This document shows, piece by piece, positions 1-64,000 of a stretch of DNA of 64,000 bases (the stretch's first letter is position 1; each line of letters opens with the position of its first letter). The notes beneath the pieces are model-generated. The model was not told where the DNA came from, made no database searches, and was given only the letters and a program-made list of their open reading frames with translations. Source of the stretch: Hyphomicrobiales bacterium (GTDB lineage: Bacteria; Pseudomonadota; Alphaproteobacteria; Rhizobiales; Rhizobiaceae); contig UBNV01000003.1 of NCBI GenBank assembly GCA_900466945.1, positions 372,001 through 436,000 on the forward strand, read 5' to 3'. The translations under genes and the position numbers were made by a program.

Positions 1-324
1 GAAAGTCGACCATCCGGAAGAGGTTAACGTTTCGCTGTCGGCATAAACCTTCGCGTGGGTGAAGTCGACAGATAGGCCGATATTGGGCTTGCCGAGATTG
101 TCCATCCACCATGTGCCGCGGACGCCGTAATAGGGCGGCATCTCGAAGGACTTGCCTTCCCAGCCGGCGCGAAAGTCTGGTTGGTCCGAAACCTCGATGT
201 CGCTGTGCGGCGCCGTCTGGAAACCGCCATAGACGGAGAGACCCATTTCCGCCTGTGCCGGCAATGTGGCAAGCGTGGTGAGGCACGCACCGGCAAGGGC
301 GAGCGCAAGCGAGCGATTGATCAT
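1..324 (-). CDS. LpxQ-like outer-membrane beta-barrel protein (3' end outside window)
   Basis: Only the first 108 codons lie in the window; the frame is open to base 1, so the gene continues to the left. It starts at an ATG preceded by a GGGGA ribosome site. Residues 1-25 form a signal peptide ending in a PAQA-type cleavage site. The mature part has alternating aromatic and polar residues (SVYGGFQTAPHSD, MPPYYGVRGTWWMD, SVDFTHAKVYAD) typical of a small outer-membrane barrel. From memory this pattern matches rhizobial LpxQ, the oxidase that converts the proximal glucosamine of lipid A to aminogluconate. The family assignment is an inference; the exported barrel-like character is seen directly. 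Confidence 0.55.
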   Translation of the reverse strand, partial: MINRSLALALAGACLTTLATLPAQAEMGLSVYGGFQTAPHSDIEVSDQPDFRAGWEGKSFEMPPYYGVRGTWWMDNLGKPNIGLSVDFTHAKVYADSETLTSSGWSTF

Positions 325-421
325 CAACAGTCCCCGAGAAAACAAAGCGTGTCTGACGCGGGGCCCCCGAGCCCCGATTTGTGCGGAGACTGCACCGTCG
401 AGACAACAATATCATGACACG

Positions 422-452
422 CAAAACGGCCGCGCTTTGTCAGCGCGGCCGT
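422..452 (-). terminator. Rho-independent terminator of the first L,D-transpeptidase gene
   Basis: A perfect 10-bp stem (ACGGCCGCGC / GCGCGGCCGT) with a 7-base loop is followed on the minus strand by TTTTGC. It lies 28 bases past the stop of the transpeptidase gene at 480-1166. Confidence 0.7.
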
Positions 453-479
453 CTATAGAAAGCGAGGATGTAGGCCGCC

Positions 480-1166
480 TCAGCCGCCGAAGATCGTGCG
501 CAGGATATCCACGCCCTTGTCGTCGAAGGACACGTCACCCTGGCGATTGCCAGGGCCGATGACGATGACCTTGGAGCCGATGCCGGCGCGATCATAGAGA
601 TGCTCGACATCCTTGTTCATCATGCGGATGCAGCCGGACGACATGTTGAGGCCGATCGTCCAGGGCTGGTTGGTGCCATGGATCCGGAAGATCGTGTCGC
701 GGCCGCCCTTGTAGAGATACATGGCGCGCGCACCGAGCGGATTGTCCGGTCCACCTTCCTGCACGACCGGCAGGATATGCCCCTTGGCGGCTTCGCGGCG
801 GCGCATTTCTGCCGGCGGGCGCCATTCCGGCCATTCCGCCTTGCGGCCGATCTTCACCACGCCCGACCAGCCGAAGCCTTCACGACCGACGCCGACGCCG
901 TAACGGGTCGCGCGGTTGTTGCCCTCGACATAGTAGAGAAACTTGTTGTTCGTATCGATGATGATCGTGCCCGGCTTTTCGTCCGTCGTCAGGCGCACGA
1001 CCTTGCGCTTGAACTTCTCCGGGACTTCCTTGCGCTGCTGCGCGACGAGCGTCACGTCACTGGTGGCCTGGATGCGGTCGAGGCTGATGGCAGATGCCGG
1101 CAGCGGCATGGCAAAAGTCACCGCAAGCATTGCCGCGGTGACGCTTTTCGTGATGGTCTTGAGCAT
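480..1166 (-). CDS. L,D-transpeptidase, YkuD domain, exported
   Basis: 228-residue protein with a signal peptide (about residues 1-26, cleaved after PASA) and a C-terminal YkuD (ErfK/YbiS/YcfS/YnhG) domain. The catalytic signature is intact: His163 in RIHGTNQPW and Cys179 in SSGCIRM. The family forms 3-3 crosslinks in peptidoglycan or attaches proteins to it, in the periplasm. A second, related transpeptidase lies just upstream on the same strand (1257-2075), 90 bases away, so the two may be a duplicated pair. The substrate cannot be told from the sequence. A strong terminator follows the gene. Confidence 0.9.
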   Translation of the reverse strand: MLKTITKSVTAAMLAVTFAMPLPASAISLDRIQATSDVTLVAQQRKEVPEKFKRKVVRLTTDEKPGTIIIDTNNKFLYYVEGNNRATRYGVGVGREGFGWSGVVKIGRKAEWPEWRPPAEMRRREAAKGHILPVVQEGGPDNPLGARAMYLYKGGRDTIFRIHGTNQPWTIGLNMSSGCIRMMNKDVEHLYDRAGIGSKVIVIGPGNRQGDVSFDDKGVDILRTIFGG

Positions 1167-1256
1167 ATTCTATCCCCTGAATTTGCAGGGTTGAAGCCTA
1201 GCTTCTTCCGTTTGCAAAGCAAGGGCTAATCCAAGGATTGTGATCGGATAAGTGCC

Positions 1257-2075
1257 TCAGATCACAATGACCTTGGTGCCGACCTTCACTCGCTCATAGA
1301 GATCGGTGACGTCTTCGTTCCGCATGCGGATGCAGCCAGAGGAAACCCCGTTGCCGATCGACCAGGGGGCGTTGGTCCCATGAATGCGGTAGAGCGTTGA
1401 GCCGAGATAGAGCGCTCGCGCACCGAGCGGATTTTCCGGGCCGCCGGGCATATGCGCGGGCAGGAAGTGGCCCTTGGCCGCCTCGCGGGCGATCATCTCC
1501 TGCGGCGGGCGCCAGTCCGGCCATTCGCGCTTGGATGTCACCTTGTGCGTACCGGCCCATTCGAAGCCTGGTTTGCCGACGCCGACGCCGTAGCGCTTGG
1601 CCATGCCGTCTGCCATCACGAGATACAGGAAGCGCTCGCGCGTATCGATGACGATCGTGCCCGGCTTCTGCTTGGTCTGGTACTGAACCATCTGCGGCAG
1701 GAACTGCGGGTCGATCTGGGTCCGAACCGGCTTGTCGGGCCGCATCGCGACCTGCTGCGTGGACGGCTGCTGCTGCGGAAAAAGCACGCGACGCTGCTGC
1801 ACGACCCGACGCTGCTGCACCGGCTGCTGGCGAAGCACCTGCTGCGGCTGAACAACGACCCGCTGGCGGCCTGCCGGAACGAGCTGGCGCTGGCGCTGCG
1901 GCATCACGGAACTGCGCGTCTGCGCGGGAACGCCACCCAGCTGTAGCACCCAGGACGCTTGCAGATCAGGGCTCACCATCACCGGCGGACGGCTTTGATA
2001 GCGGTCATTGGCATGGGCCGGCAGGGCAAGCGGCAGGCAGGCCAGAACGGCCAACAGCAGAGATTTCTTCGACAT
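1257..2075 (-). CDS. L,D-transpeptidase, YkuD domain, with Gln/Arg-rich linker
   Basis: The start MSKKSLLLAV at 2075 is chosen because a signal peptide (residues 1-22, ending AHA) follows it at once; the frame stays open upstream to 2267 but that part has no protein-like character. The 272-residue product has a glutamine/arginine-rich low-complexity segment (about residues 65-115, many QQ and RR) between the signal peptide and the YkuD domain. His and Cys of the active site are present in RIHGTNAPW and SSGCIRM. It shares WPDWRPPQEM and NPLGARALYL with the neighbouring transpeptidase, so the two are paralogues. The linker probably spans or binds the cell wall; that is inference. Confidence 0.88.
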   Translation of the reverse strand: MSKKSLLLAVLACLPLALPAHANDRYQSRPPVMVSPDLQASWVLQLGGVPAQTRSSVMPQRQRQLVPAGRQRVVVQPQQVLRQQPVQQRRVVQQRRVLFPQQQPSTQQVAMRPDKPVRTQIDPQFLPQMVQYQTKQKPGTIVIDTRERFLYLVMADGMAKRYGVGVGKPGFEWAGTHKVTSKREWPDWRPPQEMIAREAAKGHFLPAHMPGGPENPLGARALYLGSTLYRIHGTNAPWSIGNGVSSGCIRMRNEDVTDLYERVKVGTKVIVI

Positions 2076-2281
2076 CGGACAACTCATGAACTTGGGACCG
2101 GATGCGGCGGCAGGACATGCCACCAATTCCACCGGATCGTGCCAGAGCGAGCCCCGCCAATTGGTAAAGAGGCGTTCATGAAAATGCGATCGCGGCCGTA
2201 AACCTTTCGGAAGGGTTAGCATCCGGTTTGGAAAACTCGTGAACAAATGGTAAACGCGTTCCCGCATTGGGGGAGAATCGC

Positions 2282-2917
2282 ATGGACATGATCGCGGAAG
2301 GCCTGATCCGGGGAGAAGACGGTCTTGATCGCTGCTTCTGGCATGGCGGGCTGGAGGACTATCGCCGCTATCATGACGATGAATGGGGCCGCCCGGTCAC
2401 CGACGATGTCAGGCTGTTCGAAAAGATCTGCCTCGAAGGCTTCCAGTCCGGCCTCTCCTGGCTGACGATCCTGAGGAAGCGCGAAAACTTCCGCGCCGCC
2501 TTTGCCGGTTTCGACTTCCATCAGATCGCCCGCTTCGGTGACGAGGAGATTGCCCGATGCCTGGCAGACGCCGGCATCATCCGCCACCGCGGCAAGATCG
2601 TCTCGACCATCAACAACGCCCGCCGCGCGATCGACCTCACGGCGGAATTCGGCTCGCTCTCTCGTTATTTCTGGAGTTACGAACCCGACGCCTCGGAGCG
2701 CCCGGAGAGCATGGACTATGTGACACTCAAGGCGAATCCCACGTCGCCCACCTCGATCCGCCTGTCGAAGGACCTGAAGAAGCGCGGCTGGACCTTTGTC
2801 GGCCCGACCACGGTCTATGCCTTCATGCAGGCCATGGGTCTGGTCAACGACCATATCGAAGGCTGCTGCCGTCGCGCGCCGACCGAGGAACTGCGGACCC
2901 GGCTCGTGCGCCCCTGA
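2282..2917 (+). CDS. tag: DNA-3-methyladenine glycosylase I
   Basis: 211-residue TagI-family glycosylase that excises 3-methyladenine from alkylated DNA. It has the opening RCFWHGG segment, the DDEWGRPV stretch, the GLSWLTILRKRENF helix and the C-terminal NDHIEGCC segment. In E. coli Tag the zinc ligands are an N-terminal Cys and His and a C-terminal His and Cys; equivalents are visible here. The ATG at 2282 is preferred because GGGGGAG lies 8 bases upstream; an in-frame TTG at 2267 would add five residues. The gene ends 3 bases from the convergent stop of a second Tag-family gene. Confidence 0.93.
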   Translation: MDMIAEGLIRGEDGLDRCFWHGGLEDYRRYHDDEWGRPVTDDVRLFEKICLEGFQSGLSWLTILRKRENFRAAFAGFDFHQIARFGDEEIARCLADAGIIRHRGKIVSTINNARRAIDLTAEFGSLSRYFWSYEPDASERPESMDYVTLKANPTSPTSIRLSKDLKKRGWTFVGPTTVYAFMQAMGLVNDHIEGCCRRAPTEELRTRLVRP

Positions 2918-2920
2918 CCG

Positions 2921-3586
2921 TCAGTCGATGCTGACCGCGAGGATGCGGCTGATCTCGGTCAGCGAGCGACCTGATTGTGCCCGCCAGGCATTGAACGCAG
3001 CCTGCACCGCAGCCTTGTCCTTGGCCGATGTCGGAGGCTTGTCGACCACGCCCTCGGCAATCAGGCGGTTCACCACGCTTTGCGACAGGATGAAGCTGTC
3101 GACCCCCGCAAAGCGCAGGAAGTATTGGCCCGTATTGCCACCGAGCCGTGAGCCCTTTTTCTGCAAGAGGTCGAGCAGCCCGACATAGTTCTCGCTCGGC
3201 CAGCCGGCAAAGAAGGCGCCGGCCGAGCCATGCTCCCGGGCAATCCCCGAGAGAAACACGGCATTCTCCTGCACTGCCCGGATCTTCGGCCCATGCCGCA
3301 CGATGCGTGTGTCCGAGACGAGCCTCGCAAAATCCTCGTCGTGCAACATCGCACAATGTCCGATGTCGAAGCCGTCGAAAGCCGCTTCGAAACCGGGCCA
3401 CATCGCCTCAACAACCTTCCAGTTGAAACCCGACTGAAAGATGCATTTGGTCATCAGCGACAGGAAGCGATCCGCCGGCATGGCAGCAATCTCGGCCTTC
3501 GGCTTCGGATGCTGCAGGCTCTCCAGGACACTGGTCTCACCCTTGCGGGCAACCGCGAGCGCATAGATTTCGTCGAAGGATCGCAT
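2921..3586 (-). CDS. Divergent Tag-family (HhH-GPD) DNA glycosylase-like protein
   Basis: 221 residues, same superfamily as Tag: KCIFQSGFNWKVVEAMWPGFEAAFDGFD corresponds to the helix pair following the Tag active site, and VSDTRIVRHGPKIRAVQENA matches the Tag ADAGIIRHRGKI region. It lacks the N-terminal RCxWH and C-terminal HxxxC zinc residues of true Tag, so substrate and metal use may differ. The reading frame stops 3 bases from the convergent tag stop and starts 6 bases after the HAD gene at 3593-4300, with which it is probably cotranscribed. Repair function is inferred from family only. Confidence 0.8.
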   Translation of the reverse strand: MRSFDEIYALAVARKGETSVLESLQHPKPKAEIAAMPADRFLSLMTKCIFQSGFNWKVVEAMWPGFEAAFDGFDIGHCAMLHDEDFARLVSDTRIVRHGPKIRAVQENAVFLSGIAREHGSAGAFFAGWPSENYVGLLDLLQKKGSRLGGNTGQYFLRFAGVDSFILSQSVVNRLIAEGVVDKPPTSAKDKAAVQAAFNAWRAQSGRSLTEISRILAVSID

Positions 3587-3592
3587 GGGGCC

Positions 3593-4300
3593 TCAATGCT
3601 GCAAGTTGGCCACGAGATCGGGAACATGCCCGAGATCCGGGATCTCGCGGAAGCGTGGCGCCTCCTCGGGCTTGTCGACATGCTCCAGCACCCAGGTCAG
3701 TTCATGCGGAACGAACACGCCCCAGGCACCCGCCGCGATCGCCGGCACGATGTCGGACTTCAGCGAATTGCCGATCATCATGGCCCGCTCCGGCCCTTCG
3801 CCATGTTTGCCGAAGATCCGTCGATAGGTGGTGGCGGTCTTGTCCGAGACGATCTCGACCGCATCGAAATAGTCGCCGAGCCCGGATTGCGCCAGCTTGC
3901 GCTCCTGATCGAACAGATCGCCCTTGGTGATCAGCACAAGGAAGTACTTTCCCGAAAGCGCCTCCAGCGCATCACGCGCATGCGGCAGGCATTCGACGGG
4001 ATGGCTTAAGAGATCGCGCCCGATCGCCAGGATTTCGCTGATCACAGAGGAGGGCGCCCGACCCTCGGTAATCTCCAGCGCCGTCTCGATCATCGAGAGA
4101 GTAAAGCCTTTGATGCCGAAACCGTAATGGGCGAGATTGCACTTCTCGGCCTCGAGCAAGCGCTCGGACACGTGCTCGCCCTCGGCAAACTCGGAGAGCA
4201 GGCCACGGAAATGGCTTTCGGTCAGCTTGTAATACTGCTCGTTCTGCCAGAGCGTGTCGTCGGCATCGAAGCCGATTACGGAGACAGGGTGGTTGGACAT
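3593..4300 (-). CDS. HAD-family hydrolase
   Basis: 235-residue haloacid dehalogenase-type phosphatase. Motif I is DADDT (Asp12 nucleophile, Asp14), motif II is LITKGD, Lys in SDKTATTYRR is the likely motif III lysine, and motif IV is GNSLKSD. A helical cap sits between motifs I and II (about residues 20-110). The substrate is unknown; closest general resemblance is to small-molecule phosphatases of the phosphoglycolate phosphatase type. It is the first gene of a two-gene minus-strand unit with the Tag-like gene (6-base gap). Confidence 0.85.
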   Translation of the reverse strand: MSNHPVSVIGFDADDTLWQNEQYYKLTESHFRGLLSEFAEGEHVSERLLEAEKCNLAHYGFGIKGFTLSMIETALEITEGRAPSSVISEILAIGRDLLSHPVECLPHARDALEALSGKYFLVLITKGDLFDQERKLAQSGLGDYFDAVEIVSDKTATTYRRIFGKHGEGPERAMMIGNSLKSDIVPAIAAGAWGVFVPHELTWVLEHVDKPEEAPRFREIPDLGHVPDLVANLQH

Positions 4301-4349
4301 GACGCCTCCTTATCGATCAAGGAGCGTGAGACTAATCCCTCTCTTCGGC

Positions 4350-4378
4350 AAAGCAATGGCGCCCGTGAGCGCCATTGC
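4350..4378 (-). terminator. Terminator of the DUF305 gene
   Basis: A 10-bp perfect stem (GCAATGGCGC / GCGCCATTGC, 6-base loop) followed on the minus strand by TTTG, 22 bases after the DUF305 stop. Confidence 0.6.
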
Positions 4379-4399
4379 AGTTTCGCGTTTCGGCCGAGC

Positions 4400-4798
4400 T
4401 TACTGGCCGTTCTTGGCCAGCCACGCCTTCATCATGGCGATCTCGCCCTCCTGGGCAGCGATCACCTCTTCTGCGAGCTTGCGGATTTCGGGATCCTTGC
4501 CGTGTTCGAGCACGATCTTCGCCATGTCGATCGCGCCCTGATGATGCGGGATCATGCCCTGTACGAAGTCGACATCGGCATTGCCCGTGAGTGGCACTGC
4601 CATGTTCTTGTGCATCTTGGCATTGGCCTCGGCAAAGGCCTTGGACGACGGGCTGTCGCCCATCGCGCCGTGATCCATGGTGCTATGGTCCATGGAGGAC
4701 ATGTCGTGGCCCTGATGCATGGTGTTGTCCTGGGCAAGGACGGCGGACGCGGAAAGCGCGGTCGCAAGCGATGCCGCAACGAAAAAGCTCTTCAGCAT
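4400..4798 (-). CDS. Exported DUF305 protein, probably copper-related
   Basis: 132 residues: signal peptide (1-22, ending VLA), then a Met/His-rich segment (residues 24-46, repeats of the type DHSTMDHGAMG), then a DUF305 domain with the hallmark GMIPHHQGAIDMAK and a C-terminal EGEIAMM helix. DUF305 proteins are four-helix periplasmic proteins, some reported to bind copper. The gene is preceded on the same strand by a small Met/Cys/His-containing exported protein (4864-5259), which supports a shared metal role. Metal identity is inferred. Confidence 0.85.
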   Translation of the reverse strand: MLKSFFVAASLATALSASAVLAQDNTMHQGHDMSSMDHSTMDHGAMGDSPSSKAFAEANAKMHKNMAVPLTGNADVDFVQGMIPHHQGAIDMAKIVLEHGKDPEIRKLAEEVIAAQEGEIAMMKAWLAKNGQ

Positions 4799-4863
4799 TG
4801 ATATCTCCTGTGCTGATCGATGATGGAATTGTGCGAAGCCAAAGGCCGCGCGGTGTCATCGGA

Positions 4864-5259
4864 TCAGGCGCGGGGAGGGGGCGTTGCCGGTGCGGGTAGC
4901 TGTGACACTAGCCTTGAGGGAAGCGCTGGCGCTTCTGCGGCTCGCGCCGGCTTGCCACTGTCGGCAAGCACGGTATCGGCGGGCAGTGTGAGACAGGCCG
5001 CGCAATGCCAGACCGTCTTTATTGGCTTGGATGGATGACCCAGATCGCCATCGGCAGCATCCGCAACGGAAAGCCCCGAAGCCGAATGCGGACAATCGAT
5101 ATCAGCCATCGCTGTTGAGGCTGAGACCGGCTCGCCAAGATCACCGCTCGCGTCCATCGCATGCGCCGCAGGCATCGCCATGGCCGACATGCCGGTCATG
5201 GGCATGGCGCCATAGGCGAGGGCAGCAATGAGCAGCAGAAGGCGGGCGAGTGATGTCAT
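4864..5259 (-). CDS. Small exported Met/Cys-rich protein, function unknown
   Basis: The ATG at 5259 is chosen because a hydrophobic signal segment (MTSLARLLLLIAALAYGAM) follows directly; a TTG start at 5316 would overlap the upstream gene and place polar residues first. The 131-residue product has a Met-rich stretch after the signal (PMTGMSAMAMPAAHAMD), a DCPHS motif and a WHCAACL motif near residue 90, all plausible metal ligands. The arrangement resembles short DUF2946-type proteins near copper genes. It sits 65 bases upstream of the DUF305 gene. I do not recognise a named family with certainty. Confidence 0.65.
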   Translation of the reverse strand: MTSLARLLLLIAALAYGAMPMTGMSAMAMPAAHAMDASGDLGEPVSASTAMADIDCPHSASGLSVADAADGDLGHPSKPIKTVWHCAACLTLPADTVLADSGKPARAAEAPALPSRLVSQLPAPATPPPRA

Positions 5260-5305
5260 TGAAGGAAGATGGGCTGCGATCGGGACGAAAGCAAGGCCGG
5301 CAGAC

Positions 5306-6052
5306 TTACCGGGCAATCACATGATGCAGGATCTGGTAGTCCCGGCTTTCCTCGCCAAAGGGGATCACCGGCCAGTCCCACTCAACCCGGATATCCCCAA
5401 GATCTGCTCCGTGCATCAGATCGACCGTTTCGTGACGTCCCCCGCTGCGGTCGATGACCGTGTAGCTGACATCTGTGACGAGGCAGGTCTCGGCCGAAAC
5501 CTGCGCCAGACCCTCGACATGCGCGCCAATTACCTGACGGAGGAGGGTGGCTTTGTCCGCATGACCGTCAAGCCGTCGCGCGGCGCCAATCCCGATCTGC
5601 GACAGCAGATTGGCGGAGACGACGAGGTCGAGATAAGGCACCCGACGGAGAAACGCGAGCGGCTCGAAAGGCTTGCCCCCAAGCAGCGCGTCCAGCCCCG
5701 AGAGATCCAGCTCGATAAGCCGGATATTCTTCCGCCGCTTGACCGTCAGCCAGCCGCGCACGCTGGCGAGATGCACGAGATCGACCAGAACCACCGTATC
5801 GAACAGCCGCGACAACTCGATCACCGGCACGTCGCGCAACAGCCCGGAACCGAGCACCACCACCGTCCGCCGCTGCCGACATCTTCCAGCCGCCGCGAGA
5901 ATGGCCGCCTTCGTCCGGCTCTCATGCTCGGCCCAGGCTGTGGCGCAACGGTTTGCCCGCGCCCAGAGATTGACGGAGGAGCGGATAAACGGACGATGGG
6001 AGGCGCAAGTCAGCGGCCAGCTCGCGGCATAGTTCAGGGCTTCGAGGATCAT
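5306..6052 (-). CDS. Putative class I SAM-dependent methyltransferase-like protein
   Basis: 248 residues, no signal peptide. Residues 60-90 contain a glycine loop and strand pattern typical of a Rossmann methyltransferase: [14 protein letters not shown] (motif I), then VVLVDLVHL with an acidic residue ending strand 2, and later [14 protein letters not shown] (post-motif). The C-terminal part is aromatic and acidic. No target-specific motif is seen. It is transcribed toward the metal-related pair, 46 bases upstream of the small exported protein, and is divergent from hisS. Fold is inferred; substrate unknown. Confidence 0.6.
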
Positions 6053-6203
6053 TTCTTACCTTTCGAGGAGGCTCCGGTATAATGTTGCCCTCATCTATTT
6101 TCCAGCATCCGGCCTTCACCCCACCTGCCTTCGCCCTTGCCGCCAAATCCTTGATCCTCTAAGACACCGGCACCTTTTTGAAACGAAAATTCCGGTTGTC
6201 ATC

Positions 6204-7724
6204 ATGAGCGATAAGAACAAGAAGCCCCAGAAGCTGAAGGCCCGCCTGCCGCGCGGCTTCGTCGATCGCGAGGCCAGTGACATCCGCGCTGCCAACCAGA
6301 TGATGGAGACCATCCGCGAGGTCTATGAGCGCTACGGCTTCGACCCGATCGAGACGCCGCTCTTCGAATACACCGATGCGCTCGGCAAGTTCCTTCCCGA
6401 CAGCGACCGCCCGAACGAAGGCGTCTTCTCGCTGCAAGACGATGACGAGCAGTGGATGTCGCTGCGCTACGACCTGACGGCCCCGATGGCGCGCCATGTC
6501 GCGGAGAACTTCCAGGAAATCCAGCTGCCCTTCCGCACCTATCGCGCCGGCTATGTCTTCCGCAACGAGAAGCCCGGTCCGGGCCGCTTCCGCCAGTTCA
6601 TGCAGTTCGATGCCGACACCGTCGGCGCGCCAGGCGTCCAGTCCGACGCCGAAATGTGCATGATGATGGCCGACACACTGGAAGCGCTTGGCATCAAGCG
6701 CGGCGACTATGTGATCCGGGTCAACAACCGCAAGGTTCTCGACGGCGTCATGGAGGCGATCGGCCTCGGCGGTGACGAGAATGCCGGGCGGCGTCTGGGC
6801 GTTCTGCGCGCCATCGACAAGCTCGACAAGTTCGGGCCTGAAGGCGTGAAGCTTCTGCTCAGCGAAGGTCGCAAGGATGAAAGCGGCGACTTCACCAAGG
6901 GGGCTGGCCTCAACGAGGACCAGATTGCCAAGGTGCTCTTCTTCGTCGGCATCAAGTCCTATGCGGAAAGCGCCGCCGAGCTCGCTGCCCTCGTTGCCGG
7001 CACGTCGAAGGGCGAAGAAGGCGTCGAGGAGCTGAACATGATCGGGGCGCTTGTGGCTGGCGCTGGCTACGATGCGACCCGCGTCAAGATCGACCCCTCC
7101 GTCGTCCGTGGCCTCGAATACTACACCGGCCCTGTCTACGAAGCCGAACTCACCTTCGACGTCACCAATGAAAAGGGTGAAAAGGTCGTCTTTGGCTCGG
7201 TCGGTGGTGGCGGGCGTTATGATGGCCTCGTCTCGCGTTTCATGGGCCAGCCGGTTCCGGCCACGGGCTTTTCCATCGGCGTCTCGCGCCTGATGACGGC
7301 GCTGAAGAACCTCGGCAAGCTTGGACAGGACGACGTGCTCGGCCCCGTCCTCGTCACCGTCATGGATGGCGATGTCGAGAGCATGGGCCGCTACCAGCGC
7401 TTCACGCAGCACCTGCGCGCTGAGGGCATCCGTGCCGAAATGTACCAGGGCAACTGGAAGAAGTTCGGCAACCAGCTGAAATATGCCGACCGCCGCGGCG
7501 CCCCGATCGCCATCATCCAGGGCGGCGACGAGCGCGCGCAGGGCGTCGTCCAGATCAAGGACCTGATCGAGGGCAAGCGCCTCTCCGGCGAGATCACCGA
7601 CAACGCCGAATGGCGCGAAGCCCGTGTGGCGCAGGAAGTCGTGGCCGAGGCGGATCTCGTCGCCAAGGTCAAGGAGATCCTGGCCGCCCAGGCGGAAGAT
7701 CGCCGTCGGGCGAAGGGCGGCTGA
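6204..7724 (+). CDS. hisS: Histidyl-tRNA synthetase
   Basis: 506-residue class II synthetase that charges tRNA-His. Visible: a motif 2 region ([20 protein letters not shown]), the histidine-A signature [15 protein letters not shown], the motif 3 stretch GFSIGVSRL, and a C-terminal anticodon-binding domain from about residue 400. The N-terminus is lysine-rich. The motif 2 loop differs from the E. coli type, in line with the alphaproteobacterial HisRS class, which is known to recognise tRNA-His without relying on the extra G-1 base. First gene of hisS-hisZ-hisG; only 1 base separates its stop from the hisZ start. Confidence 0.96.
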
Positions 7725-7725
7725 A

Positions 7726-8847
7726 ATGCCTCTGACCGACATGCCGGATTTCGCCGGCACTATCCTGCAGGAATTCGTCTCGCGCGGCACAACCCGCGTT
7801 GATACACCCGTAATCCAGCCGGCCGCCCCCTTCCTCGACATGGCGGGCGAAGACCTGCGCCGGCGCATCTTTTTGACCGAAAACGAGCGTGGCGAAAGCC
7901 TTTGCCTGCGCCCGGAATTCACCATCCCGGTCTGTCTGCGCCATATCGAAACCGCGACCGGCACGCCGAAGCGTTATGCCTATCTCGGTGAAGTCTTCCG
8001 CCAGCGCCGCGAAGGTCCTCAGGAATTCTACCAGGCCGGCATCGAGGATCTGGGTGACATCGCGGTCGCCGCCTCGGATGCCCGCGCCATTGCCGATAGT
8101 GTAGCGATCCTAACCCGTCTCCTGCCGACCAAGGCGCTTGCCGTCACCCTGGGCGACCAGTCGGTCTTCGAAGCCGTCGTCAAGGCACTCGGCCTGCCGG
8201 CCGGCTGGCAGAAGCGCCTGATCCAGGCCTTCGGCAACCCCGTCCAGATCGACCAGCTGCTGCGCCGGCTCGCGACTCCGACGCCGGTGCCGGGTCTCGA
8301 TCCGCAAGTGTCGGCACTGCTCGCAAACGGTGACCAGGATGCCCTGATTGCCCATATCGATGCAACCATGCAGGAAACCGGCTATCTCACCAATGCCAGC
8401 CGCACGCCCGCCGAGATCGCCCGCCGCCTGAAGGAAAAGCTGGAGCTCTCCGAGACCCGCCTCGACGGTGCAGCCCTTCTTCTGCTGCGCGAATTCTTGT
8501 CGCTCGAGCTGCCGCTTGGCGATGCTTCGGCGGCACTTGCCGGCTTTGCCGATGCCGCAGGCCTGAAGCTCGGGCCGGCACTGACCCGTTTCGACGAGCG
8601 CGTCGCAGCGCTCGCCAGCACCGGTGTTGATCTCGACCTGATCACCTACCGCGCCGCTTTCGGTCGTCCGTTGGATTATTACACAGGCCTCGTTTTCGAG
8701 GTTGCGGTGAAGGGCAAACCCGCGGTGCTTGCCGGCGGTGGCCGCTTCGACCGGCTGCTGACGCTGCTCGGTGCCGAGACGCATATCCCGGCCGTCGGCT
8801 TCTCGCTCTGGCTGGATCGAATTGAGACCGAGAGGAGCGCGTCATGA
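7726..8847 (+). CDS. hisZ: ATP phosphoribosyltransferase regulatory subunit
   Basis: 373-residue HisRS paralogue that lacks the anticodon-binding domain and serves as regulatory subunit of the short-form HisG. It keeps the synthetase-like core ([41 protein letters not shown], a histidine-A-like [14 protein letters not shown], and [11 protein letters not shown]). The start ATG lies one base past the hisS stop, and the 3' end overlaps hisG by four bases (ATGA), so translation is coupled. HisZ with short HisG forms the first enzyme of histidine biosynthesis in the cytoplasm. Confidence 0.95.
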
Positions 8848-9539
8848 CCATTACAATCGGTCTGCCCTCCAAGGGCCGCATGAAGGACGATGCCTCCGCC
8901 ATCTTCGAAAAGGCCGGCATGAAGATCGTCGCTGTCGGCAATGACCGCTCCTATCGCGGCCGCGTCGAAGGTTTCGACGATGTCGAGATCGCCTATCTCT
9001 CGGCCTCCGAAATCTCGCGCGAGATCGGCAATGGCACGGTCGATTTCGGCGTGACCGGCGAAGACCTGATCCGCGAAGGGCTGGCGGAAGCAGACGCCCG
9101 TGTCGAGATCGCGGCGCGCCTCGGCTTCGGCCATGCGGATGTCATCGTTGCCGTTCCCGAGGTCTGGTACGACGTCGACACCATGGCCGATCTTGGCGAT
9201 GTCGCCGCCGAATTCCGCACCCGCCATGGCCGGCGCCTCGCGATCGCCACCAAATACTGGCGCCTGACGCAGCAGCATTTTTCGCGCCAACACGGCATCC
9301 AGCTCTATCGCATCGTCGAGAGCCTGGGCGCTACAGAAGGCGCCCCCGCTGCAGGCCAGGCCGACATCATCGTCGATATCACTTCGACCGGCTCAACGCT
9401 GCGCGCCAATCACCTGAAGGTGCTCTCGGACGGCGTCATCCTGCGCTCGGAGGCCTGTCTCGTGCGGGCGAGGAAGCCCGAGCATGACGGCAATCCCATG
9501 ATCGGTCGCATTGTCGGGGCCATTAGCGGCGTTCTGTGA
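8844..9539 (+). CDS. hisG: ATP phosphoribosyltransferase, short form catalytic subunit
   Basis: 231 residues, the short HisG lacking the C-terminal ACT-like regulatory domain, as expected beside hisZ. It joins ATP and PRPP, the committed step of histidine synthesis. Family signatures include [14 protein letters not shown] at the start, [13 protein letters not shown], and the PRPP-binding [15 protein letters not shown] near residue 175. It overlaps hisZ by four bases. A methyltransferase gene follows after 7 bases, probably in the same transcript. Confidence 0.95.
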
Positions 9540-9546
9540 GGGGCCT

Positions 9547-10146
9547 ATGTCACACGCGGATGCCATCCCAGGATTATATGCGCGTCACGCCGAAGCCTTT
9601 GATCGCGTACGTGGAAAGGACGGCTTCGAGCGTCCCTGGCTGGACCTCCTTGCCGCGCCGTTGTCTCCCGGTGCCCATGTGCTTGACATCGGATGCGGTT
9701 CCGGCGAGCCGATCGCGGCCGACCTGATTGATCGAGGCTTCGTCGTCACCGGGTTGGACGTCTCCGAACCACTGATCCGCCTGTGCCGCGAACGGTTTCC
9801 GGCCCATGATTTTCATGTCGGCGATATGCGGGATCTGGCGCTGGGGCGGACATTTGATGCGATCGTCGCCTGGCACAGCTTCTTCCATCTGACGCCCGAG
9901 GCGCAGCGGGCGATGTTCCCGCGCTTTGCATCGCATGCCGCAAGCGGCGGGACCCTGATGTTCACATCGGGTCCATCAGCCGGCGTGGCCCTCGGCGAGT
10001 TCGAGGGCGAGCCGATGTATCACGCGAGTCTCGATCCCGAGGAGTATCGGTCCCTCCTGTCGGGAAACGGTTTTGAGGTCCTGCGACACGTGGTCGAAGA
10101 TCCCTCATGCGGTGGCGCGACAGTCTGGCTCGCGCAAAAGTCTTAG
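9547..10146 (+). CDS. Class I SAM-dependent methyltransferase, substrate unknown
   Basis: 199 residues. Motif I is HVLDIGCGSGEPIA (about residues 39-52), motif II acidic residue in VVTGLDVSEPLI, motif III GDMRDLALGRTFDAIVAWHSFFHL. The start at 9547 follows a GAGGGG ribosome site; the frame is open farther upstream but overlaps hisG there. It is the last gene of the his group and ends at a strong hairpin terminator. The family includes small-molecule methyltransferases; its job cannot be predicted from the neighbours. Confidence 0.85.
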   Translation: MSHADAIPGLYARHAEAFDRVRGKDGFERPWLDLLAAPLSPGAHVLDIGCGSGEPIAADLIDRGFVVTGLDVSEPLIRLCRERFPAHDFHVGDMRDLALGRTFDAIVAWHSFFHLTPEAQRAMFPRFASHAASGGTLMFTSGPSAGVALGEFEGEPMYHASLDPEEYRSLLSGNGFEVLRHVVEDPSCGGATVWLAQKS

Positions 10147-10164
10147 CGGAAAAGAGACACGAAA

Positions 10165-10192
10165 AAACCCGCCGGATCGCTCCAGCGGGTTT
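10165..10192. terminator. Bidirectional terminator between the his operon and doxX
   Basis: Perfect 8-bp stem AAACCCGC / GCGGGTTT with a 12-base loop, preceded by an A-run and ending in T's, between two convergent genes. The A and T tracts at each end suit termination in both directions. Confidence 0.75.
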
Positions 10193-10217
10193 CTGTTTGC
10201 CTTGTGGGGCAGGGATA

Positions 10218-10667
10218 TCAGGCAGCGACGGCCTGTGCCGAACCGCGGCGCGCGTCGATCGAGTAGGCGCCGGCACCGGTGATGGCAAGCGCGATGTAAC
10301 CGCCGGCCAGCGTGACGTTCTTCATGACCATGATCTGGTTCAGGGTGTTGATCCAGCCGAGAGCGCCTTCCGGCCAGCCTTCGATGGCAACGGTTCCGGT
10401 GTGGAAGACCAGACCGGTGAATACGCAGAAGAGAGCGATGGTCCAGGCAGTGATCTTGGTCTGGAAGCCGACGAGGATGAAGAGGCCGGCGACGAGTTCG
10501 AAGATACCGGCGGCATATGCCAGCAGGTCGGCAGCTGGCAGGCCGGCGCCGGAGATCATGCCGGCAGTGCCGGCCGGATCGGCCAGCTTGCCGTAACCAG
10601 CCATGATGAACATGAAGGACAGGAGAATGCGAACGAGAACGAGAAGTGCATTGTTGGTGGACGACAT
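10218..10667 (-). CDS. DoxX-family inner-membrane protein
   Basis: 149 residues with four hydrophobic helices (about 5-22, 45-65, 70-90, 110-130). The N-terminal LVRILLSFMFIMAGYGKL and ELVAGLFILVGFQTKITA are typical of DoxX. DoxX proteins are small quinone-linked or redox-related membrane proteins; the physiological role here is not known. Monocistronic on the minus strand, ending at the shared terminator with the his operon. Confidence 0.88.
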   Translation of the reverse strand: MSSTNNALLVLVRILLSFMFIMAGYGKLADPAGTAGMISGAGLPAADLLAYAAGIFELVAGLFILVGFQTKITAWTIALFCVFTGLVFHTGTVAIEGWPEGALGWINTLNQIMVMKNVTLAGGYIALAITGAGAYSIDARRGSAQAVAA

Positions 10668-10869
10668 GGGGGAGGCTCCATTTGGCGTTGATGCCTGAAA
10701 CCCCTTTTGCCCGGTGGTTTCAGTTTCTGGTGCCTAGATGCCTGCTTTTTTGTCGCAGGCATAGATGAACAGTCTTTGACTGATCGTTCACAAAAAGGAA
10801 ACGAAAAGAGACCCGGATTTGCGGCGGGCTCCGTTTGGAGCAGGACTCGGAGTGCAGGCTTGGCAGATC

Positions 10870-11466
10870 TCAGGCAGGCGTGAGGGAGGCTGTCGTCGGC
10901 AATTGGAAACGTGGGAAGATGAAGAGTCCGACCATGTTGCCACCGGTGTTTTCAAAGCCGGAAGACTCGCCTATGCAGAAGACGGGTTGCCGATGCTGGG
11001 ACGCCGAAACGATCGTGGTCGAATAGCAGAAGCGGGATGGCTGCGTGGCGGCTTGTTCGAAAAGCCGCAAAATGTGTCCGCGATCCGCCGGATCATAGCA
11101 GCGCATGACCGTCAGCAGTCCGCATTCATGCGTGTTCAGTCCATGCAAAGCGCGCGCATTTTCTCCCAGCTTGAGAAGCCCGTTGGTCAGATCACCCGTC
11201 CAGTCTTCTGACAGGCCGAAGCGGCAAGCATGCTGTCCCAGCAGGCCGTCTCCTTCCTGTTCGCTCACCATGAAGGTGGTCGCAAGATCTGCATTCGCGA
11301 TTTTGAACAAGGCGATCCCCAAGTCGATAGCCAGAACTGGCCCCAATTTCTCCAGCCCTGGAGATTCCTCTCCGAAGCCGCCCCCATCCGGCCGAGACCG
11401 GAAATGCCGGGCGAGCGGATAGCCGTTCACCAGGTCTTTCAAGCGGTTCGCCGGAACCGCAGACAT
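10870..11466 (-). CDS. Conserved-looking protein of unknown function, possible PAS-like fold
   Basis: The ATG at 11466 is preferred because GGAGAAG lies 6 bases upstream; another ATG at 11481 would add five residues. The product has 198 residues, no signal peptide and no membrane helix. A predicted central mixed alpha/beta region (GPVLAIDLGIALFKIANADL, then GDLTNGLLKLGENARALHGL) and a C-terminal QPVFCIGESSG...GLFIFPRF stretch look like the sensory proteins with a PAS-like sheet, but no diagnostic motif is present. It stands alone next to an AT-rich gap. I do not recognise the family. Confidence 0.5.
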   Translation of the reverse strand: MSAVPANRLKDLVNGYPLARHFRSRPDGGGFGEESPGLEKLGPVLAIDLGIALFKIANADLATTFMVSEQEGDGLLGQHACRFGLSEDWTGDLTNGLLKLGENARALHGLNTHECGLLTVMRCYDPADRGHILRLFEQAATQPSRFCYSTTIVSASQHRQPVFCIGESSGFENTGGNMVGLFIFPRFQLPTTASLTPA

Positions 11467-12067
11467 CGCGCTCTTCTCCATGGAAGAGCGATGACATCGC
11501 TGCTGAGACCGTTAAGCCGATCCGGCTGGTCTCCAGGCCGTAGACCATCGCCTCGAGTTACCCCCCCTCGCGACGATGCATGATGTCCTGACCGCGCAAG
11601 CTCCACCAAGCTTTCAACCGTCTCCCACAAGAAGGTTGAAGAAGAAAATCTTGTACGCGCCGGAATTAGCGGTTTCGATACCATGATTTATTCAACGTGA
11701 AAACGGCTCATGTTTCGAAATGCAGCAGGAACTGTTTCAATTTTGAAAGTCTTAAAATATTAGAAATAAATAATATTAAAGATGTTTGGTTGAGGTGCAC
11801 CAGTCGACTCGGCTTGCCTCCGATCCCCCCGTACGGCGCAATTTGTTGCATGGGCTAGGCCACTGTCAACGCCCGCTGACAGAAGGGCCCGCTCCATCTT
11901 TGGGCACACCATGAAACGGTATGCAAAGAGTGCGATCCGGGGGTCGCCTTTCTCTAGGATTAAACCTTGCGGTCCGGATGAAAGACCGACAGGTCGAATC
12001 GTTTGCGCTGGTGGCGAAAGCGAATACCATCGGATCCATCTTTCCGTCGACGGGAGTGCAAGTCTGA
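11467..12067. other. 600-base intergenic region with two inverted repeats, no gene seen
   Basis: No convincing reading frame. Around 11740-11790 the DNA becomes strongly AT-rich, unlike its surroundings, and holds AATATTA-N8-TAATATT (11756-11777). At 11863-11882 there is CTGTCA-N8-TGACAG, the shape of a dimeric repressor or activator site. The region divides the minus-strand unknown gene from the plus-strand lytic transglycosylase, so promoters for both are expected here. Confidence 0.4.
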
Positions 12068-12997
12068 ATGGATGTCACGCGGCGAGCCCTCATCCTGGCG
12101 GGTGGCATTCTCGTGACTGCGGTAGCCCAAGGCACCATGAGCGCGCAAGCCGAGCCGTCGATTTCGACAGACGAGCCAGCATGCCTCTATGAGGGCATCT
12201 ATGGATCGTCTTCTCTTTGTATCAGGCGTGACAGATTCAACACCGATCTCTGCCGTGCGATTGGCCATTTTTCGGAAGTGCACGACATACCGCCTGCCTT
12301 TTTCGCTCGCCTGATCTGGCGGGAGAGCCTCTTCCGGCCAGAGGCAGTCAGCCCGAAGGGGGCGGAAGGCATCGCCCAGTTCATGCCCGGCACGGCGCGC
12401 ATGCGCGGGCTCACCAACAGTTTTGACGTGCTGGAGGCGCTCGATGCATCCGCCGCCTATCTCGTCGAACTGAGGACCCGCTTCGGAAATTTCGGCTTCG
12501 CTGCCGCAGCTTATAACGCCGGCGAAAACGGTTTTTCACGGTTCCTGTCCAGCGAGCGCCTGCCTATCGAAACGCGGGACTATGTCTTCGCCATCACCGG
12601 TGCGACGGTCGAGATGTGGCGGGATCAGCCACCGGAGATCGCGGCGCCGACATTGGACGAAACCTTGAGCTTTCAGGAGGCCTGCGAGGTTCTCGCCGAC
12701 AAGCGCCGGATGAAGGAGCCAGTCTTTGCAGGCTCTGCAGATTGGGCGCCATGGGGCGTGCAATTGGCCGCGCATTTCCGCCCGGCCATCGTCGACCAGC
12801 TGTTCACGCGCGCAATCAGCCGCCTACCGGCGCCACTCAATGCGGAACGCGCCCTGATCGTGCGCCAGCGCGGCGGCAATTTCGGCTACAGTCCTCGCTA
12901 TGCCGCAAGGATCGGCCGCGAAACCCGCCAGGAGGCGAACAAGCTCTGTGCCGACATCAAGGCTGCGGGCGTGCCCTGCACCGTCTTCAAGAACTAG
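12068..12997 (+). CDS. Lytic transglycosylase, SLT domain, exported
   Basis: 309 residues. Signal peptide at residues 1-28 (ending AQA, with RR near the start). The SLT domain spans about 55-190: catalytic Glu86 in LIWRESLFRPEAVSPKGAEG, followed by GIAQFMPGTA and the AAAAYNAGENG motif. It cleaves the MurNAc-GlcNAc bond in the periplasm, leaving anhydro ends. The C-terminal 60 residues (ALIVRQRGGNFGYSPRYAAR to the end) resemble a degenerate SPOR-type peptidoglycan-binding module. Stands alone; converges on groEL. Confidence 0.9.
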   Translation: MDVTRRALILAGGILVTAVAQGTMSAQAEPSISTDEPACLYEGIYGSSSLCIRRDRFNTDLCRAIGHFSEVHDIPPAFFARLIWRESLFRPEAVSPKGAEGIAQFMPGTARMRGLTNSFDVLEALDASAAYLVELRTRFGNFGFAAAAYNAGENGFSRFLSSERLPIETRDYVFAITGATVEMWRDQPPEIAAPTLDETLSFQEACEVLADKRRMKEPVFAGSADWAPWGVQLAAHFRPAIVDQLFTRAISRLPAPLNAERALIVRQRGGNFGYSPRYAARIGRETRQEANKLCADIKAAGVPCTVFKN

Positions 12998-13011
12998 AGC
13001 CAGTGGACATG

Positions 13012-13038
13012 AAAAAGGGCGGCCTTGCGGCCGCCCTT
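13012..13038 (-). terminator. groESL terminator
   Basis: Ten-bp perfect stem AAGGGCGGCC / GGCCGCCCTT with a TTGC loop, followed on the minus strand by a run of five T's. It lies 43 bases past the groEL stop and also ends the convergent transglycosylase unit. Confidence 0.8.
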
Positions 13039-13080
13039 CCAAATTGAACCGGTTGGCTCAGATTGTAAGACCCGAAGGTC

Positions 13081-14778
<1,698 letters not shown>

Positions 14779-14789
14779 TCAGGCTGAAT

Positions 14790-15086
14790 TCAGCCGATGA
14801 CGCCCATGATGTCGGCTTCCTTCATGATCAGCAGGTCTTCGCCGTCGAGCTTGACCTCTGTGCCGGACCACTTGCCGAACAGGACGCGGTCGCCAACCTT
14901 GACGTCGAGAGCGATCTGCTTACCGCTTTCGTCACGGGCGCCCGGGCCAACGGCGACGATTTCGCCTTCAGCCGGCTTTTCCTTGGCAGTGTCGGGAATG
15001 ATGATGCCGCCCTTGGTCTTGGCTTCGGACTCGACGCGCTTGACTACAACGCGGTCGTGCAGCGGACGGAAAGTTGTGCTTGCCAT
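14790..15086 (-). CDS. groES: Co-chaperonin GroES (10 kDa)
   Basis: 98 residues, full length. Signature [22 protein letters not shown] (mobile loop), then [12 protein letters not shown] and the C-terminal [19 protein letters not shown]. Start at 15086 follows GGGA 8 bases upstream. First gene of groES-groEL; regulated by a CIRCE operator just upstream. Confidence 0.98.
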
Positions 15087-15146
15087 TGTCTAATCCCTCG
15101 ATCAAATGACATTCGCGATCCCTCAAAGGGCATCGCATCGATTTTG

Positions 15147-15173
15147 TTAGCACTCCCCTCTGGAGAGTGCCAG
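15147..15173 (-). promoter_or_regulatory. CIRCE operator (HrcA site) of groESL
   Basis: TTAGCACTC-N9-GAGTGCCAG. The first half matches the CIRCE consensus exactly; the second half differs at two of nine bases (consensus GAGTGCTAA). It lies between the promoter at 15181-15209 and groES, at or just after the expected transcription start, where HrcA represses in the absence of heat stress. Confidence 0.9.
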
Positions 15174-15180
15174 CGAGGCT

Positions 15181-15209
15181 GAGATAAGAACAGCACGCAG
15201 ACGAGTCAA
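15181..15209 (-). promoter_or_regulatory. Sigma-70-type promoter of groESL
   Basis: Read on the minus strand: TTGACT, 17-base spacer, TATCTC. The expected start point falls immediately upstream of the CIRCE operator. The rest of the gap up to the chrB-like gene at 15463 shows no other site I can name. Confidence 0.6.
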
Positions 15210-15462
15210 GCGCATCGACGAAAATCATTCCGCGCTCCGTTGTCTTTTTCTCTTACGCGCCTGGCCATCCATGTGGTGGGCGATGGCATCACGCAGGACA
15301 TCAGTCGTCGCTGTGGGCCGACGCAATTGCTGTGCAAGCCGTTGAACTGTTTGACAGTCCCTTCCAGATCTGAAAATGTTTCGTCGTGGAGTGCGCGAAA
15401 CCTCCATGAGGCGCCATGCCGGAATTTCGCATCCGTCCTTCTCCAGACAACGGACCTCGACC

Positions 15463-16284
15463 ATGGCACCCTTTGGCGCAATTTCCGCAGACAAACTCTT
15501 TCGCTTGCTTGGATCATCCCAGTCGCCCCTCCTTGTGGACGTACGTATCGACGAGGATGTCGAGGCCGATGCCTTTCTGTTGCCGACGGCCGTTCGCCGC
15601 GATCACAGGGCGGTCGAGGGCTGGGCGCAGGAGATGAGATCCCCGGTCGTTGTCATCTGCCAGAAGGGCCGAAAGCTCAGTGAAGGCGTGGCCGCCCATC
15701 TCCGCCTGCAGGGGATCTCGGCCGAAGTGCTGGACGGCGGCACCTTGGCTTGGGCTGAGGCAGGGCTGCCCCGCTTACACATGGCGCATCTCCCGACGCA
15801 CACCGGCGGAACGCTCTGGGTAACGCGCAACCGGCCAAAGATCGATCGCATTGCCTGCCCCTGGCTGATCCGCCGTTTCGTCGATCCCTTCGCGCGTTTC
15901 CTCTTCGTCTCGCCCTCGGAAGTCGACGCCGTCGCCGAGCGGTTCGGCGCGATCCCGTTCGATATGGACGAAGGCTTCTGGAGCCATCGCGGCGAGTTCT
16001 GCACCTTCGATACCATGCTCGCCGAATTCGGGCTCGAAACGCCGGCGCTCATGACGCTGGCACGTATCGTCCGCGGCGGCGATACCAACCGGCTCGATCT
16101 CGCCCCGGAGGCTGCCGGCCTGCTGGCGTTCTCGCTTGGGCTGTCGAGGCTTCATGCCAGCGACCTTCAACAATTGGAGCAGGGGCTCGTGATCTATGAT
16201 GCCCTGTATCGATGGGCGCGCGACGCCATGGATGAAAAGCACGATTGGATCGCCCGCGGTCCGCGCAGTGAGGGAAAGAAATGA
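15463..16284 (+). CDS. Rhodanese-ChrB C-terminal domain fusion, chromate resistance protein
   Basis: 273 residues. Residues 5-105 are a rhodanese domain with active-site loop CQKGRKLS (Cys66). Residues 110-265 are the ChrB C-terminal domain (WVTRNRPKIDRIACPWLIRRFVD and CTFDTMLAEFGL). The ATG at 15463 is used because the rhodanese fold begins right after it; the frame is open upstream without likely coding sequence. It overlaps chrA by 4 bases (ATGA). In other bacteria ChrB proteins are chromate-responsive or chromate-reducing partners of ChrA; the rhodanese part suggests sulfur chemistry at the metal site, which is inference. Confidence 0.88.
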   Translation: MAPFGAISADKLFRLLGSSQSPLLVDVRIDEDVEADAFLLPTAVRRDHRAVEGWAQEMRSPVVVICQKGRKLSEGVAAHLRLQGISAEVLDGGTLAWAEAGLPRLHMAHLPTHTGGTLWVTRNRPKIDRIACPWLIRRFVDPFARFLFVSPSEVDAVAERFGAIPFDMDEGFWSHRGEFCTFDTMLAEFGLETPALMTLARIVRGGDTNRLDLAPEAAGLLAFSLGLSRLHASDLQQLEQGLVIYDALYRWARDAMDEKHDWIARGPRSEGKK

Positions 16285-17621
16285 GCATTGCGGTCGGGAC
16301 TTCGGACAAGATCAGCGACATCACGCCCACATTTCGCGAACTTGTTTCCGCCTTTGCCCGGATCGGCCTGATGTCCTTCGGCGGGCCGGCAGCCCAGATT
16401 GCGCTGATGCACAAGATCTGCGTCGAGGAGAAGCGCTGGATCGACGAGGACCGCTATCTGCATGCCCTGAACTATTGCATGCTTCTGCCGGGCCCCGAAG
16501 CCCAGCAGCTTGCGACCTATATCGGCTGGCTGCTGCATGGCGTGCGCGGCGGCATTGTCGCCGGCCTGCTTTTCGTGTTGCCGGGGCTCGCCGTCATCCT
16601 CGGTTTGTCCAGTCTCTATGCGCTCTATCAGGAGGCGAGCCTCGTGACGGGCCTGTTCTTCGGTCTGAAGGCGGCGGTTCTCGCGATCGTTGTCGAGGCA
16701 GTTGTGAGGATCGGCAAGCGGGCTTTGAAGAGCGGTTTCCACCGCGGCCTCGCAGCTGCCGCCTTCATTGCGCTCTTTCTCTTTTCCCTGCCGTTCCCGC
16801 TCGTCGTGCTCACCGCCGCCCTGATCGGCCTCCTCCATGCGCGGGGCGCGCCAGCGGCCACGGTCGATATCTCCGAAGAAGTCCGTGCAAGGCCACCGCT
16901 TCTTGGCCAGTTGGCGGCGCTCCTGTTTTGGGTCGGCGTCTGGCTCGCACCTTTGCCGCTGCTGTGGCTGGCGCTCCCCGAAACCGCACTTCCCGAGGTT
17001 CAGACATTCTTTTCGAAGATGGCGCTCGTCACCTTCGGAGGCGCCTATGCCGTGCTCGCTTATGTCGCCCAGGTCGCGGTCGATCACTATGCCTGGCTGA
17101 AACCCGGCGAGATGCTGGACGGGCTGGCGCTCGCCGAGACGACACCGGGGCCGCTGGTTCTCGTGCTCTCCTATGTCGGCTTCCTCGCCGGTTTTCGTGA
17201 GAGCGGGGTACTAAATCCCTTGGTCGGCGGGCTGCTCGGTGGCGTGATCGCCGCCTGGGCCACCTTCATCCCGAGCTTCATCTGGATCTTCGCCGGCGCT
17301 CCCTATATCGAGCGGCTGCGCGGCAACCGACTGCTGAGTGCCGCCCTTTCAGCGATCACAGCCGCGGTGGTCGGCGTCATCCTCAATCTCGCCGTCTGGT
17401 TCGCGCTGCATGTCATTTTCGCGCGCGTGGAGACAGTGGAGCTTGCAAGCCTCGGGCCGACCGTGCTCGCCGTTCCTCTGCCTGTCTGGTCCTCGCTGGA
17501 CTGGCAGGCTCTGGTCATCGCCGTCATTGCCGCCGTCATGATCTTCCGCTTCCATCTCGGCATCGGCAAGACGCTGCTCGCTGCAGGCGCGCTCGGGCTG
17601 GCGGCCCGTTTCCTTCTCTGA
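16281..17621 (+). CDS. chrA: Chromate efflux transporter ChrA
   Basis: 446-residue two-domain CHR-family membrane protein. Each half has the signature pair: SFGGPAAQIALM with LLPGPEAQQLATYIG in the N-half, and TFGGAYAVLAYV with TTPGPLVLVLSYVGF in the C-half. It exports chromate using the proton gradient. Start overlaps the chrB-like gene by four bases, so the two are translationally coupled. No regulator gene is adjacent. The pair sits between groESL and conserved housekeeping genes, so it may be an acquired insertion, but base composition looks like its neighbours. Confidence 0.93.
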   Translation: MSIAVGTSDKISDITPTFRELVSAFARIGLMSFGGPAAQIALMHKICVEEKRWIDEDRYLHALNYCMLLPGPEAQQLATYIGWLLHGVRGGIVAGLLFVLPGLAVILGLSSLYALYQEASLVTGLFFGLKAAVLAIVVEAVVRIGKRALKSGFHRGLAAAAFIALFLFSLPFPLVVLTAALIGLLHARGAPAATVDISEEVRARPPLLGQLAALLFWVGVWLAPLPLLWLALPETALPEVQTFFSKMALVTFGGAYAVLAYVAQVAVDHYAWLKPGEMLDGLALAETTPGPLVLVLSYVGFLAGFRESGVLNPLVGGLLGGVIAAWATFIPSFIWIFAGAPYIERLRGNRLLSAALSAITAAVVGVILNLAVWFALHVIFARVETVELASLGPTVLAVPLPVWSSLDWQALVIAVIAAVMIFRFHLGIGKTLLAAGALGLAARFLL

Positions 17622-17729
17622 CGCCGAAGGCAACGGCTGCCAATTTCGGGCGTCGCGACGCTTGCCCCTTGCCTTGCCGCCCGTCCTTTGCCATGTCACC
17701 GGACACACATTCAGCAGTCAGGACAGATG

Positions 17730-18578
17730 ATGACCCGCAGCATTACCACCCTCGGCGACGTGACCGACGCTTACGACGTCATTCTCTGCGACGTCTGGGG
17801 CGTGCTGCACAATGGCATCGACGCATTTCCGCTCGCCGGTGAAGCGCTGACGGCCGCCCGCGAAAAGGGCCTGACGGTCGTACTGATCACCAATTCGCCG
17901 CGGCCTGCAATCGGCGTCATCCCGCAGCTGCGCGCCATCGGCGTCCCCGACACGGCCTATGACCGCATCGTCACCTCGGGCGATGTCACCCGCACCCTGA
18001 TCGCCGCCGGCCCGAAGAAGGTCTACCTTCTTGGACCCGAGCGCGACCTGCCGCTCTTCGACGGTCTCGACGTCGAGGTGGTGTCGAAGGAAGAGGCCGA
18101 TTGCGTCGTGTGCACCGGTTTCTTCGATGACGAGGTGGAGACGCCGGAAGACTACCGCGACATGCTGACCGACTTCGTCGCCCGCAAGGTGCCGCTGATC
18201 TGCGCCAATCCCGACCTGGTGGTCGAGCGCGGCCATCGCATCATCCCCTGCGCTGGCGCGGTCGCTGCCTTCTACACGGAACTCGGTGGCGAAACCCGCA
18301 TCGCTGGCAAGCCGCATAAGCCGATCTATGAAGCAACGCTGGCTGCCGCCCGCGAAGCACGCGGCGATTTCGACAAGGCCCGCGTGCTCGCCATCGGCGA
18401 CGGCATGCCGACCGACGTCAAGGGCGCCGTCGATGCAGGCCTCGACCTTCTCTACATTTCGGGCGGCATTCACGCCGCCGACTACGCGACGAACAATGTC
18501 ACCGACGAGGCGAGGCTCAATCTCTTCCTCGACCGCGAGAAGGTCGCGCCGCAATACTGGATGCACAGGCTGGGGTGA
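17730..18578 (+). CDS. TIGR01459-type HAD-superfamily hydrolase (NagD/CUT-like)
   Basis: 282 residues. Motif I is CDVWGVLHNG with nucleophile Asp21; the usual second Asp is Trp, as is typical for this subgroup. Motif II is ITNSPRP, Lys in GKPHKPIYE is motif III, motif IV is GDGMPTDV. The second ATG (17730) fits the AGGA ribosome site better than the first at 17727. Its substrate is not established. It lies 13 bases upstream of ribF with the same direction, suggesting cotranscription; a role in flavin or nucleotide dephosphorylation is only a guess. Confidence 0.88.
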   Translation: MTRSITTLGDVTDAYDVILCDVWGVLHNGIDAFPLAGEALTAAREKGLTVVLITNSPRPAIGVIPQLRAIGVPDTAYDRIVTSGDVTRTLIAAGPKKVYLLGPERDLPLFDGLDVEVVSKEEADCVVCTGFFDDEVETPEDYRDMLTDFVARKVPLICANPDLVVERGHRIIPCAGAVAAFYTELGGETRIAGKPHKPIYEATLAAAREARGDFDKARVLAIGDGMPTDVKGAVDAGLDLLYISGGIHAADYATNNVTDEARLNLFLDREKVAPQYWMHRLG

Positions 18579-18591
18579 GGCGTAGGCTCGG

Positions 18592-19572
18592 ATGACCGTC
18601 TTTCACCGCAACGAAAAGAAGGAGCCGCTGCCGGCCCCCCTGCGCGGCGGCGTGGTGGCGATCGGCAATTTCGACGGCGTGCATCGCGGCCACCAGGCTG
18701 TTTTGAACCGGGCCTTGGAGCGGGCCGAGGCGCTCGGCGTGCCTGCCTTGGTCCTGACCTTCGAGCCGCATCCGCGCACGGTCTTCAATCCCGACAAGCC
18801 TGTCTTCCGCCTGACACCGCCTTCGCTGCGGGCTCGCATCCTGGAGGCGATGGGCTTCCACTCCGTCATCGAATATCCCTTCGATCGGGAATTTTCGCAG
18901 CGCTCGGCCGAAGACTTCGTCGAAGCGATCTTGCGTGACTGGCTGGGCGCCCGCGAAGTCGTGACCGGCTTCGACTTTCATTTCGGCAAGGGCAGGGAAG
19001 GCGGCCCCGCCTATCTCATGCAGGCTGGCGGCCGCCATGGGTTCGGCGTCAGCCTCGTCGATGCCTTCCGCGACGAGGGCACAGAGGTCGTCTCGTCGAG
19101 CCGGATCCGTGGCCTGGTCTCCGAGGGCGACGTTGCTGAGGCTGCCGGTCTCCTCGGCTATCGCTTTACGGTGGAGGCCGAAGTCATGAAGGGCCAGCAA
19201 CTCGGCCGCACGCTGGGCTTTCCAACCGCCAACATGCATCTGCCACCGGAAGCGACCCTGCACCCCGGCATCTATGCCGTCCGCTTCCGCCGCCCGGATG
19301 GCATCATTCGCGATGGTGTCGCGAGCTTCGGCTATCGCCCGACTGTCACCAGCAATGGCGATCCCTGGCTCGAAACCTTCGTCTTCGATTTCTCCGGCGA
19401 TCTCTACGGCGAGGTCTGTTCCGTCTCGCTCTTCGGCTTTCTCCGCGACGAGTGGAAGTTCGACGGCCTCGATCCGCTGGTTGCCCAGATCCACAAGGAT
19501 GCGGACGAGGCGAGGGCGCTTCTCGCTGGCGTCACGCCGATTGGACCACTGGACGCTGCCATCGCCTTCTGA
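18592..19572 (+). CDS. ribF: Bifunctional riboflavin kinase / FAD synthetase
   Basis: 326 residues. N-terminal adenylyltransferase domain (about 20-185) with GNFDGVHRGHQ nucleotide motif, TFEPHPRTVF and SSSRIRGLVSEGD. C-terminal riboflavin kinase domain (about 195-315) with GRTLGFPTANM, HPGIYAVR and ETFVFDFSGDLYG. It makes FMN then FAD. Follows the HAD gene closely and probably shares its transcript. Confidence 0.96.
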   Translation: MTVFHRNEKKEPLPAPLRGGVVAIGNFDGVHRGHQAVLNRALERAEALGVPALVLTFEPHPRTVFNPDKPVFRLTPPSLRARILEAMGFHSVIEYPFDREFSQRSAEDFVEAILRDWLGAREVVTGFDFHFGKGREGGPAYLMQAGGRHGFGVSLVDAFRDEGTEVVSSSRIRGLVSEGDVAEAAGLLGYRFTVEAEVMKGQQLGRTLGFPTANMHLPPEATLHPGIYAVRFRRPDGIIRDGVASFGYRPTVTSNGDPWLETFVFDFSGDLYGEVCSVSLFGFLRDEWKFDGLDPLVAQIHKDADEARALLAGVTPIGPLDAAIAF

Positions 19573-19801
19573 CGGTCGGCGACCGATACCGGTGTCTTTA
19601 CACATTCCTGACGCGTGACCGGAGCTTTCCCAATCGAAGGCTGACCTTGCCGCGCATATTTTCTTGTTCGTCAACCGAGTGGTCGGCGCGACGGGTGAAG
19701 CCTTGAGGCTCCCGCGACCGATCCGATCGAGGATCGAACATGCAGACGAGCATTTTCCGAAATGGCCAGCCCCTAACGGTCGATGAACGCATCGACGAGT
19801 T

Positions 19802-20040
19802 GAAGGAGCGACTGGCCGAGCATCGCTCACCCAAGCGGAGCGTTCCGACTTTGTGTCGATGGCGATCTCCTGCGTCGGGCTTGAACTCCGCGTGATTGCT
19901 GGTGTCGGTACCCATTGCACCCGATCGAGCATAGAGCAGGCACAACAGGCCGAGGCTTTGGGTGCGCATGCCCTGCTGGTGGAGCTCCCCTGTTACAGCA
20001 AACACTTGGCCGGAGGCCTGCTGATCAGGCTTCGGCACCG
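19802..20040 (+). pseudogene. Decayed dapA-like (dihydrodipicolinate synthase family) fragment
   Basis: A frame from about 19802 reads ATGRASLTQAERSDFV, then ELRVIAGVGTHCTRSSIEQA, then ALGAHALLVELPCYSK. These follow, in order and spacing, the family's GTTGE...LT..ER, VIAGTGSNST and GADAVLVVTPYYNK segments. There is no N-terminal third, and after CYSK the similarity breaks and continues, if at all, in another frame (GFGTALYACQ). The catalytic lysine and the rest of the barrel are absent. It is an isolated relic inside the 625-base gap between ribF and the diguanylate cyclase; nothing else is recognised in that gap. Confidence 0.6.
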
Positions 20041-20197
20041 CTCTCTATGCCTGCCAGGCACCTACTGCCGGCATTTACGGTTTTTCCCGGGCTTGACCCT
20101 TGCCCTCAATATTTTCCCGTCTAGGCTGCGGTTTAATCCTTCATATCCAAATATCGTGATTTAATCCGTCATCGTTCATCGAGAGTGTGCCGAGCCG

Positions 20198-21424
20198 ATG
20201 TTAGACGTGGTGACCGTCCTCACCTACAATGCGGTGATCAACCTCGCCGTGATGATCGTCGCCACGATAGCCTGGGCACGCAGTCCGCGGCAGAAGGAGA
20301 TTGTGTTCTGGGCCCTCGCGGCCTGGGCCATGGTCATCGGCACCATCTGCTCGAGCCTGACGGAACACGTTCCCTACAATATTCTCGCCTATGTCGGCGG
20401 CTTGATCTATGTCGCGCGCACCGGGCTCATTCGCCTCGGCTTCAAGGAATTCTACGGCCAGCCCTATCGTTTGTGGCACGCATTCAGCATTGCCGTCCTT
20501 GTGAGCACGGCCATGGCCCTGGCTGAGGTGCTGGAGGATCCGACCCCGGTGCGCGTTTCTTTGGTCTATTTCGGATCGGCCCTCAACATCGGGCTCGGCG
20601 CTCGGGACCTCTGGCGCGGAAAGCAAGGGGAACGACTTCCATCCGGACGTCTCGCCGCCGCGGTTTACGCGGCCTATGCGCTGTCAAGCCTTGCGATTGC
20701 TCCGCTTCCCATCCTCTATCCGATCGAGTTTGTCGGCCGAACCCCGGTCTCCGAATGGCTGACCTATACCAGCATGCTACTTTTGGTCTTCAACCTGCTG
20801 GCCTTCCTGATGGCCATGGTGCTGAAGCTCGAGCGGGGCGGCGAGATCCAGCGACAACTGGCCGAGCGCGATCACCTAACCGGTCTCATCAATCGCCGCA
20901 TGTTTCTGCATCAGGCAGCAGGGCTTTCCACGAAGGCAGGCACTGCCATCGCAGTCCTCGATCTCGATCATTTCAAGCGGATCAATGACACCTATGGCCA
21001 CAAGGGCGGCGATAATGCGCTCGTGCAGTTCGCCGAACGGGCATCCCGGCTGCTGCCGGCAGATGCGGTCTTTGGCCGGCTCGGGGGCGAGGAGTTCGGT
21101 ATCTGCCTTCCCGGCCAGGACCACGCCTCCGCTTGGATAACCATCAATGACATTCGCCTGGCGATCGCAGCCGAGGACATGCGCTCCGACCATCACCGCT
21201 TCCGCCTGACCCTGTCCTGCGGCCTTGTGGTTACGGAAGGGCCAGCGCGCAGCCTTGATGCCTGGATGGCCCTTGCCGATGCCCGGCTCTATGCGGCCAA
21301 GGAGCAGGGCCGCAACCGCGTCGTGCCCCAGGAACCGCCTTCTCTCGAAGACGAACGAACCGTCGGCCAGCAGGACATGCCGGTTTCGACCGACTGGGAA
21401 GACGCAGCGCGCCTGTCAGCCTGA
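20198..21424 (+). CDS. Membrane-anchored diguanylate cyclase (GGDEF)
   Basis: 408 residues. Residues 1-210 contain about six or seven hydrophobic helices forming a membrane sensor; residues 215-385 are a GGDEF domain with DHLTGLINRR, LDLDHFKRINDTYGHKGGD and the active site GGEEF at 296-300, so cyclase activity is expected. No RxxD inhibitory site is found in the five-residue-upstream position. The C-terminal 25 residues are acidic and unordered. It makes c-di-GMP at the membrane; ligand of the sensor part is unknown. Monocistronic. Confidence 0.92.
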   Translation: MLDVVTVLTYNAVINLAVMIVATIAWARSPRQKEIVFWALAAWAMVIGTICSSLTEHVPYNILAYVGGLIYVARTGLIRLGFKEFYGQPYRLWHAFSIAVLVSTAMALAEVLEDPTPVRVSLVYFGSALNIGLGARDLWRGKQGERLPSGRLAAAVYAAYALSSLAIAPLPILYPIEFVGRTPVSEWLTYTSMLLLVFNLLAFLMAMVLKLERGGEIQRQLAERDHLTGLINRRMFLHQAAGLSTKAGTAIAVLDLDHFKRINDTYGHKGGDNALVQFAERASRLLPADAVFGRLGGEEFGICLPGQDHASAWITINDIRLAIAAEDMRSDHHRFRLTLSCGLVVTEGPARSLDAWMALADARLYAAKEQGRNRVVPQEPPSLEDERTVGQQDMPVSTDWEDAARLSA

Positions 21425-21524
21425 CCGGCACCGCTGCGCGCCAATCAAGGCGGCTTGACGCTGCCTCCGCATTGAGACCTAGTGCCGACAAGCAAATCAC
21501 CTGAGAAAGCCCGAAAGGCACCCC

Positions 21525-21764
21525 ATGGCCATGACGCCGCGCAGACCCGTGAACCCCAAGGATGCCGCCGAGGCGCTGTTCCGCCCCATAAAGAAGCCGG
21601 CAGCCCCGGTGGTCGAGCGTCGCGCCGCCCCCGAGGTCAAGGAACTCGTCTCGATCAAGCTCGACAGCGCAGTCCTCGAACATTTCCAGAAGGACGGCCC
21701 CGGCTGGCAGGATCGCATCAACGACGCTCTGCGCGCAGTCGTAGAGGCAGACGGCGGCGAGTAA
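21525..21764 (+). CDS. BrnA-like antitoxin family protein, no toxin partner
   Basis: 79 residues. The C-terminal half, VSIKLDSAVLEHFQKDGPGW followed by QDRINDALRAVVEA, matches the ribbon-helix-helix BrnA (DUF4415) pattern. BrnA normally follows a BrnT toxin; no such gene lies on either side (upstream diguanylate cyclase, downstream ileS). Possibly a solitary DNA-binding protein or an orphan left by toxin loss. Weak ribosome site GGCAC before the ATG; the ATG two codons later is also possible. Confidence 0.75.
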   Translation: MAMTPRRPVNPKDAAEALFRPIKKPAAPVVERRAAPEVKELVSIKLDSAVLEHFQKDGPGWQDRINDALRAVVEADGGE

Positions 21765-22013
21765 AAGGGGTCATGCGAGAACCCATCTTGCCCCTTCCTT
21801 TCGGCGCGAAAAACCCCTAAAGAACGCGGCCATGACGTATCTTTCGGCGGCCCGGATCATTCGAATTATTGGCCCGGCCCTCCCGGCGGCTTGAAGAGCT
21901 GCGGGAAGGTCCGGGTTTTTGGCGTTGGGTTAGAAAGCCTTAGCGCCCGCTTGCCGCCACTCCAAGACGTAATTCCGCGACCGCTTGAGGTCGCCCCATT
22001 CGATGGCTGATCC

Positions 22014-24917
22014 ATGACCGATACCCCTGAAAAGATCGATTACTCCAAGACCCTCTATCTGCCCGAGACCGAATTCCCGATGCGCGCTGGCCTTCCCCAG
22101 AAGGAGCCGGAAATGGCGGCGAAGTGGAAGCAGATGGGTCTCTACAAGAAGCTGCGCGCCTCGGCCGCCGGCCGCGAAAAATTCGTCCTGCATGACGGCC
22201 CTCCCTATGCCAACGGCAACATCCATATCGGCCACGCGCTGAACAAGGTTTTGAAGGACGTCATCACCCGCTCCTTCCAGATGCGCGGCTTCGATTCGAA
22301 CTACGTGCCCGGCTGGGACTGCCATGGCCTGCCGATCGAGTGGAAGATCGAGGAAGCCTATCGCGCCAAGGGCAAGGACAAGAACGAAGTTCCGATCAAC
22401 GAATTCCGCCAGGAATGCCGCGACTTCGCGCAGGGCTGGATCAACATCCAGGCGGAAGAATTTCGCCGCCTCGGCATCGAGGGCGACTTCGACAATCCCT
22501 ACACCACCATGGCCTTCCACTCGGAAGCCCGCATTGCCGGCGAACTCCTGAAGATCGCGATGAGCGGCCAGCTCTATCGCGGCTCCAAGCCGATCATGTG
22601 GTCGGTCGTCGAGCGCACGGCGCTGGCGGAAGCCGAAGTGGAATATGCCGAGGTCGAGAGCGACACGATCTGGGTGAAGTTCCCGGTGGTCGAAGGCGCC
22701 GCCGATCTGAAGTCGGCTGCCGTCGTCATCTGGACCACCACCCCCTGGACCATCCCGGGCAACCGCGCGATCTCCTACTCCTCGAAGATCGAATACGGCC
22801 TCTACGAGATCACCGAAGCCACCAACGACTTCGGCCCGCAGCCGGGCGAAAAGCTGATCTTCGCAAAGCGCCTCGCCGAAGATGCAGCAACCAAGGCCAA
22901 GGTGACCTTCAAGCTCGTCCGCGACGTGACCGGTGCCGAACTTGGCGCCATCACCTGCGCCCACCCGCTGGCCGACCTCGGCTACACATTTGCCGTCCCC
23001 ATGCTTGACGGCGACCATGTCACCGATGACGCCGGTACAGGTTTCGTCCACACGGCCCCATCCCATGGTCGCGAAGACTTTGAAGCCTGGATGGCGAACG
23101 TCCGCGCCCTCGAAGCCCGTGGCATCGACGTCAAGATCCCGTTCCCGGTCGATGACGCCGGCTTCTACACCGAAGACGCCCCCGGTTTCGGCCCCTCGGC
23201 CGAAGGTGGTGCCGCCCGCGTGCTCGACGACAACGGCAAGAAGGGCGACGCCAACAAGCGCGTCATGGACGCGCTGATCAAGGCGAACAACCTTTTTGCC
23301 CGGGGCCGCATCAAGCACGAATACCCGCATTCCTGGCGCTCCAAGAAGCCGGTCATCTTCCGCAACACGCCACAGTGGTTCGTCTATATGGACAAGACCC
23401 TGGACGACGGCTCGACCCTGCGCACCCGCGCGCTCTCGGCCATCGACCAGACCCGCTTCGTGCCATCAGGTGGCCAGAACCGCCTGCGCGCCATGATCGA
23501 ACAGCGCCCGGACTGGGTCCTCTCCCGCCAGCGCGCCTGGGGCGTCCCGATCTGCGTCTTCGCCGATGCCGACGGCAATGTACTCCAGGATGAAAAGGTC
23601 AATGCCCGCATCCTTGAAGCCTTTGAAGTCGAAGGCGCCGATGCCTGGTTCGCCGAAGGCGCCAAGCAGCGTTTCCTGGCCGGCGAGCATGATGGCGACA
23701 AGTGGCAGATGGTGACCGACATCCTCGACGTCTGGTTCGACTCTGGCTCGACCCACACCTTCACGCTCGAAGACCGCCCGGACCTGAAGTGGCCGGCCGA
23801 TGTCTATCTTGAAGGTTCCGACCAGCATCGTGGCTGGTTCCACTCCTCGCTTCTGGAAAGCTGCGCCACCCGTGGCCGCGCACCCTACAATGCTGTCGTC
23901 ACCCACGGGTTCACGATGGCCGAAGACGGGCGCAAGATGTCGAAGTCGCTCGGCAATACGGTGACGCCGCAGGACGTCATGAAGGAATCCGGCGCCGATA
24001 TCCTGCGTCTTTGGGTCATGAACACCGACTACTGGGAAGACCAGCGTCTCGGCAAGACGATCATCCAGACGAACATCGACAGCTACCGCAAGATCCGCAA
24101 CACGGTTCGTTGGATGCTCGGCACGCTCGCCCATGACCATGGCGACGAGATCGCCTATGCCGATCTCCCGGAACTCGAAAAGCTGATGCTGCATCGCTTG
24201 TCCGAGCTCGATCAGGTCGTCCGCAAGGGCTACGACGAGTTCGACTTCAAGCGCATTGTCCGTGCTTTGTCGGACTTCGCCAATGTCGAACTCTCGGCCT
24301 TCTACTTCGACATCCGCAAGGACACGCTCTACTGCGACGCCCCGTCGAGCCTGAAGCGCCGCTCGGCCCTCTTCGTCATCCGCAAGCTCTTCGACTGCCT
24401 GGTCCTGTGGTTTGCCCCGATGATGCCGTTCACGACGGAAGAGGCTTGGCTCTCGCGCGATCCGAACGCCGAGTCGGTGCATCTCGAGCAGTTCCCGACG
24501 GTTCCGGCCGAGTGGGCGAACGAGGCGGTTGCCGAAAAGTGGAAGGGCGTTCGCGCCGTCCGTCGTGCGGTCACCGGCGCCTTGGAAATCGAGCGCAAGG
24601 AAAAGCGCATCGGCTCCTCGCTGGAAGCGGCCCCGGTCGTCCATGTGGCCGATGCCGATCTCCTGAAGGCGCTCGACGGTCTCGACTTCGCCGAGATCTG
24701 CATCACCTCGGACATCTCTGTTGTCGCAGGCGAAGGTCCCGCGGAAGCCTTCCGTCTCGACGACGGCACCAAGGTCGCCGTCGAGCCGAAACTGGCCGTG
24801 GGCACGAAATGCGCCCGCTCCTGGAAGATCACCAAGGACGTCGGCTCGGACCCTGCATACCCCGATGTTTCGGCCCGCGATGCCCAGGCGCTGCGCGAGC
24901 TTGCAGCACTCGGATAA
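22014..24917 (+). CDS. ileS: Isoleucyl-tRNA synthetase
   Basis: 967-residue class I synthetase charging tRNA-Ile. HIGH motif in [15 protein letters not shown] (about residue 64), KMSKS in [12 protein letters not shown], and editing domain CP1 between them ([14 protein letters not shown]). The C-terminal region, where most bacterial enzymes have a zinc finger, reads [20 protein letters not shown], keeping only one of the four cysteines. The 250 bases upstream show no T-box or other leader I can name. A lipoprotein gene follows. Confidence 0.97.
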
Positions 24918-24926
24918 GGAAATGTG

Positions 24927-24960
24927 ACCGGATGATTTGCGCTTTTGCGGGTCATCCGGT
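24927..24960. other. Stem-loop after ileS
   Basis: Nine-bp perfect stem ACCGGATGA / TCATCCGGT with a 16-base loop, nine bases after the ileS stop. The bases after it are AAAA, not T's, so it is not a textbook terminator on the plus strand; it may stabilise the 3' end. Confidence 0.4.
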
Positions 24961-25053
24961 AAAACTGCCTGAAATTGGCCGAAATCGACCGGCAGGGCTG
25001 GTGGCATATATTCGGCACGACTGATGAAACTGCGGCGAGGCTGGTAGGCATTC

Positions 25054-25686
25054 ATGAATTCGGCATATCTGTTCAGAGTTGGCCTCGGTCTCGTTGGCCT
25101 TATCGGTGTGACGTCGGGTCTCTCCGGCTGCGTCGGCAGCCCGACCTATGGCACCGACAAGACGGCAATGGAGCAACTGGTGGATGACGTCGGCTCGGCC
25201 GTCTCCATCGCCCCGCGCGAAGCCGCCAACAAGGGCACCAAGTACAACCCGCGTCCTGACCTTGTGCTTCCCCCGGGCGGCACGCAGACCGCAGCCCTCG
25301 TTGCGCCTCAGGCATCTGTCGCCAGCCGCGAAAACAATCCGGAGTGGGTGGAATCGCCGGAAGAGGCACGCGAACGTCTTGTGGCCGAAGCCGATGCCAA
25401 TGCCGACAATCCGCGCTATCGTTCGCCGCTGCTCGCCGGTTACGGCACGGCCGGCACCATGACCGAGACGCAGAAGTGGCAGGCCTTCCGCGACGCCCGC
25501 CAGCTGCAGAAGGGCGCCTATCTCGACCAGCGCCGGCTTCTCTCGGATCCGCCGACCGAATATCGCCAGACCCAGGACGTGGCGCTGAGCGATCTCGGCG
25601 AACCGGAACAGAAGAAGGAAAAGCGCCGCAAGAAGGAAGCCAAGGCTGCCCAGCAGAACAGCTCCTGGTGGATGCCCTTCCAATAA
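25054..25686 (+). CDS. Putative lipoprotein of unknown function
   Basis: 210 residues. Signal peptide with lipobox LSGC, lipidated Cys26. The remainder is hydrophilic: a proline-rich segment (NPRPDLVLPPGG), a central EWVESPEEARERLVAEADAN stretch, and a lysine/glutamate-rich tail (EQKKEKRRKKEAKAAQQ) ending in WWMPF. No known domain. Placement after ileS is common in rhizobia by recollection. Transcribed with or shortly after ileS and ended by a hairpin terminator. Confidence 0.8.
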   Translation: MNSAYLFRVGLGLVGLIGVTSGLSGCVGSPTYGTDKTAMEQLVDDVGSAVSIAPREAANKGTKYNPRPDLVLPPGGTQTAALVAPQASVASRENNPEWVESPEEARERLVAEADANADNPRYRSPLLAGYGTAGTMTETQKWQAFRDARQLQKGAYLDQRRLLSDPPTEYRQTQDVALSDLGEPEQKKEKRRKKEAKAAQQNSSWWMPFQ

Positions 25687-25710
25687 GCGCATTCCGATTT
25701 CAAATTCTTC

Positions 25711-25739
25711 AGGGCAGGGCGGAAACGACCTGCCCTTTT
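25711..25739 (+). terminator. Terminator of the lipoprotein gene
   Basis: Stem AGGGCAGG / CCTGCCCT, loop of 10 bases, followed by TTT, located between the lipoprotein stop and the GNAT start. Confidence 0.75.
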
Positions 25740-25754
25740 GCTTGAGGTGTTCCC

Positions 25755-26237
25755 ATGGCCTTCACCATCCGTCCCGCCACGCCTGAGGACGCCGCCACCA
25801 TTCTCGGCTTCATCACCGAGCTCGCCGTCTACGAAAAGGCAGGCCATGAGGTGGAGGCGACCGAAGAGACGATCCGCGCATCGATCTTCGGCGAAGGCTC
25901 GGTCACCGAGGCGGTGATCCTGGAAAGCGACGGTCGACCGGCAGGCTTCGCCGTCTGGTTCTACAGCTATTCCACCTGGCAGGCGAAGAACGGCCTTTAT
26001 CTTGAGGATCTCTATGTCTCGCCGGACTATCGCGGCACGGGAGCCGGCAAGATGCTCCTGAAACATCTGGCAAGCATTGCCGTCGAAAAGGGCTGTGGCC
26101 GCTTCGAGTGGAGCGTGCTCGACTGGAACGAGCCCGCGATCCGCGTCTATGATGCCATCGGTGCAGAGCCGCAGTCCGAATGGATCCGCTACCGCATGGC
26201 CGGCCAGGCGCTCAGGGATTTTGCCGGCATCGACTGA
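25755..26237 (+). CDS. GNAT-family N-acetyltransferase, SSAT-like
   Basis: 160 residues with the GNAT fold: N-terminal FTIRPATPEDAATILGFI, then LYLEDLYVSPDYRGTGAGKMLL (acetyl-CoA binding R-G-x-G-x-G/A) and CGRFEWSVLDWNEPAIRVYDAIGA, typical of the diamine/spermidine acetyltransferase-like subgroup. The start is at the ATG after TGAGGTG. Target could be an amine or amino acid; polyamine use is inference from the subgroup. Confidence 0.88.
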   Translation: MAFTIRPATPEDAATILGFITELAVYEKAGHEVEATEETIRASIFGEGSVTEAVILESDGRPAGFAVWFYSYSTWQAKNGLYLEDLYVSPDYRGTGAGKMLLKHLASIAVEKGCGRFEWSVLDWNEPAIRVYDAIGAEPQSEWIRYRMAGQALRDFAGID

Positions 26238-26258
26238 CCCGGCATGGAGCCAGCGCTC

Positions 26259-26579
26259 TCATTCCTCGTTTTCGACCGTTCGCGCCACAAGCGCCATGTG
26301 CATCGCCTGCAAGGCGGGAGCGATGAAGGAAATCCACAGCAACGCCATGTCGCGCTCGGCATGGTCGTGGCGTGAAAACACGAAGATGAGGCCGATCAGA
26401 GCAAGCATCAGCACGGGCGTCGCGGCGATGGCGACCAGACGCGGCGCCCGCCAGTTGACGGTGCCGCTGGTCGACCATTGCATCGGCAAACGGTCCGCAC
26501 CCGGCGCAACATTGCGATAGGCCCAGAACGCAATGCCGGCCATGCCGGCAATCGACAAGGTGAGCGCAACAAAGATCAT
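26259..26579 (-). CDS. Small membrane protein, DUF1648-like
   Basis: 106 residues with three hydrophobic helices (about 2-20, 45-66, 78-98) and the motif RLPMQWSTSGTVNWRAPR after the first, as in DUF1648 proteins. Start ATG shares one base with the tadA stop (TGATG), after a GGAGAG ribosome site, so it is cotranslated with tadA. Function not known. Confidence 0.7.
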   Translation of the reverse strand: MIFVALTLSIAGMAGIAFWAYRNVAPGADRLPMQWSTSGTVNWRAPRLVAIAATPVLMLALIGLIFVFSRHDHAERDMALLWISFIAPALQAMHMALVARTVENEE

Positions 26580-27031
26580 CAGTCTCTCCTGTCCTGGAAG
26601 AAGCCCTTCAGCATATCGGCAGCCTCGCTCTCGCGAATGCCGGAATAGACTTCCGGAACATGGTGGCAGGTCGGCTGGTGGTAAAAACGCACGCCGTTCT
26701 CCACCGCGCCACCTTTCACATCCCCGGCAGCATAATAGAGTCGTCGGATCCGGGCAAAGGAGATTGCCGCAGCGCACATGGTGCACGGTTCGAGCGTGAC
26801 ATAGAGATCGGCATCGACGAGCCGTTCGTCGCCCAGGATCGCGGCCGCACGTCGGAGGGCGAGGATCTCGGCATGGGCCGTGACGTCGTTCATGGCCCGC
26901 GTCTCGTTGCCGGCTCTCCCCAGGATCTCGCCGTCGCGCACGACCACGGCACCGATCGGAACTTCACCGCGGGCACCTGCAGCGCGCGCCTCCGCAAAGG
27001 CTGCCTCCATGAAGCCGTTTGTCTTCCCCAT
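26579..27031 (-). CDS. tadA: tRNA-specific adenosine deaminase (wobble A34 to inosine)
   Basis: 150 residues. Zinc deaminase motifs: HAE (His53, catalytic Glu55) and PCTMC (Cys83, Cys86). Makes inosine at position 34 of tRNA-Arg(ACG). Start at 27031 is preferred because GGAAAG lies 9 bases upstream; an ATG at 27046 would add five residues. It reads opposite to rluB with about 70 bases between starts, and its 3' end overlaps the membrane protein gene by one base. Confidence 0.94.
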   Translation of the reverse strand: MGKTNGFMEAAFAEARAAGARGEVPIGAVVVRDGEILGRAGNETRAMNDVTAHAEILALRRAAAILGDERLVDADLYVTLEPCTMCAAAISFARIRRLYYAAGDVKGGAVENGVRFYHQPTCHHVPEVYSGIRESEAADMLKGFFQDRRD

Positions 27032-27100
27032 GCACGAACTTTCCACTTAACCCGAGCCGCGCGACCTGATACGACAGCCCAAACCACAGGCAAACAACAA

Positions 27101-29116
27101 ATGACATTCAAAGACAAGTCCAAGCGTCCGGCGGGCAAGCCCTCCGACCGCAGCGGCAAGCCGCAAACCAGAAAACCGTCCGCAGCCTCCGCAGACAAGC
27201 CCGCGTCGAAGCCCGTCCGTGCGCCGCGCGCCGAGGCACCGGCCGGCGACGAGACCATGAAGCCCGAGCGCATTTCCAAGCTGCTCGCCCGCGCCGGCGT
27301 TGCATCGCGTCGCGATATCGAGCGCATGATCATGGAAGGCCGCGTGGCCGTGAACGGCAAGGTGCTCGAAACACCCGTGCACAACGCGACGCTGGCCGAC
27401 AAGATCGAGGTCGATGGCCAGCCGATCCGTGGCATCGAGCGCACCCGTCTGTGGCTCTACCACAAGCCGGCCGGTCTGGTGACGACCAATTCCGATCCGG
27501 AAGGCCGCTCGACGGTCTTCGAAAACCTGCCGGAAGAACTGCCGCGCGTCATGTCGATCGGCCGCCTCGACATCAACACCGAGGGCCTGCTGCTCCTCAC
27601 CAATGACGGTGGCCTCGCCCGCGTGCTCGAATTGCCGACCACCGGCTGGCTGCGCCGTTACCGCGTGCGCGCCTATGGCGAAGTCGACCAGCCGGCGCTT
27701 GATGCGCTCAAGGAAGGTATTGCTGTCGACGGCGTGCTCTACGGCGCGATCGATGCGACGCTCGACCGCAAGCAGGGCCACAATGTCTGGATCACCATGG
27801 GTCTGCGCGAAGGCAAGAACCGCGAGATCAAGAACGTGCTCGGCGCGCTCGGCCTCGAGGTCAACCGCCTGATCCGTGTCTCCTACGGCCCCTTCCAGCT
27901 CGGTGACCTGCCGGAAGGCAAGGTCCAGGAGGTGCGTGGCCGCATGCTGCGCGACCAGCTCGGCCCCCGCCTGATCGAGGAATCCAAGGCCAATTTCGAC
28001 GCGCCGATCTATGCCCATGGTGTCGAAGTCGACGAGGAAGAGGCAGCCGTAGCTGCGAAGAAGCCTGCCCGCGAGGCAAAGCCCGAATGGGGCCGCGAGG
28101 AGCGGCCGACGGACAAGAAGCGCGCCGCGCCGAAGGACTGGTCCGACAAGGGCGACCGCCGCGAGCGTGCGCTCGGACGCCTCGACACGCGCCGCGACGA
28201 TGGCAAACCCGGCGACAAGTTCTCCGACAAGCCGAAGCGCCCGGCGGGCAACACGAAGGGCCGCACCGCCAATGTCTGGATGGCACCCGGCGCCCGTCCG
28301 CTTGGCGAAAAGGCGGCCGCTGCGGCCGCCCGCCGCAAGCCCGATCCGCGTGGGCCTAAGCTCGCTGAACGTTTCGACGACCGTCCGACCTCGACCGTTC
28401 AGATTACCCGCGCCCGGGACGAGGAGGGCGATTGGATCCGCGCCGACGGCCCGGACCAGAAGCCTGGCGGTCGCGGTGGTGACCGTGGTGGAAAGCCGGG
28501 TGGCTTCGGCGCCCGTCCGCCGCGCCGTGACGGTGACGATCGTGCGCCCCGCCGTGAGGGTTCCGATCGCGGCCCCAAGCGTGATTTCGGTGATCGTGCC
28601 GAACGTGCACCGCGCCGGGAAGGTGAAGACCGCGGCCCGCGCAAGGATTTTGGCGATCGCGGTCCTCGCAAGGATTTTGGTGATCGTGGCCCTCGCAAGC
28701 CTGTCGGTGACAAGCCGGATCGTCCGCGCACCGAACGGTTCACACCGGATCGCGCCCGTGACGACAGGCCGCGTGATGACCGTCCTCGCGACGCCAGACT
28801 GCGTGATGAGCGCCCCCGTGACGATCGTCCCCGGGGCGAGCGTCCGGCCGGCGACAGGCCTTTCGGTGACAAGCCGCGCGGCGCCAGACCTGCGGGCGAC
28901 CGCCCCTTCGGCGATCGACCGGCGGGCAAGTCCTTTGGCAAACCCGCGGGTAAACCCTCTGGCAAGCCGGCTGGAAAGAGCTTCGGTGGCAAGCCCGGTG
29001 GTGGCAAGAGCTTCGGCGGCAAACCAGGCGGTCGTCCCGCTGGCGGCCCGCGTACCGGTGGTCCGGGCGGCAAGCCCGCTGGCGGCAGCCGCGGTGCGCC
29101 GAAGGGCAAGAGGTAA
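27101..29116 (+). CDS. rluB: 23S rRNA pseudouridine synthase RluB/RsuA family with long disordered tail
   Basis: 671 residues. A basic 50-residue lead, then an S4 domain (about 54-100, ISKLLARAGVASRRDIERMI), then the RsuA/RluB catalytic domain with GRLDINTEGLLLLTNDG (Asp157) and GLREGKNREIKNVLGALGL, ending near residue 300. The usual bacterial enzyme ends there. Residues 330-671 are extremely Arg, Asp, Gly, Pro and Lys-rich, with repeats RGPRKDFGD and GKPAGKPSG; this tail is predicted to be disordered and RNA-binding. The conserved first domain confidently gives the class; the E. coli 23S position U2605 is by analogy. Confidence 0.9.
   Translation: MTFKDKSKRPAGKPSDRSGKPQTRKPSAASADKPASKPVRAPRAEAPAGDETMKPERISKLLARAGVASRRDIERMIMEGRVAVNGKVLETPVHNATLADKIEVDGQPIRGIERTRLWLYHKPAGLVTTNSDPEGRSTVFENLPEELPRVMSIGRLDINTEGLLLLTNDGGLARVLELPTTGWLRRYRVRAYGEVDQPALDALKEGIAVDGVLYGAIDATLDRKQGHNVWITMGLREGKNREIKNVLGALGLEVNRLIRVSYGPFQLGDLPEGKVQEVRGRMLRDQLGPRLIEESKANFDAPIYAHGVEVDEEEAAVAAKKPAREAKPEWGREERPTDKKRAAPKDWSDKGDRRERALGRLDTRRDDGKPGDKFSDKPKRPAGNTKGRTANVWMAPGARPLGEKAAAAAARRKPDPRGPKLAERFDDRPTSTVQITRARDEEGDWIRADGPDQKPGGRGGDRGGKPGGFGARPPRRDGDDRAPRREGSDRGPKRDFGDRAERAPRREGEDRGPRKDFGDRGPRKDFGDRGPRKPVGDKPDRPRTERFTPDRARDDRPRDDRPRDARLRDERPRDDRPRGERPAGDRPFGDKPRGARPAGDRPFGDRPAGKSFGKPAGKPSGKPAGKSFGGKPGGGKSFGGKPGGRPAGGPRTGGPGGKPAGGSRGAPKGKR
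28631..28711 (+). repeat. 27-base tandem coding repeat in the rluB tail
   Basis: Two near-identical 27-base units (28631-28657, 28658-28684) and a third that diverges after 15 bases. Each encodes RGPRKDFGD. They sit in a longer stretch of imperfect DR/GPR repeats. Confidence 0.7.
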
Positions 29117-29122
29117 GCCCGC

Positions 29123-29683
29123 ATGCGTATCGTTGGCGGTGAGTTTCGTGGCCGCACGCTGGCCACGCCCAAGTCCAATGACATCCGGCCGACCGTCGAC
29201 CGGACGCGGGAAAGCCTGTTCAACATCCTCGCGCACGCCCATCCGGGCGTGCTCGACAGCACCCGCATTCTTGACCTCTTCGCCGGAACCGGTGCCGTCG
29301 GCATCGAGGCGCTGTCGCGGGGTTGCAAGTCCGCACTCTTCGTCGAAAATAGCGTCGAAGGTCGCGGGCTCCTCTGGGAAAACATCGATGCCTTCGGCCT
29401 GCATGGCCGCGCCCGCATGCTGAGGCGCGACGCCACCGATCTCGGCCCTGCTAACAACATCGAGCCCTTCGAGCTGGTCTTCGCCGATCCGCCCTATGGC
29501 AAGGGCTTGGGCGAAAAGGCGCTCCTGTCGGCCCATCACGGTGGCTGGTTGGCAAAGGACGCCCTCGTCATTCTCGAGGAGCGTGGCGACGCGCAGGTTT
29601 TCCTCGATCCGGTTTTCGTTTTCATCGAGGAGCGCACCTTCGGTGACACGAAAATGTACTTCTTTTCCTATAGGCCAGCCTGA
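29123..29683 (+). CDS. rsmD: 16S rRNA (guanine(966)-N2)-methyltransferase
   Basis: 186 residues. RsmD signatures: MRIVGGEFRGRTLATP at the start, RPTVDRTRESLFNIL, SAM-binding LDLFAGTGAVGIEALSRG, and catalytic FADPPYG. It lies 6 bases after rluB in the same direction, so two rRNA-modifying genes share an operon. Cytoplasmic. Confidence 0.95.
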   Translation: MRIVGGEFRGRTLATPKSNDIRPTVDRTRESLFNILAHAHPGVLDSTRILDLFAGTGAVGIEALSRGCKSALFVENSVEGRGLLWENIDAFGLHGRARMLRRDATDLGPANNIEPFELVFADPPYGKGLGEKALLSAHHGGWLAKDALVILEERGDAQVFLDPVFVFIEERTFGDTKMYFFSYRPA

Positions 29684-29709
29684 TCCCCGAAACGGAGAAA
29701 AGCTGGCCC

Positions 29710-30585
29710 ATGGATCTCGTCGCTGAAACCCCGATCCCGTCAACAGCCGTGAAGGCCGATCCGACCATTGGCCTCGCACTCGGGGCAGGGGGCGCACGCG
29801 GCTTTGCGCATATTCCGGTCCTCGAAGTCTTCGACGAACTCGGCATCAAGCCCGCCCTGATCGCCGGCTCGTCCATGGGTGCGATCCTTGGCGCCGGCTA
29901 CGCCGCCGGCATGAGCGGTCGCGACATCAGGGACTATACGCTGGAACTCGCCGATAACAGGGGCCTGGTCCTCAACCGTTTCTGGAGCCTGCGTCCCGCA
30001 AGCATCCGTGCCCTCGGCGGCTTCCGCCTCGGCCAGTTCAATCTGCCGCGACTGCTACGCGCCTTCCTGCCACCTGATATCCCCGAGGATTTCGCCGACC
30101 TCAAGCTACCGCTGACGGTCATCGCCACCGATTACTATGGGCAATGCGAGATGGTGCGCAGCGAGGGCGATCTCTACGAGGCGCTGTCCGCCTCGGCCGC
30201 GATTCCTGCGCTCTTTGCACCTGTCACCATCGACGGCCGGCTGATGATCGACGGCGGCATCTTCAACCCGGTGCCTTACGATCACCTCGTCGGCAAGGTC
30301 GACATCATGCTTGCGGTCGACGTGATCGGCGCGCCGGAAGGCGACGGCACGCTGGTGCCCAACCGCATCGACAGCCTTTTCGGCGCCTCGCAGCTGATGA
30401 TGCAGTCGCACATCGCGCTGAAGATGAAGATCTGCCAGCCGGACATCTACATCCGGCCGGAGATCAACAGCTACAAGGTGCTCGACTTCTTCAAGGCCCG
30501 ACAGATCCTCGAAATCTGCGGCCGGATGAAGGAACCTCTGAAGCGGGATCTCACGGCCCGCATCGAGGATTTCGTCCGCCGCTGA
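29710..30585 (+). CDS. Patatin-like phospholipase
   Basis: 291 residues. Oxyanion loop GLALGAGGARGFAHI, nucleophile elbow GSSMG (Ser55) and catalytic Asp in MIDGGIFNPVP, the Ser-Asp dyad of bacterial patatins (RssA/YchK-like). Probably an acyl hydrolase; no signal peptide. It follows rsmD by 26 bases. Its stop is 4 bases from that of the convergent antiporter gene. Lipid substrate unknown. Confidence 0.87.
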   Translation: MDLVAETPIPSTAVKADPTIGLALGAGGARGFAHIPVLEVFDELGIKPALIAGSSMGAILGAGYAAGMSGRDIRDYTLELADNRGLVLNRFWSLRPASIRALGGFRLGQFNLPRLLRAFLPPDIPEDFADLKLPLTVIATDYYGQCEMVRSEGDLYEALSASAAIPALFAPVTIDGRLMIDGGIFNPVPYDHLVGKVDIMLAVDVIGAPEGDGTLVPNRIDSLFGASQLMMQSHIALKMKICQPDIYIRPEINSYKVLDFFKARQILEICGRMKEPLKRDLTARIEDFVRR

Positions 30586-30589
30586 GCAA

Positions 30590-32395
30590 TCAGGCCGCGG
30601 GCGCCTGTGGTTCGGGTTCGACGGCCTGTATCGGCTTCTTCGGCTTGATCAGCGGCTCGGGCACCGGCCGCTTGTGCATCAGTTCGCGACCCGCAAGAAT
30701 GCCCTCTTGCGCCTGCAGTCTCAGACGCTCCTCGTCACGGCGGCGGATATCTTCGCCGATCTCGTAAGCCTCGTCCTCGCTCGCGCCGAGCCCTTCCAGC
30801 GTGCGCCGCCCGAAAAGCAGACCGGACTCGAAGGTCTCGCGCAGCTCGTACTCCACGTCGCGGGCCCTGAGCTCAAGGCTGTGCAGTCGATCATAGGACC
30901 GCACGAACAGACGCACGTCGGGATACTCGGAGCGAATGAGATCGACGATCTTGTCTGTGATATCCTTCCTGTGCGTGCAGACCGCAACGATTTTCGCCTT
31001 TTCGATTCCGGCCGCTCGAAGCATGTCGAGCCGCGTGCCGTCGCCGAAATAGATGCGGAAGCCGAAGGTTGCCGCCTGGCGCACGCGATCCGGGCTGTAG
31101 TCGAGAATCGTGACGTCCCTCCCACTGGCGAGCAGGATCTGCGCCGCGATCTGGCCGAAGCGGGAGAAGCCGACCATCAGTACATCCGATCCGGCCCCTT
31201 CGAAATCCTCGTCCATCTCCTCTTTGTCCGACGTCTCCCTTGCCAGCAGGCGCTGGCCGATCAGTGCGGTGAGCGGCGTGAACGCCATCGACAATGTCAC
31301 GATGGAAATGAGCAGGGACGATTGCGCAGTGCTGAAAAGGCCGGCGGCAGCGGCCGTGGTGAAGAGCACGAAGCCGAATTCGCCGCCCTGGGGCAACAAC
31401 ATGCCGATACGGATGGCGTCGTTGTGAGAGGAGCCGGAGACGCGGCAGATTCCATAGATCACCAGTGCCTTGACCGCCATCAGCACAGGCACTGCAATTG
31501 CGATCAGAGCCAGATTGTCGACGATGACCTGCAGCTCCATCGAAAGCCCGACGGCAATGAAGAAGAGCGCGAGCAACAGGCCGCGGAAGGGCTCGATATC
31601 GGCTTCCAGCTCGTGGCGATAGGAGGATTCGGCCAGCATAACACCGGCCAGGAAGGCGCCCATGGCCATCGAGAGGCCGGCCACTTGCATCAGATAGGCC
31701 GACCCGAGAACGACGAAGAGGGCGGCTGCGATCATCACCTCACGCGCACCGGTCCGGGCGATGATCTGGAACATCGGTGTCAGCAGGTACCGACCGGCGA
31801 GGATCATTCCGATCACAGCGCCCACCGCAATTCCGATTTCCAGCACAGGTGACTGCTGCGCTTCGCCGCCTTGCGAGCTGAGGACCGTGACCATGGCGAG
31901 CAGCGGCACGATGGCGAGATCCTGGAAGAGCAGGATCGAGAACGAGCGTTGCCCATAGCGGCTGTTCATGTCGCCATAGTCTTCCAGCAATTGCAGGGCA
32001 AAGGCGGTCGACGACAGCGCCAGACCGAAGCCGGCGACCAGTGCCCCGCGCCAGTCCAGAAGGCCCGCCGCATAGACCAGTGCGGTCACGACGAGACCCG
32101 TCAGCACGACCTGACTGGTGCCCAGCCCGAATATATCGCGCCGCATGTGCCACAAGCGGCTGGGCTTGAGTTCCAGCCCGATGATGAAGAGCAGCAGGAC
32201 GACGCCGAGCTCGGCAACGGCGAGGATCTCGCCGGAGCCGCCGATGAGGTGCAGGACAGGGCCGATCACGACGCCTGCCGCGAGATAGCCGAGCACGGTC
32301 CCGAGCCCGAGCTTGCGGAAGATCGGGGCCGCGATGACCGCCCCACCGAGAAGAAGCAGCGGTTGGGCAAACAGGGCTTCGGTTGCGCTGGCCAA
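30590..32395 (-). CDS. KefB/KefC-type cation:proton antiporter (CPA2) with RCK domain
   Basis: 601 residues. About 12 membrane helices in residues 1-385, including VLLLFIIGLELKPSRLW and FGLALSSTAFALQLLEDYG with the nearby FQDLAIVPLL of the CPA2 family. Residues 400-520 form a TrkA-N/RCK nucleotide-binding domain (VLMVGFSRFGQIAAQILLASG). The final 60 residues are charged and Pro-rich. Potassium/proton exchange is likely; glutathione gating by KefF/G is not supported since no such gene is adjacent. Divergent from pmbA. Confidence 0.9.
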   Translation of the reverse strand: MASATEALFAQPLLLLGGAVIAAPIFRKLGLGTVLGYLAAGVVIGPVLHLIGGSGEILAVAELGVVLLLFIIGLELKPSRLWHMRRDIFGLGTSQVVLTGLVVTALVYAAGLLDWRGALVAGFGLALSSTAFALQLLEDYGDMNSRYGQRSFSILLFQDLAIVPLLAMVTVLSSQGGEAQQSPVLEIGIAVGAVIGMILAGRYLLTPMFQIIARTGAREVMIAAALFVVLGSAYLMQVAGLSMAMGAFLAGVMLAESSYRHELEADIEPFRGLLLALFFIAVGLSMELQVIVDNLALIAIAVPVLMAVKALVIYGICRVSGSSHNDAIRIGMLLPQGGEFGFVLFTTAAAAGLFSTAQSSLLISIVTLSMAFTPLTALIGQRLLARETSDKEEMDEDFEGAGSDVLMVGFSRFGQIAAQILLASGRDVTILDYSPDRVRQAATFGFRIYFGDGTRLDMLRAAGIEKAKIVAVCTHRKDITDKIVDLIRSEYPDVRLFVRSYDRLHSLELRARDVEYELRETFESGLLFGRRTLEGLGASEDEAYEIGEDIRRRDEERLRLQAQEGILAGRELMHKRPVPEPLIKPKKPIQAVEPEPQAPAA

Positions 32396-32530
32396 GGGTA
32401 TTCTCCTCGTTTTCCGGGATCGAGCGGACTGGAACGGAACCTATGCCGGGCTCGTGAACGGAAAAGCCCGAACCGCCCTTGATGCCCCTTGTAAGGCACA
32501 ATAAATGGAGCGGGAAGGAAAGGCCAACCC

Positions 32531-33877
32531 ATGCCCCATCAAATCGATTCCGCCAACCTCCTCGAACGTGCCGAACAGCTCGTCGACCTTGCCATCAAGG
32601 CGGGTGCCGACAAGGCGGATGCCGTGGTGGTGCGTTCCCGTTCCAAGGGCGTCAGCGTGCGCCTGGGCAAGGTCGAGTCGACCGAGGCCTCCGAGAGCGA
32701 CGACTTTTCGCTGCGCGTCTTTATCGGACGTCAGGTGGCCTCCGTCTCGGCCAATCCCGGCTTCGACCTCACGGCGCTGGCCGAGCGCGCCGTCGCTATG
32801 GCCAAGGTCTCGCCGGAGGATCCCTTTGCCGGCCTCGCCGACGAGAGCGATCTCGCCCGTAATATTCCTGATCTTCAGCTTTTCGATGACACCGAAGTGT
32901 CGAGTGACCAGCTGCGCGAGAGCGCGCTCGCCATGGAAGAGACGGCCCGCGCCGTCGATGGCGTCAGCAATTCGCTCGGCGCCGGCGCGTCCGCCGGCAT
33001 GGGTGGCCTGGTGCTCGTCACCTCGCACGGTTTTTCCGGCAGTTACGCCGGTTCGCGCTTTTCCCGCTCTGTCGGTGTCATCGCCGGCGAGGGCACCAAG
33101 ATGGAGCGCGATCATGACTATGACAGCCGCCTCTATTTCGCAGAACTGGACAGCGCGGAAGACATCGGTCGCCGCGCCGCCGAGCGCGCCATCCGCCGCC
33201 TCAACCCGCGCCAGGTCCCGACGGCCTCTAATCTGACCGTCGTTTTCGATCCGCGTGTCGCCCGCGGTTTCGCGGGCACGATCGCCGGCGCCATCAACGG
33301 CGCCTCGGTCGCCCGCAAGACCTCCTTCCTGCGCGACAAGATGGGCCAGCAGGTCCTGAAATCGGGTCTCAACATCACCGACGATCCGCTCAAGGTTCGT
33401 GGATCCTCTTCGCGCCCCTTCGACGGAGAAGGCGTCTCCGGCAAGCCGCTGACGATGATCGAGGACGGCGTGCTGAAGCACTGGTTCCTCTCCTCGTCCG
33501 CCGCCCGGGAGCTGGGCCTGAAGACCAATGGCCGCGGCGTCCGCGGTGGGACCTCGGTCTCGCCATCCTCCACCAATCTCGCGCTGGAGCCTGGCGACAT
33601 TTCGCCGGACGATCTCATCCGCCATGTCGGCACGGGTCTCTACGTCACCGACATGATCGGCAGTGGCGTCGACATGATCACCGGAGAGTACAGCCGAGGG
33701 GCAAGCGGTTTCTGGATTGAGAACGGCGAGTTGACCTATCCGGTTTCCGAGATCACCATTGCGTCCAATCTCAAGGACATGTTCATGCGGATCACGGTGG
33801 CCAACGATATCGACCGCAAGTTCGGCGTCGCCGCTCCCACACTCGCCATCGAGGGCATGACCCTTGCCGGACTCTGA
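32531..33877 (+). CDS. pmbA: TldE/PmbA metallopeptidase-family protein
   Basis: 448 residues of the TldD/PmbA family. N-terminal domain ends with GVSVRLGKVESTE; C-terminal region has FDPRVARGFAGTIAGAINGASVA, KVRGSSSRPFDGEGVSG, and GEYSRGASGFWIENGELTYPV. In E. coli TldD/TldE together process modified peptides such as microcin B17. PmbA is the partner lacking the metal site; the HExxH motif seen in TldD is absent here. The next gene starts 14 bases before this one ends. Confidence 0.92.
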   Translation: MPHQIDSANLLERAEQLVDLAIKAGADKADAVVVRSRSKGVSVRLGKVESTEASESDDFSLRVFIGRQVASVSANPGFDLTALAERAVAMAKVSPEDPFAGLADESDLARNIPDLQLFDDTEVSSDQLRESALAMEETARAVDGVSNSLGAGASAGMGGLVLVTSHGFSGSYAGSRFSRSVGVIAGEGTKMERDHDYDSRLYFAELDSAEDIGRRAAERAIRRLNPRQVPTASNLTVVFDPRVARGFAGTIAGAINGASVARKTSFLRDKMGQQVLKSGLNITDDPLKVRGSSSRPFDGEGVSGKPLTMIEDGVLKHWFLSSSAARELGLKTNGRGVRGGTSVSPSSTNLALEPGDISPDDLIRHVGTGLYVTDMIGSGVDMITGEYSRGASGFWIENGELTYPVSEITIASNLKDMFMRITVANDIDRKFGVAAPTLAIEGMTLAGL

Positions 33878-34700
33878 CAAAAAGCAATCGGGCCCGGCCC
33901 AGCCGCGCTTCGACTGGCGGTCGGATCTCGCCCTGATCACCGAGGCGGCCCGTGAGGCCGGCAAGGTGGCGATGGCCCATTTCGGCCAGTCGCCGGAGGT
34001 CTGGTGGAAGAACGAGGGCCGCTCGCCGGTCAGCGCCGCCGACTATGCCGCCAATCGCATTCTGGAGGAGATCCTCCGCCACGCCCGGCCAAACTACGGC
34101 TGGCTCTCCGAGGAAACTGACGACGATCCCGCCCGCCTCTCCTGTGAGACGCTCTTCGTCATCGACCCGATCGACGGCACCCGCGCCTTCCTCGCCGGCA
34201 AGGACACCTGGTGTGTGTCCGTCGCAGTCGTTCACAAGGGTGCGCCGGTGGCCGGCATCCTGGTGGCTCCGTCGCTCGGCGAGGAATTCACCGCCACGAT
34301 CGATGGGCCCGCCCGCCTGAACGGCCAGGACATTGCCGTCTCCACGGCCGGCATCGAGGGCAGCCTCAAGGTCGCATCCGCCCAGGATATGGTCGCGAGC
34401 TTCAGCCCCCTGCTGCGACCCCGGATCGAACGCGTGGACCACATACCCTCGCTCGCCTATCGGCTAGCCTTGGTGGCAGACGGCCGCATCGACGCGACAC
34501 TGGTCAAGAAGAGTGCGCATGACTGGGATCTGGCGGCTGCCGATCTCATTCTCGCCCGCGCCGGAGGATCGATCACCGATCTCGACGGACAATCACTGGT
34601 ATACAACAGGGAAGACGTGACGCATCCGGTGCTCTGTGCAGCATCGGCCGACATTCTTCCGGCATTGCTGAAGAACATCTCCCGAATTCCCCGGAGTTGA
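33864..34700 (+). CDS. Inositol monophosphatase-family phosphatase (CysQ/SuhB-like)
   Basis: 278 residues. Motifs: SPVSAADYAANRILEEIL, WLSEET, VIDPIDGTRAF (metal-binding), and SAHDWDLAAADLI. Class of Mg-dependent, Li-sensitive phosphatases such as 3'(2'),5'-bisphosphate nucleotidase or inositol phosphatase; the exact substrate cannot be told. It appears to start with TTG at 33864, with GAGGG upstream and a 14-base overlap with pmbA; no ATG occurs near the expected N-terminus. Followed by DUF4170. Confidence 0.87.
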   Translation: MPDSDKKQSGPAQPRFDWRSDLALITEAAREAGKVAMAHFGQSPEVWWKNEGRSPVSAADYAANRILEEILRHARPNYGWLSEETDDDPARLSCETLFVIDPIDGTRAFLAGKDTWCVSVAVVHKGAPVAGILVAPSLGEEFTATIDGPARLNGQDIAVSTAGIEGSLKVASAQDMVASFSPLLRPRIERVDHIPSLAYRLALVADGRIDATLVKKSAHDWDLAAADLILARAGGSITDLDGQSLVYNREDVTHPVLCAASADILPALLKNISRIPRS

Positions 34701-34761
34701 CCTTTGGGGCGAAATCGCGCAGATGGGGACGACTATTTATGAATTGAACAGGGCAGCAAAC

Positions 34762-34998
34762 ATGACGGAAACCAACGAAAACAAGCAGCTTCTCCATCTG
34801 GTTTTTGGCGGTGAACTGTCGAGCCTCGAAGAGGTCCAGTTCCGTGATCTGAGCGCACTCGACATCGTCGGCATCTTCCCGGACTACGCCAGCGCTTTGG
34901 TGGCCTGGAAGGCGAAGGCCCAGGCAACGGTCGACAATGCGCATATGCGTTACTTCATCGTACACATGCACCGATTGCTGAACCCGTCCGACAAGTAA
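34762..34998 (+). CDS. DUF4170 protein
   Basis: 78 residues beginning MTETNENKQLLHLVFGGEL; the pattern LEEVQFRDLSALDIVGIFPDY and a YFIVHMHRLL end are as in DUF4170. Start at 34762 follows GGGC; an earlier ATG (34723) would add 13 unlikely residues. Lies between the IMPase gene and waaA, a placement seen in rhizobia. Function not known. Confidence 0.85.
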   Translation: MTETNENKQLLHLVFGGELSSLEEVQFRDLSALDIVGIFPDYASALVAWKAKAQATVDNAHMRYFIVHMHRLLNPSDK

Positions 34999-35033
34999 GT
35001 CGACGGACGGCGGTCCTCTGAAGATCGCCGTGG

Positions 35034-35056
35034 GTGACCCGCGAGGGTCACGTTTT
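35034..35056 (+). terminator. Terminator after the DUF4170 gene
   Basis: Stem GTGACCC / GGGTCAC with GCGA tetraloop, then GTTTT. Located 36 bases after the DUF4170 stop and upstream of waaA. Confidence 0.7.
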
Positions 35057-35150
35057 GAACTCAGTCTTCTTGCATCTCTCACTTGTAGCGTAATAGCGCT
35101 TCCTGAACGGGCAGAATGGCATTGTCGATGAAGATGAGCAGGTTCGATCG

Positions 35151-36476
35151 ATGGCACTGAGCGATGGCCTGGCCTCCTTTGCCTTGACGTCCTACGGCTG
35201 GCTGGGTCTTGCGGCTTACCCTCTGTCGCGACCCTTGCTGGCCTATCGTGCGGCCAAGGGCAAGGAAGACCGCGCACGCCGCGCCGAGCGCTTCGGTAAT
35301 GCGAGCCTGCCTCGGCCTGCCGGTCCGCTCGTCTGGATCCATGCGGCAAGTGTCGGCGAGACGACGGCGGTGCTCGCCCTGATGCGGGAATTGCGGCGCC
35401 GCGACATTCACGTGCTTTTGACCACCGGTACCGTCACCTCCGCCGAGGTCGCGAAGAACCGGCTGGGAGACACGGTTCTTCACCAGTATGTGCCGCTCGA
35501 CCTCCTGCCGCCCGTTCGCCGCTTCCTGGATTACTGGCAGCCGGACGTTGCCATCGGCGTCGAGTCCGAGATCTGGCCGACGACGCTGGCCGAACTGCAT
35601 CGCCGCCACATTCCCCAGATCCTCGTCAATGCCCGCATGTCCGACCGTTCCTTCGATCGATGGAAGCGCCATCCGGCGATCGCCGAAACGCTGTTCGGCA
35701 AGCTGGCGCTCGTCATCGCGCAGTCGGATCTCGATGCGGAACGTTTCCGCGATCTCGGCGCCTGGCCGGTCAGTGTTTCCGGCAACATCAAGGTCGACAG
35801 TGATGCCCCGCCCTGCGACGAGCAGGTGCTGCAGCGCTATCGCCAGCAGATCGGCACGCGCAAGACCTGGGCTGCCATCTCCACCTTCGAGGGTGAAGAA
35901 AAGATCGCCTCCATGGTGCATCGCGCGCTGAAGGCCCATACCGGCATGCTCACCGTTCTCGTGCCCCGCCATCCCGAACGCAGCGACGAGATCGAGGCCA
36001 TGCTGTTGGAAAAGGGTCTCGTCGTCGCCCGCCGCACACGCGGCGATGTCATCACGCCGGAAACCGACGTGTTCCTCGGCGATACCATCGGCGAGATGGG
36101 CCTCTATCTGCGCCTGACCGAAGTCGCCTTCGTCGGCCGCTCGCTGTCCGCCGAAGGCGGCCAGAACCCGCTTGAGCCCGCCATGCTCGGCTGCGCCGTG
36201 CTGTCGGGTCCCCAGGTCAGCAATTTCCGCGAAAGCTATCAGCGGCTCGTGCGCAAGGGCTCGGCCCGCATCATCCGCGATGCCGAAATGCTCGCCAAGG
36301 CGGTTCATTTTCTGTTGAGCAATGAAGTGGCCCGTTCCAAGATGATCGATGCCGGTCTCGAAAGCATGCAGGAAATGCGTGGTGCGCTGTCTGCGACGCT
36401 GAAGGGGCTCGAGCCTTATATCAGCCCGCTCTCGGTCAAGGCTAAACTCGAACCGCGTAGCGCCAGCCAGGGCTGA
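35151..36476 (+). CDS. waaA: 3-deoxy-D-manno-octulosonic acid (Kdo) transferase
   Basis: 441 residues, GT30 family. N-terminal membrane-associated segment (about 10-30), then WIHAASVGETTAVLAL with catalytic Glu70, ESEIWPTTLAELHRR, and the C-terminal GDTIGEMGLYL and QNPLEPAML motifs. Adds Kdo to the lipid A precursor at the inner face of the inner membrane. Followed by a HAD phosphatase and lpxK, so this is the LPS inner-core and lipid A cluster. Confidence 0.95.
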   Translation: MALSDGLASFALTSYGWLGLAAYPLSRPLLAYRAAKGKEDRARRAERFGNASLPRPAGPLVWIHAASVGETTAVLALMRELRRRDIHVLLTTGTVTSAEVAKNRLGDTVLHQYVPLDLLPPVRRFLDYWQPDVAIGVESEIWPTTLAELHRRHIPQILVNARMSDRSFDRWKRHPAIAETLFGKLALVIAQSDLDAERFRDLGAWPVSVSGNIKVDSDAPPCDEQVLQRYRQQIGTRKTWAAISTFEGEEKIASMVHRALKAHTGMLTVLVPRHPERSDEIEAMLLEKGLVVARRTRGDVITPETDVFLGDTIGEMGLYLRLTEVAFVGRSLSAEGGQNPLEPAMLGCAVLSGPQVSNFRESYQRLVRKGSARIIRDAEMLAKAVHFLLSNEVARSKMIDAGLESMQEMRGALSATLKGLEPYISPLSVKAKLEPRSASQG

Positions 36477-36499
36477 CCCGTAAACCAGGATCTCTCCCC

Positions 36500-37207
36500 A
36501 TGCATGAGAAGCCACGAATTGCCGGCATCCTCTTCGACAAGGACGGGACGCTGCTCGATTTCGACGCAAGCTGGGGACCGGTTAACCGCAAGGTCGCGCT
36601 GATAGCCGCCGATGGCAACGAGGCTCTGGCCGACAGCTTGCTCATCGCCTGCGGCATGGATCCGGTGACAGGCGCCATTGTGCCGGACAGCCTGTTCGCT
36701 TCTGCCAACACTGTCGAGATTGCTGAGGGCATGATCGCCGCCGGCTCGCCCTTTGCTCTCGATATCCTGGTGCCGAAGATCGACGATTGTTTTGCCGAGG
36801 CAGCCCAGCTCTCGGTGCCGGTCACCGAGCTCCAGCCACTGTTCTCCAGGCTGCACGGTAAGGGCCTGCGTCTCGGCATCGCCTCCAGCGACAATGAGCG
36901 CTCCATCCGTGTTGCCGCCGAACGGTTGGGCATTCTGCCCTATGTCGATTTCGTCGCAGGCTATGACAGCGGCCATGGCAAGAAGCCGGAGGCCGGCATG
37001 GTGCTCGGTTTCTGCGCGGCAACTGGTCTCGCTCCGTCCGAAGTCGCCGTCGTCGGCGACAACAATCACGACCTGCATATGGGCCACAATGCCGGCGTGG
37101 GTCTCAAGATCGGCGTTCTCTCCGGAACCGGTTCGCGTGAGACGCTGACACTGCATTCCGACATGGTGCTCGCCGATATCACCGAGCTGGAAGCCGTCAT
37201 CAACTGA
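36500..37207 (+). CDS. HAD-family phosphatase, phosphoglycolate-phosphatase-like
   Basis: 235 residues. Motif [10 protein letters not shown] (Asp13, Asp15), motif II IASSDN, motif III Lys in HGKKPEAGM, motif [13 protein letters not shown] helical cap is inserted after motif I. It lies between waaA and lpxK, 23 bases after waaA. Substrate not known; no evident link to Kdo chemistry such as KdsC, which is smaller and lacks this cap. Confidence 0.87.
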
Positions 37208-37319
37208 CAGTGGTCGTGCCATTTCGGCACGCCCATGCTTGACCGTCGGGCGCCGCAATGGTTCTTGTTGCGCCAATGGGATGGCGCCAGAGGGGCGCCG
37301 AGGACGGACAGGGACGAGA

Positions 37320-38354
37320 ATGGTATCCGAGGCACCGCCTTTCTGGTGGACCAAGACCGGCTGGCAGGCGATCTGCCTTTATCCGCTCTCCTTCGTCTAC
37401 GGTCGGATTTCCGGCGCAGTCATGCGCCATCGGCGCGGTCACGTCCTGCCGGTCCCCGTCATCTGCATCGGCAACTTTACCATCGGCGGCGCTGGCAAGA
37501 CCCCGACCGCCATCGCGATTGCACGGGCCGCAAAGGCAAAGGGTTTGACCCCCGGTTTTCTCAGCCGCGGTTATGGCGGCTCCCTCGATGTCACCACTGT
37601 CGTTGATCCGCATCATCATCGCTCGACCGCCGTCGGCGACGAGCCGCTGCTGCTCGCCCGCGAGGCGTTGACGGTGATTTCTCGCCGCAGGGTGGCTGGG
37701 GCCGACAAGCTGGTGGCGGAAGGCGTCGACCTCGTCATTATGGATGACGGCTTCCAGAGCGCCCGTCTCCTGGTCGACTATGCGCTGATCGTTGTCGACA
37801 GCATGCGCGGCATCGGCAATGGCTGGGTCGTGCCCTCGGGTCCCGTCCGTGCCCCGCTCGGCATCCAGATGCGCCAACTCGACGCGATCTTGAAGGTTGG
37901 CAAGGGCGACGCCGCCGACCAGTTCGTTCGAAAAGCCTCACGCAGCGGTAAACCGGTTTTGGTCGCCAATGTCGTGCCGAGGGCTGGCGCGGATCTCGTC
38001 GGTCGGTCGGTATTGGCTTACGCAGGCATTGCTGATCCCAACAAGTTCTATCGCACGCTGCAAGAGCTCGGGGCCGTGATCGTCGACCGCCAGGATTTCC
38101 CGGACCACCATCACTTGGCCGAGGATGAAATCGCTGATCTGCTGACCCGCGCCGAAAGGCAGGGGCTACAGCTCGTGACGACGGCAAAGGACAGTGTCCG
38201 CCTGTCGGGCGGTCATGGAAGGTCAGGGGAGCTTCAGGACAAATCGAGGGTCGTGGATGTCGACATGGTCTTCGATGATCCGAAGGCGCCGGATCTGATC
38301 ATCGACCGGGCGATCGAAGCCTGCCGGCGCAGGCGTCTGGGCAAGAAGATCTGA
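37320..38354 (+). CDS. lpxK: Tetraacyldisaccharide 4'-kinase
   Basis: 344 residues. One N-terminal membrane segment ([18 protein letters not shown]), P-loop [16 protein letters not shown] (about 50-65), [15 protein letters not shown] and DDGFQ motifs of LpxK. Phosphorylates the 4' position of the lipid A disaccharide. The ATG at 37320 with GGGACGA upstream is used; the frame is open 80 bases farther up but without LpxK-like sequence. Ends 3 bases from the convergent DUF2093 stop. Confidence 0.95.
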
Positions 38355-38357
38355 GGT

Positions 38358-38588
38358 TCAGCGCCGCTGGTTGGGCAGGGCGCCCGCCCGCTTTTCCGCT
38401 TCGAGGGAAGCGGCTGCATCCACATAGGCCTCCTGCCGCGCCACACTCCAGTAGCGGAGTTCGTCGACCATGACGGGCCGCCCGGTAATCGCGCAGGTGA
38501 CGAATGTCCCCGGTGTCAGGATCTGGAAATCGGCATCGAGATAGCGGATCTTGGCCTCACGGCTGCCGCCGCCTTCGAAACGGTTCAT
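38358..38588 (-). CDS. DUF2093 protein
   Basis: 76 residues: ARIRYLDADF-like segment AKIRYLDADFQILTPGTFVTCA followed by GRPVMVDELRYWSVARQEAY, the DUF2093 pattern, found mainly in alphaproteobacteria. The ATG at 38588 fits the family start. Function unknown. Confidence 0.85.
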   Translation of the reverse strand: MNRFEGGGSREAKIRYLDADFQILTPGTFVTCAITGRPVMVDELRYWSVARQEAYVDAAASLEAEKRAGALPNQRR

Positions 38589-38683
38589 CACTCTCCTCCT
38601 GCGCCGCGTGTCACGGAATTGCAATACAGCGCCCTCCGGGCGATTGAAAGATGCCTCGCCGCAAAACCCACCACCCCAGACGC

Positions 38684-40534
38684 TCAGCTGCGCCCGAACA
38701 GCCGTTCGATATCAGAGAGCTTGAGCTCCACATAGGTCGGGCGTCCATGATTGCATTGGCCGGAGCCCGGCGTCTGCTCCATCTGGCGCAAAAGCGCGTT
38801 CATCTCCTCGACCCGAAGGCGCCGGCCTGATCGTACAGACCCATGGCAGGCCATGGTTGCGGCGACATGTTCCAGCTTGGCCGACAGCCGGTCGGCCGTA
38901 TCCCATTCGGCGATCTCGTCGGCAAGGTCGCGCACCAGCTGCGAGGCATCCATTTCACCGAGCATGGCCGGTGTCTCGCGTACCGCAATCGCGCCGGGGC
39001 CGAAGCGCTCGATCGCAAGCCCCAATTGCTCGAGGCTTTCCGCATGGACCATCAGCCGGTCGCAATCTTCTTCCGGCAGGTCGACGATGTCTGGAATGAG
39101 CAGCCCCTGCGAAGGCAGCCGGCGCCCCGAGAGCGCCTTGCGCATCTGTTCGAAGACCAGCCGCTCATGGGCGGCATGCTGGTCGACGATCACGAGCCCG
39201 TCTTCCGTCTGCGCCACGATGTAGTTGGCATGCACCTGCGCCCGTGCGGCCCCGAGCGGATAACTCGCGATTGCCTCGACCGAACCGCCATGAGGGGCAG
39301 GGGTGGCCGGAACCGGTTCGCTCCGGGCGGTCGGTACCGACAGGCTGTCGAACGCGACCTGCGCCGCCTCGGCCAAACCACGTGCGGCAGGTGCCGCCGC
39401 AGCAGCAAGGCCGCCACTGAAGCTCGGCGCACTGCGGTAGAGCGGCCGCGACGGCGAATTGGCCGGTGACCAGGCCTGGGCCGGCTGCGGCGAGAATCCG
39501 GGACGGAAGGCGCGCAGCATGCCGCCGGCCCCAGTGGTCGCCGCCCGGTCGCCTTCGCGTTGCAGCGACTGCCGGATGGCACCCACGATGAGGCCGCGCA
39601 CCAGCGCCGGATCGCGGAAGCGCACATCCGACTTCGCTGGATGCACGTTGACGTCGACGAGCGCCGGATCGAGGGTCAACGACAACACCGCCACCGGATA
39701 ACGTCCCTGCGGAATGGTCTCGGCATAGGCGCCGCGGATCGCCGACAGGATCTGCTTGTCCTGCACCGGCCGCCCGTTGACGAAGGCATATTGATGGGCG
39801 GAATTGCCCCGGTTGAAGGTCGGAACGCCAGCGAAGCCGGTTAGCCGCACGTCCTCCCGTTCGGCATCGAGTTCGATCGCATTGTCCTTGAAGTCGGCAC
39901 CCAGCACCTGGGCGATGCGCGCCAGATGATCGTCGCCGGTGCCCGGGAATTCGAGCGTCGAGCGGTCTGTGCCTGAAAGCACGAAGCGGATGGCCGGGAA
40001 GGCGATCGCCATGCGCTTGACGATCTCGGTGATCGCGCCGGCCTCCGCCTTTTCCGTTTTCATGAACTTGAGGCGCGCGGGCGTCGCGAAGAAGAGATCG
40101 CGCACCTCGACAGTTGTGCCCGGATTGGCGGCAGCCGGCCGGACGTCGCCAACCTTGCCGCCGGTAACGACGATCTCCGCGCCACTGTCGGCTCTGGCCG
40201 GACGGCTGGTGATGGTCAGTTTCGCAACCGAGCCGATCGAGGGCAGGGCCTCGCCACGAAAGCCGAGCGAGCGAATGTCGAAAAGCGTCTCGCTGAGCTT
40301 GGAGGTGCAATGCCGGCGAATGGCGAGCGCCAGATCCTCGGGCCCCATGCCGCAGCCATTGTCGATCACGCGCAGCAATGTCTTGCCGCCGCCCGCGGTC
40401 GCCACCTCGATCCGGGTGGCGCCTGCGTCGATCGCATTCTCGATCAATTCCTTCGCCGCACTGGCTGGCCGTTCGATGACCTCGCCGGCCGCGATCTGGT
40501 TGATGAGGGTCTCTGAGAGCTGCTTGATGTTCAT
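38684..40534 (-). CDS. mutL: DNA mismatch repair protein MutL
   Basis: 616 residues. Begins [23 protein letters not shown] ATPase with Glu32 ([10 protein letters not shown]), DNGCGM and [14 protein letters not shown] Pro/Ala-rich linker (about 335-430) leads to the C-terminal dimerisation domain, which carries the endonuclease motif [12 protein letters not shown] (DQHAxxExxxxE). So this MutL should nick DNA itself, as in bacteria lacking MutH. The frame is open 24 codons upstream of the chosen ATG. Divergent from the PAS-REC gene. Confidence 0.96.
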
Positions 40535-40813
40535 CGGTCCATTTTCGCGGATTCGAGGCGCCGACGAAAGGTGAAATCGCGAGATATCACCGCTCATGCC
40601 CATCATTAAGCGGGCCTTAACGGAATGTCTCTAGTTTGAACAATGACTTGCAATGTCTCTTCAAGCAGGTCTGCTGGCAGCGGAATGAGGACACGGGCCG
40701 GAGTGCTCCTCGATTTCACCCCTGCCCGAAGGCTCCCCGGCATGCGTCCGTCATGGCATCGGCCCGATGCAATACTCGCTGCCATCAGCGGCGAGATTCC
40801 CAGAGGCAGCAGT

Positions 40814-42589
40814 GTGACCGAGTTTCCACCGGCCCCCGGCCAGGACCAGAGACGTGAGGGGCCCGACAATCCGTCGACCGAAGCCTCGCTCGACGCTGCC
40901 CTGTTGGATTCGGTCTCGGAAGCATTTTCTGCCGCCTTCATCGTCTATGATCGCCACGACCATCTGATCTTTGCCAGCCGCAGTGCCCGTCAGTTCCTTC
41001 CCCTTCCGTCTGCCTTCTTCGCGCCCGGAACCCGCCTGAGAGACATTCTCGGCGCGGCTTATGATTCTGGGCTTCGCCATGCGGCGAGCGGCCAGTCCGA
41101 AGCCATCTCGCTCAGCCGTGAGGAATGGCTGAATGGCCAGATTGCCGCCCATTGGAAAGAACGCTCGGAATTTCAGTCCACGTCCGATGGCAAGCGCTGG
41201 ACCCGCTTTTCCAAGCGCCGCCTATCGTCCGGTTTCGGCTTCTGCCTGATGAGCGATATCACCGAGCAAAAACGTCGCGAAGAGCAGTGGCGCGCCGACA
41301 TCGAGCGTGTTCAACTCACCGAGGAAATCCTCGACAATCTCGCCCATCCGGTTTTCGTCCAGGATCGCAATCTCCAGCTCGTCGCCGTCAACAAGGTGTT
41401 CTGTGCGGCGGTTTCCGTCGGCGCCGAAAATGCCCTTGGGGGGGCGATCTCCAATTTTTTCGAACCAGAGGTCGCCGCCCGGCTGCTGGCCGCCTCGCGC
41501 CACGTCCTTGAGACGGGGGTCACCTCGTCTCTCACTGTGCCCATGCGGCTCTACGGTGATCCACCGCGCCCGATTCTTGTTCATGTCCAGCGCGTTGGCA
41601 CACCCGGTCGATATCTCGTCGTGGCGAGCCTCGGCGAGGTGGGTGCAACGGCAGACATTGCTCCTTCCGATCCGGTGGAAAAACTCGCCTCGTCTGATGG
41701 GAATGGTCGTGACGACGGCGTTGTCGACGGACGTCTCACCGGCCGCAAGGCCTTGCTCGTCACCGACGACCGCGAGTTCGAAGCGCGTGCTCTGGAAATT
41801 CTGCAGCTGCTAGGTCTCGACAGTTGCTGTGTCCGCGACGATCAGGAACTTGATGCCTTCCTGTCTGTCGCCCGGTCCGTCGGCGTGGTGGTCGATCTCG
41901 CGATCGTCGATGTCGATCTCGATATGCGCTGCCTGGAACTCCTCCAGGCGGTAGATGTCGACTACATCACCTTGCCGATTTCCGACATCGCCGGCGACCT
42001 TGCCTTCAGCGTCCTCGATCGCATGACCGCCCTCAGGGCCGCACCCGTGCCAGCGGACGACTGGGAAATCACCACGGACGATACGCCGTCGATGCCTGTC
42101 CGCGACGCGGGTGCCGACGTGGGGCTCTCCGAAATCCGCAGCCACCACGTCCCATCGCCGTCACCCATCCCTCCGTCGCCCTCCCATCAGTCGCCTTCCA
42201 TGGTCCTCGTTGCGGAAGACAACGAGATCAACCAGATCGTCTTCTCGCAGATCCTCGAAGGTCTGGGCTATGCCTACCGCATCTGTGCAGACGGCGAGAG
42301 TGCAGTCCGTCTATGGACCGAACTGAAGCCGGCAATCGTCTTGATGGACGTCACGCTTCCCGGGATCAACGGCTTCGAGGCGGCCCGCCGCATCCGGCAG
42401 ATGCCGACCGAGGGCATGGGGCCGACCCCCATTATCGGGGTTCTCGCCCAGGCATTTGACCGCGACCGCGAAGCCTGCTTCGCCTCCGGCATGGATGAGG
42501 TGATCCTGAAGCCGCTCAGCCCCGATGTCATCGACCAGGCGATCCGCCGCCTCGTGCCCGACATCGCCCGGCTCGCCTCGAGCGCCTGA
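40814..42589 (+). CDS. PAS-PAS-REC-REC signalling protein without kinase core
   Basis: 591 residues from the chosen GTG (GAGG 7 bases upstream); the frame is open back to 40643 and ATGs at 40685 or 40742 are possible. PAS domains at about 26-150 and 165-290 (LLDSVSEAFSAAFIVYDR and EEILDNLAHPVFVQDRNL). A degenerate receiver follows (about 310-430), a Pro/Ser linker, then a receiver at 463-585 with AEDNEIN, phospho-acceptor Asp512 (LMDVTLPG) and LKPL lysine; the usual Thr/Ser is Leu. No HisKA or HATPase domain. It lies 112 bases upstream of the GGDEF-EAL gene and may act with it. Confidence 0.82.
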   Translation: MTEFPPAPGQDQRREGPDNPSTEASLDAALLDSVSEAFSAAFIVYDRHDHLIFASRSARQFLPLPSAFFAPGTRLRDILGAAYDSGLRHAASGQSEAISLSREEWLNGQIAAHWKERSEFQSTSDGKRWTRFSKRRLSSGFGFCLMSDITEQKRREEQWRADIERVQLTEEILDNLAHPVFVQDRNLQLVAVNKVFCAAVSVGAENALGGAISNFFEPEVAARLLAASRHVLETGVTSSLTVPMRLYGDPPRPILVHVQRVGTPGRYLVVASLGEVGATADIAPSDPVEKLASSDGNGRDDGVVDGRLTGRKALLVTDDREFEARALEILQLLGLDSCCVRDDQELDAFLSVARSVGVVVDLAIVDVDLDMRCLELLQAVDVDYITLPISDIAGDLAFSVLDRMTALRAAPVPADDWEITTDDTPSMPVRDAGADVGLSEIRSHHVPSPSPIPPSPSHQSPSMVLVAEDNEINQIVFSQILEGLGYAYRICADGESAVRLWTELKPAIVLMDVTLPGINGFEAARRIRQMPTEGMGPTPIIGVLAQAFDRDREACFASGMDEVILKPLSPDVIDQAIRRLVPDIARLASSA

Positions 42590-42701
42590 TCACCCGATTT
42601 TTGGGGTGTCTGCGGCGCTTACTCCGCGCGTATCGATATGATTATTTTAATGTTTTAGTCCCATTCTGGCACGCGTGGAAGAACCGTACCAGGAAGCATG
42701 A

Positions 42702-44063
42702 ATGAGTGCCGCCGGAATCGCCTTTGACACCCAGGGTCAGGGCGACCAGAAGACAACAGGTTATACCGATCGATTGACCGGCCTCGGCAACCGCCACCGG
42801 CTGGGCGATAAGGTGCGCCAGCTTGCGGCCGACCGCGCGACAGATCCCGCGCCCTTCACAGTCGGTATCGTCAATCTCGACGGCTTCAAGCCGATCAACG
42901 ATCTCTTCGGCCAGGCCGCCGGCGACGAAATCCTCTGCCAGGTCGCCCACCGCCTCAAGGCCTGCGTGCCGGACGGCGCGACCGTCACTCGTCACGATGG
43001 CGACGAATTCGCCATCGTCCTGCCACTGGTCTTCGAACGACTGGGTGCAGAACGCGCCGGGCAACTGATCAAGGACGTCCTCTCTGCCCCCTACGATCTC
43101 GGCGACCGCAACGTCCGCCTTTCAGCATCCCTCGGCTTTGCCGTCTATCCCTTTGCCGGCGAAGACTTCGAAGAGCTGATGAAGAGTGCCGAAACGGCGC
43201 TTTACCGCTCCAAGCGACGTGGCCGCGGCCAAATCACCGTCTATTCCCGCGAGATCGCCCAGGAGATGAAGCAGGCGACGCAGCTCGAACAGGCGCTGCG
43301 CAATGCCATCATCAACGACACCGTCGACGTGCATTTTCAGCCAATCGTGCGCCTGCGCGACAACCGCGTCGTCGGTTTCGAAGCGCTTGCCCGCTGGATC
43401 GATCCCGATCTCGGCTTCGTCTCCCCGGCCGTCTTCGTGCCGCTCGCTGAAGAGCGCGGCTTCATCGATACGCTCTCCGAAACGCTGCTGCGCAAGGCCG
43501 CCGAAGCGACGCTGGCCTGGCCGCGCGACCTCTTCCTGTCCTTCAATCTCTCCTCGGTCCAGTTGATGGACCTCCGCACCTCGTTCAACACGCTGTCGAT
43601 TCTCAACAGCGTCGGCTTTGATCCGCGCCGCCTGGAGCTTGAGATCACCGAAACGGCCGTCATGTCCTCTGCCGATACCGCCCGCCGCATCATCAAGGAG
43701 CTGAAGGATGCCGGCATCCGCATTTCGCTCGATGATTTCGGCACTGGCCAGTCCAGCCTAGGTCGGCTGCGCGAGTTTACCTTCGACAAGGTGAAGATCG
43801 ACCGCGCCTTCGTCTCAGCGATCACCACCGACCGCACCTCGGAACACATCATCAAGGCGATTGTCAGCATGTGTGAAGGCCTCGACCTCGAAGTCGTCGC
43901 GGAAGGTATCGAGACGGAGTGCGAAGCGCAAAAGCTGCGGGAACTCGGCTGCGGTATGGGCCAAGGCTACTATTTTGGCAAGCCGGCCGACGCTGCGGCC
44001 ACCCTGCGTTACCTGGCCGAGCACCATCACGACTTTGCGCTCGTCGATCGCGCCTCGGCCTGA
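42702..44063 (+). CDS. GGDEF-EAL protein, degenerate GGDEF, intact EAL phosphodiesterase
   Basis: 453 residues, no membrane helix. GGDEF domain (about 20-180) carries DGDEF at 99-103 in place of GGDEF, so cyclase activity is doubtful. The EAL domain (195-440) keeps EALARW (227-232), NLSSVQL, ELEITETAVM, DDFGTGQSSL, KIDRAFV, AEGIET and GQGYYFGKP, so c-di-GMP hydrolysis is expected, perhaps GTP-modulated by the GGDEF-like domain. Start after AGGAA. Follows the PAS-REC-REC gene. Confidence 0.93.
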   Translation: MSAAGIAFDTQGQGDQKTTGYTDRLTGLGNRHRLGDKVRQLAADRATDPAPFTVGIVNLDGFKPINDLFGQAAGDEILCQVAHRLKACVPDGATVTRHDGDEFAIVLPLVFERLGAERAGQLIKDVLSAPYDLGDRNVRLSASLGFAVYPFAGEDFEELMKSAETALYRSKRRGRGQITVYSREIAQEMKQATQLEQALRNAIINDTVDVHFQPIVRLRDNRVVGFEALARWIDPDLGFVSPAVFVPLAEERGFIDTLSETLLRKAAEATLAWPRDLFLSFNLSSVQLMDLRTSFNTLSILNSVGFDPRRLELEITETAVMSSADTARRIIKELKDAGIRISLDDFGTGQSSLGRLREFTFDKVKIDRAFVSAITTDRTSEHIIKAIVSMCEGLDLEVVAEGIETECEAQKLRELGCGMGQGYYFGKPADAAATLRYLAEHHHDFALVDRASA

Positions 44064-44084
44064 CTGACACCTCAACACGCAAAG

Positions 44085-44108
44085 AAAAGGCGGCGCCGAA
44101 GCGCCGCC
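44085..44108 (-). terminator. Terminator of the PRC-barrel gene
   Basis: Perfect 8-bp stem GGCGGCGC / GCGCCGCC with a CGAA loop, followed on the minus strand by TTTTCTTT. No T-run on the plus strand. Confidence 0.7.
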
Positions 44109-44141
44109 CGTCAGGACTTTAATACGTCCCTCGTTCTCGGA

Positions 44142-44819
44142 TCAGTTGTCCGTCGACGACGTGGTCGTGCCGTCGGTCGTGGTCATGCCCGTACCGGTCG
44201 TAGCAGAGCCGGCGTCGGCAGCCTGGTCATCCAGCGTGCGGAATTCCGGCGCGTTGGTCAGGCTTTCGGCCGTTTCCGTGGTCGTCAGACGGACTTCAGC
44301 TTCAGCCACGACTTCAGCCTGGGTTTCGCCGTCGGCAGCCGCGTCAGCAGCATCGCCAGATGCAGTTTCGCGGGTGATCGTGATCTTGTCGAACGGAATG
44401 GCGACGTTCTTTTCGCCGATGCCGAGGAAGCCGCCGACGCCGACGACAGCTGCGACAACGCCGCCGTCATCCTGCACGAGCAGGTCGTTGATGTCGCCGA
44501 TCGACTGGTTGTCGGCGGTGTAAATGGGCTGACCCATGAAGTCGCTGACCGAAATCTGGTTTTCAGCCTGCTCCGTCAGATAGGTGGCGCTGCCGGCAGC
44601 ATCAGCAGCCGGTGCCTGGGCCGTAGTGCCCATCGAGCCGGAGTTGGTATCGGTCGACGCGTCCGGGGTAACCGGAGCCGGGGTGGCTGCGCCATCGGTT
44701 GCGGCCGGCGGGGTCGTTGTGGCGCCGGGGGTGGTGGCGTCCTGAGCAACCGCGAACGGAGCCATGGCGGTGGAGCTGAGCAGCATGACTGCGGCGAGGG
44801 TCTTGAGTGACTTGTTCAT
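44142..44819 (-). CDS. Exported PRC-barrel protein with Thr/Ala-rich flanks
   Basis: 225 residues. Signal peptide 1-26 (ending AVAQ), a Thr/Pro/Ala-rich linker (about 27-75), a PRC-barrel domain (about 85-140: SVSDFMGQPIYTADNQSIGD and IGEKNVAIPFDKI), and a Thr/Ser/Gly-rich acidic tail. The ATG at 44819 follows AGGTAGG. PRC barrels of this exported type are common in rhizobia, role unknown. Monocistronic, with a clear terminator. Confidence 0.85.
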   Translation of the reverse strand: MNKSLKTLAAVMLLSSTAMAPFAVAQDATTPGATTTPPAATDGAATPAPVTPDASTDTNSGSMGTTAQAPAADAAGSATYLTEQAENQISVSDFMGQPIYTADNQSIGDINDLLVQDDGGVVAAVVGVGGFLGIGEKNVAIPFDKITITRETASGDAADAAADGETQAEVVAEAEVRLTTTETAESLTNAPEFRTLDDQAADAGSATTGTGMTTTDGTTTSSTDN

Positions 44820-45038
44820 GGTGGACCTACCTTTCCTCTGAGATGGTCTGCGACTGACGCTGCCTGTCGTCATTTCGACTGCGGCGGCGTCGGTTCGAGA
44901 GGAAAATGTCCGGGAGGCGGCTTCGTTCCGCAGAGAGGTGCGAGTTTATTTTACCCGTGTGACGGGAACAAAATGACGGCTTGTCGGTTTGCCGGCCCCT
45001 CGTCGAGGGCCGGCAGTTTGATCGATTGACGAACGAAT

Positions 45039-45923
45039 TCAAAGCTTGAAGCGCGGCTCGGCCTTGCCCTTCACGGTTACGCCGAGATCGAAAGTCGCCC
45101 CCGCAATGGGATCGGCTTCCCGCTCCGCGTCCGACAATCCCTCCCAGCAGGAGGTCACGGCGAGGCGGTCGAAACCGTCGCCGAAAAAGGCCGGGCAGGT
45201 GGGACGACGCATCGGTGTTGCATAGCGCGCGATATGGCTGCCATCCGGCCCGTAACGGTCGACGCCGCCGCCATCCCAGTTCGCATTCCAGATCGTGCCG
45301 TCGAGGTCGACAACGGAGCCGTCGATGACGCCAGGACGTTTGGACTGGTCGATCAAGATTGTAGGCTCGGATACAGGACGCCCCGTCGCTGGATCGAGCG
45401 CCACCCGCATCATGTGATTGACCTTTGAATCGTTGAAATAGCCGACGGAGCCGTCCGGCGAGAAGCAGATGCCGTTCGGAATGCTGACGGCATCGAAGAG
45501 CTTCGTCACCGAGGTCCCGGCCACGTGATAGATCGCGCCGGCGCCGGTTTCTGCCGTCCGGCTCATCGTACCGATCCAGAGTGCACCGCTGGGATGCACC
45601 CGCCCGTCGTTCGAACGGTTCTGCGGCTTGTCTTCTATGGCGGCATAAGAAGAGAGCGTGCCGCTGACGCTGTCACGCAGGAAGAGCCCTTGGTCCGAGG
45701 CGATCAGCTGCCGCTGCTCATCGATCACGGCGAAAACGCTGCCGAGGAAGGGCAGCGCGTGCGTCTTCAAGCCGCCCGCTTTGACATCGAACTCGCACAG
45801 CGACTTGCCCAGAATGTCGAACCAGAAGAGGGCGCCGGAGATCGGGTCATAAGTGGGGCCTTCGCCCAGTTCCATACGGTCCTCGGTCAGCACCTTGCCG
45901 TTGAAGCTTTCTGTCGCAATCAC
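45039..45923 (-). CDS. SMP-30/gluconolactonase-family hydrolase
   Basis: 294 residues forming the six-bladed propeller. Signatures: LGEGPTYDPISGALFWFDI at the N-terminus (metal-ligand Glu), NRSNDGRVHPSGALWIGTMS, ISIPNGICFSPDG-like segment (SIPNGICFSPDGSVGYFND), and PTCPAFFGDGFDRLAVTS. The family hydrolyses sugar lactones with a divalent metal. No sugar-pathway gene is adjacent, so the substrate is unknown. Divergent from the LuxR gene. Confidence 0.88.
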   Translation of the reverse strand: MIATESFNGKVLTEDRMELGEGPTYDPISGALFWFDILGKSLCEFDVKAGGLKTHALPFLGSVFAVIDEQRQLIASDQGLFLRDSVSGTLSSYAAIEDKPQNRSNDGRVHPSGALWIGTMSRTAETGAGAIYHVAGTSVTKLFDAVSIPNGICFSPDGSVGYFNDSKVNHMMRVALDPATGRPVSEPTILIDQSKRPGVIDGSVVDLDGTIWNANWDGGGVDRYGPDGSHIARYATPMRRPTCPAFFGDGFDRLAVTSCWEGLSDAEREADPIAGATFDLGVTVKGKAEPRFKL

Positions 45924-46274
45924 ACCTGTCCTCCTTGTCGATCATAATCTCTACCTAGCCGCGCTTTCAGGGGTGCAGACAGCCGTTTACGGTAAAATTG
46001 ATGGGGTATCTGGACCCTGTGAGCTTTACAAGTCTATGCTCTTGCAACCCGAGGGAAGAGATTCGCTTTCGTGTCGCCTTTGGCATACTTCACCCAGACT
46101 GGTGCCGGTGCGAAAGACAGGTTGAGTCAGGGCTTGAAGCGATGGTGTGACGCTTGGAATTCTTCACGCCTTTCCGAATGACGGCCAGTGGCAGGTGCAA
46201 ATACAATTGACGTATACGCCTTCGATGAGCTTCCCGAAAATCATGATCGGTGATCCGGTTAGGGTCTGTGTGCG
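45924..46274. other. Intergenic region between SMP-30 and luxR genes
   Basis: About 350 bases between divergent genes. I find no lux-box-type palindrome, terminator or reading frame that I can support; it presumably holds both promoters. Confidence 0.3.
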
Positions 46275-47012
46275 ATGACGAACCAGGACATGGCAGCTGC
46301 CGCCCGCGTCGAAGGCCTGATCGCCGATGTGAAGGGCTTCAAGACCCAGTTCGATGTCTTCCGATTCATGAAGCGCGTAACCGAAGTTTATGGCGCTCGT
46401 GCCTTCATGGTGCTCAACATGCCGGGTTCCACCGCCCAGGATCTGAGCAGCAGCTCGATCATCACCAACTGGCCGGCCGATCTTCTGACGGAATTCGATC
46501 AGGTCTCGCTTCTGGCGGGAAGCCCGGTGCTGGCGCATCTGCGTCGCTCCTCGATCCCGCTGCGCTTCGACATCGACGATGTGGCACTTCAACGCGACCC
46601 CAAGTCCGGTGAAATTTCCAAGGCGCTCTTCACGCGTTTCCGGATGAACCGCGGGGCCTATTTTCCCGTCCATGACGCGGCCGGCGCGCGGGGGGCCATT
46701 TCCTTCATCGGAGATCGCGAGCATTTCGATTCGCGCGAGATGATGGAGCTGGCCTATCTCGCAGCCCATATTTTCAATCGTCTCGCCGAGATCCGCGAGA
46801 TGGACAGCCGCGGCAGCGACATGCTCACCGAACGCGAGCTCGATTGCCTGAACTGGACGGCCGCCGGTAAGACCAGTGTCGAGATCGCCGAGATCCTTAC
46901 CCTCTCGGAGCACACAATCAATCACTACCTCAACAGGGCCACCAAGAAACTGGACGCGGTGAACCGCACCCAGGCTGTCGCCAAGGCGCTGCGTCTCGGC
47001 TTGATCAAGTAA
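46275..47012 (+). CDS. LuxR-family regulator with unusual autoinducer-domain residues
   Basis: 245 residues. N-terminal autoinducer-binding domain (about 15-165) and C-terminal LuxR HTH (180-240: LTERELDCLNWTAAGKTSVE then IAEILTLSEHTINHYL). By alignment with TraR, the ligand-binding Trp57, Tyr61, Asp70 and Trp85 correspond to Leu70, Phe74, Ser83 and Phe98; only Pro84 (TraR Pro71) is kept. No luxI-type synthase is nearby, so it is a LuxR solo that may bind a non-AHL ligand. The start codon lacks a strong ribosome site. Confidence 0.88.
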   Translation: MTNQDMAAAARVEGLIADVKGFKTQFDVFRFMKRVTEVYGARAFMVLNMPGSTAQDLSSSSIITNWPADLLTEFDQVSLLAGSPVLAHLRRSSIPLRFDIDDVALQRDPKSGEISKALFTRFRMNRGAYFPVHDAAGARGAISFIGDREHFDSREMMELAYLAAHIFNRLAEIREMDSRGSDMLTERELDCLNWTAAGKTSVEIAEILTLSEHTINHYLNRATKKLDAVNRTQAVAKALRLGLIK

Positions 47013-47132
47013 GTGTAAACGCTGGTGCATTTTTGTGCGCCATGCCTGGGCTCCGCCTGTTTTCCCGGCATCTTGCCTCGTCTCCGAACACGTCCTGCCC
47101 CCCTTCAGCGCCGGTTTCCGGTTCCTTTTCGT

Positions 47133-47149
47133 CTGGCACGCTTCCTGCA
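47133..47149 (+). promoter_or_regulatory. Putative sigma-54 (-24/-12) promoter
   Basis: CTGGCACGCTTCCTGCA matches the sigma-54 consensus YTGGCACG-N4-TTGCW except one base in the -12 element; GG and GC are exactly 10 bases apart. A start at about 47160 would produce the structured RNA just downstream and could also read into mrp. No enhancer site was identified. Confidence 0.5.
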
Positions 47150-47159
47150 TTGCTGGTGG

Positions 47160-47252
47160 AGTCCAGAGGGGACGTTGCACGACACCCTTCAAAGGGTGCA
47201 GCCTGACAAGCCGCCGCGGGGGGTGCTCTCCGCAGGCGGCTTGTCTGTTTCT
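47160..47252 (+). ncRNA. Candidate structured small RNA or mrp leader
   Basis: From the predicted sigma-54 start the RNA would fold into two hairpins: ACCCTT-CA-AAGGGT (47184-47197) and a long stem (47205-47245) of GACAAGCCGCC / GGCGGCTTGTC extended inward by GCGGGG / CTCCGC with one bulged A. The latter is followed by TGTTTCTG, a weak terminator-like tail. No protein frame fits. The remaining parts of the 345-base gap between luxR and mrp show nothing else. It could equally be an attenuator of mrp. Confidence 0.35.
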
Positions 47253-47357
47253 GCGGCAATGGTTGCACCCTCTCCACCGCATTTGCGGTTGGCGAACGCC
47301 TCCCGGTCCATTATCTGGTGTCCCAGACATGCAAGACCGAGCGGAAAGAAAATCGAA

Positions 47358-48524
47358 ATGACCGAGTTGTCGCGTGACCTGGTGGTTGAGGCGTTGAAGG
47401 GGATCCGTGGTCCGGATCTGGATGGAAACATCATCGATCTGGGCATGGTCTCGGATGTCTTCATCTCGGATGCCAAAGTCTACTTTTCGATCAATGTACC
47501 GGCGGAGCGCGCCCAGGAACTGGAACCGCTGCGCCAGGCGGCCGAGCGCACGGTCAAGGCGCTCCCTGGGGTCAAGGGGGCCGTGGTCAGCCTGACTGCC
47601 GAGCGCAAGCAGGGATCTGCCCCGCCACCGCCGCGCCCTCAAGCGGCCGCACCCGCCCATGGCCACGGCCATGCCCATGCCCACAATCACGGACCGGCAC
47701 CAAGTGGTCCGCAACGTACGAAGGCCGGCGTACCTGGCATCGATGCCATCATCGCGGTCGCTTCCGGCAAGGGCGGCGTCGGCAAGTCCACGACCGCAGT
47801 CAACCTCGCTCTGGCACTCAAGGCCAATGGCCTGCGTGTCGGCATTCTCGATGCCGACGTCTATGGTCCGTCCATGCCGCGCCTTCTCGGCATTTCGGGC
47901 AAGCCGCAGCAGATCGAGAACCGCATCATCGTGCCCATGGAGAATTACGGCATCAAGGTCATGTCGATGGGCTTCCTCGTCGACGAAGGCACAGCCATGA
48001 TCTGGCGTGGCCCGATGGTCCAGTCGGCGCTCATGCAGATGCTGCGCGAAGTCGCCTGGGGCGACCTCGACGTGCTCGTCGTGGACATGCCTCCTGGCAC
48101 CGGGGATGCCCAGCTGACCATGGCCCAGCAGGTGCCGCTGTCCGGTGCCGTCATCGTTTCCACGCCGCAGGATCTTGCCCTGATCGACGCCCGCAAGGGG
48201 CTCAACATGTTTAACAAGGTCGAAGTGCCCGTGCTCGGCATCGTCGAAAACATGAGCTACTTCATCGCTCCGGACACGGGCAACCGCTACGACATCTTCG
48301 GTCATGGCGGTGCGAAGACCGAAGCCGAGACCATCGGGGTGCCCTTCCTCGGCGAGGTTCCGCTCACCATCTCCATCCGCGAAACGTCGGATGCCGGAAC
48401 GCCCGTTGTCGTCAGCGAGCCCGACGGTCCGCAGGCGAAGATCTACCGCGACATCGCCACGAAGGTCTGGGAGCAGGTGAAGGCCCGTTCCGGACGCGTC
48501 GCCCCCTCGATCGTCTTCGAATGA
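47358..48524 (+). CDS. mrp: Mrp/ApbC-type iron-sulfur carrier ATPase
   Basis: 388 residues. N-terminal DUF59/MIP18-like domain (1-80), a His-rich linker (residues 101-111, alternating H with G/A/N), and a P-loop ATPase with GKGGVGKST (137-145) and VVDMPPGTGD. Where E. coli Mrp and Salmonella ApbC carry the CxxC that holds the cluster, this one reads APDTG (304-308). The start ATG follows GGAAAG. Family role is Fe-S cluster delivery in the cytoplasm; the cysteine loss makes the mechanism unclear. Confidence 0.93.
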   Translation: MTELSRDLVVEALKGIRGPDLDGNIIDLGMVSDVFISDAKVYFSINVPAERAQELEPLRQAAERTVKALPGVKGAVVSLTAERKQGSAPPPPRPQAAAPAHGHGHAHAHNHGPAPSGPQRTKAGVPGIDAIIAVASGKGGVGKSTTAVNLALALKANGLRVGILDADVYGPSMPRLLGISGKPQQIENRIIVPMENYGIKVMSMGFLVDEGTAMIWRGPMVQSALMQMLREVAWGDLDVLVVDMPPGTGDAQLTMAQQVPLSGAVIVSTPQDLALIDARKGLNMFNKVEVPVLGIVENMSYFIAPDTGNRYDIFGHGGAKTEAETIGVPFLGEVPLTISIRETSDAGTPVVVSEPDGPQAKIYRDIATKVWEQVKARSGRVAPSIVFE

Positions 48525-48677
48525 CCTCAGCCAGATAGACCGTCGTGCTGCAGTCCGGCCGGCCCAGCCGTGCGCAAGCAGCATTGCTGTGCTGCAGCAA
48601 TTGCTTTGGCTTTTATTTCGGGTCTATGCTTGTGTCCGCGCTCCAACCGCGCGGCGTGCCATGAAGGTGACCAGTCC

Positions 48678-49655
48678 TTGATCAGGGCCTATCGAAGAGA
48701 CGGAAGTGTCGAAGTCATCGGCAACGAGCCGACAGCAGGCGATTTTCCCGAAGACATCATCTGGATCGATCTGATCAAGCCGACCCTCGAGGAGGAGCAC
48801 CTTGTCGAGGCTCGCATCGGGATTCCGCTGCCGACCCCGGAAGAGTTGAAGGATATCGAACCCTCCAGCCGCCTCTACGTCGAACACGAAGCGATCTATA
48901 TGACCGGTTCACTGCTTTACCGGACGGACTCCACCTATCCTTTGCTGACCGATATCGCGTTTATCCTCTATCGCGGACGGCTGATCACGATCCGCTACGC
49001 CGAGCCAAAATCCTTCGCGCTATTCAGTGCCAGTCTGCTGCGCCTGAATGGCCAGTGCGACACCGGAGCGAAGCTGCTCGGCCACCTGCTCGAGACGATC
49101 GTGGACCGCACCGCCGAGATCTTGGAAACGCTTGCTGCCCGCCTCGATGCTCTGTCGATCACCATCTTTGTCAACCGCAAGGCCGCCAAGCGCCGGCCGC
49201 CGCGCTTCCTCGAAGACAAGCTCCTCGATATCGCCAGCCACCACCAGCTGGTCAGTAAGTTGCGCGACAGCCTCGTGTCGCTGTCGCGCCTCGTCATTTT
49301 CCTCCAGGCGCAGCCGATTGTCCGGCGCGAGGAAGAGGCCGCCGAACTTTGTACCATCGTCGCGCGCGACATTCAGTCGCTCGGCGAACATGCAGCCTTC
49401 GTCGGCACCAACATCACCTTCATGCTCGACGCTTCGCTCGGCCTGATCAATGTCGAGCAAAATGCGATCATCAAGATTTTCTCGATTGCCTCGGTGGTCT
49501 TCCTGCCGCCCACCTTGGTCGCATCGATCTATGGCATGAACTTTCAATTCATGCCTGAGCTCGGATGGAACCTCGGATATCCGCTGGCGCTTTTCGCCAT
49601 GCTTTTGTCCGCCATTATCCCCTTCCTGTTTTTCCGTTGGAAAGGCTGGCTCTGA
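48678..49655 (+). CDS. corA: CorA-family divalent-metal (Mg2+) transporter
   Basis: 325 residues from a TTG start with AAGGTGA 7 bases upstream; the frame is open to 48570 but that section is not CorA-like. Large N-terminal cytoplasmic domain, then two C-terminal helices with the gate motif YGMNF (SIYGMNFQFMPEL) near residue 285. Forms a pentameric inner-membrane channel. kup follows after 15 bases, same direction, likely same operon. Confidence 0.92.
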   Translation: MIRAYRRDGSVEVIGNEPTAGDFPEDIIWIDLIKPTLEEEHLVEARIGIPLPTPEELKDIEPSSRLYVEHEAIYMTGSLLYRTDSTYPLLTDIAFILYRGRLITIRYAEPKSFALFSASLLRLNGQCDTGAKLLGHLLETIVDRTAEILETLAARLDALSITIFVNRKAAKRRPPRFLEDKLLDIASHHQLVSKLRDSLVSLSRLVIFLQAQPIVRREEEAAELCTIVARDIQSLGEHAAFVGTNITFMLDASLGLINVEQNAIIKIFSIASVVFLPPTLVASIYGMNFQFMPELGWNLGYPLALFAMLLSAIIPFLFFRWKGWL

Positions 49656-49670
49656 AGAGCCTGTAATCCC

Positions 49671-51572
49671 ATGCAACAGATCGATCACCAGCCCGAGGCT
49701 GGACCGAAGGATGCACGCAGTCTTCTTCTCCTCGCGCTAGGTTCCGTCGGCGTCGTCTATGGCGACATCGGCACCAGCCCGCTCTATGCCTTCCGCGAGG
49801 CCCTGAAGCCCATCGGTGTCGACGGCATCACCCGCGTCGAGGTCATCGGCGTGATCTCGCTGATGATCTGGTCGCTCACCATCATCGTCACGCTGAAATA
49901 CGTCCTCTTCCTACTGCGCGCCGATAATGACGGCGAGGGCGGTACGCTGTCCCTGCTGGCGCTCCTGTCGAAAACAGCCAACGGTCATGGACCGATCCTG
50001 ATGGTTCTGGGGCTGATCGGGGCGGCCCTTTTCCTCGGCGATTCCATGATAACGCCGGCGCTGTCGGTTCTGTCTGCCGTCGAGGGTCTGAAGCTGGTCG
50101 CCCCCGAACTCTCGGATTTTGTCGTCCCGATATCGCTGGCGATCCTGATCGGCCTCTTTGCCGTCCAGTCACGAGGCACGGGCGCCATGGCGCGCTTCTT
50201 CGGCCCGATCACCGCGCTGTGGTTCATCGTCATGGCGGCCGGCGGCATCATCCACATCTTCGATGACCTCGGCATCTTCGCCGCCTTCAATCCCTGGTAT
50301 GCGGCGAGCTTCATGGTGCGGGAAGGCTTCCTCGGCATCGTCGTGCTCGGCGCCGTCTTCCTGACGGTGACGGGTGCGGAAGCTCTCTACGCCGACCTCG
50401 GCCATTTCGGCCGCAAGCCGATCCAGCTTGCGTGGTTCGCGCTGATCTTCCCGGCACTCGTCCTCAACTATCTGGGGCAGGGAGCTCTGGTGCTCAGCAA
50501 TCCCGAGGCGATGTCGGATCCCTTTTTCCTGATGTTCCCATCCTGGGCCTTGCTACCGATCGTCATTCTGGCGACCTTCGCGACGATCATTGCCAGCCAG
50601 GCGGTCATCACCGGCGCCTTCTCGCTGGTCCGCCAGGCGATCCATCTCGGTTTCCTGCCGCGCATGCAGATCCTCTTCACCTCGGAAACGCAGACCGGCC
50701 AGATCTATCTGCCCTCGGTAAACACGCTTCTCCTGGTCGGCGTGCTCGCGCTCGTCCTGCTCTTCGAAAGCTCGGAAGCGCTTGCCACCGCTTATGGAAT
50801 CTCCGTCACCGGGGCCATGGTGGTGACCACGATCATGGCCTTCGAATTCGTCCGAAAGAAGTGGAACTGGAGCCTGCCGCTCGCCGCCGCCATGCTCATT
50901 CCGCTGCTGGTCCTGGAACTCGTCTTCCTCGGCGCCAATCTCTTGAAGATCCATGACGGCGGTTATGTGCCGGTTCTCTTTGCAGCCGCCTTCACCATCG
51001 TCATGTGGACCTGGCGTCGCGGCACGGCGATCATCTTTCAGAAGACCCGCCGCGACGACATTCCGCTCGAGGACTTCGTCCGCATGATCGAGAAGAAGGG
51101 CGAGCATGGCCCGGCCTGCGTGTCCGGCACCGCGATTTTCCTCACCAGCGATCCCACACGGGCGCCGGCAGCGCTGATGCACAATCTGAAGCACAACCAC
51201 GTCATCCACGAACGCAACATCATCTTGACCATCCGCACGCTTGGCCGGCCGCGCGTCGCCGAAGAGGATCGCTTCGAGGTCGGGGAAATCTCCGAACGCT
51301 TCTCGCGCGTCGAGATCCGGTTCGGCTTCATGGAAACGCAGAACGTCTCGAAGACGCTGGCGAGCCTGCGCCGCGGCGGCCTGAAGTTCGACATTATGTC
51401 GACCTCCTTCTACTTGGGGCGGCGCAAGCTGGTCGTAGGCGCCGGGATGGGCATGCCGCATTGGCAGGATCGCCTCTACATCGCGCTCGCCGAAGCTGCG
51501 GCCGATCCGTCGGATTACTTCCGCCTGCCGGCGAACCGCGTCATCGAACTGGGCTCGCACGTCGTCATCTGA
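49671..51572 (+). CDS. kup: Kup-family potassium uptake protein
   Basis: 633 residues, usual length. About 12 helices in residues 15-440 with signature [18 protein letters not shown] and [18 protein letters not shown]; a C-terminal cytoplasmic domain (about 470-633) begins near [13 protein letters not shown]. Takes up K+ with protons, useful at low pH. It follows corA and ends at a terminator. Confidence 0.95.
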
Positions 51573-51600
51573 CGGCGATCGAACGTCAACGACAGCAACG

Positions 51601-51629
51601 AGGCCGCCGGCGCAACCGGCGGTCTTTTC
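51601..51629 (+). terminator. Terminator of the corA-kup unit
   Basis: Ten-bp stem AGGCCGCCGG / CCGGCGGTCT (one G-U pair), CGCAA loop, followed by TTTCG and further T's. It starts 28 bases after the kup stop. Confidence 0.8.
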
Positions 51630-51762
51630 GTTTCTGCCCGACACTCGCAAAGCTGTGATCCGTTGTTAACCAAGCATCAAGGTTAACAGGAGATATTTCT
51701 CTAATGTAATCCTGTGGGGACCGGCACGCCGGACCCGTGTCGGTATGAGTTGGAGTGTGGCC

Positions 51763-52938
51763 TTGCGTCCCAAGTTTCGTCCTTCGAAGAAGGTCCTCTC
51801 CCGATTGGAGAACTGGACCTCTCCCCTGGTTTTCGGCCTTGCCTCCTGGCTGATTTTCCCTACCGTCGCCGCCCAGGCCGATCTGGCAGGCCTTCTCGCC
51901 GGTATCGATCGCGGCGCCAGCAACTGGCGAATGGTGATGACGACAACGCCGGCGGGGTCGATCCACGAAGCCAATCTCGCATTTTCCGAAGGAGAGGCCT
52001 CCGAGGCCCTGTCCGGTGGCGCAGGCCTCATCCTGCCTGATGGCCGCCGCATCGCCTTCGATGGCGGCAAGGCGGATCCTGATTCAATCCCGGACGAGAT
52101 GCGCGTCACGCGCGACCAGAAGAAGAGCCGGGTGGTCGCCGTCGAACAGATGTTGCCGCCGCGCGCTTTCTCCGCCGGATCGATCCTGCAGCGCTCGAGC
52201 TCCCTCATGGAGCCGGCACTGAAGACGCCGTCGATCTTTGCCCGTGAAGGCGACAAGACGAAGCCTGTCGAGCTTGCGAGTTTCTATTTCAAGCGTGAGA
52301 AGCCTGCGGTCGATCCTTCGATGCCGTCGATGATCGCGGATCTCGTCACCAACACGGTTCCGGATGTGCTGGCTACGGCCTATGCGCCGCCGGCACCTGA
52401 TTACGCCTCTGTGTCCCCCTTCGACAGTATCCTGACGGACCAGCAGCCGGATCAGGGCCGCTTCATTCCCGAGATCGGGCCGCAGGATCACGCCTGGGCC
52501 GCCACCCCGCTGCCGGCCGACGTCTTCTCCGACAAAGAGCAGAAGTGCCTGGCAGAGGGCATCTATTTCGAAGCACGCGGAGAATCGGTGAAAGGCCAGG
52601 CGGCCGTCGCCCAGGTCATCCTGAACCGGGTGCGCAACCCGCATTATCCGGACAGCATCTGCGGCGTCGTCTACCAGAACGAGGACTGGCGCAATCGCTG
52701 CCAGTTTTCTTTCGCATGTGATCGTATTCCCGACATCATCGCCTCGCCGCGTCACTGGAAAATCGCCAAGGAAATCGCGATGGCGGTCACCGCCGGCAAG
52801 ATCTGGTTCAAGGACGTCGGCTCGGCCACCCATTACCACGCCACCTATGTCCGTCCGGCCTGGGGCCCGACAATGAAACGGGTGGAAAAGATCGGCAAGC
52901 ACATCTTCTACCGAACCTATGGCGGCGGCTGGAGCTGA
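51763..52938 (+). CDS. SleB/CwlJ-type cell wall hydrolase, exported
   Basis: 391 residues from a TTG with GGAG 7 bases upstream; an ATG at 51745 would add six residues. N-terminal signal/anchor (about 20-40, FGLASWLIFPTVAAQA), a variable middle (45-255), and a C-terminal Hydrolase_2 domain with CLAEGIYFEARGE, AVAQVILNRV, and CGVVYQN...CQFSFACD. Non-sporulating alphaproteobacteria use such enzymes in wall remodelling; not a germination enzyme here. Expressed alone. Confidence 0.9.
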   Translation: MRPKFRPSKKVLSRLENWTSPLVFGLASWLIFPTVAAQADLAGLLAGIDRGASNWRMVMTTTPAGSIHEANLAFSEGEASEALSGGAGLILPDGRRIAFDGGKADPDSIPDEMRVTRDQKKSRVVAVEQMLPPRAFSAGSILQRSSSLMEPALKTPSIFAREGDKTKPVELASFYFKREKPAVDPSMPSMIADLVTNTVPDVLATAYAPPAPDYASVSPFDSILTDQQPDQGRFIPEIGPQDHAWAATPLPADVFSDKEQKCLAEGIYFEARGESVKGQAAVAQVILNRVRNPHYPDSICGVVYQNEDWRNRCQFSFACDRIPDIIASPRHWKIAKEIAMAVTAGKIWFKDVGSATHYHATYVRPAWGPTMKRVEKIGKHIFYRTYGGGWS

Positions 52939-53174
52939 GCGTTTCAGCCGGCATGCTGAAGGTCTGATCGACAAGCCGCCACCGAGTCGCGCTCTCACGC
53001 GATCTGGGAGGCCTTGGCGCGAGTCTTTGGCGCCCGGCGAGCGGGGGATTCTTGTGCTTGCTCGCAACCAAGTGAACCGAATTGTCCCACGTCATGTGGC
53101 ATAAAACGCCGCATTGTACTTAAGGCTTTGAATTTTATCGGTTAATTTGTCGTGCAACTTGCCCTCTCTATGCC

Positions 53175-53203
53175 TTGACTATGCGGGGCCTCAAAATTAT
53201 GGT
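53175..53203 (+). promoter_or_regulatory. Putative promoter of the F0 ATP synthase operon
   Basis: TTGACT, 17-base spacer, TATGGT, about 100 bases upstream of atpI. The surrounding 365-base gap after the wall hydrolase shows no reading frame or other site I can support. Confidence 0.45.
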
Positions 53204-53303
53204 GCGGCCGACTTCAAAGCGGGCCACAAGGGTTTGTATCCGGCCGTTTCTGCATTCCTTTCGGGCATAAACGGCCCATCGAAGACGGAGCGGGCGAACG
53301 ACC

Positions 53304-53666
53304 ATGACGGACAAGCGAGAAGAAGGTCTGGACGAACGTCGTCGACGACTGTCCGCGGAACTCGCTGAGCGAGGCATTGCGGACAAGACCGAGGAACGTG
53401 ACGAGAAGCGCGCCGAAGAAACCCGAAAGGGTTACGGAATGGCGATGAAGATCTCGAGCGAATTCATCTCGGCCGTCATCGTCGGTGCAATCCTCGGCTA
53501 TCTTTTCGACCACTTTGTGGGCACGGGACCTTGGGGCATGATCGTCATGTTGCTGTTGGGCTTCTGTGCCGGCGTATTGAACGTCATGCGGACAGTAGGA
53601 ATGGTGGCATCGCCCCATCCGGCCGATCGCAAGATGGATCTGAAAAACAAGAGCGAAGATCGCTAG
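53304..53666 (+). CDS. atpI: ATP synthase protein I
   Basis: 120 residues: charged N-terminal half (many Arg, Glu, Lys) and two helices (GAILGYLFDHFVGTGPWGM and VMLLLGFCAGVLNVM). AtpI helps assembly of the c-ring or Mg supply to the synthase. First gene of atpI-B-E-F'-F. Followed by atpB after 57 bases. Confidence 0.93.
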   Translation: MTDKREEGLDERRRRLSAELAERGIADKTEERDEKRAEETRKGYGMAMKISSEFISAVIVGAILGYLFDHFVGTGPWGMIVMLLLGFCAGVLNVMRTVGMVASPHPADRKMDLKNKSEDR

Positions 53667-53723
53667 TCGATCCTCGCAGTATGAAAGTGCCCGCCTCCGG
53701 CGGCAAAAGCGAAAGAGCAGAAC

Positions 53724-54476
53724 GTGGCGAACGATCCTACTCATCAGTTCCTGGTTCAGAAGATTGTGCCGATTGAAATCGGCGGGATCGATTTCTCGTT
53801 CACCAATGCTTCGCTGTTCATGGTCGCAACGGTCGCAGTAGCTGCTGGCTTCCTCTATTTCTCCACGGCCAATCGCGGCTTGATCCCGACGCGCATGCAG
53901 TCGGTCGCCGAGATGTCCTATGAATTCATCGCCTCCATGCTGCGCGAAGGTGCAGGCAGTCACGGCATGAAGTTCTTCCCCATGGTCTTCTCGCTGTTCA
54001 TGTTCATCCTGACGGCTAACCTGCTCGGGATGATGCCGTACTTCTTCACCGTCACCAGCCAGATCATCGTGACCTTTGCGCTTGCGCTGTTCGTCATCGG
54101 CACAGTGGTCGTCTACGGTTTCTACAAGCACGGCTTCCACTTCCTGCAGATCTTCGTGCCGAGCGGTGTTCCGGGCGCGCTTTTGCCGCTGGTCGTGATG
54201 ATCGAAATCATCTCGTTCCTGTCGCGTCCGATCTCGCTCTCCGTGCGTCTCTTCGCCAACATGCTGGCCGGACACATCACGCTCAAGGTTTTCGCAGGCT
54301 TCGTCACCTCGCTCAGCGCGCTCGGCGCCCTCGGCATCGGTGGTGCGATCCTGCCCCTTCTCATGACCGTCGCCCTGACGGGTCTCGAGTTCCTCGTCGC
54401 CTTCCTCCAGGCTTACGTTTTTGCGGTGCTGACTTGCATGTACCTCAACGACGCAATACACCCCGGCGGGCACTAA
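53724..54476 (+). CDS. atpB: ATP synthase F0 subunit a
   Basis: 250 residues from a GTG start. About five or six helices; the essential arginine lies in [14 protein letters not shown], and [20 protein letters not shown] is the last helix. Forms the proton half-channels with the c-ring. atpE follows 68 bases later. Confidence 0.97.
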
Positions 54477-54544
54477 GGATCACCGACATCGGCGCGTTTG
54501 CGCCAGTCAAAAGCCGCAACAACCCATCTCGAAGGAGTTTATTC

Positions 54545-54772
54545 ATGGAAGCGGAAGCAGCAAAGTACATCGGCGCAGGTCTGGCTTGCTTTGGCATGGC
54601 CGGCACGGCTCTTGGCCTCGGCAACATCTTCGGCAACTACCTGGCGGGCGCTCTGCGCAACCCGTCTGCCGCCGACAGCCAGTTCGGCCGCCTGGTATTC
54701 GGCTTCGCCGTTACGGAAGCTCTGGGCATCTTCTCGCTGCTCATCGCTCTCCTTCTCCTGTTCGCCGTCTGA
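54545..54772 (+). CDS. atpE: ATP synthase F0 subunit c
   Basis: 75 residues, two helices with the polar loop [13 protein letters not shown] and the proton-carrying glutamate in [11 protein letters not shown]. The ATG at 54545 follows AAGGAG. Makes the rotating c-ring. A stem-loop lies between this gene and atpF'. Confidence 0.97.
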
Positions 54773-54789
54773 TAACGGCTGGAGTTTGG

Positions 54790-54821
54790 GATCACGGCGT
54801 GCCGACAAGGCAGCCGTGATC
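54790..54821 (+). other. Intercistronic stem-loop between atpE and atpF'
   Basis: Perfect 9-bp stem GATCACGGC / GCCGTGATC with a 14-base loop; no T-run follows. It may shield the atpE message or adjust subunit ratio. Confidence 0.55.
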
Positions 54822-54853
54822 TCGCGCATTTGAGCATACACCTGGAGGTGAGC

Positions 54854-55444
54854 ATGTTTGTGACCCCCGCCTTTGCCCAGGAAACCCCGGCAGAAGGCCA
54901 GCTTCACACAGAGACCGGCGTGGCCCACGACGAGGCTCATGGCGGCGGCGTGTTCCCGCCGTTCGATTTCTCGACCTATCCGTCGCAGCTTCTGTGGCTG
55001 GTGATCACGTTCGGCGTGTTCTACATGCTCATGCAGAAGGTCATCGTACCACGCGTCGGCGGCATTCTCGAAAACCGTCACGACCGCATTGCCCAGGATC
55101 TCGACGAGGCTGCTCGTCTGAAGTCCGAAGCCGATGCTGCCATTGAAACATATGAGCGCGAGCTGACCGCGGCCAAGGCGAAAGCCGGCCAGATCGCTTC
55201 TGCCGCTCGTGATGCATCCAAGGCAAAGGCAGACGCCGAGCGCGCTGCCATCGAAGCAGAACTCTCTGCCAAGATCGCTGCAGCCGAAAGCCGCATCGCC
55301 GACATCAAGGCCCGTGCATTTGCTGAAGTCGACACGATCGCCATCGACACTGTCGGCACGATCGTCGAGCAACTGATCGGTACAAAATCGACCGCAGCTG
55401 ACATCAAGGCTGCTGTCTCCGGCATCGCCAAGCAGGGAGCCTGA
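54854..55444 (+). CDS. atpF': ATP synthase F0 subunit b' (AtpF')
   Basis: 196 residues; the start has an exceptionally strong ribosome site (GGAGGTGAGC then ATG). One membrane helix ([20 protein letters not shown], about 45-65) followed by a long coiled-coil rich in Ala, Lys and Glu that forms half of the stator. The b/b' split is typical of alphaproteobacteria. Followed by atpF after 5 bases. Confidence 0.93.
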
Positions 55445-55449
55445 GCACC

Positions 55450-55929
55450 ATGGACGCAACATTCTGGGCATTCATTGGTCTCATCCTGTTCCTCGTTCTC
55501 GTAGCCTACCTTAAGGTTCCGGGCATGATGGCCAAGGCCCTCGACGAGCGTGCGGACAAGATCCGTGACGAGCTCGCCGAAGCCAAGCGCCTGCGTGAAG
55601 AAGCCCAGCATCTGCTGGCCGAATATCAGCGCAAGCGCAAGGAAGCCGAAGCCGAAGCCGCCTCGATCGTCGCTGCCGCCGAGCGCGAGGCAGCAGCCCT
55701 CACGGCTGAAGCCAAGCAGAAGACCGAGGAGTTCGTTGCCCGCCGCAACGCGCTCTCTGAGCAGAAGATCAAGCAGGCCGAGACCGAAGCCGTGAACGCC
55801 GTCCGCGCCGCCGCTGTCGACCTGGCAATCGCTGCCGCTGAAAAGGTTTTGGCCAAGAAGTCCGACGAGGCCGTGCAGCAGACGTTGTTCAAGGCCTCTC
55901 TCGGTGAGGTAAAGTCGCGCTTGAACTGA
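55450..55929 (+). CDS. atpF: ATP synthase F0 subunit b
   Basis: 159 residues: N-terminal helix (WAFIGLILFLVLVAYLKVPGM) then an Ala/Glu/Lys-rich coiled coil and a C-terminal LFKASLGEVKSRLN. Pairs with b' as peripheral stalk. Last gene of the F0 operon; the F1 genes are not here. A strong terminator follows. Confidence 0.95.
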   Translation: MDATFWAFIGLILFLVLVAYLKVPGMMAKALDERADKIRDELAEAKRLREEAQHLLAEYQRKRKEAEAEAASIVAAAEREAAALTAEAKQKTEEFVARRNALSEQKIKQAETEAVNAVRAAAVDLAIAAAEKVLAKKSDEAVQQTLFKASLGEVKSRLN

Positions 55930-55966
55930 GTTCGGCCGACAAGCCTGCTGGGCCATCTTATTGATG

Positions 55967-56000
55967 ACGCCCCGATCGGTTCACCCGGTCGGGGCGTTTT
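55967..56000 (+). terminator. F0 operon terminator
   Basis: Stem ACGCCCCGA / TCGGGGCGT with a 13-base loop, followed by TTTT. Confidence 0.85.
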
Positions 56001-56017
56001 CCTTTGGAGGGACAGGC

Positions 56018-56503
56018 ATGAAGAAAATCACTCGTCTTTTATCAGTATCGGCATTTTCGGCTATAGTCCTGGTGTCAGCACATCGACCCTCTGCCGCCGA
56101 GGAAAAACTCACTTGGATCGGCTGGGTCGGGGAAGGCGCCGCATCGCTCGCCTACGGCTTGGCCGAGAGTGATTACGTGCTCCTGTCCCTCGCCTGCGAA
56201 AAACCCGGCGGTCCCGTGCTGGTGTATTTCCCCCATGAGCCCGAGGGTGCGAAGGACGGAGCCGCCTACCGGCTGACGCTGGAGACCGACACCCGCTCGA
56301 CTACAATTGAGACGACCGGTAAGCGGATGGAAATGGACGACCTCTTCATCCTGGAGGGCGAGTTGCTGAGCGGTGAGGAGCTGAAAGCACTGCTCCGCAG
56401 CACCGGAACCATGAAGATCAGTATCGGTAAGGATGTCACCGAACTGCCCCTCTCGGGTTCCGGCGAAGCGGCCCGCGAATTTCTAGCGGTCTGCGCACCC
56501 TGA
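56018..56503 (+). CDS. Exported protein of unknown function
   Basis: 161 residues, start at 56018 after a GGAGGG ribosome site. Signal peptide 1-27 (ending PSAA), then a beta-rich domain with repeats of acidic and Thr/Lys residues (ETDTRSTTIETTGKRMEMDD, MKISIGKDVTELPLSG). One Cys pair (LACEK, AVCAP) could form a disulfide. Short gap to the atp terminator but separate transcript. Not recognised. Confidence 0.65.
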   Translation: MKKITRLLSVSAFSAIVLVSAHRPSAAEEKLTWIGWVGEGAASLAYGLAESDYVLLSLACEKPGGPVLVYFPHEPEGAKDGAAYRLTLETDTRSTTIETTGKRMEMDDLFILEGELLSGEELKALLRSTGTMKISIGKDVTELPLSGSGEAAREFLAVCAP

Positions 56504-56533
56504 AGGCACCCGGTCAGAGTGAGGGCCTCCGGG

Positions 56534-57208
56534 TCATTCGCGCTCAAGTCCGCCCGGTTCCACCTTGAGCGGCCGAAAGCTCATTCTGTGCAGGGGGCAG
56601 GGGCCATGAGTCGCGATGGCGCTGCGATGGCGGTCTGTGCCATAGCCGGCATGAACTTCAAAGCCGTAGTCGGGATAGACGAGCCCGGCGCGAACCATCA
56701 TTCGATCCCGCATGACCTTGGCAATGATCGAGGCGGCTGCGATCGAGACCGAGCGCGCATCGCCCTTGACGACGGCCTCGCCGGAACAGGTGAGCCCCAT
56801 GGGAACATCGCGCCCGTCGGCCAATACGTGGCGGGCTTCCAGCCCCAGGCCGGCGATAGCCCGCCGCATGGCATCGAGACTGGCCTTGCGGATGTCGATG
56901 AGATCGATGCGTTTCGGCGAGGCCGAGGCTATGGAAACAGTGGCCTCCGAAAGGATCCGCTCGTAGAGCACTTCTCGCTGGGCGGCTGAAAGCTTCTTCG
57001 AATCGTTCAGACCCTCGGGAATGCGCTCCGGATCGAGGATGACGGCTGCGGCCACCACAGGCCCGGCCAGTGGCCCCCGACCAGCCTCGTCGGTACCGGC
57101 GACCGGCCACAGCGCACGCTTCCTGGCGCGGCTCTCCAGCGAAAAGTCAGGCACCAGTGGCAGGTCGGGAAAGAGGCCAGGAGAATCGGGTGGCGTGCGC
57201 ATTTTCAT
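56534..57208 (-). CDS. rnhB: Ribonuclease HII
   Basis: 224 residues. Motif [20 protein letters not shown], then [23 protein letters not shown] and the C-terminal [14 protein letters not shown]. Removes ribonucleotides from DNA-RNA hybrids. The ATG at 57208 is the first plausible start; a TTG at 57244 is possible. Its position after the radical SAM gene on the same strand suggests cotranscription (143-base gap). Confidence 0.95.
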
Positions 57209-57351
57209 GCGGCAGAAATCGCACGCGCACCCGACCTCCTGCAAGTCCCCGGTCCCGATCGCCGTTCATGGCGACAGGGGCGGCTTACCAGGGACAACAT
57301 CCGGTGCGAGGCGGCGGACAACAGCACCGGAATGAGAAAATCAAACCTAAG

Positions 57352-58509
57352 TCAGAGCAGCGAGAGCTGCACTCCATCGCTGTTGGGCGAAACGAACATG
57401 TCTTCCCGCAGTTGCAGGCTGCGGCGCATCAGACCGAGCCGCTTGGTCGCCATTTCGAACCGGCGACTGATCTGCCAGGCATAGGGACCGGCACCTTTCA
57501 TTCGCTTGCCGAATTCGGCGTCGTAATCCTTGCCGTCGCGCATGGAGCGCACCAGCGACATGACGTGGCGATAGCGGTCCGGATAGTTCTGCAGCAGCCA
57601 GTCGCGGAACAGCGGGCTCACCTCCAGCGGCAGGCGCAGAAGCACATAACTCGCCTCCGACGCACCGGCAGCCTTGCCGCTGTCGAGAATGCGCTCGATC
57701 TCGTGATCGTTCAGGGCCGGAATGACCGGAGCCATCATGATCGCGACGGGAATGCCGGCATCCGACAGGGCCTTGATCGCTTCGAGCCGCTTGGCCGGCG
57801 TCGCGGCGCGTGGCTCCATCGTCCGAGCCAGTTTTCGGTCGAGCGTGGTCACCGAGATCCCGACCTTGGCCAGGCCACGTTTGGCCATGGACGCGAGAAT
57901 GTCGATATCGCGCAGGATGAGCGCCGACTTCGTCACGATCACGACAGGATGGTTGGCCTTGTCGAGCACTTCGAGGATCTGCCGCATGATGCGCCATTCC
58001 CGCTCGATCGGCTGATAGGGATCGGTATTGGTGCCGATCGCGATCGGCTTCACCTTGTAGCCCGGCTTCGAAAGCTCCCGCTCCAAGAGGCGCGGCGCAT
58101 CCGGCTTGGCAAACAGCTTCGACTCGAAGTCGAGCCCTGCGGAAAGACCCATATAGCTGTGCGTCGGCCGGGCGAAGCAGTAGATGCAGCCATGCTCGCA
58201 GCCTCGGTAAGGATTGATCGAACGGTCGAAGGGAATATCGGGCGAATCGTTGCGGGTGATCACCGTGCGGGGCTTCTCAACCTGCACCTCGGTCTTGAAC
58301 GGCGGCATGTCTTCGAGCGTCTGCCAGCCATCGTCGAAGGCAACGCGTTCCTTGGTCTCGAACCGGCCGGCCGGATTGATCCCGGCCGCCCGCCCGCGCC
58401 GCCGATCAATGTCGATCCGCATGCCGGAAGCGCCCATCAATGCATCGGCAATATCTGCCGTGTTGCCGGGCTGAAAGGCAGCCTGGCTCGCAAGAGACAG
58501 CTCGTTCAT
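57352..58509 (-). CDS. PA0069-type radical SAM protein
   Basis: 385 residues. Radical SAM cluster motif CEHGCIYC (Cys104, Cys108, Cys111) preceded by SINPYRGC, with AIGTNTDPYQPIE and LVTKS-type VVIVTKSALILRDID segments, as in the SplB-like PA0069 group. Reaction not known. N-terminal 90 residues are basic and unordered. Divergent from the glycosyltransferase gene. Confidence 0.9.
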   Translation of the reverse strand: MNELSLASQAAFQPGNTADIADALMGASGMRIDIDRRRGRAAGINPAGRFETKERVAFDDGWQTLEDMPPFKTEVQVEKPRTVITRNDSPDIPFDRSINPYRGCEHGCIYCFARPTHSYMGLSAGLDFESKLFAKPDAPRLLERELSKPGYKVKPIAIGTNTDPYQPIEREWRIMRQILEVLDKANHPVVIVTKSALILRDIDILASMAKRGLAKVGISVTTLDRKLARTMEPRAATPAKRLEAIKALSDAGIPVAIMMAPVIPALNDHEIERILDSGKAAGASEASYVLLRLPLEVSPLFRDWLLQNYPDRYRHVMSLVRSMRDGKDYDAEFGKRMKGAGPYAWQISRRFEMATKRLGLMRRSLQLREDMFVSPNSDGVQLSLL

Positions 58510-58639
58510 GTTAGCTCCTCGCAGGCTTTCCAGTCCCGCTCAATGACTATATTCCTACTGCGGAAATGAGAACAATGCAAGAACAAACTTCAAGAAACTG
58601 TTTGTGGCAAAACTTTGTGCAATGCGGTAGATATAGGCA

Positions 58640-59161
58640 ATGTTGACAGTCATCATGGAATGCCACGATCAGGAACCGGAACTCGCACAGACCCTGTCGG
58701 TGCTGGTTGCCGGCGCCGTAGAAGGCCTCGTCAGTGATGTCATCGTGCTGGACCATGGCTCCAGCGACGGTTCGTCCGTCGTGGCGGATGCGGCCGGTTG
58801 CCGCTTTTATCAGCAATGGGACATGAAGGAAGTGCTGGCGACGGCGCGCGGCGAGTGGCTTCTGTTGATCGAACCCGGCGCCCGTCTTGGCCAGGGCTGG
58901 GTCGATGAAGTCGCTGAATATGTCGCTCTCAACAAGGCGCCGGCTCGTTTCTCCGAATCGCGGCTGTACCGGTTGCCTTTTTACCGTCGCCTGACGCGCA
59001 GCCGTCCACTCCTGGAAAATGGTCTGCTGATCCCGAAGCGTCAGGCCCTTGGTCTGGCGGGGGAGGGCAGGGAACTGTTGCAGCTGGCCAAAGGCCACAA
59101 GCCCCGCCGCCTCGCATGCGAGATCATCCCCTCGTGGGTCGCGCGCGAGGCGCGCCGCTAA
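58640..59161 (+). CDS. Short glycosyltransferase family 2-like protein
   Basis: 173 residues. Begins like a GT-A enzyme: LTVIMECHDQEPELAQTLSVL, then VIVLDHGSSDGSSVVADAAG and a GEWLLLIEPGARLG segment equivalent to the second nucleotide region. The usual DxD is absent (LIEPGA) and the C-terminal half is missing, so activity is doubtful. Seen in rhizobia beside moaB by recollection. Its stop abuts the convergent moaB stop with no gap. Confidence 0.7.
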   Translation: MLTVIMECHDQEPELAQTLSVLVAGAVEGLVSDVIVLDHGSSDGSSVVADAAGCRFYQQWDMKEVLATARGEWLLLIEPGARLGQGWVDEVAEYVALNKAPARFSESRLYRLPFYRRLTRSRPLLENGLLIPKRQALGLAGEGRELLQLAKGHKPRRLACEIIPSWVAREARR

Positions 59162-59710
59162 TCAGCCCTGGCCGCGCCGCAGGTGCTCGTCCAGCCTCGG
59201 CATGATCTCCACGAAATTACAGGGCATGTGCCGATAGTCGAGCTGCAGCTTAATGATGCCGTCCCAGGCATCCTTGCAGGCGCCGGGCGAACCCGGCAGC
59301 ACGAAGATGAACGTCGCATTGGCAACGCCGCCCGTCGCGCGCGACTGGATAGTCGACGTGCCGATCTTGTCGTAGGAGATACGGTGAAAGACTTCGGAGA
59401 AGCCGTCCATGCGCTTCTCAAACAGCGGCTCCAGCGCCTCAGGCGTGACATCCCGCCCGGTGAAACCCGTGCCGCCTGTCGTGATCACCACGTCGATCTC
59501 GGGCTCTTTCGTCCACGTCTCGACCTGATTGCGGATCACCTGTTTGTCGTCCTTCACGATCGACCGTGCGACCAGCCGGTGACCGGCCTCCGCGATGCGG
59601 CCGACCAGCGTGTCGCCGGACTTGTCGTCGGCTGCACTGCGGGTGTCGGACACCGTCAGCACGGCAATGCCCACGGCAATGAAGGGGCGGTTCTCGTCGA
59701 TGCGGCTCAT
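59162..59710 (-). CDS. moaB: Molybdenum cofactor biosynthesis protein B
   Basis: 182 residues. MogA/MoaB family: IAVLTVSDTRS at the start, VVITTGGTGFTGRDVTPEAL and the C-terminal FVLPGSPGACKDAWDGII. Adenylylates molybdopterin in Moco synthesis. Start ATG shares one base with the ispE stop (TGATG), so it is translated in concert with ispE; the link is positional. Codons upstream belong to ispE. Confidence 0.93.
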   Translation of the reverse strand: MSRIDENRPFIAVGIAVLTVSDTRSAADDKSGDTLVGRIAEAGHRLVARSIVKDDKQVIRNQVETWTKEPEIDVVITTGGTGFTGRDVTPEALEPLFEKRMDGFSEVFHRISYDKIGTSTIQSRATGGVANATFIFVLPGSPGACKDAWDGIIKLQLDYRHMPCNFVEIMPRLDEHLRRGQG

Positions 59711-60606
59711 CAACTCTCTCCCGGAATGGTGCGTGTGAGCAGCACATACCAGTTCGGCCGATAGGCGGAAAGCGCGAGCGCCGCCTTCATCGCCGCAGCT
59801 TCGGTCTCGTAAAGCCCGAAACATGTGGCACCGGAGCCCGACATGCGGGCGAAACCGGCCAGGCTTTGGCGTAAGAGATCGCACGCTTCCGCGATCTCGG
59901 GCACCAGCACTTCCGCCGCCGGCTGCAGGTCGTTGCGCAGGGCCGCAAGGGAACGCAGCCAGGTCGAAACATCGGTGGCACCGGGGATTTCGTCGATGGG
60001 CGAATTGTCGCGCCGCGTCAGGCCCCGGAAGATCTCTTGGGTCGACACCGGCTTCATTGGATTGACCAGTACCAGCGGCACGCCCGGCATGGCCACTGTC
60101 GCGATGGTTTCGCCAATGCCGCGCGCGCGCAGCGGCACGGAAGCGAGACACATCGGCACGTCCGCCCCAAGCTTGAGCGCAATCTCGTGCAAGGTCGCCT
60201 GCGGCAGTTGAGCCTTCCAGAGCCTGAGCAGTCCCCGCAGCGTTGCTGCTGCATCCGCAGACCCGCCGCCGATGCCGGATGCGATCGGCAGGCTCTTGTC
60301 GAGCGTGATGGAAACGGGTCCGTCCGGTTGGTCGGTCTCGGCCACAGCCGAGCGTAGCAGATCACGTGCCTTCACGACGAGGTTGTCGTTGCCGGAAAGT
60401 TCGGCGCCGAAACGACCGACGACGCGGAACTCGTCCTTCTCCGAAGTCTCGAACACCAGTTCGTCACCGTCCTCGGCAAAGGTGACCAGGCTGTCCAGCA
60501 GGTGATAGCCGTCCTGCCGTCGGCCCGTCACATGCAGAGCAAGATTGATCTTGGCCGGGGCCGTCTCGATGACGCGCTCCGGCCGGCGCTCTGCAACAGA
60601 TGTCAT
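59710..60606 (-). CDS. ispE: 4-(cytidine 5'-diphospho)-2-C-methyl-D-erythritol kinase
   Basis: 298 residues of the GHMP kinase family. APAKINLALHVTGRRQDGYHLLDSLVTF at the start, ATP loop LPIASGIGGGSADAAATL, and C-terminal FARMSGSGATCFGLYE. Fourth step of the MEP isoprenoid pathway. Starts 5 bases after the TPR gene and overlaps moaB by one base; the isoprenoid link is with ispB just upstream. Confidence 0.95.
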   Translation of the reverse strand: MTSVAERRPERVIETAPAKINLALHVTGRRQDGYHLLDSLVTFAEDGDELVFETSEKDEFRVVGRFGAELSGNDNLVVKARDLLRSAVAETDQPDGPVSITLDKSLPIASGIGGGSADAAATLRGLLRLWKAQLPQATLHEIALKLGADVPMCLASVPLRARGIGETIATVAMPGVPLVLVNPMKPVSTQEIFRGLTRRDNSPIDEIPGATDVSTWLRSLAALRNDLQPAAEVLVPEIAEACDLLRQSLAGFARMSGSGATCFGLYETEAAAMKAALALSAYRPNWYVLLTRTIPGES

Positions 60607-60611
60607 GCGGA

Positions 60612-62420
60612 TCAGGTCTTCTTGTCGTCTTTCTTCGGCTCGTCCGGCTTGGCCTCGACCTTGGCAGCGTCAGCCTCGATCGGCGGAAGACCCTTGTTGA
60701 TCTTGGCCTGGATCTTCGGCACCTCTGCCTCTTCCGGCTCGGATGCCAGCGCACGTTTCCACTGATAGGTGGCTTCCAACTTACGGCCGACGCGCCAGTA
60801 GGCATCACCCAGGTGATCGTTGATCGTCGCGTCACCGGCGCGAAGCTCGATCGCCCGTTCCAGCTCGACCACGGCTTCGTCGAAACGACCCAGGCGATAA
60901 TAGGCCCAGCCCAGAGAATCGACGATGTAACCGTCATCGGGACGCAGTTCGACGGCCTTCTTGATCATCTCCAGGCCCTGCTGGAGATTGCGGTTCATGT
61001 CGACCCAGGAATAACCGAGATAGTTCAAAACCTGCGGCTGTTCGGGATTGAGCTCCAGAGCCTTGTTGAAGTTCGGCTCCGCCTTGTCCCACTTCTTCAG
61101 CCGCTCATAGGCGATGCCACGCTGGAAGAAGACCGACCAGTGGTTCCGTGCCGGCGTCTGGCCGATGATCTCGACGGCCTTGTCGTAATTCTCCGCCATG
61201 GCCGCATAGTCCTTGGCGTCGGATAACACGCTGCCATAGGCGAGGTAACTGCGGATATCGTTGGGATCGGAGGCGATCAGGCCCTGCAGGTGTTCGCGCG
61301 CTTCCTTGACCTTGCCGGTTTCGGCCAGCGTCAGGCCGAGCTGCAGCTCGGAGACGCGCCGCATCGGAGACGTCTCCGGCACCTGGCGATAGAAGGCGAT
61401 CGCCTTTTCAGGCTGCTTGGCGTTTTCGGCAATGCCGCCGAGCAGCACCAGCGTGTCAGCCGCATCCTTGTCCAGCGCATGCGAGAGCTGGAGGTAGAGC
61501 ATGACCGTGTCTTCGGCGCCTTCGCGGTTGAGGGCCCCGCCGATCGAGAAGAGCACGCCGGCTGCACCCTGCGCGGCATTGGCGACGACCGGCTTAGGCT
61601 GGCGCCCGGCCTCGATATCGTCACGCAACGCCTTGAACGGCGCAAAATTGGTAATCAGTTCATCGCCGGCCGCCAGCGCGTCGAGCGCCTTCTGCTTGTT
61701 GCCGGCGCCAGCTTCCAGTGTGGCGAGCGCGATGACCGCCCGGGCAAACGTGTCCGGAGCGGTTGCCCCGCCATTCCGGTCCGTCACGGTTTCAGTCAGC
61801 GCCTTGCGGGCGGCGTCGATATCGCCGATCTGCGCTGCGATAACGCCGGCATTATAGTTGCGGAAGATGCCGTACCAGCTGGGTCCCTCGAGGTCCTGGA
61901 CGAGCTTCAGCGCTTCCTTGCCCTTGCCGTCTCCGACCATCGCCCAAGCAATCAGGAGCTGGTTCATCAACCTGTCGAGATCGTTCGGGCCTTCATACTT
62001 GAAGTGCTTCAGGGCATCGGCATGGTCGCCGTCCCGGATCGCCCGGAAGCCGAGCGCGACGGAGGTGACCCGCTCGACGGCCGGATCGCTTTCCAGCGTC
62101 TTGGCGAGGTCGGCCCCTTCGTCGAACTCTCCGTTCATGAACAGCGCGATCATCAGGCGCTGTTGCAGTTCCAGTTCGTTCGGGGTGAATTCCAGCGCCT
62201 TCTTGTAGAACTTAACCGCATTCGGATAGTCGCGGTCCGTCTCTGCCGTACGCGCAGCCAGGAAGGCGCCGGCATAGGAATCGACGCCCTGGATGTCAAA
62301 ACTTTCCGAACTGGCCTGGTTTGGCGCCGAGGTGGCTGACGCGAACTGTCCGTGCGAAACGCTGAGGAGCAGCGCCAGCGCTGTGCCGGCGAGAGTGCGA
62401 AGGGCGGGGCTTTGCCGCAT
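60612..62420 (-). CDS. Exported TPR-repeat protein
   Basis: 602 residues. Signal peptide about 1-30 (ending FASA). At least 8 TPR-like helix pairs from residue 60 to 570, the clearest near the C-terminus (YLGYSWVDMNRNLQQGLEMI, IVDSLGWAYYRLGRFDEAVV, HLGDAYWRVGRKLEATYQW). The last 30 residues are lysine/aspartate/proline-rich. Likely a periplasmic scaffold; partner unknown. Between ispB and ispE on the same strand. Confidence 0.88.
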   Translation of the reverse strand: MRQSPALRTLAGTALALLLSVSHGQFASATSAPNQASSESFDIQGVDSYAGAFLAARTAETDRDYPNAVKFYKKALEFTPNELELQQRLMIALFMNGEFDEGADLAKTLESDPAVERVTSVALGFRAIRDGDHADALKHFKYEGPNDLDRLMNQLLIAWAMVGDGKGKEALKLVQDLEGPSWYGIFRNYNAGVIAAQIGDIDAARKALTETVTDRNGGATAPDTFARAVIALATLEAGAGNKQKALDALAAGDELITNFAPFKALRDDIEAGRQPKPVVANAAQGAAGVLFSIGGALNREGAEDTVMLYLQLSHALDKDAADTLVLLGGIAENAKQPEKAIAFYRQVPETSPMRRVSELQLGLTLAETGKVKEAREHLQGLIASDPNDIRSYLAYGSVLSDAKDYAAMAENYDKAVEIIGQTPARNHWSVFFQRGIAYERLKKWDKAEPNFNKALELNPEQPQVLNYLGYSWVDMNRNLQQGLEMIKKAVELRPDDGYIVDSLGWAYYRLGRFDEAVVELERAIELRAGDATINDHLGDAYWRVGRKLEATYQWKRALASEPEEAEVPKIQAKINKGLPPIEADAAKVEAKPDEPKKDDKKT

Positions 62421-62539
62421 GACGAGCCTTTCAAGAACCGGGGTTCGATCGCTGATGCCCGTGACCGGACAATCAGCGATGATTCATGGACAGAATGGCT
62501 TTTTTGAAGCAGCCCCGCAAGGCGATCACGGCATCTGCG

Positions 62540-63556
62540 TCAATTCACACGGGAAATACAGAAATCGATCACGTCGTTGAGCGCGCTCTTCCATGGCGTT
62601 TCCGGCACGGGAGCGAGAGCGTCCCTGGCCATGGTGCCATAATGCTGCGCCCGCTGGATCGTATCGGACAGCGCACCATACTTGCCGATCAGGCCGAGTG
62701 CCCTTTCCAGCCTGACATCGTCGTTCTGGCCGCCTTCGATCGATTCCTTCCAGAATTCCCGTTCGGCAGCGGTGCCGCGGCGATAGGACAGGATGACCGG
62801 CAGCGTGATCTTGCCCTCTCGGAAATCGTCGCCGACATTCTTGCCGGTCTCAGAGGCTTTGCCGCCGTAATCCAGCACGTCGTCGACCAACTGGAAGGCG
62901 AGGCCTAGATTCATGCCATAGGACTTCATCGCGCTGCGGGTCGCTTTATCGGTCCCGGCAACGATCGGGCCGACTTCGGCCGCCGCTGCAAAGAGCGCTG
63001 CCGTCTTGGCGCGGATGACGGCGAGATAGTCGTCTTCCGTCGTCTCCATGTTCTTGGCGACGGAAAGCTGCAGCACTTCACCCTCGGCAATCACGCAGGC
63101 AGCCGTCGATAGAACGTCGAGCGCCTCGAGCGAGCCGACCTCGACCATCATGCGAAACGCCTGGCCGAGAAGGAAGTCGCCGACCAGCACGCTTGCCTGA
63201 TTGCCCCAGATGGTGCGGGCGGTGTTCTTGCCACGGCGCAGATCGCTTTCGTCGACCACGTCGTCATGCAAAAGCGTCGCCGTGTGCATGAATTCGACCG
63301 AGGTCGCGAGCTTGATGTGATGATCGCCTTCATAGCCGAACATCGCAGCTGTCGCGAGCGTCAGCATCGGGCGCAGGCGCTTTCCCCCGGACGAGATCAG
63401 GTGGTTGGCAACCTCCGGGATCATCTGCACATCGGAGCCGGCCTTCGACAGGATCAGCTGATTGACACGCTCCATGCCGCTTTTCGTCAGGTCCACCAGA
63501 GGCTTGACGGATGCCTGTTTGTTTTTGCTTTCCTCAAGCGGTATGACTACGCCCAA
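62540..63556 (-). CDS. ispB: Octaprenyl (polyprenyl) diphosphate synthase
   Basis: 338 residues from a TTG start with AGGAG 9 bases upstream; the frame is open to 63904, but upstream codons do not resemble the family. First Asp-rich motif LLHDDVVDESDLRRG, second QLVDDVLDYGG, and the KTAALFAAAAE motif. Builds the ubiquinone side chain. The stop is 119 bases from the downstream TPR gene. Divergent from the DUF2007 gene. Confidence 0.94.
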   Translation of the reverse strand: MGVVIPLEESKNKQASVKPLVDLTKSGMERVNQLILSKAGSDVQMIPEVANHLISSGGKRLRPMLTLATAAMFGYEGDHHIKLATSVEFMHTATLLHDDVVDESDLRRGKNTARTIWGNQASVLVGDFLLGQAFRMMVEVGSLEALDVLSTAACVIAEGEVLQLSVAKNMETTEDDYLAVIRAKTAALFAAAAEVGPIVAGTDKATRSAMKSYGMNLGLAFQLVDDVLDYGGKASETGKNVGDDFREGKITLPVILSYRRGTAAEREFWKESIEGGQNDDVRLERALGLIGKYGALSDTIQRAQHYGTMARDALAPVPETPWKSALNDVIDFCISRVN

Positions 63557-63682
63557 CGCACCGGACTCCTGTTCAGTTTGGTCGCCGACAATAAAAAGCC
63601 GGGAAGGCCACGGCAAGGGGCGAATTGCCTCGGCTTGCGGCTGAAACACGGTTTTACCCGTTAACAGTGAGTTCTGAATTCG

Positions 63683-63913
63683 ATGCATGAGATCATTCGC
63701 AGCAACGACGTCGTGCTGCTGTCTTTCGCCGAAAGCCTGATGCGCGACGCGGGCATCGCCTCGATGATCGCCGATCAGTCGATGAGCATCCTTGAAGGTT
63801 CGCTGGGAATGCTCCAGCGTCGCCTGTTGGTCGACGCCGACTGCATCGATCAGGCCCGCCGCATCCTCACCGATGCCGGCCTCGGCGCAGAACTGCGCGA
63901 CCACGATATGTGA
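63683..63913 (+). CDS. DUF2007 protein (putative signal-transducing protein)
   Basis: 76 residues: MHEIIRSNDVVLLSFAESLM, then RDAGIASMIADQSMSILEG, followed by RRLLVDADCIDQARRIL, the DUF2007 pattern also found fused to PII-like modules. Function unknown. It overlaps nothing and is followed 5 bases later by a methyltransferase gene in the same direction. Confidence 0.87.
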   Translation: MHEIIRSNDVVLLSFAESLMRDAGIASMIADQSMSILEGSLGMLQRRLLVDADCIDQARRILTDAGLGAELRDHDM

Positions 63914-63918
63914 GCGCC

Positions 63919-64000
63919 ATGGTCGCAGCGTCGGACACCAACCTCGACATGGGCGTTCAGGAAACCGTTGACGCCTTTCACCGGGGGCGTTTCCATCTCG
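63919..64000 (+). CDS. TrmN6-like methyltransferase (5' end only)
   Basis: Only 27 codons are in the window: MVAASDTNLDMGVQETVDAF then HRGRFHL, matching the start of the rhizobial tRNA1(Val) A37 N6-methyltransferase-like family. Start ATG follows GTGAG; a second ATG at 63949 is also possible. The rest lies beyond base 64000, so the assignment is by N-terminal likeness and neighbourhood. Confidence 0.5.
   Translation, partial: MVAASDTNLDMGVQETVDAFHRGRFHL

Follow-up and report, generated by a model that had tools for sequence, protein, structure and literature searches.

In the window, by which we mean the whole 64,000-nucleotide stretch of DNA that was analysed, a luxR gene is followed by an intergenic stretch and then by mrp, corA and kup, and the features recognised in and around the intergenic stretch are listed in Table 1. 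From published synteny we take the LuxR-type gene to be AviR-like (SMc00877-878-like). The element CTGGCACGCTTCCTGCA follows the general −24/−12 consensus of sigma-54 promoters with a single departure from TTGC at −12, and when C47148 is taken as the −12 base the +1 nucleotide falls on A47160. The preliminary description of this DNA had proposed a GG-N10-GC promoter with one mismatch at −12 and a transcript start at about 47160; the former is borne out at CTGGCACGCTTCCTGCA, and the latter is supported by the geometry of the promoter, which stands at the correct distance from the RNA start.

Table 1. Features of the luxR-mrp interval and the genes that flank it (positions in the window).
Feature	Positions	Strand	Remarks
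LuxR-type regulator	46275–47012	+	Pfam PF03472 (autoinducer-binding) and PF00196 (GerE); upstream neighbour of the RNA
Predicted NtrC-type enhancer site, TGGTGCATTTTTGTGCG	47023–47039		PWM score 9.7; centre 103 bp upstream of the promoter TGG
Possible second, weaker enhancer, CGCCTGTTTTCCCGGCA	47054–47070		By-eye match to the relatives' CGCCTAGTTTCCCGGCA
Sigma-54 −24/−12 promoter, CTGGCACGCTTCCTGCA	47133–47149	+	GG-N10-GC; found in all 30 genus loci read
Small RNA, about 91–93 nt	47160–47250	+	Start inferred from the promoter
Hairpin 1, GUCC-AGAGG-GGAC	47161–47173	+	Nearly invariant; unchanged in 25 distinct genus sequences
Hairpin 2, CACCCU-UCAA-AGGGUG	47183–47198	+	Stem form kept, sequence variable
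Rho-independent terminator with U-rich tail	47205–47252	+	Terminator-like structure in relatives
Conserved block directly 5′ of mrp	47278–47316	+	Separate matches of 81–88% identity in 6 genus genomes
mrp/apbC, Fe-S cluster carrier	47358–48524	+	NF008669 above cut-off; PF10609, PF01883

The stretch 47160–47260 has a folding energy of −54.3 kcal/mol, against −39.3 ± 3.9 kcal/mol for shuffled sequences (z = −3.86; 0 of 200 shuffles as low), and the opposite strand of the RNA region gives z = −2.24 with 4 of 200 shuffles as low. The terminator stem (47205–47245) consists of 11 bp, one bulged A and 7 further bp, and is followed by the tail UGUUUCU, which reaches 47252. No Rfam 15 model matched the window at its gathering score, and the matches below threshold near the RNA, none better than E 0.11, were to models of microRNAs and of one lncRNA; of 14 related loci searched against Rfam, only that of one family member gave a match, a terC leader (RF03067; L062:11–72) away from the RNA. 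The idea of a repeat element was rejected, as the RNA's own genome has one strong copy and the next covariance-model match has an E value of 0.54. The preliminary description had also seen no protein frame here; strictly, an open frame (47025–48524) does cross the RNA in the mrp frame, but it is not kept in the genus, where 24 of 30 loci have a stop in that frame between the RNA start and mrp and 6 are open. Because of these stops the frame is very unlikely to code and the coding reading was rejected; open-frame lengths on their own are mixed and do not settle the question.

The gene for this RNA is real and is conserved across many Rhizobiaceae. Within the genus, a DNA search matched the RNA region in 38 of 63 genomes, and a pattern made of the promoter and the 5′ hairpin (UCC-RGAGG-GGA) was found in 48 of the 63, its reversed control in none; the two pattern-negative genus genomes that were inspected by eye (G050 and G054; loci L158 and L165) bear the RNA at mrp with longer spacing. 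The best 30 genus loci all have the promoter and AGUCCAGAGGGGAC, at a distance that differs by one or two bases at most. Among the named contigs that bear the block are those of Rhizobium rosettiformans, R. daejeonense, R. cremeum, Ciceribacter selenitireducens and Agrobacterium albertimagni. The DNA search also matched a contig labelled Arenimonas (a MAG, L032) that bears a rhizobial luxR and the RNA and is probably misbinned.

At the family level, a covariance model that did not include the promoter found the RNA, under strict filters, in 27 of 297 genomes (18 of 109 genera), and all 25 of its matches outside the genus have the promoter TGGCAC-N6-TGC just upstream. The exact promoter plus hairpin pattern is present in 67 of the 297 genomes (26 of 109 genera), again with no match to the reversed pattern, so the double-hairpin observation of the preliminary description stands, promoter and hairpin being kept beyond chance. 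One copy is present in 66 of these 67 genomes and two in the other (G292, 9% contaminated). Since the exact pattern fixes the hairpin, we also inspected the regions upstream of mrp in 20 pattern-negative family genomes, hand-chosen among the best Mrp matches: 10 hold the promoter and hairpin with other spacing or small variants (loops GGAGG and ACAGAGG; stem changes, with the stem of L173 altered on its 3′ side) and 10 do not. Two of the 20, G239 and G333, were already covariance-model matches; G239 is one of the 10 variant holders, and G333, like G116, bears the RNA elsewhere than at mrp. Outside the family, 376 genomes of the order were scanned with a looser pattern, whose reversed control matches 1 of 397 genomes; it was found in 4, of which one (G464) looks genuine and the other three look like chance matches.

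Structure was surveyed in 110 distinct loci, all chosen by promoter and hairpin, with a median RNA length of 108.5. The spacer from promoter to hairpin is 13–17 bases long in every one, although the pattern permitted 6–19. In hairpin 1 the fourth pair is G-C, A-U or G-U and is paired in 106 of 106 cases, a value attained in 0 of 1000 shuffles. The third pair (104 of 106) does not exceed the shuffles, and there is no support for a fifth (53 of 106). Hairpin 2 has a stem of at least 5 bp in 81 of 110 loci, compared with 27 of 110 when shuffled, and a terminator-like stem is present in 104 of 110, with 51 different 5′ arms (shuffled controls, 11 of 60). In the genus alignment, covariation exceeds the controls in part only: there are 11 double-change cells against 3.7 in shuffles, but 3 double-change pairs against 2.4, and 260 of 500 shuffles reach 3. 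The compensating changes on which the double-hairpin claim had been made to depend are thus modest within the genus; across the family, stems with many different sequences persist. The terminator of many family members holds a CCCGGAUGNACGG-type hairpin (for example L106–L108, L116–L119, L141–L144, L146 and L152–L154), and a GGAUGUA loop is reported, in the available passages of one paper, in relatives of SmelB053 and in cold-shock 3′ ends (PMC3927594).

An activator was sought in the DNA upstream of these promoters. De novo EM search of 76 thinned upstream regions returned a 17-bp palindrome, TGCnyAwwwwnTrnGCA (TGC-N11-GCA with an AT-rich centre), with a log-likelihood of 342.7 compared with 23.6 for base-shuffled regions (15 starts for the shuffled control, 40 for the real data). 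Scored on the same 76 regions that trained it, the matrix exceeds 7 in 74 of 76 regions (7.5% of shuffles) and 10 in 64 of 76 (1.7% of shuffles). The centres of 65 of the 74 best sites lie within 70–120 bp upstream of the promoter TGG and are periodic at 10.5 bp (R = 0.419, p about 2 × 10−6, a value that is too optimistic because best-scoring sites from related genomes were used), as expected of an activator that would bind on one face of the helix. Outside the training set, the matrix finds a site before the own genome's glnK-amtB (score 19.8, centre −92; the −12 element of the glnK promoter is an imperfect TTGA) and two before its glnB-glnA (12.9 and 12.7, centres −166 and −186). TGC-N11-GCA with an A/T-rich centre is given as a putative NtrC motif in the accessible part of a published study (PMC10746234), and because the palindrome equals this signature and scores at the genome's own glnK-amtB and glnB-glnA promoters, NtrC is the likely activator.

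The upstream NtrC site is strong at the family level, and the window copy by itself is weak (9.7): a score of 9 is exceeded by 2.4% of shuffled upstream regions. The genome's own nas promoter is weaker still (8.2). For the possible second site, the score of 10.7 is that of CGCCTAGTTTCCCGGCA in one relative (L016). Control of the RNA by NtrC and sigma-54 is nonetheless likely on this pattern of sites. The literal string TGCNYANNNNNTRNGCA (TGCNYAN5TRNGCA) occurs at chance in the own genome (12 sites; control 11), and therefore only the weighted score was used, near sigma-54 promoters. Simple enterobacterial NtrC strings occur upstream of 5 and 11 of 108 loci (1.9 and 4.4 expected) and were dropped in favour of the de novo motif, as they gained little over expectation; a NifA-type string is at chance (3 of 108; 3.5 expected). 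At the end of contig C16 of the own genome (L183) a sigma-54-like promoter, CTGGCACGCTTCCTGCTT, lies about 200 bp after a site TGCCTATTTTATGGGCA, near the contig end.

Is the RNA a leader of the gene that follows it? The preliminary description had left open a leader controlling mrp; with such a leader, readthrough of the terminator would set the level of Mrp under sigma-54. The mrp gene starts 105 bp past the RNA tail in the window, it follows the RNA in all 30 genus loci and in 32 of the 66 from the family, and a terminator with mrp directly after it could still be an attenuator. However, the strong terminator closes the RNA before mrp, and a separate conserved block (query positions 178/179 to 217/220 of the DNA search), perhaps mrp's own promoter, stands in front of the gene. 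The order luxR-RNA-mrp is found in the fetched stretches of 29 of 30 genus loci, the other having a NasS-like gene upstream of the RNA and mrp, but linkage to mrp is not constant in the family: of 66 loci, 28 have the luxR-RNA-mrp order, 4 combine mrp with a different upstream gene, in 6 nasS stands upstream, and the other 28 show neither, so that 34 of 66 show no mrp within the fetched 1.5–2 kb. Some of the loci without mrp have a convergent neighbour; examples of the remaining surroundings are urtE with a convergent sulfur-transport gene and a phosphoesterase gene with a convergent adenylate cyclase gene. Given this varied neighbourhood a stand-alone RNA fits better, and we regard the mrp leader as very improbable. 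The connection to Fe-S cofactor supply that had been drawn through mrp is likewise unsupported, as the RNA persists in genera that show no mrp downstream in the fetched stretches.

The RNA's surroundings also include nitrate-assimilation genes, a link that is suggestive. Seven genomes have, just 3′ of nasS, a leader that opens with this promoter and 5′ hairpin (L056, L059/L102, L060/L112, L100, L101, L131 and L145) and is followed, in those read, by nrtA-, narK- or nirB-like genes; in some genera, then, NasT/ANTAR nas leaders have these two elements in common with the RNA and continue with a hairpin and terminator. This common head can therefore serve in cis. By the definition of the ANTAR hexaloop as A at position 1 and G at position 4, as stated in the accessible text of PMC3369931, five of the seven nas leaders contain such hexaloops. 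Five more nas leaders that the covariance model picked up (L066, L068, L071, L075 and L076) have GGCC-type hairpins in place of the RNA's 5′ hairpin. In L030, L031, L036, L039 and L158 (L030 and L036 are one contig fetched twice) the RNA stands between a NasS-like gene, its immediate upstream neighbour, and mrp. The product of this gene is 35–39% identical to the own genome's NasS, luxR lies beyond it in L031, L036 and L039, and no nasT match was found in the fetched stretches of L030/L036, L031, L039 and L158. In L129, one of the 28 family loci with neither neighbour, nasTS lies directly 3′ of the RNA. An ANTAR protein is present in 58 of 67 RNA-positive family genomes and in 142 of 230 RNA-negative ones. 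The own genome also encodes a second ANTAR-domain protein (C33:141900, L090; a 334 aa open frame), which has transporter-like genes around it and may be a regulator of the AmiR type.

These observations could mean that the RNA descends from, or spawned, a nas-operon leader and serves NasT, the ANTAR antiterminator, as decoy or helper. The shared head, the hexaloops of five nas leaders, the neighbouring nasTS or NasS-like genes and the greater frequency of ANTAR proteins with the RNA agree with this reading, but an A1/G4 hexaloop is found at hairpin 2 in 1 of the 103 loci outside nas, which often lack any co-directional operon, and the loops in the window are AGAGG and UCAA, unlike those of an ANTAR (NasT) target. 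Furthermore, the own genome's nas leader (L089:7856, minus strand) has a sigma-54 promoter and a hexaloop that was read by eye as AACGGC (A1, G4), but lacks the GUCCAGAGGGGAC hairpin, and in 9 of the 67 genomes with the RNA no ANTAR protein turned up; of these nine, one is 79% complete and one 9% contaminated. Because of the loop count and these nine genomes the NasT decoy was dropped as the main reading, and we think it unlikely. A nitrogen-starvation RNA that shifted between cis nas leader and stand-alone trans RNA, and that still tunes NasS-NasT beside mrp, where it may act as a decoy, either for NasT or for some partner of the NasS-like proteins, is also rather doubtful. A further possibility, that the G-rich loop (R-GAGG-GG) is a sponge which captures the anti-Shine-Dalgarno sRNAs MmgR (alpha-r8) and NfeR1 (alpha-r14), draws on the ability of GAGGGG to pair with CUCCUC (worked by hand), on the presence of CCUCCUCCC in NfeR1, which, in the available passages, forms a loop with NtrBC (PMC10746234), and on CrfA of Caulobacter, which captures alpha-R8 sRNAs according to the part of the paper available (PMC12559287). 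The pairing would nevertheless comprise just 6–7 pairs, including G-U, and part of the pairing sequence sits in the stem of hairpin 1, and we consider this quite improbable.

Among described RNAs, SmelC165 (RFMSmelC165) of Sinorhizobium meliloti comes closest in its description: the accessible passages give a single-copy, trans-encoded sRNA of 116 nt with a predicted RpoN promoter (PMC7143759) that is Rhizobiaceae-wide with complete microsynteny, has a stem with a poly-U tail, and lacks relatives in A. tumefaciens and A. radiobacter (PMC3927594). The RNA studied here likewise has a predicted RpoN promoter and a stem with a U-rich tail; its relatives in genus g30 are about 110–119 nt long (crude ends), it is present once in 66 of 67 genomes and matched in 4 of 376 outside the family, and its luxR-RNA-mrp microsynteny is kept in 29 of 30 genus but 28 of 66 family loci. 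The names given in the available text to SMc00877/878 (AviR-like LuxR proteins; PMC5977203) and SMc00873 (kup 1; PMC9505113) agree with the window order luxR-mrp-corA-kup. We conclude that the RNA is probably a relative of the uncharacterised SmelC165, with which it was compared by published length, promoter class and distribution. The passages available on SmelC165 mention neither an activator or enhancer nor a function or a relation to nas, and a literature search, whose coverage excluded most subscription papers, returned no statement that NtrC controls it or of what it does.

Several other described RNAs have features in common with this one. NrsZ and NalA of Pseudomonas are NtrC/RpoN-dependent non-coding RNAs of nitrogen control; they belong to other bacteria and loci. 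MmgR of S. meliloti is an NtrC-activated sRNA with predicted RpoD and RpoN promoters in the text available (PMC7143759), but its 77 nt and anti-Shine-Dalgarno loop set it apart, by the descriptions, from an RNA with a GAGG loop. CrfA, likened to the RNA by description as a starvation-induced non-coding RNA, answers carbon starvation and not nitrogen in the passages at hand, and is a possible model of action on sRNAs only.

Taken together, these features make it fairly probable that 47160–47250 is a stand-alone sRNA gene driven by NtrC and sigma-54 whose product acts in trans in nitrogen stress, and not an mrp leader. Of the two readings first offered, that of a small RNA of some 92 nt under sigma-54 is thus well supported, with NtrC added as its probable activator. 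Under nitrogen limitation, phosphorylated NtrC would bind about 100 bp upstream of the promoter and activate the sigma-54 polymerase, giving a terminated RNA of roughly 92 nt. This RNA probably acts in trans, and could do so through the AGAGG loop of its nearly invariant 5′ hairpin or through a protein bound there, which would make it part of the nitrogen stress response.

To our knowledge, NtrC and sigma-54 are known to drive few rhizobial sRNAs. A conserved sRNA under such control, nearly always present in one copy, would give the nitrogen stress response of the Rhizobiaceae an RNA arm. If SmelC165 is the same gene, the RNA is open to deletion and assay at once in S. meliloti, and the recurrent link to NasS and NasT could reveal how the leader of an operon turns into a stand-alone sRNA, or the reverse.
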